A stretch of 64,000 bases of DNA from Burkholderia sp. NRF60-BP8 (GTDB lineage: Bacteria; Pseudomonadota; Gammaproteobacteria; Burkholderiales; Burkholderiaceae). Positions 1-64,000 of the stretch are shown one piece after another. The notes beneath the pieces were generated by a model that saw only the letters and a program-made list of their open reading frames with translations, was not told where the DNA came from and searched no databases. The stretch spans positions 372,001 to 436,000 of the forward strand of contig NZ_CP013374.1 of assembly GCF_001522585.2 (NCBI RefSeq), given 5' to 3'. Position numbers and translations under genes: made by a program. Positions within the stretch are counted from its first letter, which is position 1. Each line of letters starts with the position of its first letter.

Positions 1-3000
1 GATGCCACCGAGACTGCCGGTCGCACCGCCGACACCATCTGCTGCGCCGGCCAACGTCCCGACTGCACCAGTTGCCGAGTTGGCCACCGTGCCGACGATG
101 CCGCCAAGACCGCTGGTCGCGCCGCCAGCACCGCCCAGCGCGCCGGCCAGGGTTCCGACTGCACCGGTGGCCGTGTTGCCCACCGTGCCCACGATGCCAC
201 CGAGACTGCCGGTCGCACCGCCGACACCACCTGCTGCGCTGGCCAACGTCCCGACTGCACCGGTTGCCGAGTTGGCTACCGTGCCCACGATGCCGCCAAG
301 ACCGTTGGTCGCGCCGCCAGCACCGCCGACTGCGCCGGCCAATGTCCCGACTGCATCGGTTGCCGAGTTGGCTACCGTGCCCACGATGCCACCGAGACTG
401 CCGAGGCCTCCGGTCGCGCCTCCGCCGACACCGCCCACTGCGCCGGCCAACGTCCCGACAGCGCCTGTTGCCGAGTTGCCGACCGCGCCCACGATGCCGC
501 CGAGACCGCCGGCCGCGCCGCCGGCACCGCCCACTGCGCCGGCCAGCGTTCCGACTGCACCGGTGGCCGTGTTACCGACCGTGCCCACGATGCCACCGAG
601 ACCGCCGGTCGCACCGCCAGCACCACCCAGCGCGCCAGTCAACGTTCCGACTGCACCAGTGGCCGTGTTCGCTACCGTGCCGACGACGCCACCGAGACCA
701 CCGGTCCCGCTACCGACACCGCCCAAAGCACCAGTCAGCGTTCCGACTGCACCCGTCGCCGTGTTCGCGACCGTGCCGACAACGCCACCGAGACCACCGG
801 TCCCACCGCCGACACCACCCAGCGCACCAGTCAGCGTTCCGACTGCACCCGTCGCCGTGTTCGCTACCGTACCGACAACGCCACCGAGGCCACCGGTCCC
901 ACCGCCAACACCGCCCAAAGCGCCAGTCAGTGTTCCGACTGCACCCGTGGCCGTGTTCGCTACCGTACCGACAACGCCACCGAGGCCACCGGTCCCACCG
1001 CCAACACCGCCCAAAGCGCCAGTCAGTGTTCCGACTGCACCCGTGGCCGTGTTCGCTACCGTTCCAACGACACCGCCGAGGCCGCCGGTCCCGCCACCAC
1101 CGATGCCACCCAGTGCGCCGGTTACCGTACCGACCACACCGCCAAGACCGCCAGCCGGATCGCCAACTCCACCCAAGGCACCCGTCACCGTACCGACCGC
1201 GCCGCTTGCCGCATTGCCCACCGTTCCGACAACGCCACCGAGACCACCGGTCCCACCGCCGACACCACCCAGCGCGCCAGTCAGCGTTCCGACTGCACCC
1301 GTCGCCGTGTTCGCGACCGTTCCAACGACACCGCCGAGGCCGCCGGTCCCGCCACCACCGATGCCACCCAGTGCGCCGGTGACCGTGCCAACCACGCCAC
1401 CAAGCCCACCGGTCGGATCACCAACTCCACCCAAGGCACCCGTCACCGTGCCGACTGCGCCGCTTGCCGCGTTGCCCACCGTTCCGACAACGCCACCGAG
1501 ACCACCAGTCCCGCCACCGCCGACACCACCCAGCGCGCCGGTCAGCGTTCCGACTGCACCCGTCGCCGTGTTCGCGACCGTGCCGACAACGCCACCGAGA
1601 CCACCGGTCCCACCGCCGACACCTCCCAGCGCACCAGTCAGCGTTCCGACTGCACCCGTCGCCGTGTTCGCGACCGTGCCGACAACGCCACCGAGACCAC
1701 CCGTCCCGCCGCCAACACCGCCCAGTGTGCCAGTCAGCGTTCCAACTGCACCCGTTGCCGTATTCGCGACCGTGCCGACAACGCCACCGAGGCCGCCAGT
1801 CCCGCCGCCAACACCACCCAACGCGCCAGTCAGCGTTCCGACTGCACCCGTCGCCGTGTTCGCGACCGTGCCGACAACGCCACCGAGACCACCGGTCCCA
1901 CCGCCGACACCACCCAGCGCACCAGTCAGCGTTCCGACTGCACCCGTCGCCGTGTTCGCTACCGTACCGACAACGCCACCGAGGCCACCGGTCCCACCGC
2001 CAACACCGCCCAAAGCGCCAGTCAGTGTTCCGACTGCACCCGTGGCCGTGTTCGCTACCGTACCGACAACGCCACCGAGGCCACCGGTCCCACCGCCAAC
2101 ACCGCCCAGCGCGCCAGTCAGCGTCCCGACTGCACCCGTGGCCGTGTTCGCGACCGTGCCGACAACGCCGCCGAGACCACCAGTCCCGCCACCACCGATG
2201 CCACCCAGTGCACCGGTTACTGTGCCAACCACACCACCAAGCCCGCCGGTCGGATCGCCGACACCACCCAAGGCGCCCGTCACCGTACCGACCGCGCCGC
2301 TTGCTGCGTTGCCCACCGTTCCGACGACGCCACCGAGACCACCGGTCCCGCCGCCAACACCGCCCAACGCGCCAGTCAGCGTTCCGACTGCGCCCGTGGC
2401 CGTATTCGCTACCGTGCCAACAACACCGCCGAGACCGCCGGTCGGATCGCCGAGACCACCCAAGGCACCCGTCACCGTACCGACCGCGCCGCTTGCTGCG
2501 TTGCCCACTGTCCCGACAACGCCACCGAGTCCACCAGTCCCGCCGCCGATGCCACCCAGCGCGCCGGTTACCGTGCCAACCACGCCACCAAGCCCACCGG
2601 TCGGATCACCCACTCCACCCAAAGCGCCCGTCACCGTACCGACTGCGCCGCTTGCCGCGTTACCCACCGTTCCGACGACGCCACCGAGTCCACCAGTCCC
2701 GCCACCACCGATGCCACCCAGAGCACCGGTTACCGTGCCAACCACACCACCAAGCCCGCCGGTCGGATCGCCGACACCACCCAAGGCGCCCGTCACCGTA
2801 CCGACTGCGCCGCTTGCTGCGTTACCCACCGTTCCGACAACACCACCGAGACCGCCAGTCCCGCCACCACCGATGCCACCCAGAGCGCCGGTTACCGTAC
2901 CGACCACACCACCAAGCCCACCAGTCGGATCGCCGACACCACCCAAGGCGCCCGTCACCGTACCGACTGCGCCGCTTGCCGCGTTGCCCACCGTTCCAAC

Positions 3001-3660
3001 GACGCCACCGAGACCACCGGTCCCACCACCGACACCGCCCAAAGCGCCAGTCAGCGTCCCGACTGCACCCGTGGCCGTGTTCGCTACCGTGCCAACAACG
3101 CCGCCGAGACCACCAGTCCCGCCACCACCGATGCCACCCAGTGCACCGGTTACTGTGCCAACCACACCACCAAGCCCGCCGGTCGGATCGCCGACACCAC
3201 CCAAGGCGCCCGTCACCGTACCGACCGCGCCGCTTGCCGCGTTGCCCACCGTTCCAACAACGCCACCGAGACCACCGGTCCCCCCGCCAACACCGCCCAA
3301 AGCGCCAGTCAGCGTTCCGACTGCGCCCGTGGCCGTATTCGCTACCGTGCCAACAACGCCGCCGAGACCACCCGTCCCGCCACCGCCGACACCACCCAGT
3401 GCACCGGTTACCGTACCGACCACACCACCAAGACCGCCAGCCGGATCGCCGACACCACTCAGGGCACCCGTCACCGTACCGACTGCGCCGCTTGCTGCAT
3501 TGCCTACTGTCCCGACAACGCCACCGAGACCACCAGTCCCGCCACCACCGACGCCACCCAGTGCGCCGGTCACCGTGCCAATCACACCACCGAGACCACC
3601 CGTCCCGCCACCACCACCGCCGACACCACCCAACGCCCCCGTCACCGCACCGACCGCACC
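1..3660 (-). repeat. 96-bp tandem repeat array inside the exported repeat protein
   Basis: Near-identical 96-base units (32 codons) follow one another from the left edge to about 3660. They mix a long form coding VVGTVANTATGAVGTLTGALGGVGG and shorter variants in which the VANTATGAV part is dropped or replaced (for example GNAASGAVGTVTGALGGVG). Unit identity is highest between roughly 650 and 3400, which suggests recent expansion by slippage or unequal recombination. The unit phase stays in frame throughout. Confidence 0.8.
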
Positions 3661-4152
3661 GGTTGCCGTGTTCGCTACCGTCCCGACGACATCACCAAGC
3701 CCGCCAGCCCCGCCACCACTTCCGCCAAGGCCGCCCAGCGCACCCGTCACCGTGCCGACCACACCACCGACACCACCTGTCCCACCGCCGCCACCACCAC
3801 CGACACCACCCAACACCCCCGTCACCGTACCGGCCACGCCTGCGACCGGCTCGAGCAATCCGCTACCGATATCGATGGTCGCGCTTCCCGTCCCCGTCCC
3901 TGCCAGCCCGATCGAGATACCGCCCGCATTCGGGCTGCCGACCGTCACCACCCCGTTCCCCCATCCCGTCACGGTGCCGACGAGTTCCCCGGGCGCGGGG
4001 GATCCGCCTGCGACGATGAGACCGTCGGATTTGCTGACACTTCCCACCGGGGAAGCCAGTACCCCCGCCTGAGACGCCGAGGCGGCCAGGCCGAACAAAG
4101 CCGCGACCGACAAGGCGATGCCTGTCAATTTCACGTTCGCTTTCGTTTTCAT
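1..4152 (-). CDS. Giant exported Gly/Val/Thr-rich tandem-repeat protein, partial (C-terminus beyond window)
   Basis: The ATG at 4152 is preceded by a GAGG ribosome site 6 bases upstream and opens a frame that stays open to base 1, so at least 1384 codons are present and the C-terminus is missing. The N-terminus (MKTKANVKLTGIALSVAAL...) is a Sec signal peptide with probable cleavage after ASA or SQA near residue 29. A region of about 100 residues follows, and the rest is a tandem array of 32-residue units with cores such as GTVANTATGAV, GALGGVGGG and TGGLGGVVG. Glycine is abundant but not at every third position, so a collagen triple helix is not supported even though databases often label such proteins collagen-like. 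It is probably a cell-surface or secreted structural protein or adhesin. No anchor or translocation domain is visible in the part present. It lies just downstream of the giant autotransporter on the same strand. Confidence 0.75.
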   Translation of the reverse strand, partial: MKTKANVKLTGIALSVAALFGLAASASQAGVLASPVGSVSKSDGLIVAGGSPAPGELVGTVTGWGNGVVTVGSPNAGGISIGLAGTGTGSATIDIGSGLLEPVAGVAGTVTGVLGGVGGGGGGGTGGVGGVVGTVTGALGGLGGSGGGAGGLGDVVGTVANTATGAVGAVTGALGGVGGGGGGTGGLGGVIGTVTGALGGVGGGGTGGLGGVVGTVGNAASGAVGTVTGALSGVGDPAGGLGGVVGTVTGALGGVGGGGTGGLGGVVGTVANTATGAVGTLTGALGGVGGGTGGLGGVVGTVGNAASGAVGTVTGALGGVGDPTGGLGGVVGTVTGALGGIGGGGTGGLGGVVGTVANTATGAVGTLTGALGGVGGGTGGLGGVVGTVGNAASGAVGTVTGALGGVGDPTGGLGGVVGTVTGALGGIGGGGTGGLGGVVGTVGNAASGAVGTVTGALGGVGDPTGGLGGVVGTVTGALGGIGGGGTGGLGGVVGTVGNAASGAVGTVTGALGGVGDPTGGLGGVVGTVTGALGGIGGGTGGLGGVVGTVGNAASGAVGTVTGALGGLGDPTGGLGGVVGTVANTATGAVGTLTGALGGVGGGTGGLGGVVGTVGNAASGAVGTVTGALGGVGDPTGGLGGVVGTVTGALGGIGGGGTGGLGGVVGTVANTATGAVGTLTGALGGVGGGTGGLGGVVGTVANTATGAVGTLTGALGGVGGGTGGLGGVVGTVANTATGAVGTLTGALGGVGGGTGGLGGVVGTVANTATGAVGTLTGALGGVGGGTGGLGGVVGTVANTATGAVGTLTGTLGGVGGGTGGLGGVVGTVANTATGAVGTLTGALGGVGGGTGGLGGVVGTVANTATGAVGTLTGALGGVGGGGTGGLGGVVGTVGNAASGAVGTVTGALGGVGDPTGGLGGVVGTVTGALGGIGGGGTGGLGGVVGTVANTATGAVGTLTGALGGVGGGTGGLGGVVGTVGNAASGAVGTVTGALGGVGDPAGGLGGVVGTVTGALGGIGGGGTGGLGGVVGTVANTATGAVGTLTGALGGVGGGTGGLGGVVGTVANTATGAVGTLTGALGGVGGGTGGLGGVVGTVANTATGAVGTLTGALGGVGGGTGGLGGVVGTVANTATGAVGTLTGALGGVGSGTGGLGGVVGTVANTATGAVGTLTGALGGAGGATGGLGGIVGTVGNTATGAVGTLAGAVGGAGGAAGGLGGIVGAVGNSATGAVGTLAGAVGGVGGGATGGLGSLGGIVGTVANSATDAVGTLAGAVGGAGGATNGLGGIVGTVANSATGAVGTLASAAGGVGGATGSLGGIVGTVGNTATGAVGTLAGALGGAGGATSGLGGIVGTVANSATGAVGTLAGAADGVGGATGSLGGI

Positions 4153-4450
4153 GAATAACCTCATTTCGGTTGGACAACCGCGGAACGGCTCGAGCGATGA
4201 CGCGTGGACCCTGCCGCTGCGAAGGCGGCGCGAATCGTTCGCGGATTGCCCGATACGGCAAAGCGTTGAAACAGGTTTAAACAGGCCGATGCAACGGGAC
4301 ACCAGACATCAAGCGACGCACTTCATGAAAATTGATTCGCATCACGAAACTTAAGCGATGCGAACCTGACAACCGACCATCATCGAACCATCGATCGACG
4401 ATTGACCGCTCACGACGATACCTTCCGTCGCGAGCGGCCCCCGCCTCCCT
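4153..4450. other. Intergenic region between the two giant surface-protein genes
   Basis: No gene is seen. It holds the hairpin at 4406-4437 just after the autotransporter stop and the presumed promoter of the repeat-protein gene. The copies of CCTGTTT flanking a GTTTAAAC palindrome (4275-4282) are the only other structure noticed. Confidence 0.5.
4406..4437 (-). terminator. Hairpin after autotransporter stop, possible terminator
   Basis: The arms CCGCTCACGACG (4406-4417) and CGTCGCGAGCGG (4426-4437) pair with one mismatch around an 8-base loop, 14 bases beyond the stop at 4451. No T-run follows on the minus strand, so the hairpin could stabilise the mRNA end instead of terminating transcription. 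Confidence 0.4.
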
Positions 4451-7400
4451 TTAGAACTTCCACAGCAGATTGCCGTACAGCGCGTGGTCGCTGATGCTGC
4501 CGCCGATCTGGCCGCTGTAGGACAACCCGAGCGACAGGTTCTTCGTGACGGCCGCGTCGACACCGACCTCGAGCACCGCGGCGTCACGCGCGACCGGCAC
4601 ACCGACCACGCTGAACGGCGAACCGCCGCTCGCGAACGACAGCCTCGACGCCGGCTGCGTATTGCCGAACGCGTGCCGCCAGCCGACCGTGCCGAACGCC
4701 GTGACCTTGCCCTTCGTCGTGACCGCGACGTCGGTCGAGGCCCGCACGCCGAGGGTCGAGAAGCCGAGGCCCGTCGTGTCGGAATCGCCCTGCAGGGCAG
4801 CCGCGCCGCCGTTCTCCTTGAAGCCGTCGGTGTGCAGGCTCGCGTACCCGAGCCCGACGAACGGTTCGAGCGCGACGTTGCGAATGGCCGTCGAGTAGCC
4901 GATCTCCGTGAACACCTGCGTCGCGTTCGCGTCGTAGCTCGCGGTGTCGTGATCGGAGAAGCTGCCGAACGACGGATTGCGCTCGCTATGCACGCGGTAC
5001 CACGACTGCGACACGCCACCGCGCACGTTCCACGCGTCGTATCGGCCGCTGGCGTACAGCGCGATCGTCTCGCCGTTGACCTTCGCCGACTCGTTCTGGT
5101 CGGTATTGAGCTGGCTGCGCGACGCGCCGCCCGCGATACCGACGCGCCAGTGGCTGCTGACTTCCGCGTCCGTACCGACGACGAAGCCGTACAGGTTGCG
5201 ATCGATCGAAGCGACGCCGTCGCCGTCGAACCGGCTATGCGAACCGTACAGCCGGCCCCACACCGCGGGCTTGAACGACTTGGCCGGCGTGCAGCCGTTC
5301 TCCGCGGCCATGCGCCGGTCGAGCGCCGCCGAGTGATCGTCCGCCGACACCGGCGCCTCGCATCCGCAGAGCGCCCCGCCCGGCTGCGAACCGAGCCGTG
5401 CACGATCGAGCACCGCGTCGCGCACGTAGCGGCTATCCGACAACAGCACGCTGCGCGTACTCGGATACAGGTCGCCGGCCAGTTGCGTGAACGCGCGGTT
5501 CGCGGTCGGCGCATCCGTCGTCAGCACCGTATCGAACAGCGGGTTGCCGGCACCGAGCGTGCCGACCGCGCCCGCCACCGCTTGCCCGTCGGGCGTCGTC
5601 GCGACCGACGTGAACGGCGTGCCGTTCGGCGCCAGCGACATCAGCACCTGCGCCGGGTTGTACGTGAGCGTCGGCGTGAGGAACGCATACGTCGAGTTCA
5701 CCGCGCTGAACTGCCCTTGCACGCCCGCGCCGGCATTCACGATGGTGTAGAGCTTGCCCGGCTGATATTGCCCGGTCGCCGCGACGACCTGTACCGACCC
5801 GCCGTTGAGCGTGGCGGAGCCGGTCACGTCGAGGGCGCCGCTCTGTTGCGGCGTGGCGCCGACCTGCAGCGTCGAACCCGGCTGGAAGGTCGCGTTGCCC
5901 GCGACCTTCAGCGGCTGCCCGAGCTGGAGGACCGATGCGGTACCGCCGCCCGACACGACCAGGCCGCCGATCGTGCCCGTCCCGGTGACGGTCGCGCCGT
6001 TGCCGACGGTCACCGGCGAGTTGGCCAGCGAACCGGTGACCGCGAGCGTGCCGCCCGTCACGGTGGTCGGCCCGGACAGCGTGCTGGTCCCGCTCAGCAC
6101 CTGTGCGCCCGTGCCGGCCAGCGTCAGCGGGCCGGTACCCGACAGCGTGCCCGCGAACGAGCTGGTGCCGGCGGTATTGACGGTCAGCGGCGTCGCGCCG
6201 AGGTTCACGTTCGAACCCGTCGTGCCCGACAGCGTGCCGATCGATTGCGGTGCGGCCGAACCCGTGAGGTCCAGCGTCGCGCCGCTGCCGGCGAGCGTCA
6301 CCAGGCTCGTCGGCGCAAGGCTGCCTGCGCCGGCAAGCGCGAGCATGCTGCCGCTGCCGATCGTCGTGCCGCCGGTGTACGTGTTGACGCCGGTCAGCGT
6401 CTGCGTGCCGCCGCCCTGCACCGCGAAGCCGCCGGTACCCGCGATCGTGCCGCCGAACGAACCGCCCGTCGGGCCGGCCACGGTCAGCGTGTTGCCGCCG
6501 AGATTCACGGTCGAACCCGCCGCGCCCGACAGCGCGCTGGCCGTCTGCGGCGTCGTCGTGCCGCTGACGTCGAGCGTCGCGCCGTTGCCGGCCAGCGTCA
6601 GCGCACTGCCGGCCGACAGGCTGCCGTTGCCGCCGACCGCCAGCGTGCTGCCGTTGCCGATCGCCGTGCCGCCCGTGTACGTGTTCGCGCCGCTGAGGGT
6701 CGTCGTCGACGGGCCGCTCACCGCCAGGTTGCCGCCGCCCGAGATCGGGCCGCTCAGGCCGAGGTTGTTGGCGCCGCCCACCGTCAGCGTCGAACCCGTG
6801 CCGAGGTTCACGGCGTTGCCGAGCGTCGTGCCGGGCACGCTGGTCCCGAGCGTGCCGCCGTTGCCGCCGACACTCAGCGTGCCGCTGCCGAGTGCGGTCG
6901 GCGTGCCGGCGACGAGCGTGCCGCCGCCCGTGACGCTGGTGCCGCCGGTGTACGTGTTGGCGCCGGACAGCGTCGTCGTCGCCGGGCCGTTGAGCGCGAG
7001 TGTGCCGCTGCCGGAGATCGGGCCGCTCAGACCGAGGCTGTTCGCACCGCCCACGGTCAGCGTCGAGCCCGTACCGAGGTTCACCGCGTTGGTCAGCGTC
7101 GTACCCGGCGTGCCCGCGGCCAGCGTGCCGCCTGCGCCGCCGGTGTTCAGCGCGCCGGTGCCGAGCGCCGTGTTGCTGCCCGCGACCAGCGTGCCGCCGC
7201 CCGTCAGGTTCGTGCCGCCCGTGTACGTGTTGTTGCCGGTCAGCGTTTCGGTGCCCGGGCCGGCCAGCGTGAGGCTGCCGCCCGCGCCGGCGATCGTGCC
7301 GCCGTACGTGCTGCTGCCCGTGCCGCCGAGCGTCAGGTTGTTGCCGCCCAGGTTCACCGTCGAGCCGGCCACGCCCGACAGCGTGCCCGTCGTCTGCGGC

Positions 7401-10400
7401 GTGGTCGCGCCGCTCAGGTCGAAGGTTGCGCCCGCACCCGTCAGGCTCACCGGCGTCGTCCCCGACAGGCTGCCGCCCGCGCCGATCGCCAGCGTGCCGC
7501 TGTTGATCGTCGTCGCGCCGGTGTACGTGTTCGCGCCCGTCAGCGTTTCGGTGCCCGTGCCCGACAGCGTCAACCCGCCCGTGCCGCCGACCGTACCGCC
7601 GAACGTGCCGTTGCCCGACCCGCCGAGCGTCAGCGTGTTGCCGCCGAGGTTCACAGCCGAACCCGCTGCGCCGGACAGCGTACCGGTCGTCTGCGGCGAC
7701 GTGGCCGCGCTCACGTCCAGCGTCGAGCCCGCACCGGTCAGATCGACCGCGCTGCCCGCCGACAGGCTGCCGCCCGCACCGACTGCGAGCGTGCTGCCGC
7801 CGCCGATCGTCGTGTTGCCGGTGTACGTGCCGGCGCCGGTCAGCGTCGTCGTCGACGGGCCGGTCACCGCCAGATTGCCGCTGCCCGAGATCGCACCGCC
7901 GAGGCCGAGATTGTTCGCACCGCCCACCGTCAGCGTCGAGCCCGAACCGAGATTGATCGCATTGGTCAGCGTCGTGCCGGCCACGCTCGTGCCGAGCGTG
8001 CCGCCTGCGCCGCTGGTGTTCACCGTGCCCGTGCCGAGCGCCGAGCCGTTGCCGGCGAGCAGCGTGCCGCCGCCGCTCAACGTCGTGCCGCCCGTGTACG
8101 TGTTGTTGCCGGTGAGCGTTTCGGTACCGGTGCCCGACAGCGTCAGGCTGCCGCCCGTGCCGGCGATCGTGCCGCCGAACGTGCCGCTGCCCGACCCGCC
8201 GAGCGTCAGCGCGTTGCCGCCGAGGTTCACCGTCGAACCGGCGACGCCTGCCAACGCGCCCGTCGACTGCGGCGACGTGGCCGCGCTCAGATCGAGCGTG
8301 GCGCCGGCGCCGGCCAGATCGACCGCGCTACCCGACGACAGGCTGCCGCCCGCGCCGACCGCCAGCGTGCTGCCGTTGCCGATCGTCGTGTTGCCGGTGT
8401 ACGAGCTCGCGCCGGTGAGCGTCGTCGTCGACGGACCGCTCACCGCGAGGTTGCCGCTGCCCGAGATCGCGCCGCCAAGGCCCAGATTGTTCGCGCCGCC
8501 GACCGTCAGCGTCGAACCCGCGCCGAGATTCACCGCGTTGCCGAGCGTCGTGCCGGCCACGCTGGTGCCGAGCGTGCCGCCCGCGCCGCTCATGTTCAAC
8601 GCACCCGTGCCGAGCGCCGAGCCGTTGCCCGCGATCAACGTGCCGCCACCGGTCAGGCTCGTGCCGCCCGTGTACGTGTTCGTGCCGTTCAACGTTTCGG
8701 TGCCCGTGCCGCCCAGCGTCAGGCTGCCGCCTGCCCCGGCAATCGTGCCGTCATACGTGCCGCTGCCCGTGCCGCCGAGCGTCAGGTTGTTGCCGCCCAG
8801 GTTCACCGTCGAGCCGGCCACGCCCGACAGCGTGCCCGTCGTCTGCGGCGTGGTCGCGCCGCTCAGGTCGAAGGTTGCGCCCGCACCCGTCAGGCTCACC
8901 GGCGTCGTCCCCGACAGGCTGCCGCCCGCGCCGATCGCCAGCGTGCCGCTGTTGATCGTCGTCGCGCCGGTGTACGTGTTCGCGCCCGTCAGCGTTTCCG
9001 TGCCGGTGCCCGACATCGTCACGCCGCCCGTGCCGGCGATGTTGCCCGCGTAAGTGCCGTTGGCCGAGCCGCCGAGCGTCAGGTTGTTGTTGCCCAGGTT
9101 CACGGTCGAGCCGGCCACGCCCGAGATCGCGCCCGTCGATTGCGGCGACGACGCGCCGCTCAGGTCGAGCGTCGCTCCGGCCGCCGTCAGGCTGACCGGG
9201 CTGCTCGACGACAGGCTGCCGTTGCCGCCGATCGCGAGCGTGCCGCTGTTGATCGTCGTCGCACCGGTGTACGTGTTGGTGCCCGTCAGCGTTTCCGTGC
9301 CGGTGCCCGACAGCGTCAACCCGCCCGTGCCGCCGATCACGCCTGCGTACGTGCCGCTACCCGAACCGCCGAGCGTCAGCGTATTGCCGCCCAGGTTGAC
9401 GTTCGTGCCCGTGCCGCCGGACAGCGCGCCGCTCGTCTGCGGCGACGTGGCCGCGCTCAGGTCGAGCGTGGCGCCGGTGCCGGACAGGTCGATCGCGCTG
9501 CCCGACGACAGGCTGCCGCCCGCGCCGACCGCCAGCGTGCTGCCGCCGCCGATCGTCGTGCTGCCCGTGTAGGTGTTCGCGCCCGACAGCGTCGTCGTCG
9601 ACGGACCATTCACTGCGAGGTTGCCGCTGCCCGAGATCGCGCCGCCGAGGCCGAGATCGTTCGTACCCCCGACCGTCAGCGTCGAACCCGCGCCGAGGTT
9701 CACCGCGTTGCCGAGCGTCGTGCCCGGCGTGCTCGCGGCCAGCGTGCCGCCCGCGCCGCTCGTGTTCAGCGCACCCGTGCCGAGCGCCGTGTTGCTGCCC
9801 GCGATCAGCGTGCCGCCGCCCGCCAGGTTCGTGCCGCCCGTGTACGTGTTGTTGCCGGTCAGCGTTTCGGTACCCGTGCCCGACAGCGTGAGGCTGCCGC
9901 CCGCGCCGGCGATCGTGCCGCCGTACGTGCCGTTGCCCGTCCCGCCGAGCGTCAGGTTGTTGCCGCCGAGGTTCACCGTCGAACCGGCCACGCCCGACAG
10001 CGTGCCCGTCGTCTGCGGCGTGGTCGCGCCGCTGACGTCGAACGTTGCGCCCGCACCGGCCAGGTTCACCGGGCTGCTCGCCGACAGGCTGCCGCCCGCG
10101 CCGATCGCCAGCGTGCCGCTGTTGATCGTCGTCGCGCCGGTGTACGTGTTGGTGCCCGTCAGCGTTTCGGTGCCCGTGCCCGACAGCGTCAACCCGCCCG
10201 TGCCGCCGACCGTACCGCCGAACGTGCCGTTGCCCGACCCGCCGAGCGTCAGCGTGTTGCCGCCGAGGTTCACCGCCGAACCCGCTGCGCCGGACAGCGT
10301 ACCGGTCGTCTGCGGCGACGTGGCCGCGCTCACGTCCAGCGTCGAGCCCGCACCGGTCAGATCGATCGCGCTGCCCGACGACAGGCTGCCGCCCGCGCCG

Positions 10401-13400
10401 ACCGCCAGCGTGCTGCCGCCGCCGATCGTCGTGTTGCCGGTGTACGTGCCGGCGCCGGTCAGCGTCGTCGTCGACGGGCCGGTCACCGCGAGGTTGCCGC
10501 CGCCCGAGATCGCGCCGCCGAGGCCGAGATTGTTCGCGCCGCCGACCGTCAGCGTCGAGCCCGAACCGAGATTGATCGCATTGGTCAGCGTCGTGCCTGC
10601 GACGCTCGTGCCGAGCGAGCCGCCCGCGCCGCTCGTGTTCAGCGCGCCCGTGCCGAGCGCCGAGCCGCTGCCCGCGATCAGCGTGCCGCCGCCCGTCAGG
10701 TTCGTGCCGCCCGTGTACGTGTTGTTGCCGGTCAGCGTTTCGGTGCCCGTGCCCGACAGCGTGAGGCTGCCGCCCGCGCCGGCGATCGTGCCGCCGTACG
10801 TGCCGCTGCCCGCCCCGCCGAGCGTCAGGTTGTTGCCGCCGAGGTTCACCGTCGAACCGGCCACGCCCGACAGCGTGCCCGTCGTCTGCGGCGTGGTCGC
10901 GCCGCTGACGTCGAAGGTCGCGCCCGCACCGGCGAGATTCACCGGGCTGCTCGCGGACAGGCTGCCGCCCGCGCCGATCGCCAGCGTGCCGCTGTTGATC
11001 GTCGTCGCGCCCGTGTACGTGTTGGTGCCGGTCAGCGTTTCCGTCCCCGTGCCGGCCATCGTCAGCCCGCCGGTGCCGCCGATCGTCCCCGCATAGCTGC
11101 CGTTGCCGGTACCGGCCAGCGTCAGCGTGTTGCCGCCGAGGTTCACGTTCGTACCCGCGACGCCGGACAGCATCCCGCTCGTCTGCGGCACGGTCGCCGC
11201 GCTGATGTCGAGCGTCGCGCCCGTGCCGGCGAGATCGAGCGCGCTGCCCGACGACAGGCTGCCGCCCGCACCGACCGCCAGCGTGCTGCCGCCGCCGATC
11301 GTCGTGTTGCCGGTATAGGTGTTCACGCCCGTGAGCGTGGTCGTCGACGGGCCGCTGACCGACAGGCCGCCGCTGCCCGAGATCCCGCCGCCCAGCCCGA
11401 GATCGTTCGCACCGCCAACCGTCAGCGTCGACCCTGCGCCGAGATTGATCGCATTGCCGAGCGTCGTGCCGCCGACGCTCGTGCCGAGCGAGCCGCCCGC
11501 GCCCGTCACGTTGAGCGCGCCGGAACCCAGTGCGCTGCCGTTGCCGGCAATGAGCCCGCCGCCGGCGAGCGTGGTGCCGCCCGTGTACGTGTTCGTGCCG
11601 GTGAGTGTCGTGGTGCCCGCGCCGGTCTGCGCAAGGCCGCCGCTGCCGGAAATCGTGCCGCTCAGGCCGAGATCGTTCGCGCCGTTCAGGCCGAGCGTCG
11701 CGCCCGCGCCGAGCGTGACCGCATTGCCGAGCGTCGTGCCGCTCACGCTCGCGTTCAGCGTGCCGTTGCCGGTCACGTTCAATGCGCCGGAACCGAGCGC
11801 CGTGTTGCTGCCCACGCTCAGTCCGCCGCTGCTCAACGTCGTCCCGCCGCTGTAGGTGTTCGCGCCGCCGAGCGTGGTCGTGCCCGAGCCGGACTGCACC
11901 ACGCCGCCCGCGCCGGAAATCATGCCGTTCAGGCCGAAGTCGAACGCGCCGCCGAGATTCAGCGTCGAACCGGCGCCCAGATCGACGGCGTTCGCCAGCA
12001 GCAGGTTGGCCGTGCTCGCGCTGAGCGTGCCGCCGCTGCCGGTGACGCCGAGTGTGCCCGTGCCGAGCGCCGTGTTGTTGCCGACCGACAGGCTGCCGGC
12101 GCTCAACGTCGTGCCGCCCGAGAACGTGTTCGCACCGAGCAGCGTCGTCGTGCCGGTGCCGGTTTGCGCGAGACTACCGGCGCCGGAAATGGTCCCGCCG
12201 AGGCTCAGGTCGGCCGCGCCGTTCAGGCCAAGTGTCGCGCCCGCGCCGAGATTCACCGCATTGCCGAGCACCGTGCCGCCGATATTCGTCGCGAGCGAGC
12301 CGCCCGCGCCCGAGAGATTCAGTGCCCCGGTGCCGAGCGCCGCGCCGTTGCCGGCGATCAGCGTGCCGCCGCCGGTCAGGTTCGTGCCGCCCGTGTACGT
12401 GTTGGTCCCGTTCAGCGTTTCGGTGCCCGTGCCCGACAGCGTCAGGCTCCCGCCCGCTCCCGCGAGCGTGCCGGCGAACGTGCCGCTGCCCGTGCCGCCC
12501 AGTATCAGGCCGTTGCCGCCGAGGTTCACCGTCGAACCGGCCACGCCCGACAGCGTGCCGATCGCCTGCGGCAGTGCTGCCCCGCTCAGGTCGAACGTCG
12601 CGCCGGCGCCACCCAGATTCACGGCGCCGCCCGCGGCCAGGCTGCCGCCCGCGCCGATCGCCAGCGTGCCGCTGTTGATCGTCGTGCCGCCGCTGTAGGT
12701 GTTCGCGCCGGTGAGCGTCTCCGTGCCGGTGCCGGCCATCGTCAGCCCGCCCGCACCGCCGATCGTGCCGCCGAACGTGCCGTTGGCGGCGCCGCCGAGC
12801 GTCAGCGTATTGCCACCGAGATTCACCGCCGAGCCGGCTGCGCCGACCAGCCCGCCCGTCGCCTGCGGCGACGTGGCCGCGCTCAGGTCGAGCGTCGCGC
12901 CCGCGCCTGCCAGATCGAACAAGCTGCCGCCGGACAGGCTGCCGCCCGCGCCCACCGCGAGCGTGCTGCCGTTGCCGATCGTCGTGTTGCCGGTGTAGCT
13001 GCCCGCCCCCGTGAGCGTCGTGATCGACGGGCCGTTCACCGCGAGGTTGCCGCCGCCCGAAATCGCACCGCCCAGGCCCAGGTTGTTCGCGCCGCCGACC
13101 GTCAGCGTCGCGCCCGCGCCCAGGTTCACCGCATTGCCGAGTACCGTGCCGCCGACGCTCGTGCCGAGCGAGCCGCCCGCGCCCGTCACGTTCAGCGCCC
13201 CCGTGCCGAGCGCCGCGCCGTTGCCCGCGATCAGTCCACCGCCGGCGAGCGTCGTGCCGCCCGTGAACGTGTTCGCGCCGAGCAGCGTCGTCGTGCCGCT
13301 GCCGGTTTGCGCAAGCCCGCCGTCGCCGGCAATCACGCCGCCGAGGCTCAGATCGGCCGCGCCGTTCAGGCCGAGCGTCGCGCCGGCGCCGAGGTTCACC

Positions 13401-16400
13401 GCGTTGCCGAGCAAGGTACCGGCGACGTTCGTCGCGAGCGTGCCGCCCGCACCGCTGACATTCAGCGCACCGGTGCCGAGCGCCGCGCCATTGCCGGCGA
13501 TCAGTCCGCCGCCGCTCAACGTCGTGCCGCCCGAGTACGTGTTCGCGCCGAGCAGCGTCGTCGTGCCGCTGCCGGTTTGCGCGAGGCTGCCGTTGCCGGC
13601 GATCGTGCCGCTCAGGCCGAGATCGTTCGCGCCGTTCAGCCCCAGCGTGACGCCGGCCCCGAGATTGACCGCGTTGCCGAGCGTCACGCCCGGCACGCTC
13701 GCGCCGAGCGAAGCCGAGCCGTTGACGTCGAGCGCGCCGACGCCGAGCGCCGCACCGCTGCCGACGAGCAGGCTGCCGCCCGTCAGCGCCGTGCCGCCCG
13801 CGTACGTGTTGTTGCCGGTCAGCGCCTGCGAGCCGGTGCCGGACAGCGTGAGCCCGCCCGCACCGCCGATGTTGCCGGCGAAGACGCCGCTGCCGCTGCC
13901 TGCCAGCGTCAGGTTGTTCGAACCGAGATCGATCGTCGAACCCGCGACACCCGACAGCGTGCCGATCGACTGCGGCGTGGTCGCACCGGCGATGTTGAAC
14001 TGCGCGCCGGCGCCCGTCAGGTTGACGGGGCTCGACGCGGCGAGGCTGCCGCCCGCGCCGATCGCGAGCGTGCCGCTGCCGATCGTGGTGCCGCCGGTAA
14101 ACGTCTCGGCCGCGGTGAGCGTCGTCGTGCCCGGGCCGCTCACGGTCAGGCCGCCCGCGCCGGAAATGATCCCGCCCAGCCCGAGATCGTTCGCACCGCC
14201 AACCGTCAGTGCCGCGCCCGCGCCGAGCTGGATCGCATTGCCGAGCACCGTGCCGCCGACGGTCGTGCCGAGCGTGCCGCCCGCGCCCGTCACGTTCAGC
14301 GCCCCCGTGCCCAGCGCGGCGCCGTTGCCGGCGAGGATTCCGCCACCGGCGAGCGTCGTGCCGCCCGAGAACGTGTTCGCGCCGGTCAACGTCGTGATGC
14401 CCGAACCGATTTGCGCGAGGCCGCCGGTACCGGCGATCACGCCGTTCAGGCCGAGATCGTTCGCGCCGGTCAACGCGAGCGTCGCGCCCGCGCCGAGGTT
14501 CACCGCATTGCCCAGCGTCGTGCCGCTCACGCTCGCGCCGAGCGCGCCGCCCGCGCCGGCGACGTTCAGCGCGCCGCTGCCCAGCGCCGTATTGCTGCCG
14601 GCGAGCAGCGTGCCGGCGCTCAGCGTCGTGCCGCCGCCGAAGGTGTTCGCGCCGGACAGCGTCGTCGTGCCCGTGCCGCTCAGCACGAGACCGCCGGTGC
14701 CGCCGATCGCGCCGCTCAGGCCGAGGTCGTTCGCGCCGTTCAGCGTCAGCGACGCGCCGTTCAGGTTGATGCCGTTCGCGAGCGCCGCGCCGGCCGCCAG
14801 ATCGGCGCTCAGCGAACCGCCCAGCCCGCTCACGTTCAACGCGCCGCCCACGCCGAGCGCCGAGTTACCGCCGACGATCAGGCTGCCGCCGCCCGTCAGG
14901 CTCGCGCCGCCCGTGAACGTGTTCGCACCGGACAGCGTCGTGGCGCCGGTGCCGCCGAGCGCCAGGCCGCCCGCGCCCGAGATCGCGCCGCTCAGGCCGA
15001 GATCGGCCGCGCCGTTCAGGCCGAGCGTCGCGCCCGCGCCCAGGTTGACCGCATTGCCGAGCACCGTGCCGCCGACGTTCGTCGCGAGCGTGCCGCCCGC
15101 GCCAGATACGTTCAGCGCGCCCGTGCCCAATGCCGCGCCGCTGCCGGCGATCAGCCCGCCGCCGCTCAGCGCCGTGCCGCCCGAGAACGTGTTCGCGCCG
15201 AGCAGCGTCGTCGTGCCGGCGCCCGATTGCGCGAGGCTGCCGCTCCCGCCGATCGCACCGCCCAGGCTCAGGTCGGCTGCGCCGTTCAGGCCGAGCGTCG
15301 CGCCCGCGCCCAGGTTGACCGCATTGCCGAGCAGCGTGCCGCCGACGCTCGTCGCAAGCGTGCCGCCCGCGCCGGATACGTTCAGCGCGCCCGTGCCGAG
15401 CGCCGCGCCAGTGCCGGCGATCAACCCGCCGCCGCTCAGTGCGGTGCCGCCCGAGAACGTGTTCGCACCGAGCAGCGTCGTCGTGCCGGTGCCGCTTTGC
15501 GCGAGGCCGCCGCTGCCGGCGATCGTGCCGCCGAGGCTCAGGCCGGCCGCGCCGTTCAGTCCCAGCGTCGCGCCTGCATCGAGATTCACCGCATTGCCGA
15601 GCAGCGTGCCGCCCACGTTCGTCGCCAGCGAGCCGCCCGTGCCGCTCACGTGCAGCGCGCCCGTGCCGAGTGCCGCGCCAGTGCCGGCGACGAGCCCGCC
15701 GCCGCTCAACGTCGTGCCGCCCGTAAACGTGTTCAGGCCGAGCAGCGTGGTCGTGCCCGAGCCGGTTTGCGCCAGCCCGCCGTTGCCGGCGATCACGCCG
15801 CCCAGCCCGAGATTGGCCGAGCCGTTCAGACCCAGGGTGACGCCGGTGTCGATGTTCACCGCGTTGCCGAGCACCGTGCCGCCGACGCTCGTACCGAGCG
15901 TGCCGCCCGCGCCCGTCACGTTCAGCGCGCCGCCGCCGAGCGCCGTCGCGGTGCCGACGAGGAGCCCGCCGCCGCCCGTCAGATTCGTTCCGCCCGTGAA
16001 CGAATTGGCGCCGTTCAGCGCCAGCGTGCCGGTGCCGCTCACGTTCAGCGCACCGGCGCCGCCGATCGCGCCCGACAACCCGAGCCCGGTCGCGCCGTCC
16101 ACCGTCAGGCCGCCGGTCAGCGTCACGTTGTTGAGCAGGTTCACGCCGGCCGCGCCGGCCTCGAGCGTGCCGCCGCCGCCGACGATCGTGCCGGTGCCCA
16201 GCGCGCCGGCGCCGTGGACGATCGCGGTGCCGCCGGTCAGCGACGCGTTCGTCGCGGTCGATGCGCCGGTGATGTCCCACGTGCCGCCCTGCACGGCGAG
16301 GTTGTTGAAATTGCCGTACGTATCGACCGCAATGGCGCCGTTCGCCGCGCCGCCGGCGGCCGTGTTCAGCTGCAGGTTGAGCGTGTTGTTGCCGCCCAGC

Positions 16401-17167
16401 CCGGCGTCGACGCCGAGCCCGACCGACGACCCGGTCAGCGCGTTGAACGTGTTCGATGTGCCGAGGGCCGCGCCCAGCGACACGTTGCCCGTGACGGTGC
16501 CGGCGTTCGTGAACGTGTTCCCTGCGCCCGGCGTGCCGCTGGGCGCGAGCGCCACCGAACCGTTGATCGTGCCGCCGCTCGCGTTGGTGAAGTTGGTCTG
16601 CGCACCGCCCGACGTGGTCACGACCTGCGCGGTCGGCCCCGCGCCGAAGCCGAGCAGGCCGGTCGTACCGATCGTGCCGGCATTCGTGATGTTCGTCGTG
16701 CCGCCGATGCCGTTGTTGACCGTCAAAGCCGGCCCGTTGACCAGCGAGCTCGTCGATCCCATCATCACGCCCGTGCTGGCGTTCGTGACGTTGACGGTGC
16801 TCGCCGACGCGCTATTGCCGACCACCGTGCCGTTCGACACGACGCTCAGCCCGGACAACGCGGGGTCGATCCGGCCGTTGTTGGTCAGCGTGACGCCGCT
16901 GCCCGTCAGCGACAGCGCGGTGCCGCCGAACAACGGCACCACGGAAATGGTCGCGCCGGGCTGGACGGTCAGGTTCAGATTGTTCGTGCCGTTCGAATAG
17001 GACGTGCTGGCTCCGGTGCAACTGACGGTCGTCGTTCCGGTGCAGGCAGCCAGGGCGTCGGCGGGGACGATCCCGGCGCCGACCAGCGCGACCAGCATGC
17101 CGGTCGGGACGAGGAGTTTCGGACGTGCTTCCGCGCGCTTTTTGTTCGAGCCCATGCGCATACGCAT
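4451..17167 (-). CDS. Giant autotransporter adhesin, 4238 aa, with 36 beta-strand (PATR-type) repeats
   Basis: This is a type Va autotransporter, expected to thread a long passenger through its own outer-membrane barrel. The start chosen is the ATG at 17167, with GGAAGG 8 bases upstream; an upstream in-frame ATG at 17200 lacks such a site. A basic leader (MRMRMGSNKKRAEARPK) is followed by a hydrophobic signal ending ADALA. The passenger carries 36 copies, by my count, of a motif like LTGANTYTGGTTL followed by GGTLxxG, typical of the autotransporter-associated beta-strand repeat and predicting a very long beta-helix. The last 280 or so residues, from about KPAVWGRLYG, form the autotransporter beta-barrel and end in LLWKF with the terminal aromatic residue needed for barrel assembly. 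The passenger has almost no cysteine after a Cys pair near the mature N-terminus. No protease or lipase motif was seen, so adhesion or aggregation is the likely role. Confidence 0.9.
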   Translation of the reverse strand: MRMRMGSNKKRAEARPKLLVPTGMLVALVGAGIVPADALAACTGTTTVSCTGASTSYSNGTNNLNLTVQPGATISVVPLFGGTALSLTGSGVTLTNNGRIDPALSGLSVVSNGTVVGNSASASTVNVTNASTGVMMGSTSSLVNGPALTVNNGIGGTTNITNAGTIGTTGLLGFGAGPTAQVVTTSGGAQTNFTNASGGTINGSVALAPSGTPGAGNTFTNAGTVTGNVSLGAALGTSNTFNALTGSSVGLGVDAGLGGNNTLNLQLNTAAGGAANGAIAVDTYGNFNNLAVQGGTWDITGASTATNASLTGGTAIVHGAGALGTGTIVGGGGTLEAGAAGVNLLNNVTLTGGLTVDGATGLGLSGAIGGAGALNVSGTGTLALNGANSFTGGTNLTGGGGLLVGTATALGGGALNVTGAGGTLGTSVGGTVLGNAVNIDTGVTLGLNGSANLGLGGVIAGNGGLAQTGSGTTTLLGLNTFTGGTTLSGGGLVAGTGAALGTGALHVSGTGGSLATNVGGTLLGNAVNLDAGATLGLNGAAGLSLGGTIAGSGGLAQSGTGTTTLLGANTFSGGTALSGGGLIAGTGAALGTGALNVSGAGGTLATSVGGTLLGNAVNLGAGATLGLNGAADLSLGGAIGGSGSLAQSGAGTTTLLGANTFSGGTALSGGGLIAGSGAALGTGALNVSGAGGTLATNVGGTVLGNAVNLGAGATLGLNGAADLGLSGAISGAGGLALGGTGATTLSGANTFTGGASLTGGGSLIVGGNSALGVGGALNVSGLGGSLSADLAAGAALANGINLNGASLTLNGANDLGLSGAIGGTGGLVLSGTGTTTLSGANTFGGGTTLSAGTLLAGSNTALGSGALNVAGAGGALGASVSGTTLGNAVNLGAGATLALTGANDLGLNGVIAGTGGLAQIGSGITTLTGANTFSGGTTLAGGGILAGNGAALGTGALNVTGAGGTLGTTVGGTVLGNAIQLGAGAALTVGGANDLGLGGIISGAGGLTVSGPGTTTLTAAETFTGGTTIGSGTLAIGAGGSLAASSPVNLTGAGAQFNIAGATTPQSIGTLSGVAGSTIDLGSNNLTLAGSGSGVFAGNIGGAGGLTLSGTGSQALTGNNTYAGGTALTGGSLLVGSGAALGVGALDVNGSASLGASVPGVTLGNAVNLGAGVTLGLNGANDLGLSGTIAGNGSLAQTGSGTTTLLGANTYSGGTTLSGGGLIAGNGAALGTGALNVSGAGGTLATNVAGTLLGNAVNLGAGATLGLNGAADLSLGGVIAGDGGLAQTGSGTTTLLGANTFTGGTTLAGGGLIAGNGAALGTGALNVTGAGGSLGTSVGGTVLGNAVNLGAGATLTVGGANNLGLGGAISGGGNLAVNGPSITTLTGAGSYTGNTTIGNGSTLAVGAGGSLSGGSLFDLAGAGATLDLSAATSPQATGGLVGAAGSAVNLGGNTLTLGGAANGTFGGTIGGAGGLTMAGTGTETLTGANTYSGGTTINSGTLAIGAGGSLAAGGAVNLGGAGATFDLSGAALPQAIGTLSGVAGSTVNLGGNGLILGGTGSGTFAGTLAGAGGSLTLSGTGTETLNGTNTYTGGTNLTGGGTLIAGNGAALGTGALNLSGAGGSLATNIGGTVLGNAVNLGAGATLGLNGAADLSLGGTISGAGSLAQTGTGTTTLLGANTFSGGTTLSAGSLSVGNNTALGTGTLGVTGSGGTLSASTANLLLANAVDLGAGSTLNLGGAFDFGLNGMISGAGGVVQSGSGTTTLGGANTYSGGTTLSSGGLSVGSNTALGSGALNVTGNGTLNASVSGTTLGNAVTLGAGATLGLNGANDLGLSGTISGSGGLAQTGAGTTTLTGTNTYTGGTTLAGGGLIAGNGSALGSGALNVTGAGGSLGTSVGGTTLGNAINLGAGSTLTVGGANDLGLGGGISGSGGLSVSGPSTTTLTGVNTYTGNTTIGGGSTLAVGAGGSLSSGSALDLAGTGATLDISAATVPQTSGMLSGVAGTNVNLGGNTLTLAGTGNGSYAGTIGGTGGLTMAGTGTETLTGTNTYTGATTINSGTLAIGAGGSLSASSPVNLAGAGATFDVSGATTPQTTGTLSGVAGSTVNLGGNNLTLGGAGSGTYGGTIAGAGGSLTLSGTGTETLTGNNTYTGGTNLTGGGTLIAGSGSALGTGALNTSGAGGSLGTSVAGTTLTNAINLGSGSTLTVGGANNLGLGGAISGGGNLAVTGPSTTTLTGAGTYTGNTTIGGGSTLAVGAGGSLSSGSAIDLTGAGSTLDVSAATSPQTTGTLSGAAGSAVNLGGNTLTLGGSGNGTFGGTVGGTGGLTLSGTGTETLTGTNTYTGATTINSGTLAIGAGGSLSASSPVNLAGAGATFDVSGATTPQTTGTLSGVAGSTVNLGGNNLTLGGTGNGTYGGTIAGAGGSLTLSGTGTETLTGNNTYTGGTNLAGGGTLIAGSNTALGTGALNTSGAGGTLAASTPGTTLGNAVNLGAGSTLTVGGTNDLGLGGAISGSGNLAVNGPSTTTLSGANTYTGSTTIGGGSTLAVGAGGSLSSGSAIDLSGTGATLDLSAATSPQTSGALSGGTGTNVNLGGNTLTLGGSGSGTYAGVIGGTGGLTLSGTGTETLTGTNTYTGATTINSGTLAIGGNGSLSSSSPVSLTAAGATLDLSGASSPQSTGAISGVAGSTVNLGNNNLTLGGSANGTYAGNIAGTGGVTMSGTGTETLTGANTYTGATTINSGTLAIGAGGSLSGTTPVSLTGAGATFDLSGATTPQTTGTLSGVAGSTVNLGGNNLTLGGTGSGTYDGTIAGAGGSLTLGGTGTETLNGTNTYTGGTSLTGGGTLIAGNGSALGTGALNMSGAGGTLGTSVAGTTLGNAVNLGAGSTLTVGGANNLGLGGAISGSGNLAVSGPSTTTLTGASSYTGNTTIGNGSTLAVGAGGSLSSGSAVDLAGAGATLDLSAATSPQSTGALAGVAGSTVNLGGNALTLGGSGSGTFGGTIAGTGGSLTLSGTGTETLTGNNTYTGGTTLSGGGTLLAGNGSALGTGTVNTSGAGGTLGTSVAGTTLTNAINLGSGSTLTVGGANNLGLGGAISGSGNLAVTGPSTTTLTGAGTYTGNTTIGGGSTLAVGAGGSLSAGSAVDLTGAGSTLDVSAATSPQTTGTLSGAAGSAVNLGGNTLTLGGSGNGTFGGTVGGTGGLTLSGTGTETLTGANTYTGATTINSGTLAIGAGGSLSGTTPVSLTGAGATFDLSGATTPQTTGTLSGVAGSTVNLGGNNLTLGGTGSSTYGGTIAGAGGSLTLAGPGTETLTGNNTYTGGTNLTGGGTLVAGSNTALGTGALNTGGAGGTLAAGTPGTTLTNAVNLGTGSTLTVGGANSLGLSGPISGSGTLALNGPATTTLSGANTYTGGTSVTGGGTLVAGTPTALGSGTLSVGGNGGTLGTSVPGTTLGNAVNLGTGSTLTVGGANNLGLSGPISGGGNLAVSGPSTTTLSGANTYTGGTAIGNGSTLAVGGNGSLSAGSALTLAGNGATLDVSGTTTPQTASALSGAAGSTVNLGGNTLTVAGPTGGSFGGTIAGTGGFAVQGGGTQTLTGVNTYTGGTTIGSGSMLALAGAGSLAPTSLVTLAGSGATLDLTGSAAPQSIGTLSGTTGSNVNLGATPLTVNTAGTSSFAGTLSGTGPLTLAGTGAQVLSGTSTLSGPTTVTGGTLAVTGSLANSPVTVGNGATVTGTGTIGGLVVSGGGTASVLQLGQPLKVAGNATFQPGSTLQVGATPQQSGALDVTGSATLNGGSVQVVAATGQYQPGKLYTIVNAGAGVQGQFSAVNSTYAFLTPTLTYNPAQVLMSLAPNGTPFTSVATTPDGQAVAGAVGTLGAGNPLFDTVLTTDAPTANRAFTQLAGDLYPSTRSVLLSDSRYVRDAVLDRARLGSQPGGALCGCEAPVSADDHSAALDRRMAAENGCTPAKSFKPAVWGRLYGSHSRFDGDGVASIDRNLYGFVVGTDAEVSSHWRVGIAGGASRSQLNTDQNESAKVNGETIALYASGRYDAWNVRGGVSQSWYRVHSERNPSFGSFSDHDTASYDANATQVFTEIGYSTAIRNVALEPFVGLGYASLHTDGFKENGGAAALQGDSDTTGLGFSTLGVRASTDVAVTTKGKVTAFGTVGWRHAFGNTQPASRLSFASGGSPFSVVGVPVARDAAVLEVGVDAAVTKNLSLGLSYSGQIGGSISDHALYGNLLWKF
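6030..16022 (-). repeat. Passenger-encoding repeat region of the autotransporter
   Basis: Thirty-six in-frame units of variable length (roughly 70 to 110 codons) encode the beta-strand repeats. At least two unit types alternate: one with ALGTGALNVSGAGGTL and one with TTPQTTGTLSGVAGSTVNL. Some pairs are almost identical at DNA level. For example 7321-7549 matches 8770-8998 base for base by eye, and 7560-7930 closely matches 10180-10560. Confidence 0.8.
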
Positions 17168-17735
17168 AATCACACCTTCCCATGAGAGAATCGACGACAC
17201 CGGGCATTCGCCGGCGCATTCAAAATGCCGGGGATAAATACCGGAATGCGTTATTCGACGTTTTTCGGAAAATACCGTCCCATCACCAATCCAAAGCGGC
17301 TGGCTGGATTAAAAACAAACAAGAACGAATCGACGAGAATTATTGAATCGGCATATTTTACTTTTAACCCCCTTCGTCACCCGGTAAATTTTCCACTAAT
17401 CAATAACAGTTGTTTTAACGACACCGGAAACGTTGCCTCGACGAGCACAGCTCATCGCACGTCCGTCCATACAGGCCAACAACGCATCCATGCCGAAACC
17501 CCGCCCGTACGGGGCTTCCCGCCCCACAATCAAACGCCGCCCGCTCCCGTCGGATAACCGCGCGCCTGTTGCCCCGCATACCGGTTCGTCAGTGCCTGCC
17601 GCCCGATCCGCCTGTCTCCCGGCGTGATCGCGAGTCAAATATAGGCCCGAGTCGCAAACGTTTTCCATCGGCCGGGTATTTTTTTGGCAAAACTCAATAT
17701 TCTTTCATTCACATTAATTCATTGGCACGCGAGAT

Positions 17736-17754
17736 GAAAATGATTCTCTTTAAA
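17736..17754 (+). promoter_or_regulatory. Possible Fur box
   Basis: GAAAATGATTCTCTTTAAA matches the classical 19-base Fur consensus at 13 positions and contains the AATGATTCTC core seen in many proteobacterial Fur sites. It lies about 150 bases upstream of iorA. The match is imperfect in its right half, and the site sits in an AT-rich stretch where chance matches are more likely. Confidence 0.3.
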
Positions 17755-17813
17755 TAAATCACGAAAATCATTAAGAAAGGCAAAAAAATCAAATTCCCCG
17801 GTGCAGGTTTTTT

Positions 17814-17845
17814 AGCGAATCTGCTTTAATTGGTTCAGATTCGCT
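17814..17845. promoter_or_regulatory. Perfect 10-bp inverted repeat upstream of iorA
   Basis: AGCGAATCTG (17814-17823) and CAGATTCGCT (17836-17845) are exact reverse complements separated by 12 AT-rich bases, 55 bases before the iorA start. This could be an operator for an unlinked regulator or a 5'-UTR hairpin. There is no T-run after it in the forward direction, so termination is unlikely. Confidence 0.5.
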
Positions 17846-17900
17846 GCATTGCCTTTCCGTCTCGCGGGCGATAACGAGGTATCCAACGGAGAACTTCACG

Positions 17901-18359
17901 ATGGTGACGTTGAACATCAACAACCGGCCGGCCGAGATCGACGCCGATCCGTCGACACCGGTGCTCTGGGTGCTGCGCGACAACCTCGGGCTGACCGGCA
18001 CCAAGTTCGGATGCGGCACCGGCGACTGCGGCGCCTGCACCGTTCACGTCGACGGCCGCCCGGCCCGAAGCTGCACGCTCGCGCTGTCGGCGGTCGGCAG
18101 CGCGCGCATCACGACGTCCGAACATCTCGCCGACGATGCGGTCGGCAAGGCCGTCCTCGACGCATGGATCCGGCACGACGTCGCGCAATGCGGCTACTGC
18201 CAGAGCGGCCAGATGATGAGTGCGGCCGGCCTGCTGCGCGGCAACAAGGCGCCGACCGATGCCGACATCGATCGCGCGATGGCCGGCAACCTGTGCCGTT
18301 GCGCGACCTACCAGCGCATCCGCGCCGCGATTCACGATGCGGCTCACGCGCTCGCCTGA
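17901..18359 (+). CDS. iorA: (2Fe-2S) small subunit of isoquinoline 1-oxidoreductase-type molybdenum hydroxylase
   Basis: This 152-residue electron-transfer subunit belongs to the xanthine oxidase family. A plant-type [2Fe-2S] domain has Cys38, Cys43, Cys46 and Cys58 in the motif GCGTGDCGACT and beyond. The C-terminal helical [2Fe-2S] domain has Cys97 and Cys100 (QCGYCQSG) and Cys132 and Cys134 (NLCRCATY). The length is normal for the family. The ATG at 17901 is preceded by GGAGA at a good distance. The large Mo-cofactor subunit begins 21 bases downstream, so the two form an operon. There is no FAD subunit, as expected for the IorAB type, which passes electrons to a cytochrome or another carrier. 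The natural substrate cannot be read from the sequence; N-heterocycles or aldehydes are typical for relatives. Confidence 0.88.
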   Translation: MVTLNINNRPAEIDADPSTPVLWVLRDNLGLTGTKFGCGTGDCGACTVHVDGRPARSCTLALSAVGSARITTSEHLADDAVGKAVLDAWIRHDVAQCGYCQSGQMMSAAGLLRGNKAPTDADIDRAMAGNLCRCATYQRIRAAIHDAAHALA

Positions 18360-18380
18360 GCCTGCCCGGAGACTGTGACC

Positions 18381-20873
18381 ATGCGTATCCGCACTTTCGG
18401 GCGCCCGGCAAGCGCCGACACCGCCCATCGCGACGCGCCGCCCGCCACTGGAGCCGATGCTCCGATGCTCGGCCGGCGCGGCTTCCTGAAGCTGACGATG
18501 GCGGCGAGCGGCTGCCTCGCGCTCGGCATCGCGCCGACGCGCGCCGCGGCGCAAGCGGGCACGACCTCGCCGGCTTCGCCACCGCAAGCATTCCTGATCA
18601 TTGCACCGGACAACACCGTGACCGTCGCCGTCAACCGGACGGAATCCGGCCAGGGCGTCAGCACCGCGCTGCCGATGGCGCTGGCCGACGAGCTCGACGC
18701 CGACTGGCGCAACGTGCGCACCGTGCTCGCGCCGGCCGGCGAGCCGTACAAGGATCCGGTGACGGGCATCCAGATGACGGCCGGCTCGACGTCGGTCAAT
18801 CACTCGTTCGCGCAATACCGCGAACTCGGCGCGTCCGCCCGCGCGATGCTCGTCGCCGCGGCCGCGCAGCGCTGGAACGTCGATCCCGCCACGTGCCGGA
18901 CCGCGAATGGCGTCGTGACGTCCGGCAGCTACCGCGCGACCTACGGCGAGCTCGCACCGGCCGCGATGGCGATGCCGGTCCCGCAGCGGGTGCCGTTGAA
19001 GTCGCCGGACCAGTTCCGCCTGATCGGCAAGCCGACACCGCGCGTCGACGCGCGCGCGATGCTCGACGGCACGCTCAAATACGGGATGGACTGGCGCCTG
19101 CCGGACACGATGGTGGCCGTGGTCGCGCGCCCGCCGCGCTTCGGCGGCAAGGTCGCGAGCTACGACGCGGCGGCGGCCCGGGCCGTCAAGGGCGTGGTCG
19201 AGGTCGTCGAGATCCCGACCGATCGCGGCGGCACCGGCGTGGCCGTGATCGCGAACGGCTACTGGCCGGCCAAGCTCGGCCGCGATGCGCTGAAGGTGAC
19301 GTGGAAGGACGCCGGCTCGACCGTCACGTCCGCCGAACAGATGCAGGCGTACAAGCAGCTCGCCGGCACGCCGGGGACCGTGGTGCGCACGGCCGATGCC
19401 GGCAGCGCGCCGCCGGCGGCGACGCGGATCCAGAAGGACTACGAATTTCCGTATCTGGCGCATGCGGCGATGGAACCGCTCAGCTGCACGGTCGACGTCG
19501 GGCCGGCGAACTGCGCGTGCGGGATCAAGATCTGGGGCGGCTCGTCGCTGCAGACCGCCGACCGCGCGGCCGTCGCGAAGGCGCTCGGCGTCGCGCCGGA
19601 GAAAGTCCAGATCTTTACGCTGACGACGGGCGGCGACTACGGCCGGCGCTCGACGCCCACGTCGGACTACGTGGTCGAGGCCGCCCGCGTGTCGTCCGCG
19701 TACCTCGCCGCCGGCCATCTCGGCCCGGTCAAGACGATCTGGACGCGCGAGGACGATCTGCGCGGCGGCTATTACCGCCCGATGGTGCTGCATCGCGTCG
19801 ACATCGGCGTCGACGGGAGCGGCGCCGTGCGCGACTGGCAGCACGTCGTCGTCGGCCAGTCGGTGCTGAAGGGCTCGCCGCTCGAGCGCACGGCGATGCT
19901 CCGGCGCGGCACCGATCCCAGCCTGACCGACGGCGTCGCGAACAGCCCGTACGGCTTCCCGATGCAGGTATCGGTCCATCAGACCGATGTCGACGTGCCG
20001 GTCCAGTCGTGGCGCTCGGGCGGCCATACGCATACGGCGTTCGTGATGGAAACGCTGGTCGACGAACTCGCGCACGCGGCGCGCCAGGACCCGGTCGCGT
20101 ACCGGATGGCGCGGCTGGCCGGCCCCGAGCACGCGCCGTATCGCCAGGCGCTCGCGCTGGCCGTCGACAAGTCCGGCTACGGCACGCGCACGCTGCCGGC
20201 CGGGCACGCATGGGGCGTCGCGATGCACGAAACGGCCGGCTCGGTCGTCGCGTACGTGACGGAGGTGTCGATCGAGGCGCAGCAGCCGCGCGTGCATCGC
20301 GTGACGGCAGGCGTGTATGCGGGCCGCATCGTCAACCCGACCGGTGCGGAAGCGCAGATCCAGGGCGGCGCGCTGTTCGGTCTCGCGACGACGAAGCCGG
20401 GTTTCGCGATCGACGTCGACCATGGCGCGGTGCGCAACGCCGGTTTCGCCGACTATCCGCCCGTGCGCATGCAGGAAGCGCCGCCGGTGGACGTCTTCTT
20501 CGTGCCGTCGGACGCCCAGCCGACCGGGTTGAGCGACGCCGGCGTACCGCCGATCGCGCCGGCGGTGGCCAACGGTGCGTTCGTGCTGACCGGCGAACGG
20601 ATGCGTGCGTTGCCGTTCGCGCCGATGCTGGTCGCATCGGCCGCGCCCGCGATGCCGGAGGCGCCCGCAGCGGCGGCCGACGAGGATCCGTACGGCGACC
20701 TGCCGGCCGGCGGTTGCCGGATTCCGCACAAGGTCAAGCGGGCCGCGTTGAAGCCCAGGAGCGACCAAAGCCACGCAGGCGTCGGCCAGGCACCCGCCGT
20801 GCCGAAATTCCTGCGGCCGAAACGGCGCGCCGGGATTCCGTGCATCGAGGATCTGAAGAAAGGCACGGTGTGA
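18381..20873 (+). CDS. iorB: Molybdopterin-binding large subunit of isoquinoline 1-oxidoreductase type, Tat-exported
   Basis: This is the catalytic subunit (830 aa) of a xanthine-oxidase-family hydroxylase. The ATG at 18381 fits the GGAGA site 8 bases upstream better than the GTG at 18375. A twin-arginine signal (GRRGFLKLTMAASGCLALG) indicates folded export to the periplasm. Family motifs include NRTESGQGVSTALPM near the N-terminus, AMEPLSCTVDV, a glycine-rich GGDYGRRSTPTSDY segment, and WGVAMHETAGSVVAYV near the C-terminus. The last 75 or so residues, after MRALPFAPM, are an Ala/Pro-rich then basic tail ending KKGTV that looks longer than in typical relatives. No cytochrome c gene, often the third partner, follows; the next gene is convergent. 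Confidence 0.85.
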   Translation: MRIRTFGRPASADTAHRDAPPATGADAPMLGRRGFLKLTMAASGCLALGIAPTRAAAQAGTTSPASPPQAFLIIAPDNTVTVAVNRTESGQGVSTALPMALADELDADWRNVRTVLAPAGEPYKDPVTGIQMTAGSTSVNHSFAQYRELGASARAMLVAAAAQRWNVDPATCRTANGVVTSGSYRATYGELAPAAMAMPVPQRVPLKSPDQFRLIGKPTPRVDARAMLDGTLKYGMDWRLPDTMVAVVARPPRFGGKVASYDAAAARAVKGVVEVVEIPTDRGGTGVAVIANGYWPAKLGRDALKVTWKDAGSTVTSAEQMQAYKQLAGTPGTVVRTADAGSAPPAATRIQKDYEFPYLAHAAMEPLSCTVDVGPANCACGIKIWGGSSLQTADRAAVAKALGVAPEKVQIFTLTTGGDYGRRSTPTSDYVVEAARVSSAYLAAGHLGPVKTIWTREDDLRGGYYRPMVLHRVDIGVDGSGAVRDWQHVVVGQSVLKGSPLERTAMLRRGTDPSLTDGVANSPYGFPMQVSVHQTDVDVPVQSWRSGGHTHTAFVMETLVDELAHAARQDPVAYRMARLAGPEHAPYRQALALAVDKSGYGTRTLPAGHAWGVAMHETAGSVVAYVTEVSIEAQQPRVHRVTAGVYAGRIVNPTGAEAQIQGGALFGLATTKPGFAIDVDHGAVRNAGFADYPPVRMQEAPPVDVFFVPSDAQPTGLSDAGVPPIAPAVANGAFVLTGERMRALPFAPMLVASAAPAMPEAPAAAADEDPYGDLPAGGCRIPHKVKRAALKPRSDQSHAGVGQAPAVPKFLRPKRRAGIPCIEDLKKGTV

Positions 20874-21187
20874 CGTAGACGATCCGGCGCGCGATCGATA
20901 CCGGCAGTCGTTTTCAGTGACGCGCCGCGCGCCGGCCGCCCCGATACGGGGCGCCGCCGCTTCGAGCGGTTAGCAGTAGGGGGCAGCCGCGAAGGCGGTG
21001 GACTACGGCTTGTTCCATGGCCGACCATGGGTCCAGGATGCATCGACGCCGCTATGGTCGACCTGTCTCGCGGCGCCGCCTGGGGAGGAAGCCTCCATGA
21101 AGCCTGTTGCCGTGCCGGCCGCCGGATCGCCCGGGGCCGGCACGCAAGATCGCGATCGATGCCGGTAAAGCCGCTGCGCTCCGCCGT
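20874..21187. other. Convergent intergenic region between iorB and tadC
   Basis: This stretch of 314 bases has no gene. It separates the ends of two convergent operons and is rich in short GC inverted repeats, the clearest being at 20937-20953. No AT-rich promoter-like patch is present. Confidence 0.5.
20937..20953. terminator. GC-rich hairpin between convergent genes
   Basis: CGCCCCG and CGGGGCG pair perfectly around the 3-base loop ATA. The position between two convergent stop codons suits a bidirectional transcript end, but no T-run is present on either strand. Confidence 0.35.
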
Positions 21188-22162
21188 TCACTGCGCGATG
21201 CCGACGAACGTCGGCAGCAGCACGCGATAGACGTGAATCATCGCCGGGCCGAGCAGCACCATCATCAGCGCGGGGAAGATGCAGAAAATCAGCGGGAACA
21301 GCAGCTTCAGCGCGATCTTCGCCGCGCGTTCCTCCGCGCGCATCCGGCGCCGCGTGCGCAGCATGTCCGACAGCACGCGCAGCGATTCGCCGATGCTCGT
21401 GCCGAACCGGTCGGCCTGGATCAGCATCGCGCAGAACGATTCGATGTCCTCCACGCCGGTGCGCAGCGCGAGATTGCGCAGCGCCGTCTCCTTCGTGAAG
21501 CCGGAGCGCATCTCGAGCAGCAGCAGGTCGAGCTCGCTCGCGACCACCTCGCTGCGAAACCGCAGCTCCTCGCTCACTTTCATCAGGGCTGCGTCGAGCC
21601 CGAGTCCCGCCTCGACGCACACCGTCAACAGGTCGAGCGCGTCCGGGAAATCCTCGAAGATCTTCTGCTGGCGCACCTTGGCCCGTTGCGACAGCACGAC
21701 GTTCGGGATGTAGTAGCCGATGCCGGCGAGCGCCACGAGGATCACCGACAGCAGCGCACGCTCGTCGCCGAGCGGCGTCGTGATCAGCGCCAGCAGCGCC
21801 GCGCACGGCAGGCCGAGCGCGAGCATCGTCTTCGCGGTGAAATACAGCGCGGCCGCGCTCTGGTTGCGCCAGCCGGCGTTCATCAGCCGGATGCGCAGCG
21901 GCGAATTCTCCCACCCCTCCTTCGGCACCGACAGCTTCGAGATCGGGGTGGACAGCTCGACCAGCTTCGCGACCCAGCGCGACGCCATGTCGTCGCCCTG
22001 ACCCGGGCCGGCGACGGCACCCGCCCCGGCCCCGCCGGCCTGCTGGATCCGGCGCTGGATGCCGCGCGGCGCGAACAGCAGCATCGCGACGAGCACGCCG
22101 CCGGCCACGACGATGAACAAGCCGCCCAGCATCACGGCCTGGACCACGCTCAGGTTTTGCAT
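21188..22162 (-). CDS. tadC: Tad pilus inner-membrane platform protein TadC
   Basis: This 324-residue type II secretion F-family protein, with TadB, forms the inner-membrane platform of the Flp pilus machine. A membrane segment near the N-terminus (MLGGLFIVVAGGVLVAMLLFA) is followed by a cytosolic stretch and paired segments such as LGLPCAALLALITTPL. The T2SF-type core contains FEDFPDALDLLTVCVEAGLGLDAAL, then KIALKLLFPLIFCIFPALMMVLLGPAMI at the C-terminus. The start has GAGG 7 bases upstream. It is the last Tad gene on this strand, 36 bases after tadB. No TadD (TPR) gene follows it in the window. Confidence 0.92.
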   Translation of the reverse strand: MQNLSVVQAVMLGGLFIVVAGGVLVAMLLFAPRGIQRRIQQAGGAGAGAVAGPGQGDDMASRWVAKLVELSTPISKLSVPKEGWENSPLRIRLMNAGWRNQSAAALYFTAKTMLALGLPCAALLALITTPLGDERALLSVILVALAGIGYYIPNVVLSQRAKVRQQKIFEDFPDALDLLTVCVEAGLGLDAALMKVSEELRFRSEVVASELDLLLLEMRSGFTKETALRNLALRTGVEDIESFCAMLIQADRFGTSIGESLRVLSDMLRTRRRMRAEERAAKIALKLLFPLIFCIFPALMMVLLGPAMIHVYRVLLPTFVGIAQ

Positions 22163-22198
22163 GACAGCCTCGCAACGGTTCGTTATTCGGCTCGCGCG

Positions 22199-23176
22199 TC
22201 AGACGCGAATACGGACGATACGACGGATCCAGAACAGGCCGAACAGCATCGACACCAGCATCGTGCCGACCATCCGGATCCCGGCCGGATCCTCCCAGAG
22301 CACCGACAGGAACTCGCGGTTCAGCAGCGCCATCACCGCCGCGGTGCCGAACGGCAAGAGCCCGAGAATCCAAGCCGACAGCCGCCCTTCCGCCGACAGC
22401 ACGCGCACCTTGTCGAACAGCTTGAAACGCTCGCGGATCAGCCCGGCGATGCTGTCGAGCAGCTCGGCCAGGTTGCCGCCCGTCTCGCGCTGGATCAGCA
22501 CCGCGATCACGAAGTAGCGCAGATCCTGCACCGGTACGCGCGTCGCGAGATTCATCAGCGCGTCGTGCAGCGACACGCCGTAGTTGACCTCGTCGAACGT
22601 GACGCGGAACTCGCCGCCCATCGGCTCGGAAAACTCGTCGCCGACCATCCCGAGCGTGCTCGTGAACGAATGCCCGGAGCGCAGCGCGCGCGCGATCATG
22701 TCGCAGATCTCCGGCAACTGCCGCTCGAGCTTGCGCAGCCGGCGCGCGCGGCAGCGCAGCACGTACATCATCGGCATCCACCCTGCGAACAGCGCGATCG
22801 GCACCGCGGCAAGTTGCGGCAACCGCGCGAAGCTCGCCACGAACCATGCGAGCGCCGCGAACGTCGCGCCGAGCGTGATCAGCTTCGGCAGCGTCCAGTC
22901 GAGGCCCGACTGCTGGATCACGAGATCGAGCGCGTGCACGCGCGGCACGCGCAGCAGCAGCCGGTCGAACGGTTTCGACTCGTCGAGCATCCGCTTCTTC
23001 AGGATCGACAGCCGCTCCTGCTGGACGTTGCCGCCGGCCGACATCGCGCGGATGCGCGATTCGATCCGGCGCGCGGCGGCGCCGTGCCGCGCGTTCCACC
23101 ATTGATAGACGCCTTCGATCGACAGCACGACCGCGACGAAGGTGAGAATCACAAAACCGTAAAAGATCGCATTCAT
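22199..23176 (-). CDS. tadB: Tad pilus inner-membrane platform protein TadB
   Basis: This 325-residue F-family protein pairs with TadC. The start is placed at MNAIFYGFVILTF (ATG at 23176, GGGAGG upstream) and not at the non-ATG extension 7 codons earlier. An N-terminal membrane segment is followed by a cytosolic region, another pair of membrane segments around LGATFAALAWFVASFARLP, the conserved T2SF helices (RQLPEICDMIARALRSGHSF, ETGGNLAELLDSIAGLIRER), and C-terminal membrane helices near ILGLLPFGTAAVMALL. Length and order match other Tad loci. It sits between tadA and tadC with short gaps. Confidence 0.92.
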   Translation of the reverse strand: MNAIFYGFVILTFVAVVLSIEGVYQWWNARHGAAARRIESRIRAMSAGGNVQQERLSILKKRMLDESKPFDRLLLRVPRVHALDLVIQQSGLDWTLPKLITLGATFAALAWFVASFARLPQLAAVPIALFAGWMPMMYVLRCRARRLRKLERQLPEICDMIARALRSGHSFTSTLGMVGDEFSEPMGGEFRVTFDEVNYGVSLHDALMNLATRVPVQDLRYFVIAVLIQRETGGNLAELLDSIAGLIRERFKLFDKVRVLSAEGRLSAWILGLLPFGTAAVMALLNREFLSVLWEDPAGIRMVGTMLVSMLFGLFWIRRIVRIRV

Positions 23177-23209
23177 GAGGCCTCCCCGGCAGCGCACGGC
23201 GCCCTGGCG

Positions 23210-24577
23210 TCAGTCCGTCTCGTAACGCACGGACGGGTCGTACAGCGAATCCGGCAGGTCGATGCCGAACGCCTGCAGCCGCTCGACGAACTTCGGCCGC
23301 ACGCCGGTCGCGCAGAAGTGGCCGCGCACCGACCCGTCGCGGTCCACGCCCGTGCGCTTGAACGTGAAGATCTCCTGCATGTTGATGATGTCGCCTTCCA
23401 TCCCGGTCAGTTCCTGGATGCTGACGATCTTGCGCTTGCCGTCCGTGAGCCGCGCCGCCTGCACGACTACCGAGATCGCCGATGCGATCTGCTGGCGCAT
23501 CGTCTTCGGCGGCAGCGTCAGGCCGGACACGCTGACCATGTTCTCGAGCCGCGTCAGCGCATCGCGCGGCGTGTTCGCGTGGATCGTCGCGAGCGATCCT
23601 TCGTGGCCGGTGTTCATCGCGTTGAGCATGTCGAGCGCTTCGGCGCCGCGCACTTCGCCGAGGATGATCCGGTCCGGGCGCATCCGCAGCGCGTTGCGCA
23701 CCAGCGTGCGCTGCGTGATCTCGCCCTTGCCTTCGATGTTCGGCGGCCGTGTTTCGAGCCGCAGTACGTGCGGCTGCTGCAGTTGCAGCTCGGCGGCGTC
23801 CTCGATCGTCACGATCCGCTCGTTGCGCGGAATGAAGCCGGACAGGATGTTGAGCAGCGTCGTCTTGCCGCTGCCGGTGCCGCCCGACACCAGCACGTTC
23901 ACCTTCGCGCGCGCCAGCGCGTCGAGCAGTTCGGCCATCGGCGGCGTCAGGCTGTGGAAGCGCACCAGGTCGTCCATCTTCAGCGGGTTGACCGCGAAGC
24001 GCCGGATCGACATCAGCGGCCCGTCGATCGCGGACGGCGGGATGATCGCGTTCACGCGCGAGCCGTCCGGCAGCCGCGCGTCGACCATCGGGCTCGATTC
24101 GTCGATACGGCGGCCGACGCGCGACACGATCTTCTCGATCACCTTCATCAGGTGCGCGTCGTCGTAGAACGTCACGTCCGTCAGTTCGAGCTGCCCGCAG
24201 CGCTCGACGTAGACTTGCCGGCAGGTGTTCACGAGGATGTCGGAAATGCCGGGGTCGCGCAGCAGCGCTTCGAGCGGGCCGAAGCCGAACATCTCGTCGT
24301 ACACGTCGATCGCGAGCTGCCGCCGCTCGATGTCGTTCGCGGGCAGCCGTTCCTCGTCGAGGATGCGCGCGATCAGCGCGCCGATTTCCATGCGGACCTG
24401 GTCCTGATGCAGTCGCGACAGGCGCTCGAGCTCCACGCGCTCGAGCACGGCCAGGTGAATTTCGCGGCGCAGCTTCTGGTATGCGTCGCGCACCGACGAA
24501 TGGGCCGGGCCGGCCGGCTCGCCGCCCGCCGCCATCGGCTGGGCCCGGTGCAAGGACATCTGTTCGCGCAATGACAT
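23210..24577 (-). CDS. tadA: Tad pilus assembly/retraction ATPase TadA (CpaF)
   Basis: This hexameric secretion ATPase of 455 aa powers Flp pilus extension and probably retraction. The Walker A motif [13 protein letters not shown] is near residue 230. The Asp-box region around [10 protein letters not shown], the Walker B-like [14 protein letters not shown] and the His-box [13 protein letters not shown] follow in the usual order. The N-terminal domain ([21 protein letters not shown]) is the CpaF signature. The gene lies 18 bases after tadZ and ahead of tadB, the standard order. Confidence 0.95.
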
Positions 24578-24595
24578 GACGGTTCCCCGAAAGAA

Positions 24596-25804
24596 TTACA
24601 TCGACTTGAGCTTCGGCGTGGCCTTGCGGCCGAACAACCGGGACATCAACGGTTCGGTGCGCGTCGCGCTGCGTCCCGCGCGCACTTCGCCGTCGACGAG
24701 TTGCTTCGCATAGCCCTGCAATGCCCGTGCGACCGCCGAACCGCGCGCGAGCCGCGACACCGGGTGGCCCTGGTTGATCGCTTCGAGCACGGTGTCGGCG
24801 TCGTCGGGAATCGTGCAGGCCGCATGCAGGCCGAGCACTTCCTCGAGCGCGGTGCGGGTCCGCTCGCTCGCGCGCGTCGCGCGGTTCACGATCAGCCGCA
24901 ACTGGTCGGTCGAATAGCCGAGCGACACGAGGATCTCCAGCAGCCGGCGGCCGGCGCGCACGTGCGGCATCGCGGGCTGCAGCACGATCTGGATCTGGTC
25001 GCTGCGATCGAGCGCGACCATCGACAGCGGGTTGATGCCGACGCCGACGTCGAAGATCACGAAGTCGTAGCGCGGCGCGGCGACCCCGAGAATCCATTCG
25101 AGCGCGTCCTCGCGCACCTCGGCGGCCTTGACCGGGTCGCCGGCGCCGGCCAGCACGTGAAAATTTTCCGTCACGTGCGCGACGCTCGCGTCGAGAAACG
25201 CGCTGTCGAGCCGCTCGATCTGCGCGCACAGCTGCGGTAGCGTCGACGGCGGGGTTTCGTCGCTGACGAGGAACGCCGCGTCGGCGAACTGCTGGTTCAC
25301 GTCGATCAGCAGCACGCGGCGCTTGAAGCCCTCGGCGATCTCGAACGCGACGTTGCCGGCCGCGAAGCTCGTGCCGGCCCCGCCCTTGCACGACATGAAC
25401 GACACGATCCGCGTGTCGTCGGTATCGCGCCGCGTGCTTTGCGCGGCCGCCCGTTCGAGCGCGTTGCCGAGCGCCTGCAAATCGAGCGGCCACTGCAGCA
25501 CGTCGCGCGCGCCGGCGCGCATCGCGTCGAGCAGCACGTGCGGCGATGCGTCGGCCGTCACGAGGATGCAGGTCAGGCTCGCGTGCGCGCGGCAGATGCG
25601 CTCGATCGCCGCCAGCTCGAACGGGTCGAGCGACGTGCCGTCGATCAGCAGGACGTCGAACGCGTCGAGCCCGTCGGTGCGATGTTCGATCTGCGACGGG
25701 CGGCCGGTGGCGCGCGTCGTGCGATAGCGTCCGCTGTCGGCCACGAGCCGCGCGATCTGCGAAAGCCGCGCGGTATCGTCGGAAGCGACGAGGATATTGA
25801 TCAT
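24596..25804 (-). CDS. tadZ: Pilus localisation ATPase TadZ (CpaE)
   Basis: This 402-residue protein has an N-terminal atypical receiver domain (MINILVASDDTARL, then DVLLIDGTSLDPFE) followed by a MinD/ParA-like ATPase domain. The deviant Walker A is SCKGGAGTSFAAGN, near residue 140. A later FDVGVGINPLS and ILVSLGYSTDQLRLIVNR fit the MinD fold. In other species TadZ marks the pole or the site where the pilus machine assembles. It is 22 bases downstream of the TadE-like gene at 25827-26270 and 18 bases ahead of tadA. Confidence 0.9.
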   Translation of the reverse strand: MINILVASDDTARLSQIARLVADSGRYRTTRATGRPSQIEHRTDGLDAFDVLLIDGTSLDPFELAAIERICRAHASLTCILVTADASPHVLLDAMRAGARDVLQWPLDLQALGNALERAAAQSTRRDTDDTRIVSFMSCKGGAGTSFAAGNVAFEIAEGFKRRVLLIDVNQQFADAAFLVSDETPPSTLPQLCAQIERLDSAFLDASVAHVTENFHVLAGAGDPVKAAEVREDALEWILGVAAPRYDFVIFDVGVGINPLSMVALDRSDQIQIVLQPAMPHVRAGRRLLEILVSLGYSTDQLRLIVNRATRASERTRTALEEVLGLHAACTIPDDADTVLEAINQGHPVSRLARGSAVARALQGYAKQLVDGEVRAGRSATRTEPLMSRLFGRKATPKLKSM

Positions 25805-25826
25805 GTCGTGTGCCTCGTGTGTTCGA

Positions 25827-26270
25827 TCAGTTGCAGGCGGAGCCGCCCGTCGCGGAGTTCAGGCTTTCGCGCGGCAGCGTCGTCGTGAACGGCGGCATCG
25901 TGACCGTGATGTTCACGAACGGAATCATGGTCTTGACGGTGACGTTCGTGACGCTCACCGTCACGAACGAGCACGTGTTGATGTCGCAACTCGACGGCGT
26001 GTAGTTGACCGAGACGTTCGCGTTCGACAGCAGCGGCAGCAGCGATCGCACGCGCTTCACGACGCCCGCGGCGTTCACGTCGCAGACCACCGCCGTGCGT
26101 GCGCCGAGGCGCACGGCTTCGCTCGCGGTGTTCCAGTAGAACAGCACGCGGCCGAATTCGAAGATGCCGATCAGCAGCACGATCAGCACCATCGCGATGA
26201 GGGCGAACTCGACGATCGCCGCGCCGCGCTGCGCGCGCCGGCGCGACCGCGGAAATTGGCGCGCGTTCAT
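25827..26270 (-). CDS. tadE: TadE-family minor pseudopilin (second copy)
   Basis: This 147-residue pseudopilin begins at MNARQFPRSRRRAQRG. The RGAAIVEFALIAMVLIVLLIGIFEF segment is the TadE prepilin-like motif with Glu at +5 after the processing Gly, followed by one membrane helix. The rest is periplasmic, Thr/Val-rich (VTVSVTNVTVKTMIP), with several Cys. The ATG at 26270 overlaps the stop of the preceding TadE-like gene (ATGA), so the two are translationally coupled. It probably acts as a minor pilin in Flp pilus assembly. Confidence 0.85.
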   Translation of the reverse strand: MNARQFPRSRRRAQRGAAIVEFALIAMVLIVLLIGIFEFGRVLFYWNTASEAVRLGARTAVVCDVNAAGVVKRVRSLLPLLSNANVSVNYTPSSCDINTCSFVTVSVTNVTVKTMIPFVNITVTMPPFTTTLPRESLNSATGGSACN

Positions 26271-26800
26271 GACACCTGCCTCATCACGGTGACGATGTTG
26301 CCGAAGGTGATCGACGGCAGCGCCGGATACGCGGGAATCGGCTGGTACTTGTAGCCGCTGATCTTCACTTCGACGACGTTGATCGCGCCCGTGGCCGTCC
26401 CGCTTGCCGTGTTGTTGTCCGCGTCGTAGGTCGGCAGGTTCGCGAACTGCGCCGGGTCGGACGCATCGCTGCAGCCGGTCGTGCGCTGGGCGTCGCAGAT
26501 CGTGACCATCGACGTCGTGAGCCCCGGCACCAGCTCGGTGCCCGACGTACCGCACGTCGTGCTGCCGTACACGACCAGACACTGCGCCTGCGACACCGGA
26601 TACGCGCTGTCGGTCGGCAACCAGACCGACAGGTAGCGCGCCGCATCGCGGGTCGCCTTGGTCAGCGTCTCGTACTGGTAGATCGCCCGGCCGAACTCGG
26701 CCACGCCGGTCGCCAGCAGAATCATCGGCATCAGCACGAGCGCGAACTCGACGGCGACGGCGCCCCGGGTGCGCGAACGACGAATCGGCAGCTTCTTCAT
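26267..26800 (-). CDS. TadE-family minor pseudopilin (first copy)
   Basis: This 177-residue protein has a basic leader (MKKLPIRRSRTRG) and the TadE/TadF-like RGAVAVEFALVLMPMILLATGVAEF helix with the +5 Glu. The periplasmic part holds two Cys pairs (CLVVYGSTTC, CDAQRTTGC) that may form disulphides, then a Gly/Ala/Thr stretch. It overlaps the next gene by 4 bases and lies 13 bases after tadG. It could be the TadF equivalent, since most loci carry a TadE and TadF pair, but the motif alone does not separate the two. Confidence 0.85.
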   Translation of the reverse strand: MKKLPIRRSRTRGAVAVEFALVLMPMILLATGVAEFGRAIYQYETLTKATRDAARYLSVWLPTDSAYPVSQAQCLVVYGSTTCGTSGTELVPGLTTSMVTICDAQRTTGCSDASDPAQFANLPTYDADNNTASGTATGAINVVEVKISGYKYQPIPAYPALPSITFGNIVTVMRQVS

Positions 26801-26813
26801 GACCGTCTCTCCG

Positions 26814-28085
26814 CTATTGAACGAGCATCGGCACCTGGGTGCCCGACGCGCTGCCGCTGCCCGGCAAGCCGTGCGTCGCGCACGGGTTGTTGCCGGAGAC
26901 CGACGAGCCGAGGTATTCGAGATGCGCGACGACCGTGCCGCTGCCGGCGCTGAACGGAAGCGGATCGAGCATCAGCACGCAATCCCATTGCGTGACGTGG
27001 ACCTTGCCGCTGTTGCCCTTCAGCGTCGAACAGTCGCCTTCCGGCGCGAGCGCGAGGCGCCGGTCGCCGCCGTACGTCGTGTAGTTGCTCGCCGTCGCCG
27101 TGCCGTTGGTCGCGATGCCGCTGCCCGACGGCGGTGCGCCGTCGCCCTGGTACGACTTGAAGCTCGCGCGGTCGGCCACGAACTGCGTGTACGCGTCACC
27201 CTTGATGCCCGCCGTTCCCGGCGGCCCGTAGTTCGGCCCGACATAGGCGTAGCCGGTGAAGTCCGGCTGGCCGCTCGAGCCGTTCGCGCCGTTCGTATAG
27301 ATGCCGAAACGCGTATTCCACGCGCGCTGCGACGCCGACTTCAGGCCGGTGGTGCTCAGGTCCGGCGGGCTCGTGATGTTGCAGGTATTGCCCGACAGCT
27401 CGCTCGCGAGCGTCGTCTCGCTCGTCGACCCGTCGAGCGCCGCCCAGCCGAAATTGCCGGGCCCGTAGGTCGACGACGACCCGGACGGCGACGAGATCCA
27501 GTCGCCGACCTTGTAGGCCGGATCGGACGGGCCACGGCACACGAACACGGGAATCGCACAGGTCGTCTGCCCGCCGCCGACGGTCGCGATCGCGCTCGCC
27601 GACACTTCCGCCGCATTCGCGAGCTTCGTGCCCGGCAGCACGTTCAGCACTTCGATGAACCAGTGGGCGATGTTGCTCAGCGTCGCGGTGCACTGCACAT
27701 ACTTGATGTTCGACGGCTTCGTGACCGCATTCTTGGCCAGGAACGGGTCGCTCAGCGAATCGCTGAACGTGACGTTCGCGTTCGTCGACATCTGCACCGA
27801 CTTCTTCTGGAAAAACACGAAATTCAGGTGGCCGGCCGCGATGCCGTCGGCTTCGGCCACCGACAGGCTGATCGCCGTCGTCAGGTCGCGCGCGGCGGAC
27901 AGCGCGCAGGCATCGGCACTGTTCTGCAGTTCGCTGCGCGTGACGTACAGCTTGCCGAGATCCAGCGCGAGCCCGACGAATCCGATCATCACCGCCAGCG
28001 AAAGGCCGACGATGATCGCGACGGCACCGCGCTGGCGGTGCAGGCTGCGACGCGCGACTTTCGGATAGCGGGCTGCGCTGTTCAT
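26814..28085 (-). CDS. tadG: TadG-type pilus assembly protein
   Basis: This 423-residue protein with one N-terminal membrane helix (QRGAVAIIVGLSLAVMIGFVGLALDLGKLYVTR) carries the TadG N-terminal signature and then SELQNSADACALSAARDLT. The remaining 370 or so residues are exported and rich in Ser, Gly and Thr, with scattered Cys. A von Willebrand A MIDAS motif is not obvious, so it matches the shorter TadG-related class. The ATG at 28085 has GGGAGA 7 bases upstream. It sits between the small lipoprotein and the two pseudopilins. Confidence 0.82.
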   Translation of the reverse strand: MNSAARYPKVARRSLHRQRGAVAIIVGLSLAVMIGFVGLALDLGKLYVTRSELQNSADACALSAARDLTTAISLSVAEADGIAAGHLNFVFFQKKSVQMSTNANVTFSDSLSDPFLAKNAVTKPSNIKYVQCTATLSNIAHWFIEVLNVLPGTKLANAAEVSASAIATVGGGQTTCAIPVFVCRGPSDPAYKVGDWISSPSGSSSTYGPGNFGWAALDGSTSETTLASELSGNTCNITSPPDLSTTGLKSASQRAWNTRFGIYTNGANGSSGQPDFTGYAYVGPNYGPPGTAGIKGDAYTQFVADRASFKSYQGDGAPPSGSGIATNGTATASNYTTYGGDRRLALAPEGDCSTLKGNSGKVHVTQWDCVLMLDPLPFSAGSGTVVAHLEYLGSSVSGNNPCATHGLPGSGSASGTQVPMLVQ

Positions 28086-28110
28086 GGCGTTCTCCCTGAG
28101 CGTGCCGTCG

Positions 28111-28407
28111 TTACTGGGTGGACTTGCCGATGCCGATCACGAACGCATTGGCGGGCGGCAGGGTCTGCTTGAACGACTTGTCGTAGTTGTCGAGCGCGGC
28201 CGCGGCGGCGGCGCCGTCGATCCCCGACGCCGACGCCGGATGTTCGCCGGCATGCGGATCGATGATCTGGGCGTGCATCACGGTGCGGACCGAGTCGCCG
28301 AAGCGGCTGTCCCACACCGGGGTCGACGACATGCAACCGGCAAGCGCGAACGCGAGCGGGACGGCAAGCGCCGCGCGGCGCGCGAATACGAGGTAGGCGG
28401 ATTTCAT
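28111..28407 (-). CDS. Small lipoprotein of the Tad locus
   Basis: This 98-residue protein has a lipoprotein signal (MKSAYLVFARRAALAVPLAFALAGC) whose lipobox LAGC puts the acylated Cys near residue 25. The mature part contains DSRFGDSVRTVMHAQIIDP and DNYDKSFKQ, similar to short lipoproteins found in many beta-proteobacterial Tad loci. It may help the secretin reach or stay in the outer membrane, a pilotin-like role inferred from size and place. It lies 20 bases after the secretin gene and 25 bases before tadG. Confidence 0.8.
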   Translation of the reverse strand: MKSAYLVFARRAALAVPLAFALAGCMSSTPVWDSRFGDSVRTVMHAQIIDPHAGEHPASASGIDGAAAAAALDNYDKSFKQTLPPANAFVIGIGKSTQ

Positions 28408-28427
28408 GAGCTTCCCCTTGGATGGCT

Positions 28428-30362
28428 TCAACGATCGGTGGACTGGGGTTCGGCGGCCGCACGCGCAATCTGCGCCTTGGGCGCCGCCGCGATCCGGTGC
28501 TTCGGTCGCGCCGCCGGCTGGGCCGACGGTTCGGGGGCCGCGGCCGCGAGGCGCGCGGCGGCGGCTTCGATGCGCGCGACACGCGCCGCGGTGGCCGGGT
28601 CGGACTGCGGCGCGGCGGCCGCGACCGGCGCCGGCGCCTTCGGCGGCTCGGCCGGTACCGGCGGCTGCACGTCGGCGTCTTGCGGCGCGCGCGGCGCGGG
28701 CAGCGCGGCCGGTGCGACCGGTGCTTCCGATTGCGGCGCCGGAGCGGGCGCCGGCGCCTGGGCCGGGGTCTGCGGGGCGGCGGCCGCGCCGTTCGCGGGT
28801 TGCTTCGGCTGTGCGCCTGCCTTGCGCACGCCGCCGCGGCCTTCCATGTTGCCGGTCGCATACACGTCGGCTTCGTTCGGTTTCGAGAAGCTGTCGGTCG
28901 GCAGCGCGACGTCCGCGGTCTGCAGCGGCTTCACCAGGTGCGGCGTGATCAGGAAGATCAGCTCGGTGCGATCCTGCTGGAACGACGTGCTGCGGAACAG
29001 CGCACCGAGCACCGGCACTTCGCCGACACCCGGGATCGCCTTCAGCGCGCCGGTCGCGTTGTCCTTGATCAGCCCGCCGATCGCGAACGATTCGCCGTCG
29101 CTCATCTGCACCGTCGTCGACGCGCGCCGCGTCGTGATCAGCGGCAGAATCGACGTGCCGCCGATGTTGGACGCGCTCAGCGTGACGCCCGTCTGCGACA
29201 GCTCCGACACTTCCGGCGCGACCTTCAGGCTGATCCGGCCGTTGGCCAGCACCGTCGGCGTGAACTTCAGCGCCACGCCGAATTCCTCTTCCTGCAGCGT
29301 GATCGACGAGACGCCGTTGCTGCCGCTCTGCGGGATCGGAATGAAGATCCTGCCGCCCGCGAGGAACGTCGCTTCCTGGCCGCTGATCGTCACGAGGTTC
29401 GGCTCCGCGAGGATCTTGACGAGGTTGTCGGTGTTCTGCGCGTCGGCCGCGATGCTGAACGGCTTGTTGTTCGCCTTGTTGAACACGGCGCCGCTCGCGA
29501 CGCCCGCGAGCAGGTTGCTGACCAGCGCGCCGCTCCACGAACCGAAGCCGCCCTGGATGTTGAACGCGCTGCCCATCTGGTTGATCAGCGTCTTCGACAC
29601 CTCGGCCACCTTCACCTCGAGCATGACCTGCTGCGGCGACGTGACGTTCAGCATGTTGAGCACGCCGCCGCCCTGCTTGCCGCCGCCCGCCGCATCGCCC
29701 GCGCTGTCGCCGTACGCGTGGGCGATCTGCACGGCCTGCTGCGCGGCCTGCGAACTCGACACCGTGCCGGCGAGCACGATCGTGCCGGCCGCGGTCGACA
29801 CATGAATGTCGCGCTCGTTCGGCATCAGTTGCAGCAGCGACGCCTGCAGGCCGCCGGCGTCCGCGCCGACCGCGACGTCGATCACGCGGCATGCGCCGCT
29901 CCTGCCCTGCACGATCATGTTGGTCGTGCCGACCGCGAGCCCGAGGATGTACAGCGTCTGCGGCGACACCATCGTCGCCTGCGCGACGGCCGGATTGCCG
30001 ATCGTCCGGTTGCGGATCGGCTCGGGCATCGGCACCAGCAGCGACTTGCCGAGCGGCACGGCGACGCTGGTCGATTCGCGCACGGCGCCGACGCAGTTCG
30101 GCCCGCGCAGCGGCCCCGCCGACGCGGCGGGCGCGGCGGCCGGCATCGGCGCCATGCTGATCGTCATCTGCATCGGCCCCTTGCCGACCGCGGCCGGCGC
30201 GCTGGCGCCGCCCTTCGTCAGCACCGCCGATTCGACGCCTTCCTGCGCGAGTGCGCCATACACGGTCAGCCATCCCGAACAAAGGATCGCGGCCATCGTC
30301 GTACCCCGTGCGACGCGTGTGCGTAGCGGGCCGGTACCTGTGCGTTGCGGTTTGATCTTCAT
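28428..30362 (-). CDS. rcpA: Tad pilus outer-membrane secretin RcpA (CpaC) with long Pro/Ala tail
   Basis: This 644-residue secretin forms the outer-membrane ring through which the pilus passes. After a signal peptide (ending near YGALAQ) come the N0-like region (SVAVPLGKSLLVPMPEPI), BON/KH-like parts (VSTAAGTIVLAGTVSSSQ) and the secretin core from about EVKVAEVSKTLINQMG to TELIFLITPHLVKPL. The core includes SGQEATFLAGG and IPGVGEVPVLGALFRS, all typical. The last 140 or so residues are an extension rich in Pro and Ala (repeats such as QAPAPAPAPQ) ending in a basic stretch. This is unusual and could span the periplasm edge or bind a partner. The ATG at 30362 has GGGGGA about 10 bases upstream. 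Confidence 0.93.
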   Translation of the reverse strand: MKIKPQRTGTGPLRTRVARGTTMAAILCSGWLTVYGALAQEGVESAVLTKGGASAPAAVGKGPMQMTISMAPMPAAAPAASAGPLRGPNCVGAVRESTSVAVPLGKSLLVPMPEPIRNRTIGNPAVAQATMVSPQTLYILGLAVGTTNMIVQGRSGACRVIDVAVGADAGGLQASLLQLMPNERDIHVSTAAGTIVLAGTVSSSQAAQQAVQIAHAYGDSAGDAAGGGKQGGGVLNMLNVTSPQQVMLEVKVAEVSKTLINQMGSAFNIQGGFGSWSGALVSNLLAGVASGAVFNKANNKPFSIAADAQNTDNLVKILAEPNLVTISGQEATFLAGGRIFIPIPQSGSNGVSSITLQEEEFGVALKFTPTVLANGRISLKVAPEVSELSQTGVTLSASNIGGTSILPLITTRRASTTVQMSDGESFAIGGLIKDNATGALKAIPGVGEVPVLGALFRSTSFQQDRTELIFLITPHLVKPLQTADVALPTDSFSKPNEADVYATGNMEGRGGVRKAGAQPKQPANGAAAAPQTPAQAPAPAPAPQSEAPVAPAALPAPRAPQDADVQPPVPAEPPKAPAPVAAAAPQSDPATAARVARIEAAAARLAAAAPEPSAQPAARPKHRIAAAPKAQIARAAAEPQSTDR

Positions 30363-30465
30363 TTCGTCTGATCCCCCGAGAGACCGGCGCCGTGCCGGTT
30401 ATCGACTTCCAAGGCCGCCACGCGTTGCCGGCGGCCGATCTGTTGGTCTGTCTATATGGATGACT

Positions 30466-31305
30466 TCAGAAACATTCGACGCTGCCTTTCACGCCGGTCA
30501 GCACGCCGACGCAATCGCGCCGCGCTTCCGGCGCCGCATGCGACGCGACGTGCACGCGGACCGGCCGCGCGCGAACGGGCGCCGGCTGCGCTTCGGGTGC
30601 GGGCGCCTTGCCGAGCAGCGTCAGCTTGGTCGCGCCGTCCGTGTTCAGCGTCTTCTGGTCGACCTGATTGCGCAGCACGAGCGACAGCGTGCCGACGCTG
30701 CGTGCGACGTCGAGCCGTTCGGCCTGCTCGGGCGTGACTTCCAGCGTCACCGCGTTGACCACCTTCGGCGCCGTGTCGTCGCGGCTCACCTGCTGCGCGA
30801 CGGCGAGCACGAGGATGTGCTCGAGCACGATCTTGGAGATGCTCTGCCCGTCGGTCTTGCCCTGCTGTTCCTGCGTGTTGACGATCACGTCGACGTAGTT
30901 GCCCGGCAGCGCGAAGCCGGCGACGCCGACCACGTCGTTCACGCGCACCGTGATCGCGCGGCTGCCGTCGGCGATCACCGCGGACAGCCCGCCCTTCGTG
31001 CCGACCGGCGCGAGCTTCGACTCGATCACCGGCTCGCCGCGCGCGAGGCTGGTGCGCACGACGCGCCCTTCGAGCGCCTTCGTATCGGTGAACGCGCCGG
31101 TCGGCACGCTGCCCGACGGCCAGCTCACCATGTGGATCTGGTTCGGGCCGAGCGGCTCGCCCAGGTTCAGGTCGGTGCTGGCGACCGCAACGGACGTGAC
31201 CGAGCTCGTGGACGTCTGTACCAGCCAGTGGGACGCGAACACGACCGCGGCAAGACCCGCGATCATCGCGACGACCAGCATCATGAGCGCTCGACTGTTT
31301 TTCAT
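30466..31305 (-). CDS. cpaB: Flp pilus assembly protein CpaB (RcpC)
   Basis: This 279-residue protein starts at MKNSRALMMLVVAMIAGLAAVVFA (ATG at 31305, GAGGAG 8 bases upstream), giving a single N-terminal membrane helix. The SAF-domain region follows (VAVASTDLNLGEPL, GRVVRTSLARGEPVIESKL), then the RcpC/CpaB conserved block from AITVRVNDVVGVAGFALPGNYVDVIV to LEVTPEQAERLDVARSVGTLSLVLRN. The C-terminus is Pro/Ala-rich and then Cys-containing. It is predicted to sit in the periplasm with the secretin. It lies 35 bases after the AAA ATPase and 103 bases before the secretin gene. Confidence 0.92.
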   Translation of the reverse strand: MKNSRALMMLVVAMIAGLAAVVFASHWLVQTSTSSVTSVAVASTDLNLGEPLGPNQIHMVSWPSGSVPTGAFTDTKALEGRVVRTSLARGEPVIESKLAPVGTKGGLSAVIADGSRAITVRVNDVVGVAGFALPGNYVDVIVNTQEQQGKTDGQSISKIVLEHILVLAVAQQVSRDDTAPKVVNAVTLEVTPEQAERLDVARSVGTLSLVLRNQVDQKTLNTDGATKLTLLGKAPAPEAQPAPVRARPVRVHVASHAAPEARRDCVGVLTGVKGSVECF

Positions 31306-31340
31306 GGCAATGCTCCTCGACGAATCGTGAAAGAAACCGC

Positions 31341-32741
31341 TCAACCGGTGACGAACGTACGGCCTCCGCGCTCGACGGGCGGCGGATGGCTGCCGTCCCG
31401 CTCGGGCGCCGCACCGAAGTAACTCGCCCATGCGTCGTACAGCGCGTCGTGCGTCACCTCGGGCGGATCGCCGCGATAACGCGCGCCGGCGGCCACGAGG
31501 CGCAGCAGGTCCGCCGGAAAGCACGCGAGAAACGCCTTGCCGGTCGGCAGGTGCAGCCGATGCAGCAGGAAGTCGAACGCATCGCTCGCCGACACGAGCC
31601 CGAGCGATGCGCAGGCCGCGTCGTACACCGCGCGGTAGTCGTCGATCGACATCGCGCCGACGTGCAGCTTCGAGCCGAGGCGGCGCATGAACGCGTCGTC
31701 GCAGAACTGCTCCGGCGCCAGGTTGCTCGAGAACACCGGCCAAACGTCGAACGGCAGCACGAAGCGGTTGCCGGATTCGAGCGTCATGAAATCGACGCCG
31801 CGATCGAGCGGACGCAGCCAGCGATTGAGCAGGTCCCGCGGCTCGACGCGCTGGCGGCCGAGATCGTCGACGACGTACATGCCCATGTTCGCCTTCATGT
31901 GCGGCGGCGCCTGGTAGAAGCCGGCCGCTTCGTCGCGACGCAGGTCGAGCTCGTCGAGCGTCAGCTCGCCGCCCGACATCACGACCGGCCGCCGGCACAG
32001 GCGCCAGCGGCGATCGACCGACTGGCCGCCGCCCGCGGCTTGCGCGTCGACGTGCACGAGCGGGTCGTAGACCTGGATCACTTCGCCGGCCGCGCAGATC
32101 GCGTGCGGCACCGGCACGCGGCCGTGCATCAGCGCGCCGAGCCGCTCGGCGAGAAAGGTCTTGCCGCTGCCGGCCGGGCCGTAGATCAGCAGCGGCCGGC
32201 CCGCGTTCAGCGCGGCGGCCGCCGCATCGAGCACCGCCGTGTCGATCACGACGCCTTCGAACGCCGCCCACACGTCGCTCTGGCCGATGTGCAGCTTGTG
32301 CACCGAATGCGCGGCCACGCTCGCGAGATACGCGTCGAGCGTCACCGGCGCCGGCCCGCTGTAGCTGCTGCGTTCCCGTTCCTCGAGTGCGAGCACGCGC
32401 CCCGCATCGGTCAGGCGGAACGTCACGTCGAGATCGGTCGCGCCGCGATGGGTCAGCTCGACGAGATGCTCGCGCACCAGGAACGCAAAGACCTCGTCGA
32501 GCACCGCGAGCGGCAGGCAGTGCCGCTCGACCAGGTCGCGGTACGACGGGCGGCCGAGCACCAGCGTCGACTTCAGCACGAGGCCGGCGACGAACGCCAT
32601 GCCGAGCCCCGTTTCGGCGAGCGAGCGGGGCGCCGACGGCAACTGCGCGCCCAGCTTCGTATGGACCTCCCGCGACGGCGGCGGATCGGGCAGGCGTGTC
32701 ACCTGCGCGTCGCGTCTCGGTTCGGTGTGGTTCGTGTTCAT
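31341..32741 (-). CDS. AAA-type ATPase of the Tad locus, non-TadA/TadZ
   Basis: The start is placed at MNTNHTEPRRD (ATG at 32741), giving 466 residues. The N-terminal half has a winged-helix-like stretch (AVLDEVFAFLVREHLVELTH, LTDAGRVLALEERE). A P-loop follows, GPAGSGKTFLAERLG near residue 185, and a possible Walker B at GMYVVDDLGRQRVEP. A sensor-like VFSSNLAPEQFCDDAFMRRLG matches AAA/MCM-like folds. It is neither the TadA secretion ATPase nor the TadZ MinD type. Similar ATPases recur in Burkholderia and Ralstonia Tad loci, but no role has been assigned that I know of. It is cotranscribed between the prepilin peptidase and cpaB; a remodelling or regulatory role in pilus biogenesis is inference. 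Confidence 0.75.
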   Translation of the reverse strand: MNTNHTEPRRDAQVTRLPDPPPSREVHTKLGAQLPSAPRSLAETGLGMAFVAGLVLKSTLVLGRPSYRDLVERHCLPLAVLDEVFAFLVREHLVELTHRGATDLDVTFRLTDAGRVLALEERERSSYSGPAPVTLDAYLASVAAHSVHKLHIGQSDVWAAFEGVVIDTAVLDAAAAALNAGRPLLIYGPAGSGKTFLAERLGALMHGRVPVPHAICAAGEVIQVYDPLVHVDAQAAGGGQSVDRRWRLCRRPVVMSGGELTLDELDLRRDEAAGFYQAPPHMKANMGMYVVDDLGRQRVEPRDLLNRWLRPLDRGVDFMTLESGNRFVLPFDVWPVFSSNLAPEQFCDDAFMRRLGSKLHVGAMSIDDYRAVYDAACASLGLVSASDAFDFLLHRLHLPTGKAFLACFPADLLRLVAAGARYRGDPPEVTHDALYDAWASYFGAAPERDGSHPPPVERGGRTFVTG

Positions 32742-32784
32742 GATCGTTGCGTCCTCGTTGCGTCCTCGTTGCTCATCCACCGCG

Positions 32785-33324
32785 CTATGCGCACGACGCG
32801 AACAGCATGCCCAGCGTGCCGGCCGCGATCGCCACGCCGTACGGCAGCGTGCCGACCGAGACGATCTCGGCGGGGCCGTCGTCGGCCTCGGCGCGCGCCG
32901 CTGGCGAGCGCTGCACGATCAGCGTGCGCACGTTCGCCCACATCCGGCGCGTCCGCCCGCGCAGCAGCGCGTAGGCGACGGAGCCGATCCCGCCGGCCAG
33001 GAACGTGGCCAGCGCGATGTAAAACGTCATTTCCGCGCCGACCCACGCACCGATCGCGAGCATCAGCTTCACGTCGCCCGCCGCCATCCCGCGCAACAGG
33101 TAGAATGGCAGCAGCAGGCCGAAGCCGGTTGCGGCCCCGGCGAGCCAGCCGAGCACGCCCGCCGGCACGCCGTGCAACAGACACTGCGCAACCAGCGCGC
33201 CGGCCAGGCCTAGCAGAACGAGACGGTTCGGAATGCGACGGGTCGCGATGTCGGTGCTGGCCGCAGCGATCGCGAGCAGCGTCACGCACAACGGAACCGG
33301 GTAAGGCGGCGCAACGGGAAACAT
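32785..33324 (-). CDS. tadV: Prepilin peptidase TadV (CpaA), A24 family
   Basis: This 179-residue polytopic aspartic protease cleaves the leaders of Flp and TadE-type prepilins. The two catalytic Asp positions are visible in AASTDIATRRIPNRLV and in MAAGDVKLMLAIGAWVG, the usual GxGD site written here as AAGD. Membrane helices surround them, and the longer N-methylating domain of PilD is absent, as normal for Tad loci. The ATG at 33324 has GAGG 7 bases upstream. It lies 28 bases after the divergent Flp-like pilin gene and 43 bases before the AAA ATPase. Confidence 0.9.
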   Translation of the reverse strand: MFPVAPPYPVPLCVTLLAIAAASTDIATRRIPNRLVLLGLAGALVAQCLLHGVPAGVLGWLAGAATGFGLLLPFYLLRGMAAGDVKLMLAIGAWVGAEMTFYIALATFLAGGIGSVAYALLRGRTRRMWANVRTLIVQRSPAARAEADDGPAEIVSVGTLPYGVAIAAGTLGMLFASCA

Positions 33325-33352
33325 GGCGAACCTCGCGGATCGAATCGGTGGA

Positions 33353-33559
33353 TCAGGAAGCCATCGCCAGCGCGGTGGTCACGGCGGCCGTCGCGGCCGC
33401 GGCGATCATCTCGTACGCGTCGCCGAGCGAGCCCTTCAGCGTGACGACGCTGCCCAGTACCGCGATCGCGAACATCGACGCGAGCGACGCATATTCGATC
33501 GACGTCGCGCCTCGTTCGTCGGCGATCCAGCCACGTGCGGCACGCATGACGGCTTGCAT
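33353..33559 (-). CDS. flp: Flp-family type IVb pilin, divergent third copy
   Basis: This 68-residue prepilin has leader MQAVMRAARGWIADERG, with cleavage after Gly expected before ATSIEY. The Glu at +5 and Tyr at +6 define the Flp motif. The hydrophobic stretch (ASLASMFAIAVLG) differs from the strictly conserved version in the two upstream pilins, and a small residue-rich tail (IAAAATAAVTTALAMAS) follows. GGAG lies 6 bases before the ATG at 33559. It may be a minor or alternative pilin; it is immediately upstream of the peptidase gene. Confidence 0.82.
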   Translation of the reverse strand: MQAVMRAARGWIADERGATSIEYASLASMFAIAVLGSVVTLKGSLGDAYEMIAAAATAAVTTALAMAS

Positions 33560-33641
33560 GACGGTCTCCGGTTTCCGGTTGATCGGATCGCCGGGGACGG
33601 CTCGAGCGCTGCACCGGCCGAGCCGTCCGCGGCACGCTCCA

Positions 33642-33833
33642 TCAGATGGCTGCGACCGCCGAATCGAGGTCGTCGGCGATCGTGCTGAACACGGTCTTGA
33701 GGTCCTTGCCGACCGTCGACAGCGCGGCGATGATGCCGATGGCGATCAGGGCGGCGATCAGGCCGTATTCGATGGCCGTCACGCCGTCTTCATCGCGTAC
33801 GAAACGGCTGACTTGCTGAACGAGCTTGGACAT
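33642..33833 (-). CDS. flp: Flp-family type IVb pilin, second copy
   Basis: This 63-residue prepilin has leader MSKLVQQVSRFVRDEDG and then VTAIEYGLIAALIAIGI, a textbook Flp motif cleaved after Gly. The hydrophilic C-terminal part (GKDLKTVFSTIADDLDSAV) closely follows that of the first copy. The shared core with copy one suggests duplication. The 82 bases between it and the third pilin contain no other gene. Confidence 0.92.
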   Translation of the reverse strand: MSKLVQQVSRFVRDEDGVTAIEYGLIAALIAIGIIAALSTVGKDLKTVFSTIADDLDSAVAAI

Positions 33834-33974
33834 GATGATCTCCTTGCGTAGTCACTTTCAAAGCCCTCGCGTGCCGGCAGGATCGAATGATCCGGCATCG
33901 ATACGTCGAGGCAGGTTGTTGATGCCGTGTGGTGTCGACGAACAATTCGGAGGAGCCGTTCGCCGTACCGTTCG

Positions 33975-34166
33975 TCAAATCGCTGCCACGATCGAATCCA
34001 GATCGTCTGCCACCGTGCTGAAGACGGTTTTCAGATCCGTACCGACCGTCGTCAGCGCGGCGACGATGCCGATCGCGATCAGTGCGGCGATCAGGCCGTA
34101 TTCGATGGCCGTCACACCGTCCTGATCGTCGACGAACCAGGCGATCTTTTCGATGATTCTCGACAT
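33975..34166 (-). CDS. flp: Flp-family type IVb pilin, first copy (probable major pilin)
   Basis: The ATG at 34166 with AAGGAGAG about 6 bases upstream gives a 63-residue prepilin; the GTG two codons earlier is too close to that ribosome site. Leader MSRIIEKIAWFVDDQDG is followed by VTAIEYGLIAALIAIGI, the Flp cleavage and assembly motif, then TVGTDLKTVFSTVADDL. Being first in the operon with the best ribosome site it is the likely major pilin. The 141 bases between it and copy two hold a weak imperfect hairpin near 33870-33897. Confidence 0.93.
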   Translation of the reverse strand: MSRIIEKIAWFVDDQDGVTAIEYGLIAALIAIGIVAALTTVGTDLKTVFSTVADDLDSIVAAI

Positions 34167-35219
34167 GAGCACTCTCCTTTCGGACTACTATGAAATACCC
34201 TTCGTCGGTCAGGACGTCGGGGGCTGGCACCACCGGCACTACTCTGGAAATCGGAAGCCGACGATCAGTCGCGGAAACGGGGCGGACCGCCCCTGTCCGT
34301 GCGAACAGGTACCGGCGAGACGGAGCACGAGAGACGCGTGTACGGTTCGACCGGCCGGACGAACCGGGCAGGTCGAGCGACCGGAGCGGCACGGCGGCCG
34401 TTCGACGCATGGAATTCGATTGAACGAGAGACGAGCTCCCGGCAAAGCAGCAATGTGTCTTTAACGCGGCTTGCGAACCGCGATGCGCTGTGGTCTTTCA
34501 TTTTTATTCCCCATGTACTGCCATGCCGATTTCTTATTGCCCTGAAGCAACCGGGTCTCTCGGGCCGTTCGACGACGATTCCCGCGGGTGACCGAACTGG
34601 AGCGGCGTGTTCCCCGACGCGCTCCGGCCGGTCTTTTCCCCAGGTGATTCACGAACCGGTTGCGCGGCGTTTCTGTCTGAACCGTCCGGTCGTCAAATCG
34701 TCGACTGCCGTGCCAACGCTTACGCAAAGAGCGGACCATCCCGGGCGAAATCGAGGCGCGGCAAGGGTTCCGGCGATCCGCACGCCCTCCCGCCAAACGT
34801 CCGGCTGCCTAAATGTTTCAACTTTGATATATGCGGTTCGAGCGCATGCGGTCGGCGTGAAACCCCGTCGCCGCGCTGCACAAAGGGCCCAAAAAATTTT
34901 CTCGGGATTTTCCCGAACGCGGCGGGCCGCGCGTGCGGATCGGGTCCGGCGGCATGCACGGCCCGCAAAAATCGCGGAATGTTTCAAGCCGGAAACACGA
35001 ATTCCGGCGGCAGCGTTTTCTCATACCAGAAATGGCGGTTTTCAACCGCATCGCTGAACACATTCAATGTCGGCCGGCCGTGCGCGGTTTGCATCGAGCG
35101 ATTTTTTCTTCAACAATGAATTCACCGGACAACGCCGTTTCAGAGCGATCGATCCGCAGGGGCACGACAACATCAAACGGCTGCGACAGACCACGCGGCC
35201 ACACGACAGACGGGGCATC
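34167..35219. other. Long divergent non-coding region between flp and the glycosyltransferase operon
   Basis: There are about 1050 bases with no convincing gene on either strand; the open frames here are short, overlap each other and lack ribosome sites. Base composition changes along it, with AT-rich patches near 34490-34550 and 34800-34910. It must hold the Tad operon promoter near its left end and may encode a regulatory RNA. It contains the minus-strand terminator-like element at 34891. The 10-mer AATGTTTCAA occurs near 34813 and again near 34979. Confidence 0.5.
34891..34916 (-). terminator. Terminator-like hairpin in the flp upstream region
   Basis: Read on the minus strand, TCGGGA-AAA-TCCCGA forms a 6-bp stem and is followed 5 bases later by a run of six T. 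No gene ends just before it on that strand. It would therefore end a transcript that starts between here and 35219, for example a small RNA or a leader, or it is chance. Confidence 0.35.
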
Positions 35220-36458
35220 ATGTACACAGCCAATCGTGGAACGCGCGATCGCGCAATACGCTGTGCTCAATGGCTGACGGCCGACCGGATCATTCCGTAC
35301 AGCTGCATCATGCTGATGCTCTTCGTGGCGCTGGTAATCGTCTGGGGCGTCGTGACCGACGGCTTCACGTCGAACGCCACCGCGCGCCCCGGCACCGACT
35401 TCTCGGTCTTCTGGACCGCATCGCATCTCGTGTTGCAAGGCCATGCCGCATCGGCCTACGACCCTTCGTCGTTCGCGCGGGCCGAGTTCGCGCACTTCGG
35501 TGCGTCGCTGCAAAGCCGGCCGCTTCCCTGGCTCTATCCGCCGACGATGCTGCTGTTCGTCGCGCCGGTTGCCCTCGTGCCTTTCCTGCCCGCTTACTTC
35601 CTCTTTTTCGCGGGCAGTCTTTTATGCTACGCGTTCGCCGTCTTGCACTTGTCGGGGCTGCGCGCGCATCTTCCCGTGCCGCGTGCCGCTGCGCTCGTCG
35701 TCGCCGCGTATTCGGCAGCGTGCGTGTCCGCGCTGTTCGGCCAGAACAGCATCCTGACCGCCGGCCTCGCCGCGCTCGCGCTGCATCTGCTCGGCAAGCG
35801 TCCGGTCGTGGCGGGCGTGCTGATCGGACTGCTCGCGATCAAGCCGCAACTCGCCGTCGTGTTCCCGTTCGTGCTGATCGCGACGCGTGCGTGGCGCACC
35901 TTCGCGGCGGCGGCGACCAGCGCGGCGCTGTTCGCCGCGGCCGGCGTCGTGCTGGCCGGCCCCGCCGCGCTGCACGGGGTGAGCCAAGCGATGTCGACGG
36001 TACGCGCGCAGCATTTCATGCTCGCGTCGTACTGGCTCGCGTCGCCGACGCCGTTCGCCGCACTGCGGCTCGCGGGCGCATCGGTCGCGGCCGCGCTGGC
36101 CGCGCAGGCGGCGGTCGCGCTGCTCGCGATCGCCGCGGCCGTCAGCGTATGGCGTCGCACGCACGACATGCGCCTGCGTGGCGCGGTGCTGGCGGTCGCC
36201 ACGCTGCTGACGACGCCTTATCTGTGGCATTACGAACTCACCTGGCTCGGCATCGCGCTCTTCTGTCTGATCGCGCACGGTCTCGACGAAGGCTGGCTGC
36301 CCGGCGACCAGGGCATCCTCGTGATCGCGTGGCTGCTGCCGGTCTTCGAGATGTTCAATCGGCTGATGAAGCTGCCGCAAATCGGGCCGGTCGTGCTGCT
36401 CGCGGTGCTGTTGGTCGTCCTGCGTCGCACGGCACTGGCGACACGAGGCCAGCAATGA
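35220..36458 (+). CDS. Polytopic GT87-like (DUF2029) glycosyltransferase, first copy
   Basis: The start chosen is the ATG at 35220 (MYTANRGTRDRAIRCAQW), giving 412 residues with about ten membrane helices. The first extracytoplasmic loop has the GT87-type pattern PGTDFSVFWTASHLVLQGHAASAYD followed by PLPWLYPPTMLLFVAP, the latter repeated in the next gene. Other shared motifs are FGQNSILTAGLAALAL and GVLIGLLAIKPQLAVVFP. The family uses polyprenyl-phosphate sugars as donors on the periplasmic side. The ribosome site is weak. It overlaps the next gene by 4 bases and begins an operon with gtrB and gtrA, so it probably adds a sugar delivered by that pair to a surface glycan or protein. Confidence 0.78.
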   Translation: MYTANRGTRDRAIRCAQWLTADRIIPYSCIMLMLFVALVIVWGVVTDGFTSNATARPGTDFSVFWTASHLVLQGHAASAYDPSSFARAEFAHFGASLQSRPLPWLYPPTMLLFVAPVALVPFLPAYFLFFAGSLLCYAFAVLHLSGLRAHLPVPRAAALVVAAYSAACVSALFGQNSILTAGLAALALHLLGKRPVVAGVLIGLLAIKPQLAVVFPFVLIATRAWRTFAAAATSAALFAAAGVVLAGPAALHGVSQAMSTVRAQHFMLASYWLASPTPFAALRLAGASVAAALAAQAAVALLAIAAAVSVWRRTHDMRLRGAVLAVATLLTTPYLWHYELTWLGIALFCLIAHGLDEGWLPGDQGILVIAWLLPVFEMFNRLMKLPQIGPVVLLAVLLVVLRRTALATRGQQ

Positions 36459-37834
36459 AAACGCCCTCGTTCGCCCGCCATGCGCATTCCGCCATCGACG
36501 TGCATCCGGAACTGCCGATCGCGGGCCCGCGCCGCCGTCCGCACTGGCTCAATCGCGACCGCGTGCGCCTCTATGCGGGCGCCGTGCTCCTGACGGAGCT
36601 GCTGTTCATTGGCATCTACCTGGTTCGCATGATCGTGTCGAACCACGGCGCACCCGAGCCGCTGTCGCCGGATTTCTCCCCAATCTGGAGCGCCGCGTGG
36701 CTCGCCGCGCACGGGCACGGCGCCGATGCGTGGCATTACGCCACGCTGTTCGCGATCGAGCAGTCGGCGACACCGACGATGACGCTCGCGGGTGGCACGC
36801 AACCGTGGCTCTATCCGCCGACGATGCTGCTGCTCGTGCTGCCGCTCGGCTGGCTGCCGTACACGCTGGCGCTCGCACTGTGGCTCGGCGTCACGCTCGC
36901 GCTGTTCGCCGCGGCGATCCGGGCGACCGTGCAGCGCGATGCCGCGTGGCTGTGCGCACTGGCGTTCCCCGGCGCGTTCCTCACGGTGATCGTCGGCCAG
37001 ACGAGCCTCTTCGCGGCTGCGCTCGCCGCCCTCGGCCTGCTCGCGCTGAACCGCCGTCCGGTCGTGGCCGGCATCTGCTTCGGCTTGCTGACGATGAAGC
37101 CGCAGCTCGCGGTGCTGTTCCCGCTCGCGCTGCTGTGCGCCGGCCAATGGCGCGCGCTGGCCGCGTGGGCCGCGACGATCGTCGTCGGTGCCCTGCTCGC
37201 GACGCTCGCGTTCGGCGTCGGCCCGTGGCTCGCGTTCATGCACACGATCGCCGACGTCTACACGATCGTCGGCACCGGTCATGCGCAGCTCGCGCGCATG
37301 CCGACCGCATTCGCGCTCGCGACGCTGGCCAGCTGGCCCGCGCTCGTCGCGCGCGGCCTGCAATTGCTGTCGGCCGCGGCTGCCGCGATCGCCGTCGTCT
37401 TCGCGTGGCGCGGCGCCTGTTCGTACGCGCTGCGCGCCGCGACCCTCGCATGCGCGTGCCTGCTCGTCAGCCCCTATCTGTACGACTACGACCTGACGTG
37501 GTACGGCATCGTGATCGCGTGGTACGCGCGCTATGCATGGACGCACGGCTGGCGGCACTTCGATCGCGAATGGCTGATGCTGCTGTGGCCGATGCCGCTC
37601 GCGGGCCTCGCGATCGTGCCGCATCTGTCGTTCCAGTTCATGCCGCTCGTGACGCTCGCGTCGCTCGCGCTCCTCGTCGGCCGGATCGCCCGGGAACGAC
37701 GCGACGCGCCGTCGATGCCCGATGCGCGCGACAGCTCGACCGAGACCGCATTCGCCCATCCCGTCCGACCGCATCACCGCCCGGCGCACGGCATGCGCCG
37801 CACCGGCCGCCCGACGTTCGGCGCCAGCCGGTAA
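36455..37834 (+). CDS. Polytopic GT87-like (DUF2029) glycosyltransferase, second copy
   Basis: This 459-residue membrane protein has its ATG overlapping the stop of the previous gene (ATGA), which indicates coupling. It is a paralogue: SPDFSPIWSAAWLAAHGHGADAW, QPWLYPPTMLLLVLPLGWLP, VGQTSLFAAALAALGLLAL and FGLLTMKPQLAVLFPLALL line up with the first copy. A hydrophilic N-terminus of about 40 residues and a basic C-terminus (HHRPAHGMRRTGR) are cytoplasmic extensions. The two copies may transfer different sugars or act on different acceptors. Confidence 0.78.
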   Translation: MKTPSFARHAHSAIDVHPELPIAGPRRRPHWLNRDRVRLYAGAVLLTELLFIGIYLVRMIVSNHGAPEPLSPDFSPIWSAAWLAAHGHGADAWHYATLFAIEQSATPTMTLAGGTQPWLYPPTMLLLVLPLGWLPYTLALALWLGVTLALFAAAIRATVQRDAAWLCALAFPGAFLTVIVGQTSLFAAALAALGLLALNRRPVVAGICFGLLTMKPQLAVLFPLALLCAGQWRALAAWAATIVVGALLATLAFGVGPWLAFMHTIADVYTIVGTGHAQLARMPTAFALATLASWPALVARGLQLLSAAAAAIAVVFAWRGACSYALRAATLACACLLVSPYLYDYDLTWYGIVIAWYARYAWTHGWRHFDREWLMLLWPMPLAGLAIVPHLSFQFMPLVTLASLALLVGRIARERRDAPSMPDARDSSTETAFAHPVRPHHRPAHGMRRTGRPTFGASR

Positions 37835-37858
37835 AGCGACATCACAAGGGGAATCATC

Positions 37859-38902
37859 ATGCGGGAATCCATCTACACGCCGCTCGTCTCGCTGGTCGTG
37901 CCGTTCTACAACGAAGGCGAAGCCGTCGAGCGCTTCTTCGACGTCGTGATTCCGTTGTTGAGCGCGATCGACGCGATCCGCTTCGAGATCGTCTGCGTGA
38001 ACGACGGCAGCCGCGACGACACGCTCGAACGCCTGGTCCGGATCGGCGCCGCCGAGCGGCGCGTGCGCGTCATCGATCTCACCCGCAATTTCGGCAAGGA
38101 GGCCGCGCTGACGGCCGGCCTCGACGAAGCCGCCGGCGACGCGGTGATCCCGCTCGACGCCGACCTGCAGGATCCGCCGAGCCTGATTCCGGTGCTGATC
38201 GACCACTGGCGCGACGGCGCGGAGGTCGTCGCGGCCAAGCGCAGCAACCGCGCGTGCGATTCGTTCGCGAAGCGCACCGCCGCCGCGATCTACTACCGCG
38301 TTCACAACCTGCTGTCGGACGTGAAGCTGCCGGAGAACGTCGGCGATTTCCGGTTGATGGACCGCAAGGTCGTGAACGCGCTGCGCAACCTTCCCGAGCG
38401 GCACCGCTTCATGAAAGGACTGTTCGCGTGGGTCGGCTACAAGACCGTGATCGTCGAGTACCAGCGCGATCCGCGCAGCGCCGGGCACTCGAAGTTTTCC
38501 GGCTGGAAGCTGTGGAATTTCGCGCTGGAAGGCATCACCAGCTTCAGCACCGTGCCGCTGCGCAGCTGGACCTACATCGGCGTCGGCATCGCGGCGCTCG
38601 CGTTCCTGTACGGCACCTTCATCATCCTGCGCACGCTGCTGTTCGGCAATCCGGTGCTGGGCTACGCATCGCTGATCTCGGTCACGCTGTTCATCGGCGG
38701 CATCGAGCTGATCGGGATCGGCGTCGTCGGCGAATACGTCGGGAGAATCTACGACGAATCGAAGCAACGGCCCGTCTACCTGATCCGCCGCCGGTACCAG
38801 GCGCACGGCAAGGTGATCGAACTGCCGGTCGCGCGCGACGCCCGCCGCCAGCCGCCCCGCCGGCGCGCGCAGCCGGCCAGGGCGCGCATCGGCGCGCGCT
38901 GA
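37859..38902 (+). CDS. gtrB: GtrB-like family 2 glycosyltransferase (polyprenyl-phosphate sugar synthase)
   Basis: This 347-residue enzyme is expected to move a sugar from a nucleotide carrier to undecaprenyl phosphate at the cytoplasmic face. The GT2 fold is clear: VSLVVPFYNEGEAVERFF, VCVNDGSRDDTLE, LTRNFGKEAALTAGLDEA and the metal-binding PLDADLQDPPSLIP. The acceptor-side GDFRLMDRKVVNALRNLPERHRFMKGLFAWVGY is typical of DPM1/GtrB/ArnC relatives. Two C-terminal membrane helices (YIGVGIAALAFLYGTFIIL and a second near VTLFIGGIELIGIGVVGEYVG) match GtrB topology. The C-terminus is unusually rich in Arg. It is 24 bases after the second GT87 gene and 12 bases before gtrA. Confidence 0.9.
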   Translation: MRESIYTPLVSLVVPFYNEGEAVERFFDVVIPLLSAIDAIRFEIVCVNDGSRDDTLERLVRIGAAERRVRVIDLTRNFGKEAALTAGLDEAAGDAVIPLDADLQDPPSLIPVLIDHWRDGAEVVAAKRSNRACDSFAKRTAAAIYYRVHNLLSDVKLPENVGDFRLMDRKVVNALRNLPERHRFMKGLFAWVGYKTVIVEYQRDPRSAGHSKFSGWKLWNFALEGITSFSTVPLRSWTYIGVGIAALAFLYGTFIILRTLLFGNPVLGYASLISVTLFIGGIELIGIGVVGEYVGRIYDESKQRPVYLIRRRYQAHGKVIELPVARDARRQPPRRRAQPARARIGAR

Positions 38903-38914
38903 CGTGCGCTTGCC

Positions 38915-39298
38915 ATGATCGGCCTGCTCCAGGCCGAGCGCACGCGGCTCGTGCGCTTCGGCGTGTCCGGTCTCTGCTCGACCGCGATCCACACGCTGGT
39001 CGCGACGGCGCTGTTCGCGCTGCTCGATGCGACGCCGGCGAGTGCGAATGCGGTCGCGTTCCTCTGCGCGACCGCGTTCTCGTATCTGGCGAATACGCTG
39101 TGGAGCTTCTCGTCGACGGTGCACGCCCGCAACGCGCTGCGCTTTCTCGCGGTCACGCTCGCCGGCTTCGTCGAAACGATGCTGCTCGCGCGCGCCGCCG
39201 AGGCGCTGGGTGCGTCGCGCGCGATGGGCGTCGTCGCGATCGCGCTGCTGATCCCGCCGACGACGTTCGTGCTGCACCGGCTCTGGACGTACCGGTAA
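38915..39298 (+). CDS. gtrA: GtrA-family lipid-linked sugar flippase
   Basis: This 127-residue protein has four predicted membrane helices. Family signatures are RFGVSGLCSTAIHTLVATALFAL at the N-terminus, the central FLCATAFSYLANTLWSFSS and the C-terminal FVLHRLWTYR. GtrA proteins are thought to flip undecaprenyl-phosphate sugars made by GtrB to the periplasm, where GT-C enzymes such as the two upstream GT87 proteins use them. It closes the four-gene operon. Confidence 0.9.
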   Translation: MIGLLQAERTRLVRFGVSGLCSTAIHTLVATALFALLDATPASANAVAFLCATAFSYLANTLWSFSSTVHARNALRFLAVTLAGFVETMLLARAAEALGASRAMGVVAIALLIPPTTFVLHRLWTYR

Positions 39299-39591
39299 GC
39301 GCCTTTTCCCGTTCCCGCCAATAATCGGACAATCAATTAACAGATTCAATGTCGCTATATTTATGTAACGCATCGATTCGATTGATTCCGATTTCAAAAT
39401 TAACCCGATAAATTATTTTATCGACCTGTTTACTTTTACAGCTTCCACGTTCAATCAAACGGGATAACCTGCATTCGCCGTCGCTTCTGCATGCGTCGAA
39501 ACCGGTGAAAACCCTTGCAGCACAATGCGATGGCGGCCGCACGAAGCAATTCGCGCAACGATAAGTTCCATTACTTTAAACGGGAGCTTCT
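39299..39591. other. AT-rich promoter region of aidA
   Basis: This gene-free stretch of 293 bases has a marked drop in G+C from about 39320 to 39460, unlike the flanks. The lux-box-like palindrome at 39426 and a -10-like GATAAC at 39463-39468 lie in it, leaving a leader of about 115 bases before aidA. Confidence 0.6.
39426..39441 (+). promoter_or_regulatory. lux-box-like operator (candidate CepR site) upstream of aidA
   Basis: CTGTTTACTTTTACAG is a 16-base dyad with CTGT and ACAG ends, the length and ends expected of a LuxR-type (CepR) box. Its centre is about 30 bases upstream of GATAAC (39463-39468). With a start near 39475 it would lie at about -42, the classic class II LuxR position. From memory, aidA of B. 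cenocepacia is a CepR-controlled gene, which supports the call. Confidence 0.65.
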
Positions 39592-40095
39592 ATGTCACGC
39601 GTTACCGATGTGCTCGTCTCGTTCGATACCGAAACCATTCTCCAGAAATATCCGAATCCCAGCCGGGATCCGAAAAACCCGACGCTGATCGACTGGAAGC
39701 ACGTGTACATGGTCACCAACCAGGACAACGTGGTTTCCGGGCAGGCGGGCGGCGAGCTCGACCTGAAAGCGCAGGTGGGCGACCTGATCCGCTGGCGCGA
39801 AACGAGCCTGTCGCTCGGCTTCGAAAAACAGGTCATTTTCTACGGCTTCATCGCGAATCAAGGCAAGGACCTGATCTCGCCGCCGACGCCGCGCAAGGCC
39901 ACCGCGTCGATCCCGATTCCGAATCCGAGCTCGCCGTCGACGCCGACCTGCCAGAAGGTCGACAACTATTACTGGTCGTCGGAAACGCTGTCGGAGGGCC
40001 GCGTGACCTACCACTTCTACTTCCAGATCATCGATCGCAACTGTCAGTCGCTGGGCTGCTATCAGTGGGATCCGTTCATTTCGATCCACAACTGA
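39592..40095 (+). CDS. aidA: AidA/PixA-family (inclusion body) protein
   Basis: This 167-residue soluble protein has no signal peptide. Recognisable family features are the N-terminal DVLVSFDTETILQKYPNPS, WKHVYMVTNQDNVVSGQAGGELDL, the central GDLIRWRETSLSLGFEKQVIFY, and the end VTYHFYFQIIDRNCQSLGCYQWDPFI. From memory, AidA in B. cenocepacia is quorum-sensing dependent and linked to nematode killing, and PixA of Xenorhabdus forms cytoplasmic crystals; the biochemical activity is unknown. The ribosome site GGGAG is 6 bases before the ATG. The lux-box-like site lies 150 bases upstream, and a paralogue follows. Confidence 0.9.
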   Translation: MSRVTDVLVSFDTETILQKYPNPSRDPKNPTLIDWKHVYMVTNQDNVVSGQAGGELDLKAQVGDLIRWRETSLSLGFEKQVIFYGFIANQGKDLISPPTPRKATASIPIPNPSSPSTPTCQKVDNYYWSSETLSEGRVTYHFYFQIIDRNCQSLGCYQWDPFISIHN

Positions 40096-40112
40096 TCGTC
40101 GATCGCGGCAAG

Positions 40113-40134
40113 CGGGTGGCCGCGCGGCCGCCCG
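40113..40134. terminator. GC-rich hairpin between aidA and its paralogue
   Basis: CGGGTGGCCGC (40113-40123) and GCGGCCGCCCG (40124-40134) pair fully with one G-U wobble. The T-run after it is poor (TGTCATTCCCTT). It sits between two coexpressed genes, so it may reduce read-through or protect the aidA message and give more AidA than its partner. Confidence 0.4.
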
Positions 40135-40164
40135 TGTCATTCCCTTGTTGCGGAGGAAGCGCTC

Positions 40165-40683
40165 ATGTCTGGTCTTCGTTGCGATGTTCTCGCGATCGTC
40201 GACGCCGCCACGCTGCTGTCGGCCCATCCCGATGCGAGCCGGAACGCCGATACGCCAACCGTCATCGACGGCCGGCACATCTACGTGATAAGCCCCGTCG
40301 ACAGTCGGCTCGGTCACAACGACAGCAAGTTCTTCGCCGGCCTGCAACCGGGCGACCAACTCCATCTACGCGAAACCGCGCTCGCGCTACGTGCGGAGGT
40401 AACCGTGCTGTTCGTCCGGTTCACGCTGAAGGACGCCGGCATCGTCGCGCCGATCGAAGCGGAAATCCGCGACGCCGCCATGCCGGTGCCGGACGGCGAC
40501 GACCTGCTGCATCCGTCGTGTCGGCCGATGAAAGACCACTTCTGGCGCAGCGAGGTGCTCGCCGCGGGCGCCACCACGTGCACGGCCGATTTCGCCGTGC
40601 TCGATCGCGACGGCGCCGTATCGGGCTATTTCCGCTGGGAAACGGCGATCGAGATCGCCGCCAGCCGGCCCGACACGAAATAG
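40165..40683 (+). CDS. Second AidA/PixA-family protein (AidB-like)
   Basis: This 172-residue protein is homologous to aidA along its length: LAIVDAATLLSAHPDASRNADTPTVIDGRHIYVIS, the central PGDQLHLRETALALRAEVTVLFVRF, and the end TCTADFAVLDRDGAVSGYFRWETAIEI. It is shorter in aromatic residues than aidA and has diverged widely. GGAGGA lies about 8 bases before the ATG. It is 69 bases downstream of aidA with a hairpin between them and is likely cotranscribed from the lux-box-controlled promoter. Confidence 0.85.
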   Translation: MSGLRCDVLAIVDAATLLSAHPDASRNADTPTVIDGRHIYVISPVDSRLGHNDSKFFAGLQPGDQLHLRETALALRAEVTVLFVRFTLKDAGIVAPIEAEIRDAAMPVPDGDDLLHPSCRPMKDHFWRSEVLAAGATTCTADFAVLDRDGAVSGYFRWETAIEIAASRPDTK

Positions 40684-40819
40684 CCGGGCGTCACGCCATA
40701 GCGGATCGCGAAGGCTATTTCACGCTGCCGCCGCGTATCGGCTTCAACGCGATCGGGGCGGAGGACGGCGCCGACAACGACTACGACGATGTCGACGTGG
40801 GCGGCGTCGCGTGCCGTGC

Positions 40820-41761
40820 TCAGGTGCGCGGCAACCCCGGCGGATTGGTCTGCGACCGGTCGATCGCCTCGGCGTCCAGCCGCCAGTGATCGAGCGCCTT
40901 CCGATAGCTGCCGTTGGCGATCAGCGCATTGATCGCGAGCGTCAGCGGCTCGGCGAGGCCGCTGCCCTTGCGGGTCGTGATCGCGATGTCCGCGGTGCGC
41001 GGCCAGCCGCCGCTGACGGTGCCGATCAGCTTCGCATCGCCACGCAGCGACGCCTGATACGCGAGCATCGAGTTCACGCTGAAGATCGTGTCGATGCGGC
41101 CCGACTGCAGCGCGACCCAGCGCTCGGCCGCATCCGCGTAATACTGGATCTCGACGGGCGCGAGACCGTGCGCGACGTTCTGCCGGTTCCATTCGAGCAG
41201 GATCTTTTCCTGGTTCGTGCCCGAATCGGTCACGACACGCAACCCGGCGACATCCTTCGGCTCGCGGATCGCCGCCAGCTTGCTGCCGATCTTCACGTAG
41301 AAGCCGAGCTGGTCCTTCCGGTAGGTCGAGAAATCGAATTTCTCCTTGCGCTGCTCGGTGACCGTCACGTTCGAGATCACCGCGTCGACCTTGCCGGACT
41401 GCAGCGCGAGCGGCCAATCGGCCCACGCGAGCGGCACGATCTTCAGCTTACGGCCGATACTGTCCGCGATCAGTTGCGCGAGATCGGGATCGAAGCCGAC
41501 CACCGTGCGTGCGTCGGTCGCATAGGTGCTGAGCGGCGGCAGATTCGGTGCGATGCCGATCGTCAGCGTGTTCGCTTCGGCAAACCGGAAGCCGGCCGGC
41601 AGCGCCTGCTCGACCGCCGGGTTCACGGCGCCGCGCTGCCGGGCCGGCTGCTCGGGACTCAGGTCGAACGACGTCGCCTGCGCGGCGACGGCGCTCCCGG
41701 CAATCAGCGCGACGGCCAGCACGCGGGCGATGCGCGCAACGGGAAAAACGGTTCTTCTCAT
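40820..41761 (-). CDS. Orphan amino-acid-type periplasmic substrate-binding protein
   Basis: The start is placed at MRRTVFPVARIARVLAVALIAG (ATG at 41761), giving a signal peptide ending near AAQA and 313 residues. The SBP family 3 fold is visible: LTIGIAPNLPPLSTY, VGFDPDLAQLIADSIGRKL, the hinge-region LQSGKVDAVISNVTVTEQRKEKFDFS, and VAGLRVVTDSGTNQEK. Relatives bind polar amino acids. No ABC permease or ATPase is present in the window, so it either works with a distant transporter or has been recruited to the adjacent oxygenase/ATP-grasp locus. It is 99 bases downstream of the oxygenase gene on the same strand. Confidence 0.85.
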   Translation of the reverse strand: MRRTVFPVARIARVLAVALIAGSAVAAQATSFDLSPEQPARQRGAVNPAVEQALPAGFRFAEANTLTIGIAPNLPPLSTYATDARTVVGFDPDLAQLIADSIGRKLKIVPLAWADWPLALQSGKVDAVISNVTVTEQRKEKFDFSTYRKDQLGFYVKIGSKLAAIREPKDVAGLRVVTDSGTNQEKILLEWNRQNVAHGLAPVEIQYYADAAERWVALQSGRIDTIFSVNSMLAYQASLRGDAKLIGTVSGGWPRTADIAITTRKGSGLAEPLTLAINALIANGSYRKALDHWRLDAEAIDRSQTNPPGLPRT

Positions 41762-41860
41762 GTCTTGTGGAATCCTGTATTGATTCGACGATGCAGGAAA
41801 CGAAGCGTGCGGGCAGCGGGCCGGCAACGTTCGGCGCCAGTCGCTGCCACGCCGGGTCGC

Positions 41861-42982
41861 TCACGCAGGCGCCGCTTCGAGTTCGACCGCGGCCGCGCGC
41901 GGCGGCGCGGCTTGCACGGCCGGCGACGGCTGCCTCGCCTGCGCCGATTCGCCCGCGTACAGCGCTTTCGGGTCGAACACGCGCGCCTGCAGCGGCGTGA
42001 ACGCGCGGAAATTCCACAGGCTACGCGCGACGAACACGCGCTGCACCCAGCGGAACGCGCGATCGTTCTCGTCGTACTGCGGATCGAAGCGATCGCGCGA
42101 ATGCAGCGTGAAGTGGTTGTTGATCAGCACCAGCTTGCCGGGCGACACCTGCACGCCGAACGACACTTCGCGCACCGCGCGATACAGGTTGGCCAGCGCT
42201 TCCTGCGCGCGCGCATTGACCGCCAGCACCATGTCCGGATAGAACGCGACCGTCACGCGCGGCGCATCGAGCGGCCCCGACAGCACGGCGCTCAGGTCGG
42301 TGTTGTCGCGCGGCGTCGGCGTCGCGCCGCGCCACCGGTACGGCACGCGAATGATGTAGTGCTCGCCGTAGAGTTGCGCAATATCGTCCGGCGACAGCAA
42401 TTGAAGCGCGCGGCGCGCATCGGCGAGCCGCGTGTACGGGCCGCCGCCGGCCTCGCTGCGCACGCCGAGCAGCAGCAGCGCGAATGGCGACGTGTCGCCT
42501 TCCGGCATGTGCGCCTGCGCGGCGTTCTCGATATGGAAATCGAGTTCGACCTCGGAGCCGAGGCCCGTATAGTCGCGCGCGGTCGCCTTGTGCGGCGTCA
42601 GGTTGTTCACCAGCTCGCGGCCTTCGTGCGCGATCGAGTACGGCTCGCCGGCCAGCGTGCTCAACGCGACCAGCACGTTCTCGCTCAACACGCCGGCCTT
42701 GAAGGAGCGGCCGGTTTCCTCGAATCGCGGGCTGCCGGTCACGCCGTCGTCGATCGGCAGGTTGTCGATCTCGATCGAGCCGTGCGCGTCCGCGGTCGGC
42801 GCCTTCGCCCGATCGAATGCGTCGACGATCCGGTCGGGAAACGCGTTGTAGGCCAGCTTGCGGACCGCGCTGATATAGCCTGCGCCGCCGGCCGGATCGT
42901 AATCCAGCGCGCCGAGCGTCTTGCGGATGTGAGCGGATTCCACTGCCGTCAAAGCGATGCGTTCATCTGCGAGATAGGTCAT
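41861..42982 (-). CDS. VioC/clavaminate-synthase-like Fe(II)/2-oxoglutarate oxygenase (free amino acid hydroxylase)
   Basis: This 373-residue enzyme belongs to the clavaminate-synthase-like branch of the TauD superfamily. The metal site is His150, Glu152 (motif FHIENAAQAHMP, equivalent to the FHTE...HxP of VioC, AsnO and lysine hydroxylases) and distal His294 (LINNHFTLHSRDRF). A 2-oxoglutarate-binding Arg lies in DRAFRWVQRVF (308-315). Members hydroxylate free L-Arg, L-Lys, L-Asn or L-Orn at C3 or C4 during peptide antibiotic synthesis; which one applies here cannot be read. The C-terminal 30 residues are an Ala/Pro-rich tail. It is divergent from the MFS and ATP-grasp operon and heads a two-gene unit with the binding protein. 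Confidence 0.82.
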   Translation of the reverse strand: MTYLADERIALTAVESAHIRKTLGALDYDPAGGAGYISAVRKLAYNAFPDRIVDAFDRAKAPTADAHGSIEIDNLPIDDGVTGSPRFEETGRSFKAGVLSENVLVALSTLAGEPYSIAHEGRELVNNLTPHKATARDYTGLGSEVELDFHIENAAQAHMPEGDTSPFALLLLGVRSEAGGGPYTRLADARRALQLLSPDDIAQLYGEHYIIRVPYRWRGATPTPRDNTDLSAVLSGPLDAPRVTVAFYPDMVLAVNARAQEALANLYRAVREVSFGVQVSPGKLVLINNHFTLHSRDRFDPQYDENDRAFRWVQRVFVARSLWNFRAFTPLQARVFDPKALYAGESAQARQPSPAVQAAPPRAAAVELEAAPA

Positions 42983-43396
42983 AAGTCTCTCGTATAAAGA
43001 TCTGGTTCGAAGAGCGGCGTGGCATCGCCGCCGCGCTCCGCCGTCCTCGGGGCGAAGCGCTCGACAAGACTAGGAGACCCGCATTGCATTGCGAAATGAT
43101 ATTAATTCGATTGCAAACGAACATTATCGATATAAGTTCAGCAATCCGGCCGGAACCGGTTCACCTCGCTCGAGCGGCCCTTTAACAGGAATACTTGTTA
43201 AAAAATCGCTGCTTATTATTTGTATTCGCTAACGGGTCGATGCTATTTTTCCGTCGGATTCGACGCCGCGACCGGCGCCCGACGGGCAGCCGGCTTCCCT
43301 CGTCCGCCTTACGGAAACCCGCCCGATGAACCGATACCGCCAGCCGTCCCACGCGCCCTATACGCCCTACACACCCCATACGCCCCGGGAGTCGCG
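42983..43396. other. Divergent control region of the oxygenase/ATP-grasp locus
   Basis: This stretch of 414 bases has no gene. An AT-rich core (about 43085-43250) is framed by GC-rich flanks and should contain promoters for both directions. It holds the TTTAACAGG/CTTGTTAAA inverted repeat at 43181 and a TTCG-N8-CGAA element near 43105-43125, either of which could bind the locus regulator. Confidence 0.55.
43181..43202. promoter_or_regulatory. Inverted repeat, candidate operator
   Basis: TTTAACAGG (43181-43189) and CTTGTTAAA (43194-43202) match as an inverted repeat at 8 of 9 positions around a 4-base AATA centre. It lies in the AT-rich core between the divergent oxygenase and exporter genes, about 195 bases before the MFS start. 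Confidence 0.45.
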
Positions 43397-44839
43397 ATGA
43401 GCGATCGTGCCCCGGCGCTCGACCGCGTCGAGCGCACGCCGATCGCCGCCGCGGAATCGCCCCGCGCATCGCTGCGCGCCATCCTCCCGACCGTCGCCGC
43501 CGCGAGCCTCGGCTTCGCGATCGTCCAGCTCGACGTGACCGTGGTCAACGTCGCGATCCCGAGCCTCGGCCACGCGTTCGGATCGAGCGTCCACGGGCTG
43601 CAGTGGATCGTCGATGCCTATACGCTGTCGTTCGCCGCGCTGCTGCTGACGTCCGGCACGCTGGCCGACCGTTTCGGCAGCCGTCGACTGTTCGCGTACG
43701 GCCTTGCGCTGTTCCTGCTCGCGTCGCTCGGCTGCGCGCTCGCGCCGTCGCTGGCGGCGCTGGTTGCCGCGCGGATCGCGCAAGGCGTCGGCGCCGCGAT
43801 GATCCTGCCCACGTCGCTCGCGCTCATCACGCATGCGTGCGCCAGCGATGCCGCCGCGCGCGTGAAAGCCGTCGCATGGTGGAGCGCGACGGGCGGCGCG
43901 ATCAGCGCGGCCGGACCGACGCTCGGCGGCCTGCTGATCGATTCGCTCGGCTGGCGCGCGATCTTCTTCATCAACCTGCCGATCTGCGCGCTCGGGCTGT
44001 GGCTCACGCTGCGCCACGTGCAGGATTCGGCTGCCGCGCGCACGCGGCTGTTCGATCCGGCCGGCCAGATCGTCGCGGTGCTCGTGCTCGGACTGCTGAC
44101 GGGCGGCATCATCCGGGCCGGGGCGTACGGGATCGGCGATCCGTATGCGGCCGGCGCACTGATCGCGTCGGTCGCGCTCGGCGCGTCGTTCGTCGCGATC
44201 GAGCGGCGCGCGAGCGCGCCGATGCTGCCGCTCGCGTTCTTCCGGATCGCGCGCGTGCCGAGCGTGCTCGCGATCGGCGCGATCACGAATGCGGCGTTCT
44301 ACGGGCTGATCTTCTCGCTGAGTGTCTATTTCCAGAACGCGCGCGGCTTCACGGCGACCGAATCGGGGCTCGCGCTCGCGCCGCTCACGATCATCATGCT
44401 CGCCAACATCGCGAGCGCTCGGCTCGCGGTCCGCTACGGGTTTCGCGCGACCGTCATCGTCGGTCTCGCCGTGTCGCTCGCCGGCTATGTGTGGCTGTGG
44501 CGGACACTCGCCGCGCACGCGCCGTACGCGTTGCTGGCGCCCGGGCTCGCGGCGATGGCGATCGGCGGCGGCATCGCGATTCCCGCGCTGACGTCGACGA
44601 TGCTCGGCAGTGTCGAGGCCGGGCGCTCGGCCACTGCGTCCGCGATCCTCAATACCGCACGCCAGGTGGGCGCCGCGATCGGCGTCGCGACGCTCGGCGC
44701 GCTGGTCGCCGGCCAAGGCGCGGCCATCGCGACCGGCGCGGCGCGCGCGTTCGCCGTGGCGGCCGTGCTCGTCGCGGCCTGTGTCGTGCTGGCGGTGCGC
44801 TGGCCCGGCGACCCGGCCGATACCGGCACGCGGGCCTGA
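43397..44839 (+). CDS. MFS exporter, DHA2 (EmrB/QacA, 14-helix) type
   Basis: The ATG at 43397 has CGGGAG about 8 bases upstream and gives 480 residues (MSDRAPALDRVERTP). Typical DHA2 motifs are LDVTVVNVAIPSLGHAF in helix 1, LQWIVDAYTLSFAALLLTSGTLADRFGSRR (motif A) and ITHACAS...TGGAISAAGPTLGGLLID (motif C). Fourteen helices can be drawn. It is followed 53 bases later by an ATP-grasp gene and is divergent from the oxygenase, the usual place of a self-protection or product exporter. The alternative is a general drug efflux pump. Confidence 0.86.
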   Translation: MSDRAPALDRVERTPIAAAESPRASLRAILPTVAAASLGFAIVQLDVTVVNVAIPSLGHAFGSSVHGLQWIVDAYTLSFAALLLTSGTLADRFGSRRLFAYGLALFLLASLGCALAPSLAALVAARIAQGVGAAMILPTSLALITHACASDAAARVKAVAWWSATGGAISAAGPTLGGLLIDSLGWRAIFFINLPICALGLWLTLRHVQDSAAARTRLFDPAGQIVAVLVLGLLTGGIIRAGAYGIGDPYAAGALIASVALGASFVAIERRASAPMLPLAFFRIARVPSVLAIGAITNAAFYGLIFSLSVYFQNARGFTATESGLALAPLTIIMLANIASARLAVRYGFRATVIVGLAVSLAGYVWLWRTLAAHAPYALLAPGLAAMAIGGGIAIPALTSTMLGSVEAGRSATASAILNTARQVGAAIGVATLGALVAGQGAAIATGAARAFAVAAVLVAACVVLAVRWPGDPADTGTRA

Positions 44840-44892
44840 GCACGCCGGCGCCCCGCATCCTTCACCCGATCCCCCATCCGAGCGAGGAATCC

Positions 44893-46161
44893 ATGCAGCA
44901 TCGCTTCATCGATACCGTCCTGATCGTCGACGGCGCGTCGACCGCCGCTTACCTGGCCCCCGCGTTTCGCGCATACGGCATCCGTTGCGCGCATGTGATC
45001 AGCGACCCCGATCTGCCGGCAATCTACCGAAACCAGTTCGTGCCGTCCGACTACATCCGGCAGGTCCAGCATCGCGGCGACATCGACGCGACGCTCGCGC
45101 AACTGAGCGACCTGCGCATCGGCGCGGTGCTGCACGGCCTCGACGCGGCGCTCGAGCTGGCCGATACGCTGGCCGAGCGGCTCGACGTGCCGTTTCGCAA
45201 CCCGCTCGCGACCTCCGCCGCGCGACGCGACAAGTTCGCGATGAACGAACGCATTCGTCAGGCCGGGCTGCGCGCGCCCGCGCACTTTCACAGCACGTCG
45301 GTCGACGAAGCGCTCGACTGGGCGCGCGCGCACGGCACGTTGCCGCTCGTGGTGAAGCCGGCGCGCAGCGCGGGCGTGGCCGGCGTGAAGATCTGCCGGA
45401 CGCTCGCGCAGGTCGAGGCCGCCGCGCGCGACGTGCTGGCCACCCGTTCGCTGTACAACCAGCCGAACGACGACATCGTGATCCAGAGCTATTCCGAGGG
45501 GCAGGAATACATCGTCGACTCGGTGTCGTTCGAGGGCCGCCATCGCGTGGTCAGCCTGTGGGAGGTGCATCGCGACCGCACGCACGCGCCGCGGCTCGAC
45601 AAGATGCTGGTGCTGAACCACACCGATCCGCGCTACGCGCCGCTGCTCGACTATGCGGCCGACGTGCTCGACGCGCTGGACGTGCGCTTCGGGCCGACCC
45701 ATCTGGAGCTGTTCGATACGGCCGACGGCCCGACGATCGTCGAGCTGAACGCCCGTCTGCACGGCAGCCTCGATCCGCGGCTGACGAGCGCGGTCAGCGG
45801 CGAGAATCACGTGTCGGCCGCCGTCGAAGCCGTGCTGCATCCGGAGCGGCTGTTCGGCGACGTCGCCGCGCCGACGGATTTTCGCGGGTACTGCGGGCAC
45901 GTGCTGTTGCTGTCGTCGCGCAACGGCGTGCTGCGGCAGGATTTCACGTGGCAGGCGATCCAGGCGCTGCCGTCGTTCGTCGGGCTCAAGCAGTGGGTCA
46001 AGGTCGGCGACTCGCTGCGCGTGACCACCGACCTGCAGACGGCGCTCGGCACGGTCGGCCTCTACAGCCCGACCTTCGAGCGGCTGCTCGAGGATTGCCG
46101 GCGGATTCGCGAAATCGAGGCCGACTTCTTCGCGGACGAAGGCGCGGTCGCGCCGGCCTAG
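44893..46161 (+). CDS. ATP-grasp carboxylate-amine ligase 1
   Basis: This 422-residue enzyme starts at MQHRFIDTVLIVDGAS (ATG at 44893, GCGAGGA upstream). The pre-ATP-grasp domain is followed by the ATP-grasp core: LPLVVKPARSAGVAGVKICRT (ATP-binding lysine and flexible loop), DDIVIQSYSEGQEYIVDSVSFEG, and metal-binding LELFDTADGPTIVELNARLHGS. In that last motif the usual NPR is written NAR. The order resembles BacD and related L-amino acid alpha-ligases that join two amino acids or tailor small peptides. The C-terminal 90 residues (HVLLLSSRNGVLR onwards) form the extra lid domain of this subgroup. It is cotranscribed with the MFS exporter. The substrates are unknown. Confidence 0.84.
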   Translation: MQHRFIDTVLIVDGASTAAYLAPAFRAYGIRCAHVISDPDLPAIYRNQFVPSDYIRQVQHRGDIDATLAQLSDLRIGAVLHGLDAALELADTLAERLDVPFRNPLATSAARRDKFAMNERIRQAGLRAPAHFHSTSVDEALDWARAHGTLPLVVKPARSAGVAGVKICRTLAQVEAAARDVLATRSLYNQPNDDIVIQSYSEGQEYIVDSVSFEGRHRVVSLWEVHRDRTHAPRLDKMLVLNHTDPRYAPLLDYAADVLDALDVRFGPTHLELFDTADGPTIVELNARLHGSLDPRLTSAVSGENHVSAAVEAVLHPERLFGDVAAPTDFRGYCGHVLLLSSRNGVLRQDFTWQAIQALPSFVGLKQWVKVGDSLRVTTDLQTALGTVGLYSPTFERLLEDCRRIREIEADFFADEGAVAPA

Positions 46162-46194
46162 CGCGTGTTCACGCCAGGGCCGCGCAGTCTCGTA

Positions 46195-47070
46195 TCAGCG
46201 TGCGAGCAGCGCACCGGCCTGCCGGCCGAGCACCGCGCGCAATGCGTCGAGTTCGGGCAGCGCAGGCGCTTCGTCGGGCGTGACGAGGTAGGTGGTCACG
46301 CTGCCGAGATCGTCGAACGCATGCGTGCGCAGCTCCTTGCGCGCCACGTGCTCGGCCGTGATCCGCTTCGGCAGGATCGCGACGCCCATCCCGGCCGCGA
46401 CGCAGCCGAGGATCGCGCCGAACGTGCCGAACGACGACACCGATTCGATCGCGACACCGCGCGCCTTCAGCCAGTGCTCCGCGACCGCGCGATACGGGCA
46501 GCCGTCGTGAAACGCGAGCAAGCGCACCGTGTTGTCGGCCAACAGTTGCCGGCGCGTGACGGTCGCCGCGCTCGCCAGCACCATGTCTTCCGCGAACGCG
46601 GGCTCGTAACGCAGCCCGGGCCGCACGACCGCGCGCGCGGTGAGCGCCGCGTCGATCCGGCCGCGCAACAGCGCGTCGGCCAGGTCCGGCTCGCTGCCGA
46701 TCTGCACCACGAGGCCGAGCGCCGGATCGCGTTCCTTCAGCGCGGCGGCCAGCGCCGGCAGCCGCGTGGCGGCCGTGCTTTCCATCGACCCCAGCCGCAA
46801 GCCGCGGGCTACCGGCGTTTCGCGCACCACCTGCGTCGCTTCGTCGACGAGACGCAGGATGCGGTCGCAATACGGAATCAGCCGGCGCCCGGCATCGTTC
46901 AGCACCAGCCGCTTGCCGTGTCGATCGAACAGCGGCGCGTCGAGCGACTCTTCGAGCTGGCGCAGCCGCGCCGTGACGTTCGATTGCGTGCAGCCGAGCC
47001 GTTCGGCCGCGCGCAACGCGCTGCCTTCCTGCACGACGGTCCGGAAAGTTTCGAGGAGAGGGATGTTCAT
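46195..47070 (-). CDS. LysR-type regulator of the ATP-grasp locus
   Basis: This 291-residue LTTR has an N-terminal winged helix-turn-helix (MNIPLLETFRTVVQEGSALRAAERLGCTQSNVTARLRQLEESL) and a periplasmic-binding-like effector domain (GLRLGSMESTAATRLPALAAAL, LAFHDGCPYRAVAEHWLKARG). CTQSNVTARLRQLE is the recognition helix region. It is divergent from the BASS transporter with a 150-base AT-rich gap, and it sits between the two ATP-grasp operons. It most likely controls the transporter and ligase 2, and perhaps ligase 1. Confidence 0.88.
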   Translation of the reverse strand: MNIPLLETFRTVVQEGSALRAAERLGCTQSNVTARLRQLEESLDAPLFDRHGKRLVLNDAGRRLIPYCDRILRLVDEATQVVRETPVARGLRLGSMESTAATRLPALAAALKERDPALGLVVQIGSEPDLADALLRGRIDAALTARAVVRPGLRYEPAFAEDMVLASAATVTRRQLLADNTVRLLAFHDGCPYRAVAEHWLKARGVAIESVSSFGTFGAILGCVAAGMGVAILPKRITAEHVARKELRTHAFDDLGSVTTYLVTPDEAPALPELDALRAVLGRQAGALLAR

Positions 47071-47220
47071 ATCACTTTCTCTTGTTACAGATTCAGTTTA
47101 TATCATTTTACTTCTCCAATCATCCGGATTAGCCTAGGCTGTCCGCTTCCAGGGAATCCGCATGCCATCCGCCGCCCGCTTCGGCTTCACTCCGGCTCGC
47201 CACCGGCCCGAGGTTCGCCC

Positions 47221-48165
47221 GTGCGCGCACTGATCGCCGCGTTGGTGCGGCGCGGCCCGACCGTGCTCGCGTGCGGCGTCGGCCTCGGGCTGCTGGCGCC
47301 GCCGCTGGCCGACCTCGCGCGGCCGCTGATGCCCGCGACCGTGTTCCTGTTCGTGCTCGGCACGCTGCTGCGCGTCGAGCCGAGCGCCGTGCGCGCGGTG
47401 GCGCGGCGTCCCGCCGTGTCGCTGCTGCTGCCCGCCATGACGATGATCGCGTGCCCGGTCGCGCTCGGCATCGCCGCGCGGCTCGCCGGCCTGCCGTACG
47501 ACTGGGTCGTGGCGCTGGTGATCGCGTACTGCGCGCCGCCGTCGAGCGGCACGTCGACGATCGCGCGCATGCTGTCGCTCGACGCCAGCGTCGCGCTCGT
47601 CGCGACCCTCGCGTCGATGGTGTTCGTGCCGCTGACCGCCCCGTTGCTGACGGCCTGGTTCAGCCACGACGCGGCGGTGTCGATCTCGCCGTCGAGCCTC
47701 GCGCTGCGGCTCGCGCTGCTGATCGGCAGCGCCGAAGGCGTCGCGTTGCTCGTGCGGCGCTTTGCCGGCGCGCGGCTCGCGCGCCACGCGACCCCGATCG
47801 ACGCGATCGTCGTCGCCGCGCTGCTGATATTCGCGCTCGGCACGATGGCCGGCATGCAGCAGTCGATCATCGACGCCCCGCACCGCGCACTGACCGCGAT
47901 CGCCCTCGCATTCGCCGTCAACGCGGGTTTCCAGATCGTCGCGTACGGGCTCACGCCCGGCGACGTCCGCACGCGCCTGAACGTCGCGCTGATCGTCGCC
48001 AATCGCAACGTCGGGCTGATGTGGGCGGCGCTCGGGCTGGCCGCGACGCCGACCATAGCGCTCGTGTTCGCGTGCGCGCAGTTGCCGATCTATACGCTGC
48101 CGCGCGTCGTCCAGCATCTGCTGCCGCGCCTCGAAGCGCAGCAGCTGCGCCGGCGCCCCCGCTAG
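47221..48165 (+). CDS. BASS-type (bile acid:sodium symporter family) membrane transporter
   Basis: A GTG at 47221 with GAGG 7 bases upstream gives 314 residues; no in-frame ATG suits. Around nine to ten membrane helices are seen, starting ALVRRGPTVLACGVGLGLLAPPL. Family-like features are VIAYCAPPSSGTSTIARMLSLDASVAL and the late ALIVANRNVGLMWAALGLAA. It is divergent from the LysR gene and 37 bases before ligase 2, so it may move the substrate or product of this locus. Bile acids are not the expected substrate. Confidence 0.75.
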   Translation: MRALIAALVRRGPTVLACGVGLGLLAPPLADLARPLMPATVFLFVLGTLLRVEPSAVRAVARRPAVSLLLPAMTMIACPVALGIAARLAGLPYDWVVALVIAYCAPPSSGTSTIARMLSLDASVALVATLASMVFVPLTAPLLTAWFSHDAAVSISPSSLALRLALLIGSAEGVALLVRRFAGARLARHATPIDAIVVAALLIFALGTMAGMQQSIIDAPHRALTAIALAFAVNAGFQIVAYGLTPGDVRTRLNVALIVANRNVGLMWAALGLAATPTIALVFACAQLPIYTLPRVVQHLLPRLEAQQLRRRPR

Positions 48166-48202
48166 CCGGCTTCCCTCTTCCGCCCTCGATCAAGGATTCG
48201 TC

Positions 48203-49453
48203 ATGAAGCGACTCATCGTGATCGGCGCACGCGCCACCGGCAGCAGCGTCGCGCTGGTGCGCGCCGCCCTCGCACGCCAGGCGGCCGTGACCGTCGTCAC
48301 CGCGCCCGGCCATCGTCTCGACGGCGTGTTTCCCGACGGCGTCGAGACGGTCAATCTCGCGCCCGACGCCAACCAGCTCGCCGGCTGGCTGCGCGCGCGC
48401 TTCGCGGACGAACTGGACACGCTGCGCGTGACGACCGCGCACGACACCTATGCACGCACCGCCGCATGGGTCGCCGATGCGCTCGGGCTGCCCGGCCCCG
48501 ATGCACGCCACGTCGCGCACGCGGTGTCGAAGTCGAACCAGAAGGCATTGCTCGCCGCGCACGGGATCCCGGCCGCGCAGTTCGTCGCGGGCACGCTGGC
48601 CGCGCCGGCGGCGCTCGCGGCCGCGGCTGCCGCGTTGCGCTTGCCGGTCGTCGTCAAACCGTCGGAAGGCTCCGCGAGCGACGGCGTGCGCCGCTGCGAG
48701 GACGTGGCCGCCGTGCGCGCGCAGCTGGACGCGCTCGCCGCCATGCAAGCCGATGACGCTTCGCGTGCGACCGAACGCGTCGTCATCGAGGAATTCCTGG
48801 AGGGCAGCGAATACTGCGTCGAGTATTTCGACGGTCGATACGTCGGCGCGCTGCGCAAGCTGAAGCGGCACGGCGCCGGTTTTCTCGAGCGCGGGTATAC
48901 ATCCGAACTCGATCTCGACGCCGACACGCTGCATGCGCTGATCGACGTCGGCACGCGTGCGACGGCCGCCGCCGGGCTCACGTGGGGGCCCGTGCATCTC
49001 GACTGCATCGTGCACGACGGCGTGCCGCACGTGATCGAACTGAATCCGCGCATCGCGGGCAGCTTCATCTGCGACATCGTGCGCGACGGCTACGGCTTCA
49101 ACGTGGTCGAAGCGTTGCTCGACAAGCTCGATGGACGGACGGTGACGATTCCCGAGCTTTTCGAGCCGCACGCGTATGCGCGCGCCGAATTCCTGCTCGA
49201 CAGCGATCCCGGTGCGTGGCGGTTCGCGCAGGCCGGCGAGATCGACGACGGCGCGGTCAGGATCAGCTATGGGCCGCAAGTGCTGCCCGATCGCGAACGG
49301 CGCGCGTTTCTTTATGTGCGCGTTGCGTTGCCGGCTGTGCATGGTTCAGCGGACGACGCGGGTTCCGCGGCCGAGCGCCGAGCCGTCGTGCAGCCGACGC
49401 GGGCGGCGGCTCCGTCTCCCGCTCTGAATCCTTCCGCCGGAGAAATAGCGTGA
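48203..49453 (+). CDS. ATP-grasp carboxylate-amine ligase 2
   Basis: This 416-residue enzyme is distinct from ligase 1. The N-terminal Rossmann-like domain (MKRLIVIGARATGSSVALVRAAL) is followed by the ATP-grasp core: RLPVVVKPSEGSASDGVRRCED, VVIEEFLEGSEYCVEYFDGRYVGAL, and the metal site LDCIVHDGVPHVIELNPRIAGSF with canonical NPR. The C-terminal lid region contains EPHAYARAEFLLDSDPG, then a Ser/Ala-rich tail. Similar enzymes (BacD, RizB and phosphonopeptide ligases) form alpha-peptide bonds using acyl phosphates. It is cotranscribed with the BASS transporter. Two unlike ligases near one amino-acid hydroxylase suggest a di- or tripeptide product. Confidence 0.84.
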   Translation: MKRLIVIGARATGSSVALVRAALARQAAVTVVTAPGHRLDGVFPDGVETVNLAPDANQLAGWLRARFADELDTLRVTTAHDTYARTAAWVADALGLPGPDARHVAHAVSKSNQKALLAAHGIPAAQFVAGTLAAPAALAAAAAALRLPVVVKPSEGSASDGVRRCEDVAAVRAQLDALAAMQADDASRATERVVIEEFLEGSEYCVEYFDGRYVGALRKLKRHGAGFLERGYTSELDLDADTLHALIDVGTRATAAAGLTWGPVHLDCIVHDGVPHVIELNPRIAGSFICDIVRDGYGFNVVEALLDKLDGRTVTIPELFEPHAYARAEFLLDSDPGAWRFAQAGEIDDGAVRISYGPQVLPDRERRAFLYVRVALPAVHGSADDAGSAAERRAVVQPTRAAAPSPALNPSAGEIA

Positions 49454-49473
49454 CACGCGCGCCGGCAGCGCAT

Positions 49474-50088
49474 TCAGTGCAGCGGCGACCACGCCTCCGG
49501 CAAGCCGATCGTCGACGTCGCGCTTTCGATCTGCTCCGGACCGCCCGTCGGAGGCCAAAGACCCTCCGCATAGTGCCGCTTTCTCAACGCCATGCGTTCT
49601 TCCAGACTCGAGAATCCCCAAATGTGCGTGATGCGCGGCGGTCCATCTAGCGCGTACAGGTTGCAAACGAGATGCGACGTATAGGCGTGGGCCGGACCTA
49701 TCGCACGCTCCCACGCGGAAATGGTCGGCGCAATACCGCCGGCTTTCAGCCAGTAGCGGCGAATCTCGTGGAAGCCGCCGAATGCCGCCGGTTCGACGTC
49801 GGGCAGAAAAGGAAACAGCGCATAGCTTTCCATCGCCAATCGAACGGACGCGCTTTCAATTCCGAAAGGTCGCTCGGCGCGCAATGCCCGATTGCGTTCA
49901 TGCTGCAATTCATCCATCGTCTCGAAGCCACGCAGCACGACAATCCGCGACAGCTCGCCGATTTCCGTGCGCCATGCGCCCAGCAGGCGCCCTCGCGCGT
50001 CGGCATCCGACACCCAGCGATGCGCACGGCCGGACACCGTGTCCTGGTCCGTAAGCGGACACGCCAACGTCGTGAGTTCATACGGCAT
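49474..50088 (-). CDS. NIPSNAP-family protein
   Basis: This 204-residue protein starts at MPYELTTLACPLT (ATG at 50088 with AGGAG 7 bases upstream). It has two tandem ferredoxin-like halves: RLLGAWRTEIGELSRIVVLRGFETMDEL in the first, and the GFHEIRRYWLKAGGIAPTISAWERAI region with RITHIWGFSSLEERMALRKR in the second. Both carry the NIPSNAP pattern of a WxxE(I/F)G-like motif and a Trp-Phe-Ser-Leu-Glu-Glu block. Bacterial members have no firmly assigned reaction. It is divergent from a LysR gene 96 bases away, which probably regulates it. Confidence 0.8.
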   Translation of the reverse strand: MPYELTTLACPLTDQDTVSGRAHRWVSDADARGRLLGAWRTEIGELSRIVVLRGFETMDELQHERNRALRAERPFGIESASVRLAMESYALFPFLPDVEPAAFGGFHEIRRYWLKAGGIAPTISAWERAIGPAHAYTSHLVCNLYALDGPPRITHIWGFSSLEERMALRKRHYAEGLWPPTGGPEQIESATSTIGLPEAWSPLH

Positions 50089-50184
50089 TTCAGTTCTCCT
50101 GTCGTTCGGATATCGCAATCTATTTCCAAACCGGTGGCCGATAAACGCGCGTCGCCTTGAAACAGAATCCAGTACCATTGCGCA

Positions 50185-51090
50185 ATGGATCTCCTCAAGG
50201 CGATGGCCGTATTCGTCCGTATCGTGGAAACGGGTAGCCTGACCGCAGCCGCGCAAGCGTCCAACCTGTCGCCGACCATGGTCGGCAACTACCTTCAGGC
50301 TTTGGAAAATCGGCTGGGCGCGGTCCTCGTGCACCGCACGACCCGTAAGCAGAAAGTCAGCGCGTTCGGCCACGCTTACTACGAGCGATGCGTCGAAGTC
50401 CTCGGCCTGGTCGACGACACGGAACAGCTTGCGCTCGCTCACCTCCAGCAGCCGCGAGGGCGTTTGCGCGTGACCGCGCCCGTCGTGTTTACGAACGAGT
50501 GCCTGGTTCCCGCGCTCGCGGACTATTACCGGCGCTACCCCGAGGTCCAGCTCGATATCGTCGCAACCGACTCGCTCGCCGATCTGTTCGACGACGGTTT
50601 CGAGGCAGCCATTCGCATCGGTGCGCTCGCCAACCCGGATGTGGTGGCGCGGCCGCTGGCGCCCTATCGGCTGGTGCTGTGCGCGTCTCCCGCTTACGTT
50701 CGCGAACACGGTGCGCCGACTACGCCGCAAGCGCTTGCCGAGCATCAATGCCTGACGTATGCGTATCCGCCCCGATCGGAATGGCACGCGGCGCAACCTC
50801 GATGGATGCTGGAAGGTCCGGACGGGCCGACGAGCATCGCCGTGGACGGCAGGCTGAAAATCGACAGTGCGGACGCGTTGCGCCGGGCGACATTGAGAGG
50901 GCTCGGTATCGCGATGCTTCCGTCCATGTTGATACGCGACGACATTCGCGACGCGCGCCTCGTCGAGCTCATGCCGGACTTCGCCGGGCCGGAACGGCCG
51001 ATGAATCTGCTTTATCTGCAGGAGAGGCGGAAATCGCCGAAGCTTCGTAGCTTCACTGAATTCGTGGTCGAACGGTTCGGCGCCGGATAG
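50185..51090 (+). CDS. LysR-type regulator (CrgA/DmlR-like subgroup)
   Basis: This 301-residue LTTR has the helix-turn-helix MDLLKAMAVFVRIVETGSLTAAAQASNLSPTMVGNYLQALENRLG. The effector domain begins GRLRVTAPVVFTNECLVPALADYYRRYPEVQLDI, typical of the large LysR subgroup that includes DmlR and PtxR. An unusual point is the recognition helix SPTMVGNYLQALE with Gly-Asn in place of the common Ser-Arg/Lys pair. It is transcribed away from the NIPSNAP gene. Confidence 0.88.
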   Translation: MDLLKAMAVFVRIVETGSLTAAAQASNLSPTMVGNYLQALENRLGAVLVHRTTRKQKVSAFGHAYYERCVEVLGLVDDTEQLALAHLQQPRGRLRVTAPVVFTNECLVPALADYYRRYPEVQLDIVATDSLADLFDDGFEAAIRIGALANPDVVARPLAPYRLVLCASPAYVREHGAPTTPQALAEHQCLTYAYPPRSEWHAAQPRWMLEGPDGPTSIAVDGRLKIDSADALRRATLRGLGIAMLPSMLIRDDIRDARLVELMPDFAGPERPMNLLYLQERRKSPKLRSFTEFVVERFGAG

Positions 51091-51263
51091 GCGAATCGTT
51101 TACGAGAGACCCGGCGATCAGCTGACAAAAACCTGTCGACGCAAGCAGGACTGGCAAATCGATGCCGAATACGCGCCGCGATCCGTAGCGGCATCCTCGT
51201 CGTCGTGGTAGTTTCTTGCGTCCTCCTCGCCGGAGGAAAACAACAATTCGAAGGGCTATCCAC

Positions 51264-53171
51264 ATGCTGATTACGCGAGACCGTCGATCCATTTCAATCG
51301 GCCGCATGATTCGGGCACACGTCGCCGTGGCGGCAATCGTCACGCATGCAACAGTCGCGTATTCCGCCGATTCCTCTCCCGCCTTCACCGTCCTGTCCGA
51401 CGACAATGTCTACACCGTGAATCGCGACGGCTCGTCGACCCACGATCAAGCAAGATCGATCCGCGTCGAGACGGAACGGGGCGTCAGATCGTATGGTCAG
51501 GTTTCCTATCGATATAGCCGCGAGTTGCAGAAATTCGACGTGCTCGAGGCCTACACCACCACGCGCGACGGCGTGCGGATCGACGTTCCGGCCAGCGCAA
51601 TCTTCACGCGTCAAAGTGCGTCGAGCGTCCACGCCCCCAGCTTCGACGACAACCTCGTCAAGACGATCGTCTTTCCCGGCGTCGAGCCCGGCGCGACCGT
51701 GACCATGCGCACGCGCGAGACGCAGGTCACGCCGCTGTTCCCCGGGCACTTCTCCGCCGACGACACGTTTCCGACCAACAAGCCGATCCAGAGCGCCAGC
51801 ATCACGATCGACGCGCCCGCGTCGATGGCGCTGCATGCGGATGTCGTCGACATGCAGGGTGGACGGGAGGCAGCCGACGTCGACGGCCGGCAAATCTGGC
51901 GCTGGACGATCAAGGATGCGCGTGCGCAGCCATTCGAAGCGAATGCGCCGAGTATCGACGACCGCAGCCCGCGGCTCGCGGTCACGACGTTTCCGGACTA
52001 CGCGGCGCTCGGACAGGCATACGCCGCCCGTGCGCACGCACAAGCGACGGTCACGCCCGACGTGCAGGCGCTGGCCGATCTCGTCACGAACGGAATCGTC
52101 GACCGGCGCGATCAAGCGGATGCCCTCTATCGATGGGTGAGCCGAAACATCCGCTACGTTGCCGTGTTCCTCGGTTTCGGCGGCGTCGTTCCGCACACCG
52201 CACAGGACGTCCTGCAGGCGCGCTACGGCGACTGCAAGGACCATACGACGCTGCTGCAGGCGCTGCTGGCGGCAAAAGGCATCTCGAGCGGCACGGTACT
52301 CGTGAATGCGGACAGTCGCTATTGGCTGCCTTCGGTGGCGAGCCCGCTGGCCGTATTCAATCACGCGATCACCTACGTTCCCGAATTCGACGTCTACCTC
52401 GACTCGACGGCCGGTACGGCCCGATTCGGCACGCTACCTTTCAACGAGGCAGGAAAGCAGGCGTTGCTGACGGGCATCGGCAATGCAGAGTCTCGCTTGA
52501 TCGTGCTTCCCGTTGCACACGCCGATGCCGACACGGTGACGGTCACCACGCACACCACGCTCGACCCGTCCGGTACCGTTCGCGGCAACAGCAAAGTCGA
52601 AAACCGCGGCGAATACGACTGGACCGCCCGCTCCGTGTTCGCCCGGTTGCCGGCAGGTTCCGAACCGGTGTTTGCGCAAGCATTCCTTACCGCGAGCGGA
52701 TCGGAGGGCACCGGCCGCTACCGTCACGGCGACATCGGCGATCTCCGAACCGCGTTTACGTTTTCCAGCGTATTCGAACTACCGGACTACACCCCGCTCC
52801 CCGGCCCCGGCGCGATGCGTGTCCCAAGAGGACTGGGCGGCTTCGACACGGTCGCCAGTGCCTTTGACTGGACAGGACCGACCAAACGCAACACCCCGCT
52901 CCTGTTCAAAGCCGGGCGCTTCAGCGAAATCACGAAACTGGAGTTGCCGACGTCGATGAAGGTGTTGGGCCTTCCGAAGCCCGTCACGGTGACTTCGTCG
53001 TTCGGCACTTATACGTCTTCCTATGCAATGGAAGGCAGCACCGTCAGCGTGACCCGGTCGCTCGAGCTGAATTCGCCGCGGCCGTATCTGCAGCCGGACG
53101 AGTACCCCGAATTCCGACGCATGGCCAGGTCGATCAAGCACGACCTCGCCGCGCAGATCGTCTATCGATGA
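51264..53171 (+). CDS. Exported DUF3857/transglutaminase-like protein
   Basis: The start is placed at MLITRDRRSISIGRMIRAH (ATG at 51264), giving 635 residues with a signal peptide ending near TVAYSA. DUF3857 covers about residues 40-270. The transglutaminase-like core follows with Cys near 323 (ARYGDCKDHTTLLQALLAA), His near 366 (FNHAITYV) and Asp near 379 (YLDSTAG), so the Cys-His-Asp triad is intact. The preceding RWVSRNIRYVAVFLGFGG is family-typical. DUF3860-like C-terminal strands complete it. It acts in the periplasm, perhaps on peptides or cell-surface proteins; the substrate is unknown. It stands alone, 173 bases after the LysR stop. Confidence 0.82.
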   Translation: MLITRDRRSISIGRMIRAHVAVAAIVTHATVAYSADSSPAFTVLSDDNVYTVNRDGSSTHDQARSIRVETERGVRSYGQVSYRYSRELQKFDVLEAYTTTRDGVRIDVPASAIFTRQSASSVHAPSFDDNLVKTIVFPGVEPGATVTMRTRETQVTPLFPGHFSADDTFPTNKPIQSASITIDAPASMALHADVVDMQGGREAADVDGRQIWRWTIKDARAQPFEANAPSIDDRSPRLAVTTFPDYAALGQAYAARAHAQATVTPDVQALADLVTNGIVDRRDQADALYRWVSRNIRYVAVFLGFGGVVPHTAQDVLQARYGDCKDHTTLLQALLAAKGISSGTVLVNADSRYWLPSVASPLAVFNHAITYVPEFDVYLDSTAGTARFGTLPFNEAGKQALLTGIGNAESRLIVLPVAHADADTVTVTTHTTLDPSGTVRGNSKVENRGEYDWTARSVFARLPAGSEPVFAQAFLTASGSEGTGRYRHGDIGDLRTAFTFSSVFELPDYTPLPGPGAMRVPRGLGGFDTVASAFDWTGPTKRNTPLLFKAGRFSEITKLELPTSMKVLGLPKPVTVTSSFGTYTSSYAMEGSTVSVTRSLELNSPRPYLQPDEYPEFRRMARSIKHDLAAQIVYR

Positions 53172-53252
53172 TCGGCTTTCGGGCGCGGCCGAATCGGAAG
53201 CGCCCGAAAGCCGCGCCGCCTCCGGCGTCCATCGCGAACGCCGAAGCCACAG

Positions 53253-54173
53253 TCAATGCGAAGCACCGAACAATCGAATCACGACACCTCGCAGCCACCG
53301 GTTGCCGGCCTCGTGGTGATAGCGCGCGTGCCAATGCTGCCGCACCGCGAACCCGTCGACCGGGATCGGGCATGCATGCACCGCCAGATCGTTGACCTGG
53401 GCCAGCGTCTCGCCGATATGACGCGGTAGCGTCGTGATCAGGTCGGTCGTCTGCACGATCGCCCCCAAGCCCAGAAAACCCGGCAATTCCAGCACCACGT
53501 CCCGCTCGATGCGCGCCTGCCGCAGCGCCTGTTCGAGGAGTTGCGCGCCGGTTCCGGCCGTAATCGCGACATGCCCTTCCGAACGATATTGCTTTACCCC
53601 GAGCCGGCCGCGAATCCTCGGGTGATGTCGATTCACCAGACAAATCCAGTCCTGGTCATACAGCTTCTGCTGATAAATGCCGCCGCCGAGCCACGGCACG
53701 TAGCCGATCGCGAGATCGGCTTCGCCCGATTCGAGCGCCCGCTCCGTATTGCCGTCGATCCGTGCGGCTTCCAGCCGGACGCCGGGCGCCTGCGCGCGAA
53801 CATGGGCCAGCAGCCGCGGCAGCAGCGTGACGTGGCTCGCATCGGTCATGCAGATGCGAAAGCGCCGCTGGGCGGTCGCGGGATCGAAGGCGATTTCCCA
53901 CGCGGTGAAGCGCCGCAGCGATTCGAGGATTTCCCGGCATGGCCCGATCAGCGCGTCGGCTTGCGGCGTCGGCGCCATGCCGCCGGGCGTGCGAATGAAG
54001 AGCGGATCGTGCAGGTGCTCCCGCAAGTGCCCGAGCCAGATGCTGACGGTCGGCTGGCTCTGGCCGAGCTGCTCGGCGACGCGCGTGACGCTGCGCACGT
54101 CGTACAGGAGATCGAATAGCTGAAGCAGTTTCAGGTCCGGCAGATCGGCTGGCATCGGCGCGTTATTGTTCAT
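53253..54173 (-). CDS. LysR-type regulator of the panE-like/aroE-like operon
   Basis: The start is MNNNAPMPADLPDLKLLQLFDLLYD (ATG at 54173), giving 306 residues. The helix-turn-helix (VRSVTRVAEQLGQSQPTVSIWLGHLREHLHDPLFIRT) belongs to the NodD/LeuO-like subgroup, with the FIRTPGGMAPTPQA wing. The effector domain begins FRICMTDASHVTLLPRLLAHVRA. It is divergent from a five-gene operon with an 81-base gap that contains the perfect palindrome CAATGGCGCCATTG 3 bases from its own start codon, which suggests autoregulation. Confidence 0.88.
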   Translation of the reverse strand: MNNNAPMPADLPDLKLLQLFDLLYDVRSVTRVAEQLGQSQPTVSIWLGHLREHLHDPLFIRTPGGMAPTPQADALIGPCREILESLRRFTAWEIAFDPATAQRRFRICMTDASHVTLLPRLLAHVRAQAPGVRLEAARIDGNTERALESGEADLAIGYVPWLGGGIYQQKLYDQDWICLVNRHHPRIRGRLGVKQYRSEGHVAITAGTGAQLLEQALRQARIERDVVLELPGFLGLGAIVQTTDLITTLPRHIGETLAQVNDLAVHACPIPVDGFAVRQHWHARYHHEAGNRWLRGVVIRLFGASH

Positions 54174-54175
54174 GG

Positions 54176-54189
54176 CAATGGCGCCATTG
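54176..54189. promoter_or_regulatory. Perfect 14-bp palindrome, candidate LysR operator
   Basis: CAATGGCGCCATTG is its own reverse complement. A further CCATTG half-site follows at 54194-54199, so there are three half-sites in 25 bases. The palindrome covers the ribosome-site region of the LysR gene and lies about 65-80 bases before the operon start, a good arrangement for repression of the regulator and activation of the operon. Confidence 0.6.
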
Positions 54190-54254
54190 TATCCATTGCA
54201 TTGTCGACATGAGCGCCGGCTTCTATCGTGAGGCCATACGTCAAGGAGACAGCA

Positions 54255-55205
54255 TTGAAAATCGCGATTCTGGGAGCCGGCGCACTGGGTTGCGCGATCG
54301 GCGCCACCCTCACCGAAGGCGGTCACGAGACCTGGTTGATCGACCGCTCGCCCACGCACGTCGATACGATGCGTCGCGACGGCCTGCGGGTCGACGACGC
54401 CCGCGGCTCCCGGCACGTACGCGTTCATGCGACGACGCAGGCTGCCGAAGTCGGCGCGGCCGACCTGGTGGTGGTGCTGGTCAAGTCGTTCCACACCGAC
54501 GCGGCCATCCGCGGCGCCCGGTCGCTCGTCGGGCCCGATACCGTCGTGCTGTCGCTGCAGAACGGCCTCGGACACGAGGAAATCCTGAGCGACGCCGTCG
54601 GCCGCGAGCGCGTACTCGCGGGCAAGACTTACGTCGGCGGCGTGCTTCGCGGGCCGGGCCATATCGAATCCGGCGTCATCGGCAAGGCCACTTACATCGG
54701 CGAACTCGACGGCCGCATCACGCCGCGCGTACGGGCGATCGCCGACGCGTTCGATACCGCCGGCCTCGCGACGACGATCAGCGACAACATCGTCGGCACG
54801 ATGTGGGACAAGCTGCTCGTCAACGTCGCGACCGGCGCGCTGACCGGCGTCACCGGCCTCACCTACGGCCAGCTTTACGACGAGCCGCTGCTGAAGGCGA
54901 CGTCGCTCGCGGCTGTCGCCGAGGCGATCGCGGCGGCGCAGGCGGCCGGCGTCAGGCTGTCGATGACCGATCCCGAACAGGCGTGGACGCTCGCCGCCGA
55001 GGGGCTGCCCGCGGCCTTCAAGACCTCGATGTTGCAAAGCCTGGAGAAAGGCTCGATCACCGAGATCGACTTCATCAACGGTTCGGTCGTGCGCGCCGGG
55101 CAGCGCTACGGCGTGCCGACCCCGGTCAACGCCACGCTCGTCGCCTGCATCAAGGGGCTGGAGCGCGCGATGGCCGATCGCCGGCGCGAGGAGGCTGCCG
55201 CATGA
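54255..55205 (+). CDS. Ketopantoate reductase-like (PanE/ApbA) dehydrogenase
   Basis: The TTG at 54255 with AAGGAG about 8 bases upstream gives MKIAILGAGALGCAIG at residue 1, the normal Rossmann start of the family, and 316 residues. The GTG at 54228 has no ribosome site. Family residues visible are VVLVKSFHTDAA with the Lys, LQNGLGHEEIL with the Asn, MWDKLLVNVATGALTGVTG, and the C-terminal SMLQSLEKGSITEIDFINGSVV with Glu and Ser. Being in a catabolic-looking operon with CoA enzymes, it probably reduces a 2-oxo acid other than ketopantoate. Its stop overlaps the next start (ATGA). Confidence 0.84.
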   Translation: MKIAILGAGALGCAIGATLTEGGHETWLIDRSPTHVDTMRRDGLRVDDARGSRHVRVHATTQAAEVGAADLVVVLVKSFHTDAAIRGARSLVGPDTVVLSLQNGLGHEEILSDAVGRERVLAGKTYVGGVLRGPGHIESGVIGKATYIGELDGRITPRVRAIADAFDTAGLATTISDNIVGTMWDKLLVNVATGALTGVTGLTYGQLYDEPLLKATSLAAVAEAIAAAQAAGVRLSMTDPEQAWTLAAEGLPAAFKTSMLQSLEKGSITEIDFINGSVVRAGQRYGVPTPVNATLVACIKGLERAMADRRREEAAA

Positions 55206-55594
55206 ATGCCACGAAAGCCTATCTCGAACACGTTGCGATCTGGGTGAAGGACATCCGCTGGCACATCCGCTTCTTCGAGGACGTGCTCGGCATGACGCTG
55301 CGCGAAGTGGACGGCACGCTCGACGCGCCGCGACAGTACTGGACGCTCGGCGGCCTGCAGTTCATCCACGCGCCGGAACACGACGGCCCCGAAGGCAGGC
55401 TCGCGCATCTCGGCGTGATGTGCGAAGACCTGGAGGCCGCGCTGGCCACCGCGCGGCGGTTCGACGTGACGGAGATGCCGCAGGGACGCAACTGGCTTCG
55501 CCTGCCCGACGGGCTCGCCGTCGAACTGATTCAGGCCCGGCCGGCTTCCTGCGTCGCGCAGGCACTGGCGATCGACCCGCGCGCGGAGGCATGA
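55202..55594 (+). CDS. VOC-superfamily (glyoxalase-like) protein
   Basis: This 130-residue single-module protein overlaps its neighbours by 4 bases on both sides. VOC elements are LEHVAIWVKDIRWHIRFFEDVLGMTLRE with a metal-ligand His in LEHVAIW, the central QYWTLGGLQFIHAP, and LAHLGVMCEDLEAAL with a second His. The end WLRLPDGLAVELIQ supplies the Glu ligand. It may be an isomerase, epimerase or lyase on a CoA or acid intermediate; the length allows a homodimer with two metal sites. Confidence 0.8.
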   Translation: MNATKAYLEHVAIWVKDIRWHIRFFEDVLGMTLREVDGTLDAPRQYWTLGGLQFIHAPEHDGPEGRLAHLGVMCEDLEAALATARRFDVTEMPQGRNWLRLPDGLAVELIQARPASCVAQALAIDPRAEA

Positions 55595-56055
55595 CCATGA
55601 CGATCGTCGAGAAATACTGGGACGACGCCCGCGAGGGCGACACGTGCACGAGCCCGAGCTACGTCGTGACCAAGGAACGCATTCTCGCGTATGCCGACCT
55701 CACCGGCGACCATACGCCCGTTCACGTGGACGAGGATTACGCGAACGCCAGCCATTTCGGCTGCCTCGTCGCGCACGGGCTGTTCGGCCTGTCCGTCGCC
55801 GACGGCCTGAAGACCCAGAGCGACTATCGGTTCCTGCCGGGCATGTCGCTCGGCTGGACCTGGGATTTCCTGCTGCCGATCAAGGTCGGCGACGTGCTGC
55901 ACGTGACGTTCCGCGTCGGTTCGATGCGGGCGAGCAAGAGCCGCCCGGACTGGGGCATCGTCGTGCTGCCGTCGGAACTGATCAATCAGGACGGGCAGGT
56001 CGTTCAACGCGGCGAACATCGTCTGATGGTGCCGCGCCGTCCGGAGGCACGATGA
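55591..56055 (+). CDS. MaoC-like (R)-enoyl-CoA hydratase family protein
   Basis: This 154-residue hot-dog protein begins MTMTIVEKYWDDAREGD, overlapping the VOC gene (ATGA). The hydratase motif is intact: ILAYADLTGDHTPVHVDEDYANAS with Asp and His, followed by GCLVAHGLFGLSVADGL. The rest, GMSLGWTWDFLLPIKVGDVLHVTFRV, fits the family. It should hydrate or dehydrate a short enoyl-CoA or related acid made by the adjacent CoA-transferase. Confidence 0.85.
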   Translation: MTMTIVEKYWDDAREGDTCTSPSYVVTKERILAYADLTGDHTPVHVDEDYANASHFGCLVAHGLFGLSVADGLKTQSDYRFLPGMSLGWTWDFLLPIKVGDVLHVTFRVGSMRASKSRPDWGIVVLPSELINQDGQVVQRGEHRLMVPRRPEAR

Positions 56056-57278
56056 TGCAGGCTCGTCCCCTCGAAGGCATTCGCGTCGTCGACTACAGCC
56101 ACTTTCTCGCCGGCCCGTATGTCGGGCGCTGTCTCGCCGCGCTCGGCGCCGAAGTCATCAAGGTCGAGCGTCCCGGCGCCGGCGACGCCGGGCGCCAGCA
56201 CGCGACCGTGCTCGACGACCAGCAAAGCGGCTACTTCCTGCAGCTCAACATGGGCAAGCGCGGCGTGAGCGTCAACATGAAGGACGCGCGCGGCAAGGCG
56301 TTCATGCAGCGGCTGTGCGACTCCGCCGACGTCTTCATCGAGAACTACCGGCCGGGCGCGCTGGACAAGCTCGGGCTCGGCTATGCCGAACTGTCGGCGC
56401 GCAATCCGGGCCTCGTCTACTGCTCGATTTCGGCGTACGGGCACACCGGTCCCGACGCGCATCGCGCGGGCTTCGGGCTGATCGCCGAAGCGAAGAGCGG
56501 GATCATGCAGATGGTCGGCACGCCCGGCGAGCGGCCGCCGCTGCTGCGCATTTCGCTCGGCGACATGTACACCGGCATTCATGCGGTCGCGGCGATCAAT
56601 GCCGCGCTGCTCGGGCGCGTGAAGAGCGGCCGCGGGCAACACGTCGACATGGCGCTGTACGACACGCTGGTGTCGATGCACGAATACGCGGTGCAGTGCT
56701 ACACGCTGCAGGGCGTGCTGCCCGAGCAGACCGGGCACGACATGCCGACGTCGACACTCTACGGCGTGTTCCGTGCCGCTGACGGCGATCTCGTGATCGC
56801 CGCGCAGGTCGACGATGCGTGGAAGCGCTTCGCACAACTGATCGCGTCGCACGGCGGCCCGGCGGGTTTCGGCGCCGACACGCGGTTTCACGACAGCACC
56901 GGCCGCAACGCACACCGCGCGGAGATCCTGTCGGTGGTCGAGCCGTGGGTGGCCGCGCGTTCCGTCGCGTCGGTACTGGACCTGCTGGACGGCATCGACG
57001 TGCCGTGCGCGAAGGTGCAGCGCATCGACGAGGTGTTGAACGATCCGCAGATCCAGGCCAGGGGCATGGTCGTCGAGCAACAGCATCCGCGCTACGGGAC
57101 GCTGCGTCTGCCCAACCTGCCGTTCCGGTTTTCCGATTGCGATACGACGATTCGCGACGTCGCGCCCGATCTCGGGCAGCACAACGCGGAAGTCGCGCGT
57201 TCCCTCGGGTTCGATTCGGCCGAAATCGACGCGATGCAGGCCGATGGCGTCCTCTATTCGAAAGCGAGCCAACGATGA
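56052..57278 (+). CDS. Family III (CaiB/BaiF-type) CoA-transferase
   Basis: The ATG at 56052 (or the adjacent ATG at 56055) overlaps the MaoC gene stop; GGAGG lies 5-8 bases upstream. The protein has 408 residues. Family signatures are PLEGIRVVDYSHFLAGPYVGRCLAALGAEVIKVERP, FIENYRPGALDKLGLGYAELSARNPGLVYCSISAYGHTGP and the catalytic Asp in LRISLGDMYTGIHAV near residue 170. It activates a carboxylic acid by CoA transfer. With MaoC beside it, mesaconate- or itaconate-like dicarboxylates are reasonable guesses, but no CitE-type lyase is present here. Confidence 0.88.
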   Translation: MMQARPLEGIRVVDYSHFLAGPYVGRCLAALGAEVIKVERPGAGDAGRQHATVLDDQQSGYFLQLNMGKRGVSVNMKDARGKAFMQRLCDSADVFIENYRPGALDKLGLGYAELSARNPGLVYCSISAYGHTGPDAHRAGFGLIAEAKSGIMQMVGTPGERPPLLRISLGDMYTGIHAVAAINAALLGRVKSGRGQHVDMALYDTLVSMHEYAVQCYTLQGVLPEQTGHDMPTSTLYGVFRAADGDLVIAAQVDDAWKRFAQLIASHGGPAGFGADTRFHDSTGRNAHRAEILSVVEPWVAARSVASVLDLLDGIDVPCAKVQRIDEVLNDPQIQARGMVVEQQHPRYGTLRLPNLPFRFSDCDTTIRDVAPDLGQHNAEVARSLGFDSAEIDAMQADGVLYSKASQR

Positions 57279-58108
57279 CTGATCGATACGCGGTGATCGG
57301 CAATCCGATCGGACACACGAAATCCCCGCTGATTCACGGCCTCTTCGCGCAAGAGACGCGACAGAACCTCCGCTATACGGCGATCGAAGGCCCGCTCGAG
57401 CCGGCAGGTGCTTTTGCTGCAACGGTGCGTGCGTTTTTCGATGGCGGCGGCAAGGGCATCAACGTCACCGCGCCGTTCAAGCTCGACGCGTTCGCGATGT
57501 CGGACGAACGCAGCGAGCGTGCGCGGCTCGCGGGCGCGGCCAACGCACTCAAGTTCGACGGCGGCCGCATCCTGGCGGACAACTTCGACGGCATCGGGCT
57601 GGTTCGCGATATCGAAGCGAATCTCAATCTGCCGATGGCCGGCAAGCGCGTGCTGGTGCTCGGTGCGGGCGGCGCGGCGCGCGGCGCGCTGTTGCCGTTC
57701 CTCGAAGCCGGCCCGGCGGAACTCGTGATCGCGAATCGCGACGTCGACAAGGCGCGCGCACTGGCCGCGCAGGTGGCCGGGCGCGGTCCGCTCGTGGCCG
57801 GCAGCTACGCGGACCTCGCGCGGATGGGACGTTTCGACCTGGTCGTCAATGCGACGTCGGCCAGCCTGACCGGCGACCTGCCGCCCGTCCCGCCGAGCGT
57901 GTTCAGTCCGACGGGAACCGCCTACGAACTCGCCTATGGCAAGCGGCTCACGCCGTTCCTCCGGCTCGCGAAAAACGCGGGCGTGCACGGGATCGCGGAC
58001 GGCGTCGGCATGCTGGTCGAGCAGGCGGCCGAGGCGTTCGCATGGTGGCGCGGCGTGCGCCCCGCGACCAGTGCGGTGATCGACCGGCTGGCCGTGCCGT
58101 TCGACTGA
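57275..58108 (+). CDS. aroE: Shikimate dehydrogenase paralogue (AroE-like)
   Basis: This 277-residue protein is coupled to the CoA-transferase gene by an ATGA overlap. The N-terminal substrate domain has GNPIGHTKSPLIHGLFAQ, the catalytic Lys69 in INVTAPFK and Asp105. The Asp motif reads NFDGIG where housekeeping AroE usually has NTDG. The Rossmann domain has LVLGAGGAARGAL and ANRDVDKARAL. The family normally reduces 3-dehydroshikimate with NADPH. The catabolic operon and the altered motif suggest a quinate/shikimate-dehydrogenase-like or novel substrate role rather than aromatic amino acid synthesis. Confidence 0.8.
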   Translation: MTDRYAVIGNPIGHTKSPLIHGLFAQETRQNLRYTAIEGPLEPAGAFAATVRAFFDGGGKGINVTAPFKLDAFAMSDERSERARLAGAANALKFDGGRILADNFDGIGLVRDIEANLNLPMAGKRVLVLGAGGAARGALLPFLEAGPAELVIANRDVDKARALAAQVAGRGPLVAGSYADLARMGRFDLVVNATSASLTGDLPPVPPSVFSPTGTAYELAYGKRLTPFLRLAKNAGVHGIADGVGMLVEQAAEAFAWWRGVRPATSAVIDRLAVPFD

Positions 58109-58278
58109 ACACGCGATGGGGTGTCGGCATGCAGCCGATCCCGATGCGCGACGGCATCGAACGCGGCAGGGGCGGCAGGCGCGATCGGGTAGACTCGGCG
58201 CGTCCATACGAACGAGCCACGTCGCGCGACGTTGCGTTGCCGCCGCCCGCTTCCCCCGCCCCTTCCCCGCCCTAGACC

Positions 58279-59526
58279 GTGCCGAACCCCGTCATGCCGG
58301 ACACCACGCGCCCCGCTCGCCTGAACTTCGCGCTCATGTTGCCGCTGTTGCTGGCGGCCCAGCCGGTGGCGACCGACAGTTATCTGCCTGCGCTGCCTGA
58401 AATCGCCGCGACGCTGGGCTCCGCCAGCGTCAGCCTCACGGTGTTCGCATTGATATTCGGTGTCGGACAGTTGCCGATGGGCAGTCTGTCGGACCGGTTC
58501 GGCCGTCGCCCCGTCTTGCTGGCCGGCCTGACGCTCTATGCGCTGACCGCATTGGCGGCGGCGCTCGCGTCGACCGCCGCGATGCTGGTGACCGCGCGTG
58601 CGATGCAGGGCTTTGCCATGGCCGCGATACTGGTATGCGCCCGCGCGACGGTGCGCGACCGGTATTCGGCGGGCGACGGCCCGTACGTGATGGCACGCGG
58701 CTTCATGGGAATGGGGATGATGGCGTTCCTCGCCCCGATCGTCGGGGCGTACGTCACGCAGCACGCCGGCTGGCGATGGGTACTCGCGGGGATGAGCCTG
58801 TATGCGTTCGGCTTGCTCGTCATGTGCGCGTACGGCTTCGAGGAAAGCGCCGCGAGAATCGCGCCGCGCCGGAACTCGGCCGGGGACGTGCGCGAGATAT
58901 TCGGCAATGCTCCGTTCAGGGTATGGACGCTGCTGGCCGCGTCGACGTACACCGGCATGTTCTGTTTTCTGCTGCTTTCTCCGACGATCTATATCCGGCA
59001 GTTCGGCATCTCGCCGCAGCGATACGGCTGGATCCCCGCGAGCGGGACGCTCGTCTACGTCCTGAGTACCTTTGGCTGCCGGCAGTTGCTGCGACGTCAA
59101 AGCATGCTGCGCACGGTGCGTCAGGGTGCAACGTTGAGCCTGTCAGGGGCGGTGATCCAGGCTTTGGGGTGTGCGCTGCTTCCCGGCAGCATCTGGCCGC
59201 TGCTCGTCGGGCATGGCGTGTATTGCCTCGGCCACGGAATCCATCAGCCGTGCGGGCAGGCAGGCGCGGTCAGCGGCCTGCCTCATCTTGCCGGTCGCGC
59301 GGTATCGTGGTCCGGCTTCATCATGATGTTCTTCGCGTTCGGCGTGGGACAGACGGCGGCGGTTTTCACCGATCCGCGCTATCAGTCGGGCGCGTGGCCG
59401 ATGGTGGCGCCGATGCTCGTCGTCGGCGTCACGCTGGTCGCGATCGCGTTTGCGTGGTTGCCGAAAATCGGCGATGCGACTTTGGTCGCGGCAACGGTTC
59501 CGGCGCGCGCGGTGGAGGGTCGCTGA
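58279..59526 (+). CDS. MFS transporter, Bcr/CflA (DHA1) type
   Basis: This 415-residue, 12-helix transporter could start at GTG 58279 or at ATG 58294 (MPDTTRPARLN); neither has a clear ribosome site. Motifs are LLLAAQPVATDSYLPALPEIAATL in helix 1, FGVGQLPMGSLSDRFGRRPVLLAG (motif A) and ARAMQGFAMAAILVCARATVRDRY, all typical of Bcr/CflA. It follows the panE-aroE operon after 170 bases on the same strand, so it may take up that operon's substrate or be an independent drug efflux pump. Confidence 0.85.
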   Translation: MPNPVMPDTTRPARLNFALMLPLLLAAQPVATDSYLPALPEIAATLGSASVSLTVFALIFGVGQLPMGSLSDRFGRRPVLLAGLTLYALTALAAALASTAAMLVTARAMQGFAMAAILVCARATVRDRYSAGDGPYVMARGFMGMGMMAFLAPIVGAYVTQHAGWRWVLAGMSLYAFGLLVMCAYGFEESAARIAPRRNSAGDVREIFGNAPFRVWTLLAASTYTGMFCFLLLSPTIYIRQFGISPQRYGWIPASGTLVYVLSTFGCRQLLRRQSMLRTVRQGATLSLSGAVIQALGCALLPGSIWPLLVGHGVYCLGHGIHQPCGQAGAVSGLPHLAGRAVSWSGFIMMFFAFGVGQTAAVFTDPRYQSGAWPMVAPMLVVGVTLVAIAFAWLPKIGDATLVAATVPARAVEGR

Positions 59527-59834
59527 GTTGCGGTGGAGAATCGGCGGGTGAAGATCGCACGGCAGCGCCAGCAGATGCCAGTCGAACGCGAAACCCGTCG
59601 CGCGATAATCGGCCACGCGCTCGTCGCCCCCACGATGCTGGAGGTAAGGTCGGTACCGCGTCGTCGCGTTCGGTGCCGCGCAGCGGATCTCGAACAGGCA
59701 CGGCAACCGCGAACCAAAGCGCCGCGCCGATCAGCCGATCCGGCGCGGACGAAACGCTCTCGGCTATCGGGAAAGCGGGAGGTACTGCGTTTTTCATGCA
59801 CGCGGATCTCGCCGACCCAAGCCCCCCCAAACCA
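59527..59834. other. Convergent intergenic region between MFS and cysteine-synthase-like genes
   Basis: This stretch of 308 bases has no supported gene. Open frames here are short extensions of shadow frames from the neighbours. No repeat, tRNA or strong hairpin was seen. Confidence 0.5.
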
Positions 59835-60773
59835 TCAGCCCATCGTTTGCGCGAACGACTTCAGATACTTCATGCCCGTGTCGCACATGATCGTCACGAT
59901 CGTGGCGTCCGGGCCGAGCCGTTCGGCGAGTCGCAATGCGCCGGTTACGTTGGCGCCGGTCGACGTACCGCAGAACAGCCCCTCCTCGGCGGCCAGCCGG
60001 AACGCCATGGCTCTCGCGTCCTCCGTCGAGACGCGCTCGAGTTCGTCCGCGATACCGTCGCGCCAAAGCGGCACGACATAGCCCGCGCCGATTCCGTCGA
60101 TCTTGTGCGCCCCGGTCGGCCCACCCGACAGCACCGCCGATTCGGCCGGCTCGACACCGGCGATCCGGATGCGTGCGTCATGCTCGCGCAAGCGCCGCGA
60201 AATCCCGCGCAGCGACGCAGCCGTACCGACGCTCTGGACGAAACCGTCGAGACGGCCGCCGGTCTGCTCCCAGATCTCGTCGGCCATCTTCGTATAGGCG
60301 CCGAGCTGATCGGTGTTTTCCATCTGTGCGGTGAGGTATGCGCCCGTCTCGCCGGCGATCCGATGCGCTTCGCGAATCATGTCCTTCGTCAGCTTCTCGG
60401 TTTGCTTGCCGTTGTCGCTCGGGACGAGCGTCAGCTTCGCGCCGAGCAGGCGCATGTGATCGAGCTTCTCCTTCGCGAACGCATCCGATGAAACCAGATG
60501 CAGCGGATGCCGCTTGACGGCGCACACCAGCGCGAGCGACACGCCCGTGCTGCCGCCGGTGTACTCGACCACCGCGCCGCCGGCCGGCAGACGCCCATCG
60601 CGCTCGGGCGCTTCGATCATCGCCAGCGCGATCCGGTCTTTCATGCTGCCGGTCGGATTCTGGCTTTCGAGCTTGACGAACAGACGCGCGCCGTTCTTCG
60701 GGACAACATATCGTAACGGGACGAGCGGCGTGTTGCCGATCGTGTCGAGGATGCTGCCGGGAGTCGATTTCAT
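59835..60773 (-). CDS. Cysteine synthase-family PLP enzyme
   Basis: The start is placed at MKSTPGSILDTIGNTPLVPL (ATG at 60773), giving 312 residues; the upstream extension has no homology-like sequence. The fold type II PLP lysine is Lys45 in NPTGSMKDRIA, followed by EYTGGSTGVSLAL. VQSVGTAASLRGISRRL occupies the phosphate-loop position, usually GTGGT, and FCGTSTGANVTGAL is the C-terminal PLP site, usually GISSGA. The changes in both loops suggest a CysM/CBS-like or non-cysteine beta-substitution role. It is alone on the minus strand with its own promoter region. Confidence 0.83.
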   Translation of the reverse strand: MKSTPGSILDTIGNTPLVPLRYVVPKNGARLFVKLESQNPTGSMKDRIALAMIEAPERDGRLPAGGAVVEYTGGSTGVSLALVCAVKRHPLHLVSSDAFAKEKLDHMRLLGAKLTLVPSDNGKQTEKLTKDMIREAHRIAGETGAYLTAQMENTDQLGAYTKMADEIWEQTGGRLDGFVQSVGTAASLRGISRRLREHDARIRIAGVEPAESAVLSGGPTGAHKIDGIGAGYVVPLWRDGIADELERVSTEDARAMAFRLAAEEGLFCGTSTGANVTGALRLAERLGPDATIVTIMCDTGMKYLKSFAQTMG

Positions 60774-60895
60774 GTTGATCTCTGAAGTGAACGAACCGGT
60801 ACGAGCAGGCGGATGGCGGTTGAACAGATCCGGGAATGCCGGAAATGCTTCGCAGTCTAGACGCACGACGAGGCCTTGCGCCATAGTCATAAATG

Positions 60896-60907
60896 ACATT
60901 AATGGCG
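60896..60907. promoter_or_regulatory. GTCATAAATGAC palindrome upstream of the cysteine-synthase-like gene
   Basis: GTCAT and ATGAC flank AA to form a perfect 12-base dyad about 125 bases upstream of the start at 60773, in the only AT-rich patch of this gap. It is a candidate operator or promoter overlap. Confidence 0.35.
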
Positions 60908-61014
60908 GCATTTACGACATCCCTTCGGCATGGAAACCGCTCTCCGCCTGATCGGAAATCCGATGCATGGGCGGGCGCGGCGCAAGCGCACCACGCGTCG
61001 CCCGCCGCATTCGT

Positions 61015-61881
61015 TCAGACCGTACGCGACGCCAGCTCGCCCAGCACCGTGTCCAGCGCGACATGGCCGCGCAAGATATCGTCAGGATTGCTGTCGAAAT
61101 CGATCCAGCCTTCGTTGAAGCCATCCAGCATGCGCATGCGCGGGAGCGGATGCTTCATACCCTGCGCGCGAAACAGCGCTTCCCACGTTCGCCTGTCGAC
61201 GGCTTCCGCGCGCACGTCCCGGCCCAACACGCGAGCGAAGGCCAGCGCGAGATCGTGGGGGCTCACCCGGCGCGGGCCTTCGAGCTCGACGACACGCACC
61301 CCGCTCCACGTCTGCTGCAGCAGTTCCGCCGCAACACGGCCCACGTCCGCGGTGGCGACCATCGGCACGGGCTTGTCGAGCGGCTGCAGGTAACTGGCGA
61401 CGACGCCCCCGTCGCGCGCGGACGCGACATCCCACGCGGCGTTCTCCATGAACCAGCCGGGCCGCAGGAACGTCACCGGCATCGGCATCTCGCGCAGCGC
61501 CTGCTCCATCAGCGTGAGTTGCGTGAGCAGATTGGTCTCGTGGGCCTGCGCGCCGATCGTCGACAGGCAAACGACCTTTTCCGGACGCGCCGTCAGAAGC
61601 GCGGCGGATACGGCTTCGATCACCTTCCGCGCCTCGGGAAACCCGGGCGCCGGATCGAACACCGGCGGCAGCAGGATGAAAACGCCCGACGCGCCGGCGA
61701 ACGCGGCGGCAAGCGACGCAGGGTCTTCCATGACCGCGGTCGCCATCTCGCACCCGCGCTCCGCCCATGCCCTTGCCCGCGTCGTGTCGCGTACGACCGC
61801 GCGCACCGGCCGCCCCGCGGCCAGCAGCTCGCGGGCCAGTGCGCCGCCGACCTGGCCGGTGATTCCTGTGATGGCATACAT
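61015..61881 (-). CDS. NmrA-like NAD(P)-binding oxidoreductase or sensor
   Basis: The start is MYAITGITGQVGGALARELLAAG (ATG at 61881, GGAGA 8 bases upstream), giving 288 residues. The GITGQVGG loop is the atypical-SDR nucleotide site, and VRAVVRDTTRARAWAERGCEM is an NADP-preferring strand end. FILLPPVFDP, KVVCLSTIGAQAHETN and MPVTFLRPGWFMENAA match the NmrA/QOR2-like family, in which the SDR Tyr-Lys pair is usually lost. It is divergent from a LysR gene 210 bases away. A quinone reductase or redox-sensing function is most likely. Confidence 0.85.
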   Translation of the reverse strand: MYAITGITGQVGGALARELLAAGRPVRAVVRDTTRARAWAERGCEMATAVMEDPASLAAAFAGASGVFILLPPVFDPAPGFPEARKVIEAVSAALLTARPEKVVCLSTIGAQAHETNLLTQLTLMEQALREMPMPVTFLRPGWFMENAAWDVASARDGGVVASYLQPLDKPVPMVATADVGRVAAELLQQTWSGVRVVELEGPRRVSPHDLALAFARVLGRDVRAEAVDRRTWEALFRAQGMKHPLPRMRMLDGFNEGWIDFDSNPDDILRGHVALDTVLGELASRTV

Positions 61882-62091
61882 TGCTCGTTCTCCATGTGTG
61901 AATACGTGGGTCGCATTCTGGACAAACGCCGAAAGAAACAAAACGACATGGATGGCATCAGATCAGTGACAACGCGTCATCAATTGGGCATGATCGACGC
62001 GGACGCCCGGCGGCACCGCGCCGTACGGCGTTCGCGCGTCGGCCTTCCGTGGGCCGCTCGCCACCCGCTCCCCGTATTCACTCGAACGACG

Positions 62092-63024
62092 ATGAGATCC
62101 AGTAGCGAAAAACTGTCCGGCAGCATCAGCGTGTTCGCCGCCGTGGTCGATGCCGGGACGTTCGCGGCTGCCGCCGACGTGATCGGCATGACGCCGCCGG
62201 GCGTCAGCCGAGCGATTGCCCGGCTGGAAAGAAGGCTGAACATCCGGCTGTTCAACCGAACGACGCGATCCGTGTCGCTCACCGAAGAGGGCCGCCGCTT
62301 TTACGAGCAGGTCATGCCCCATCTCGCCGGGCTGGAGGAAGCCGCCGCGGCGGCCGCAGGCGGCGCCTCCGCCGTGCGCGGAAAGCTGCGAATCAATCTG
62401 GATCCGGTCGTCTACCGGGCCATTCTCGGGCCACGGCTCGATGCGTTCATGGACGCGCATCCCGAGCTCGAAATCGAGCTCATCGCGCGAGACAGCCTCG
62501 GCGACCTCGTCATGGACGGCTTCGACCTCGCCGTGCGATTCGGCGAACCGCGGGCGTCCAGCCTGATCGCGAGAAAGCTGCTCGACACCGGCGTCGTGAC
62601 GGTCGCGGCGCCCTCGTACATCGCGCGCCGGGGGCGGCCGGCAAAACCCCAGGACCTCGAGAACGGACTCCACCGCTGCCTGGAATTTCGCAACCCCGAG
62701 ACAGGCAAGCCGTTCGCGTGGGAATTCCATCGCAAGCGCAAACGCATCGTGGTCGACACCCGCGGACGCCTCACGGTCAACGATCCGGGCGCGCTGCTCA
62801 ATGCGTGCCTCGCCGGTTCCGGAATCGCGCAGATGCTGTTGCTCGGCGCCGAGCCGCTGATCGCCGACGGCCGGTTGATCGATCTCTTTCCCGAGTGGGC
62901 CGACGAGCGGTATCCGTTATACGCGTACTACCCGTCCCGGCATCACGTGCCGGCAAAGACGCGCGCGTTCCTGGATTTCATGATCGAACTGACGGGCGTT
63001 CACGCGGACGTCGGCACGCGCTAG
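62092..63024 (+). CDS. LysR-type regulator
   Basis: This 310-residue LTTR starts at MRSSSEKLSGSISVFAAVVDAG. The helix-turn-helix is GTFAAAADVIGMTPPGVSRAIARLERRLNIRLFNRTTRSVSL. The effector domain begins GKLRINLDPVVYRAILGPRLDAFMDAHPELEIEL. It is divergent from the NmrA-like oxidoreductase and probably controls it. No clear ribosome site was found before 62092; no better in-frame start was seen. Confidence 0.86.
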   Translation: MRSSSEKLSGSISVFAAVVDAGTFAAAADVIGMTPPGVSRAIARLERRLNIRLFNRTTRSVSLTEEGRRFYEQVMPHLAGLEEAAAAAAGGASAVRGKLRINLDPVVYRAILGPRLDAFMDAHPELEIELIARDSLGDLVMDGFDLAVRFGEPRASSLIARKLLDTGVVTVAAPSYIARRGRPAKPQDLENGLHRCLEFRNPETGKPFAWEFHRKRKRIVVDTRGRLTVNDPGALLNACLAGSGIAQMLLLGAEPLIADGRLIDLFPEWADERYPLYAYYPSRHHVPAKTRAFLDFMIELTGVHADVGTR

Positions 63025-63156
63025 CGCGGTTCCGGCGGAGCCCACGGAACCTTGCCTCGGCATGCGCGGCGTACGACGGCGCCGCGGTCGACGCAGCGAC
63101 GGCGTTCGAGCCCGGTCGCTCGCGTTGGCGAAGCCATGCCGGCCGTATCGAGGACG

Positions 63157-64000
63157 CTACCGATTGTCGGCGCGCAATTCCCGCACCCCACGGCCGAGCC
63201 GACGCCGCAGCAAGGCCCGCAACGTCGCCGCATCCGCATAGCCGACCTCGCTTGCGATCGTCTCCAGGTCGTAACCCATCGACACGAGGTTCTGCGCCCG
63301 TTCGATCCGGAGATCCTGGAAGAACGCCAGCGGCGACTTCCCGAGTACCGCCTCGGTACGGCGCTGCAACGTGCGCGGTCCGACGGCCAATGCCGCTGCC
63401 GCTGCCTGAAGCGAGAAACCCAGGGAAAGATTCTCGCGAGCCCAGCGCTCGAATCGCGCGACCAACGGATCGGCGTGTGCAAGGTAATCCGGAATGATGT
63501 ATTCGGCTTGCGACGATCGCTTGTCGATCAACATGAAGCGCGCCACGAGCGTGGCCAGCTCGGGACTGGCCTGACGCAGCAACCACAGCGCCAAGTCGAG
63601 ATGGCCCATGGCCGATCCTGCCGTGATCAGGCGATCCGCGGCGACGACCATGCGTGACTCGTTCAGATCGACCGCCGGATAACGTTGACGGAAAAAAGGC
63701 GACAGCGACCACGTAGTCGTCGCCTCGCGATGATCCAGAAGCCCGGCTTCGGCCAGCACGAACGTACCGATGCAGGCGGCGGCCACGCCGATGCCGCCAG
63801 CATGCCATGCACGAAGGTGCGCCATCGCAACGCGCACGTCTCGACGCTCCAGCGCCTTGGCCAGGCGCTCCGGCTCCCGGATACCGGGCGCAGGCACGAC
63901 CACCCAGTCCGGGTGGCGCACGCTGCTTGCCGATTCCACCGGCATCGACAATCCATGCGCGGTGCGAATGCGTTTGCGCACGCCCGCCACCGTCACGTCG
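63157..64000 (-). CDS. GlxA-type AraC-family regulator, partial (N-terminus beyond window)
   Basis: The frame is open to the right edge, and the present N-terminus starts within the DJ-1/PfpI-like domain, so about 40 to 50 residues are probably missing. The DJ-1-like part has DWVVVPAPGIREP and IGVAAACIGTFVLAEAGLLDHREATTTW with the nucleophile-elbow Cys. The C-terminal AraC DNA-binding domain has FSLQAAAAALAVGPRTLQRRTEAVLG and FQDLRIERAQNLV, then YDLETIASEVGYADAATLRALLRRRLG. GlxA-type regulators commonly respond to amine or amino-acid related signals. Its targets are not in the window. Confidence 0.85.
   Translation of the reverse strand, partial: DVTVAGVRKRIRTAHGLSMPVESASSVRHPDWVVVPAPGIREPERLAKALERRDVRVAMAHLRAWHAGGIGVAAACIGTFVLAEAGLLDHREATTTWSLSPFFRQRYPAVDLNESRMVVAADRLITAGSAMGHLDLALWLLRQASPELATLVARFMLIDKRSSQAEYIIPDYLAHADPLVARFERWARENLSLGFSLQAAAAALAVGPRTLQRRTEAVLGKSPLAFFQDLRIERAQNLVSMGYDLETIASEVGYADAATLRALLRRRLGRGVRELRADNR

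Follow-up and report, generated by a model that had tools for sequence, protein, structure and literature searches.

A locus of Burkholderia sp. NRF60-BP8, located at positions 40820-49453 of the window (the whole stretch of 64,000 nucleotides analysed here), probably directs the synthesis and export of a short peptide containing an oxidised amino acid. We consider it reasonably likely that its genes form a small biosynthetic cluster independent of an NRPS, in which an Fe(II)/2-oxoglutarate oxygenase (OXY) would act on a free amino acid of the Glu/Asp type, two ATP-grasp ligases (AG1 and AG2) would build a di- or tripeptide, and an MFS protein would export it. The interpretation given in the initial annotation of this DNA holds with respect to the cluster, the kinds of enzymes, the exporter, and the lack of an NRPS in the core; it is revised here in two points, the class of substrate and the restriction to one genus.

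Organization of the locus

All genes named in the initial annotation are present and, in addition, a gene not named there encodes a periplasmic amino-acid-binding protein of the SBP_bac_3 type (40820..41761, minus strand; Pfam PF00497, 1.1e-26). It shares the strand of OXY, beginning downstream of it after a gap of 99 bp, and no permease gene is adjacent to it. OXY itself (41861..42982, minus strand; 373 amino acids) is a clavaminate-synthase-like enzyme with a G6-type active site and, as described before, is divergent from the genes for the MFS protein (43397..44839, plus strand, start inferred; PF07690, 1e-44) and AG1 (44893..46161, plus strand). These are followed by the genes for a LysR regulator (46195..47070, minus strand), a BASS-type transporter of the bile acid:Na symporter superfamily (47221..48165, plus strand, start inferred), and AG2 (48203..49453, plus strand). 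No NRPS gene is found among the core genes, and it is with reference to these core genes that the cluster is termed NRPS-free.

The MFS protein is of the efflux type (DHA2/EmrB), in agreement with its designation as an exporter, and matches the EmrB subfamily model with 1.6e-58 and 198.6 bits, which is below the cut-off of 230.2. The BASS protein scores 22.7 bits against the Pfam SBF model PF01758, just under the cut-off of 24.3; its relatives adjoin OXY at two of the five Variovorax loci, and in seven Pseudomonas loci and one Halomonas locus they lie one gene away from it. Five Variovorax loci have a relative of the LysR regulator (46-49% identity) divergent from OXY, as does one further same-genus genome (56%). 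The binding protein is encoded in all 17 loci of one same-genus set and is missing from B. pyrrocinia BX1 (L066) and from the loci of the other genera. A paralogue on C1 shares 70% identity with it; this paralogue sits with monooxygenases of the luciferase-like/NtaA-DmoA kind and with an ABC transporter of the amino-acid type, for which the best models are ectoine, cystine, and glutamine, all under cut-off. Between OXY and the MFS gene, the palindrome TTTAACA-N8-TGTTAAA (43181..43202, no strand assigned) is a candidate operator: it has one match in the window, where 0.01 are expected, and is the single site genome-wide. Among loci L066-L149, its exact form occurs in 7 of the 15 other Burkholderia loci, is absent from eight, and is found in no locus outside Burkholderia; the alignment of the intergenic region took in 13 of these 15 loci and the window.

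The oxygenase and its active site

OXY has the CSL fold, and the top matches in two structure searches were AsnO, KDO1, VioC, OrfP, NapI, and CmnC, the first four of which are also its best sequence matches. TauD is not among the 50 matches listed by each search, and the earlier classification as an enzyme of the amino-acid-hydroxylase type is supported. The match to Pfam PF02668 (6e-10) concerns a broad model, and the placement relative to VioC, AsnO, and KDO is based on fold ranks and profile scores in place of a tree. The metal ligands proposed previously, His150, Glu152, and His294, are exactly as claimed. Of 185 aligned sequences, 185 retain the first, 185 the second, and 184 the third, the alignment being composed of relatives of at least 300 amino acids among the best 120 of 203, locus ORFs of at least 270 amino acids, and the window sequence. 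The sole row without a counterpart of His294 is a truncated sequence. Equally conserved are Glu/Gln at P2 (E120; 185/185), which is aligned opposite AsnO and OrfP residues, and Arg at P18 and P19 (R311 and R315; each 184/185); in the account of the family given in PMC6224419, contacts with the alpha-amine, 2OG, and the alpha-carboxylate are ascribed to the matching residues.

While the fold, the 2-His-1-Glu triad, and the alpha-amino-acid-binding residues are shared with AsnO, KDO1, VioC, OrfP, NapI, and CmnC, the side-chain pocket of OXY is different, namely PYR-A/V-Tyr instead of DXXD or the PPS-D of AsnO. The acidic DXXD sub-pocket of the CSL enzymes for cationic amino acids (VioC, OrfP, KDO) is absent, with P214-Y215-R216 and A246 in its place, and so is the AsnO pocket (PPS-D, Asn146 at P6), where OXY has PYR-A and, opposite Asn146, L141; it is in the lid and in loop 138-147 that alignment and model are least certain. 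PYRA/V at P12-P15 combined with Tyr at P16 (in OXY PYR, A246, and Y248) is the signature of CSL group G6 as described in PMC6224419, an assignment that rests on the motif, with positions P12-P16 transferred by alignment. The exact form is present in 153 of the 185 rows, and H, F, or M replaces the Tyr of PYR in 27, so that 180 share the signature if these residues are allowed; the five deviating rows are four from Stutzerimonas and one from a Pseudomonas MAG locus. In that description, group G6 was defined from sequences and homology models, and Glu/Asp-like substrates are an assumption (PMC6224419). OXY looks suited to acidic, not basic, amino acids.

The ligases and the inheritance of the cluster

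Both ligases contain the ATP-grasp domain (ATP-grasp_4) of L-amino-acid ligases such as 30vh, BL00235 (3vot), and BacD. AG1 can be aligned with 30vh, a ligase whose structure has been solved, nearly end to end (residues 9-409 of 422, E 7.4e-52) and is 31% identical to ddaF over 411 aligned positions, whereas AG2, which is like the ATP-grasp half of PRK02186, matches the BL00235 ligase in residues 87-307 only (E 6e-16). Both fall short of the equivalog cut-offs: AG1 reaches 214.7 bits with the DdaF model NF041595 (cut-off 840) and AG2 23.7 bits with the BacD model NF053745 (alanine-anticapsin ligase; cut-off 850). A BLASTP comparison of AG1 with AG2 yielded a single ATP-grasp stretch of 152 residues with 30% identity, the remaining pieces being at chance level, and since the identity is limited to this stretch, the two were correctly called unlike. 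By these comparisons, AG1 and AG2 resemble L-amino-acid ligases, i.e. the peptide-bond-forming kind. This resemblance, which includes DdaF, and their confinement to carriers of the cluster among 65 sampled genomes argue against housekeeping enzymes, a possibility raised with the initial annotation.

AG1 and AG2 are found in the identical 24 of 65 Burkholderia genomes, all of which possess OXY, and were not found in the other 41 at E-value limits of 1e-60 and 1e-40; OXY is present in 25 of the 65. For the co-occurrence of the three genes, Fisher's test gives 6e-17 (65 genomes, kinship ignored). The four-gene core of OXY, MFS, AG1, and AG2 is kept together, in four arrangements, in 26 of 29 loci in which OXY shows at least 59% identity (range 59-98%; four plasmid loci, L066-L069, included; loci below 59% left out), a set that is not independent of the 17 same-genus loci, as several genomes occur in both. 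The core is distributed over seven genera, and the notion of a Burkholderia pathway proved too narrow, the others being Paraburkholderia, Robbsia, Variovorax, Pantoea, Rahnella, and Erwinia. Because order and content are kept within the genus and the four-gene core recurs in seven genera, the arrangement exceeds chance, and the comparison of gene order across related genomes upholds the view of a cohesive locus. Pairwise distances of the core genes agree with r values of 0.78-0.99 (0 of 999 permutations; 17 sequences, i.e. the window and 16 of the 26 four-gene loci, Rahnella excluded), which common descent alone could explain. The locus is an inherited unit. The Rahnella AG1 aligns as two pieces and is annotated as short, so this copy may be broken.

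Relatives of OXY occur in 20 named genera, including Legionella, Bartonella, and Bacillus, and in MAGs, the gene families around them being derived from our own ORF picking, not from annotation. Orphan or ligase-free copies are present in Trinickia (L057) and one same-genus genome (G306), and ligase-free loci were found in Pseudomonas/Halomonas (with an amidohydrolase and BASS), Serratia/Photorhabdus (with an AEC transporter), and Bartonella (with an MFS protein); the oxygenase is therefore not dependent on the ligases everywhere. Conversely, LysR-BASS occurs without OXY and the ligases in all three examined loci from the four BASS-only genomes.

Proposed pathway, alternatives, and precedents

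From the conserved genes, folds, and residues we infer substrates, ligation order, product, direction of export, and bioactivity as follows. OXY would oxidise, most likely hydroxylate, a free alpha-amino acid whose side chain is acidic or large and polar (Glu/Asp type). In ATP-consuming steps, AG1 and AG2 would then link the oxidised residue to one ordinary amino acid or to two. The resulting di- or tripeptide would be exported by the DHA2 MFS protein. LysR would control the cluster genes; movement of substrate or product may be the task of BASS and the binding protein. The small peptide with a hydroxylated residue proposed initially is thus supported as the kind of product; the basic residues and Asn named for it are not.

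With neither the DXXD sub-pocket nor that of AsnO, and with an active site of the G6 type, OXY gives no support to the substrates assumed in the initial annotation, namely Arg, Lys, Asn, or Orn. A VioC/AsnO-type hydroxylase of these amino acids feeding a peptide antibiotic would agree with the top sequence and fold matches, but with Ala/Val replacing Asp at P15, a lid that reads PYR, not D-x-x or PPS, and Leu141 opposite Asn146 of AsnO, we regard it as very improbable. Alternatively, OXY, BASS, and the binding protein might serve nutritional uptake and modification of amino acids, with a storage or conjugation form as the product of the ligases and with the MFS protein as a general efflux pump. 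This would be compatible with the ligase-free loci in which OXY is accompanied by transporters and with the survival of LysR-BASS on its own, but it is unlikely in view of the ligases and exporter that accompany OXY in 26 of the 29 loci and of the 41 Burkholderia genomes in which, at the E-value limits given above, AG1 and AG2 were not found.

A variant retains the same kind of pathway and takes the acidic residue to be organosulfur, either a sulfonate or an S-substituted cysteine. It would fit the monooxygenase setting of the binding-protein paralogue on C1. It would likewise fit the class I/II aminotransferase and FMN monooxygenase that go with the cluster in Rahnella, in B. cepacia LK29, and at two of the three Pantoea loci, as well as the Paraburkholderia bryophila copy of OXY, which is located amid sulfonate/taurine-type transport genes and a TauD. 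However, of the 117 genomes sampled from the genus of P. bryophila, just one carries OXY (further Paraburkholderia carriers are named among the listed OXY relatives), so that the sulfonate setting may be an accident of one insertion; moreover, the FMN enzyme of this locus is about 27% identical to that of Pantoea, a close aminotransferase is beside the cluster in one of 24 Burkholderia, and the binding protein is confined as described above. We judge this variant quite unlikely. That unrelated neighbouring genes are combined with housekeeping ligases is hardly credible: LysR-BASS is able to persist alone, but the genes are co-inherited, and the sets are rearranged yet intact in seven genera.

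The closest precedents for the peptide pathway favoured here are dapdiamide and mangotoxin. The genes of the dapdiamide cluster of Pantoea agglomerans are lettered ddaA-I; its product is a small antibiotic peptide, it has a TauD/TfdA-type oxygenase of its own, and DdaF is related to AG1 over the whole length. In contrast, its SbnA/SbnB, asnB, and NRPS-type genes are without counterpart among the core genes here. A dapdiamide-type oxygenase was rejected for OXY, the comparison with the TauD/TfdA gene giving E 0.45. According to its description in PMC13185094, the mangotoxin system of Pseudomonas syringae (mboA-F) uses two ATP-grasp amino-acid ligases and an oxidising enzyme, but no NRPS, to form a tripeptide; the likeness drawn here follows that description, in which the oxidation is carried out by a diiron enzyme of the heme-oxygenase-like type together with a flavin/Fe-S partner, whereas OXY is an Fe/2OG enzyme.

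Several Pantoea products were compared with the cluster as far as their genes are described. PNP-1 (PMC4010436) and PNP-4 (PMC7744662) were rejected on gene content, as was PNP-2, a cluster of 5,784 bp with a predicted ferredoxin reductase among its six genes (PMC11350110). PNP-3 (eight genes in 8,487 bp; confined to Pantoea as far as that survey goes) and pantocin B (13 genes in 17,288 bp), known here from size and gene count, are candidates for the Pantoea version (PMC11350110). The ligase-oxygenase operons described in PMC2922099 (MtRS-cupin and diiron oxygenase-cupin) are different combinations and were likewise rejected. Searches of open-access literature, covering titles, abstract starts, and some passages of the papers listed, yielded no description of the cluster.

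Tentatively, and with considerable doubt, we propose a first pathway role for G6 oxygenases: their substrates may be free alpha-amino acids of acidic character (Glu/Asp-like, or perhaps a sulfonate or S-substituted cysteine), from whose oxidised forms two DdaF/PRK02186-type ligases would make an exported antimetabolite peptide, and LysR-BASS, left in place in some Burkholderia without OXY and both ligases, might import or withstand a neighbour's product. If the proposed pathway is correct, 24 of the 65 Burkholderia genomes sampled, more than a third, would carry an uncharacterised route to a peptide, as would some Variovorax and some Pantoea, Rahnella, and Erwinia. With its few genes, this route would be small enough for reconstitution in vitro, and the function of the G6 oxygenases, with OXY relatives in so many genera, would become directly testable.

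Gene content and conservation of the locus in Burkholderia

The locus consists of genes for an SBP_bac_3 binding protein (SBP; 40820-41761, minus strand) and a clavaminate-synthase-like Fe(II)/2OG oxygenase (OXY; 41861-42982, minus strand), a DHA2/EmrB-type exporter (MFS; 43397-44839, plus strand), an ATP-grasp ligase (AG1; 44893-46161, plus strand), a LysR-type regulator (46195-47070, minus strand), a transporter of the bile acid:Na symporter superfamily (BASS; 47221-48165, plus strand), and a second ATP-grasp ligase (AG2; 48203-49453, plus strand). Apart from SBP, this gene set had been correctly recognized in the initial annotation. The left flank carries genes for a GtrA family protein and a family 2 glycosyltransferase (names from a B. 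pyrrocinia record), which are kept there in related genomes, and AG2 is followed on the right by a NIPSNAP protein and another LysR. The window corresponds to C3:372001-436000 of a genome with three contigs (7.08 Mb), which contains a single OXY copy.

The gene set from SBP to AG2 is one unit. SBP, OXY, MFS, and AG1 were present in all 17 same-genus loci taken around OXY, and LysR, BASS, and AG2 were also found in 16 of them inside a 19-kb stretch; in the seventeenth (L050, genome G193), the latter three are on the OXY contig as well, at a distance of roughly 17-20 kb. Among 65 same-genus genomes, OXY was detected in 25 (E 1e-60 or better; 24 with at least 93% identity and G306 with 68%), whereas AG1 (E 1e-60) and AG2 (E 1e-40) each occur in the identical 24 genomes. 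BASS is present in 28 genomes, including four BASS-only genomes. In the three of these whose loci were examined (L158, L159, L160), a LysR-BASS pair was present and none of SBP, OXY, MFS, AG1, and AG2 was found in the surrounding stretches; in two, the same glycosyltransferase and GtrA genes are found upstream of the pair, and the stretch of the third starts within GtrA. The biosynthetic part is thus missing as a block, with regulator and transporter left, possibly for product uptake or protection in non-producers. Adjoining AG2 or BASS in two loci (L162, 8914-10617; L158, 9856-11565), a 567-569-aa protein (pair 90% identical) was observed which has no Pfam match and, judged by eye only, an M14-peptidase-like sequence.

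Active site of the oxygenase and properties of the ligases

The AlphaFold model of OXY (pLDDT 84; poor at loop 138-147 and in the tail beyond residue 341) matches AsnO, KDO1, VioC, NapI, OrfP, and CmnC by structure, and AsnO gave the top profile score (101 bits), followed by OrfP, NapI, CAS1, and KDO1. In the HMMER alignment, E120 is placed opposite Glu125 of AsnO, P214-Y215-R216 opposite the AsnO lid PPS, and A246 opposite the sub-pocket Asp of AsnO, with Y248 two residues after A246; we assume here the AsnO residue numbers 125, 155, 157, and 241 (offset 24 in the printed chain) and, for VioC, a step of two residues from active-site position P15 to P16. E120 is invariant in 185 aligned relatives, R311 and R315 are kept in 184, and P-x-R together with A or V and Tyr248 occurs in 180 (in 153 the motif is exactly PYR, and in 27 its Tyr is replaced by H, F, or M); the remaining five sequences belong to Stutzerimonas or a Pseudomonas MAG.

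For this family, PMC6224419 assigns Glu/Gln at P2 to binding of the α-amine, Arg at P18 to 2OG, and Arg at P19 to the substrate carboxylate, while the side chain is selected by P12-P15, with DXXD for basic amino acids and PPSD in AsnO. Its group G6 is defined by PYRA/V at P12-P15 plus Tyr at P16, and the authors assume Glu/Asp-like substrates for it (PMC6224419). Going by the conserved residues E120, R311, and R315 and the PYR/A-V/Tyr248 pattern, OXY retains its grip on a free α-amino acid but has a pocket where Arg and Tyr replace acids. Arg, Lys, Asn, and Orn, which had been named as substrates in the initial annotation, are probably wrong.

AG1 passed the cut-off of subfamily PRK07206 (311 vs 302 bits) and aligned over almost its whole length with 30vh, an L-amino acid ligase of solved structure (E 7e-52). 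It also resembles dapdiamide A synthase, with a score of 214.7 bits that is far below the cut-off of 840 of that model, and an annotated ddaF is 31% identical to AG1. AG2 matched the ligase BL00235 in the ATP-grasp part (E 6e-16) and the ATP-grasp half of PRK02186 below cut-off (146.6 bits). Named AG2 relatives occur in Burkholderia, Variovorax, Rahnella, Pantoea, Klebsiella, Erwinia, Providencia, Robbsia, and Paraburkholderia, all of which also have OXY relatives, as well as in Roseateles and, distantly, in one Streptomyces; gene adjacency was seen in seven of these genera (all but Klebsiella, Providencia, Roseateles, and Streptomyces). Named relatives of AG1 were found in Burkholderia, Paraburkholderia, Variovorax, Roseateles, and Robbsia, with distant ones in Streptomyces and one alga-labelled record.

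Related clusters and the wider oxygenase family

When one genome per species was scanned with the OXY alignment, 114 relatives were obtained, of which 80 were kept; plasmid records contained seven, one of them weak. OXY, MFS, AG1, and AG2 occur together in 26 of the 29 loci with at least 59% OXY identity, the exceptions being B. lata L077 (AG2 farther off, as in L050), Trinickia L086 (orphan OXY), and the fragment L133. Gene order varies: the arrangement described above in Burkholderia, OXY / MFS-AG2-AG1 with BASS farther along in Paraburkholderia bryophila, OXY-MFS-AG1-AG2 in Robbsia, LysR / OXY-(BASS in 2/5)-MFS-AG2-AG1 in Variovorax, and OXY-MFS-AG2-AG1 in Pantoea, Rahnella, and Erwinia. 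The Rahnella AG1 gave two separate alignment segments and its annotated form is short, so this copy may be broken. Pairwise protein distances of the four core genes agree (r 0.78-0.99 over 17 sequences, a level reached in none of 999 permutations), a result that would be expected from common descent as well.

Rahnella and two of three Pantoea loci carry in addition a third ATP-grasp gene, a class I/II aminotransferase, and an FMN monooxygenase of the NtaA/DmoA type; in Pantoea sp. Mb-10 (L087), a third ATP-grasp gene is matched only partially. In B. cepacia LK29, an aminotransferase (53% identity) and a monooxygenase (41%) lie past AG2 and one further gene; this is the only close aminotransferase in the 65 same-genus genomes, three others having 38-41% matches. 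SBP is 70% identical to a paralogue on contig C1 whose neighbours are luciferase-like monooxygenases and an ABC transporter of the amino-acid type. This setting and the FMN enzymes of the Pantoea, Rahnella, and LK29 loci make an organosulfur acid a possible substrate, albeit one of low probability. The window's own genome contains an operon-like run (L065 on C1, 8809-18328) in which genes for a GNAT protein and a binding protein are joined by monooxygenases of the luciferase-like and NtaA/DmoA types, a fused ABC permease/ATPase, and a second binding protein; it resembles organosulfur amino acid utilisation operons. Two genomes from a different genus of the family contain a separate cluster (L061, 6647-16643; L062, 6797-15755, genes assigned mainly by size and order) in which LysR, SBP_bac_3, and a small gene come with genes for a semialdehyde dehydrogenase, an amino acid kinase, and the E chain of methylaspartate (glutamate) mutase, as well as with a distantly OXY-like oxygenase (27-29% in tblastn), ATP-grasp, and MFS; this cluster resembles a route to a residue derived from 3-methylaspartate.

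The combination of OXY with a carrier is a recurring theme, and the ligases are an addition in some branches, so that a non-peptide role is possible for the wider family. Outside the 59-98% clade, OXY-type genes of Pseudomonas and Halomonas are accompanied by amidohydrolase and BASS, those of Serratia, Photorhabdus, and other Pseudomonas by an AEC carrier (Pfam on one member), and those of Bartonella by an MFS protein (Pfam on one). In Legionella (L103, 10965-16111), the oxygenase gene heads a row that encodes a flavin reductase, an Asp/Glu racemase, a protein of 453 aa lacking a Pfam match, an L-amino acid ligase (LAL_C2), and MFS. The presence of an OXY relative in Bartonella species, which account for 19 of the 80 kept loci (within L120-L145), is surprising in a genus restricted to hosts; in L120 and L121, the two loci mapped gene by gene, the MFS gene immediately precedes OXY. 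In Pseudomonas L095 (7066-13185), OXY is preceded by genes for another 2OG oxygenase, of the DIOX_N type, and for a fatty acid desaturase-like protein, and amidohydrolase and BASS-like genes follow it. In Pseudomonas, Massilia, Telluria, and Variovorax, a small Cys-containing protein is encoded close to the oxygenase (L095 13213-13617, L101 13339-13818, L108 8779-9405, L122 7285-7671, L090 14967-15347); the L095 copy, the one tested, had no Pfam match.

Proposed pathway and its regulation

OXY would convert a free amino acid, AG1 and AG2 would form one or two amide bonds by activating carboxylates as acyl phosphates, as ATP-grasp enzymes do, and MFS would export the product. The general interpretation of the initial annotation, a small peptide that contains an oxidised residue and is exported, is well supported. 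According to PMC13185094, mangotoxin is built by the same ligase-plus-oxidase scheme, but with a different oxidase. LysR is likely the pathway regulator, because in Variovorax and G306 its relatives are oriented divergently to OXY. A palindrome in the regulatory gap between OXY and MFS (43181-43202), a single site in the whole genome, is a candidate operator, although its exact form is kept in only 7 of 15 other Burkholderia loci. We regard the locus as a new variety of ATP-grasp small-peptide pathways that is worth a bench test.
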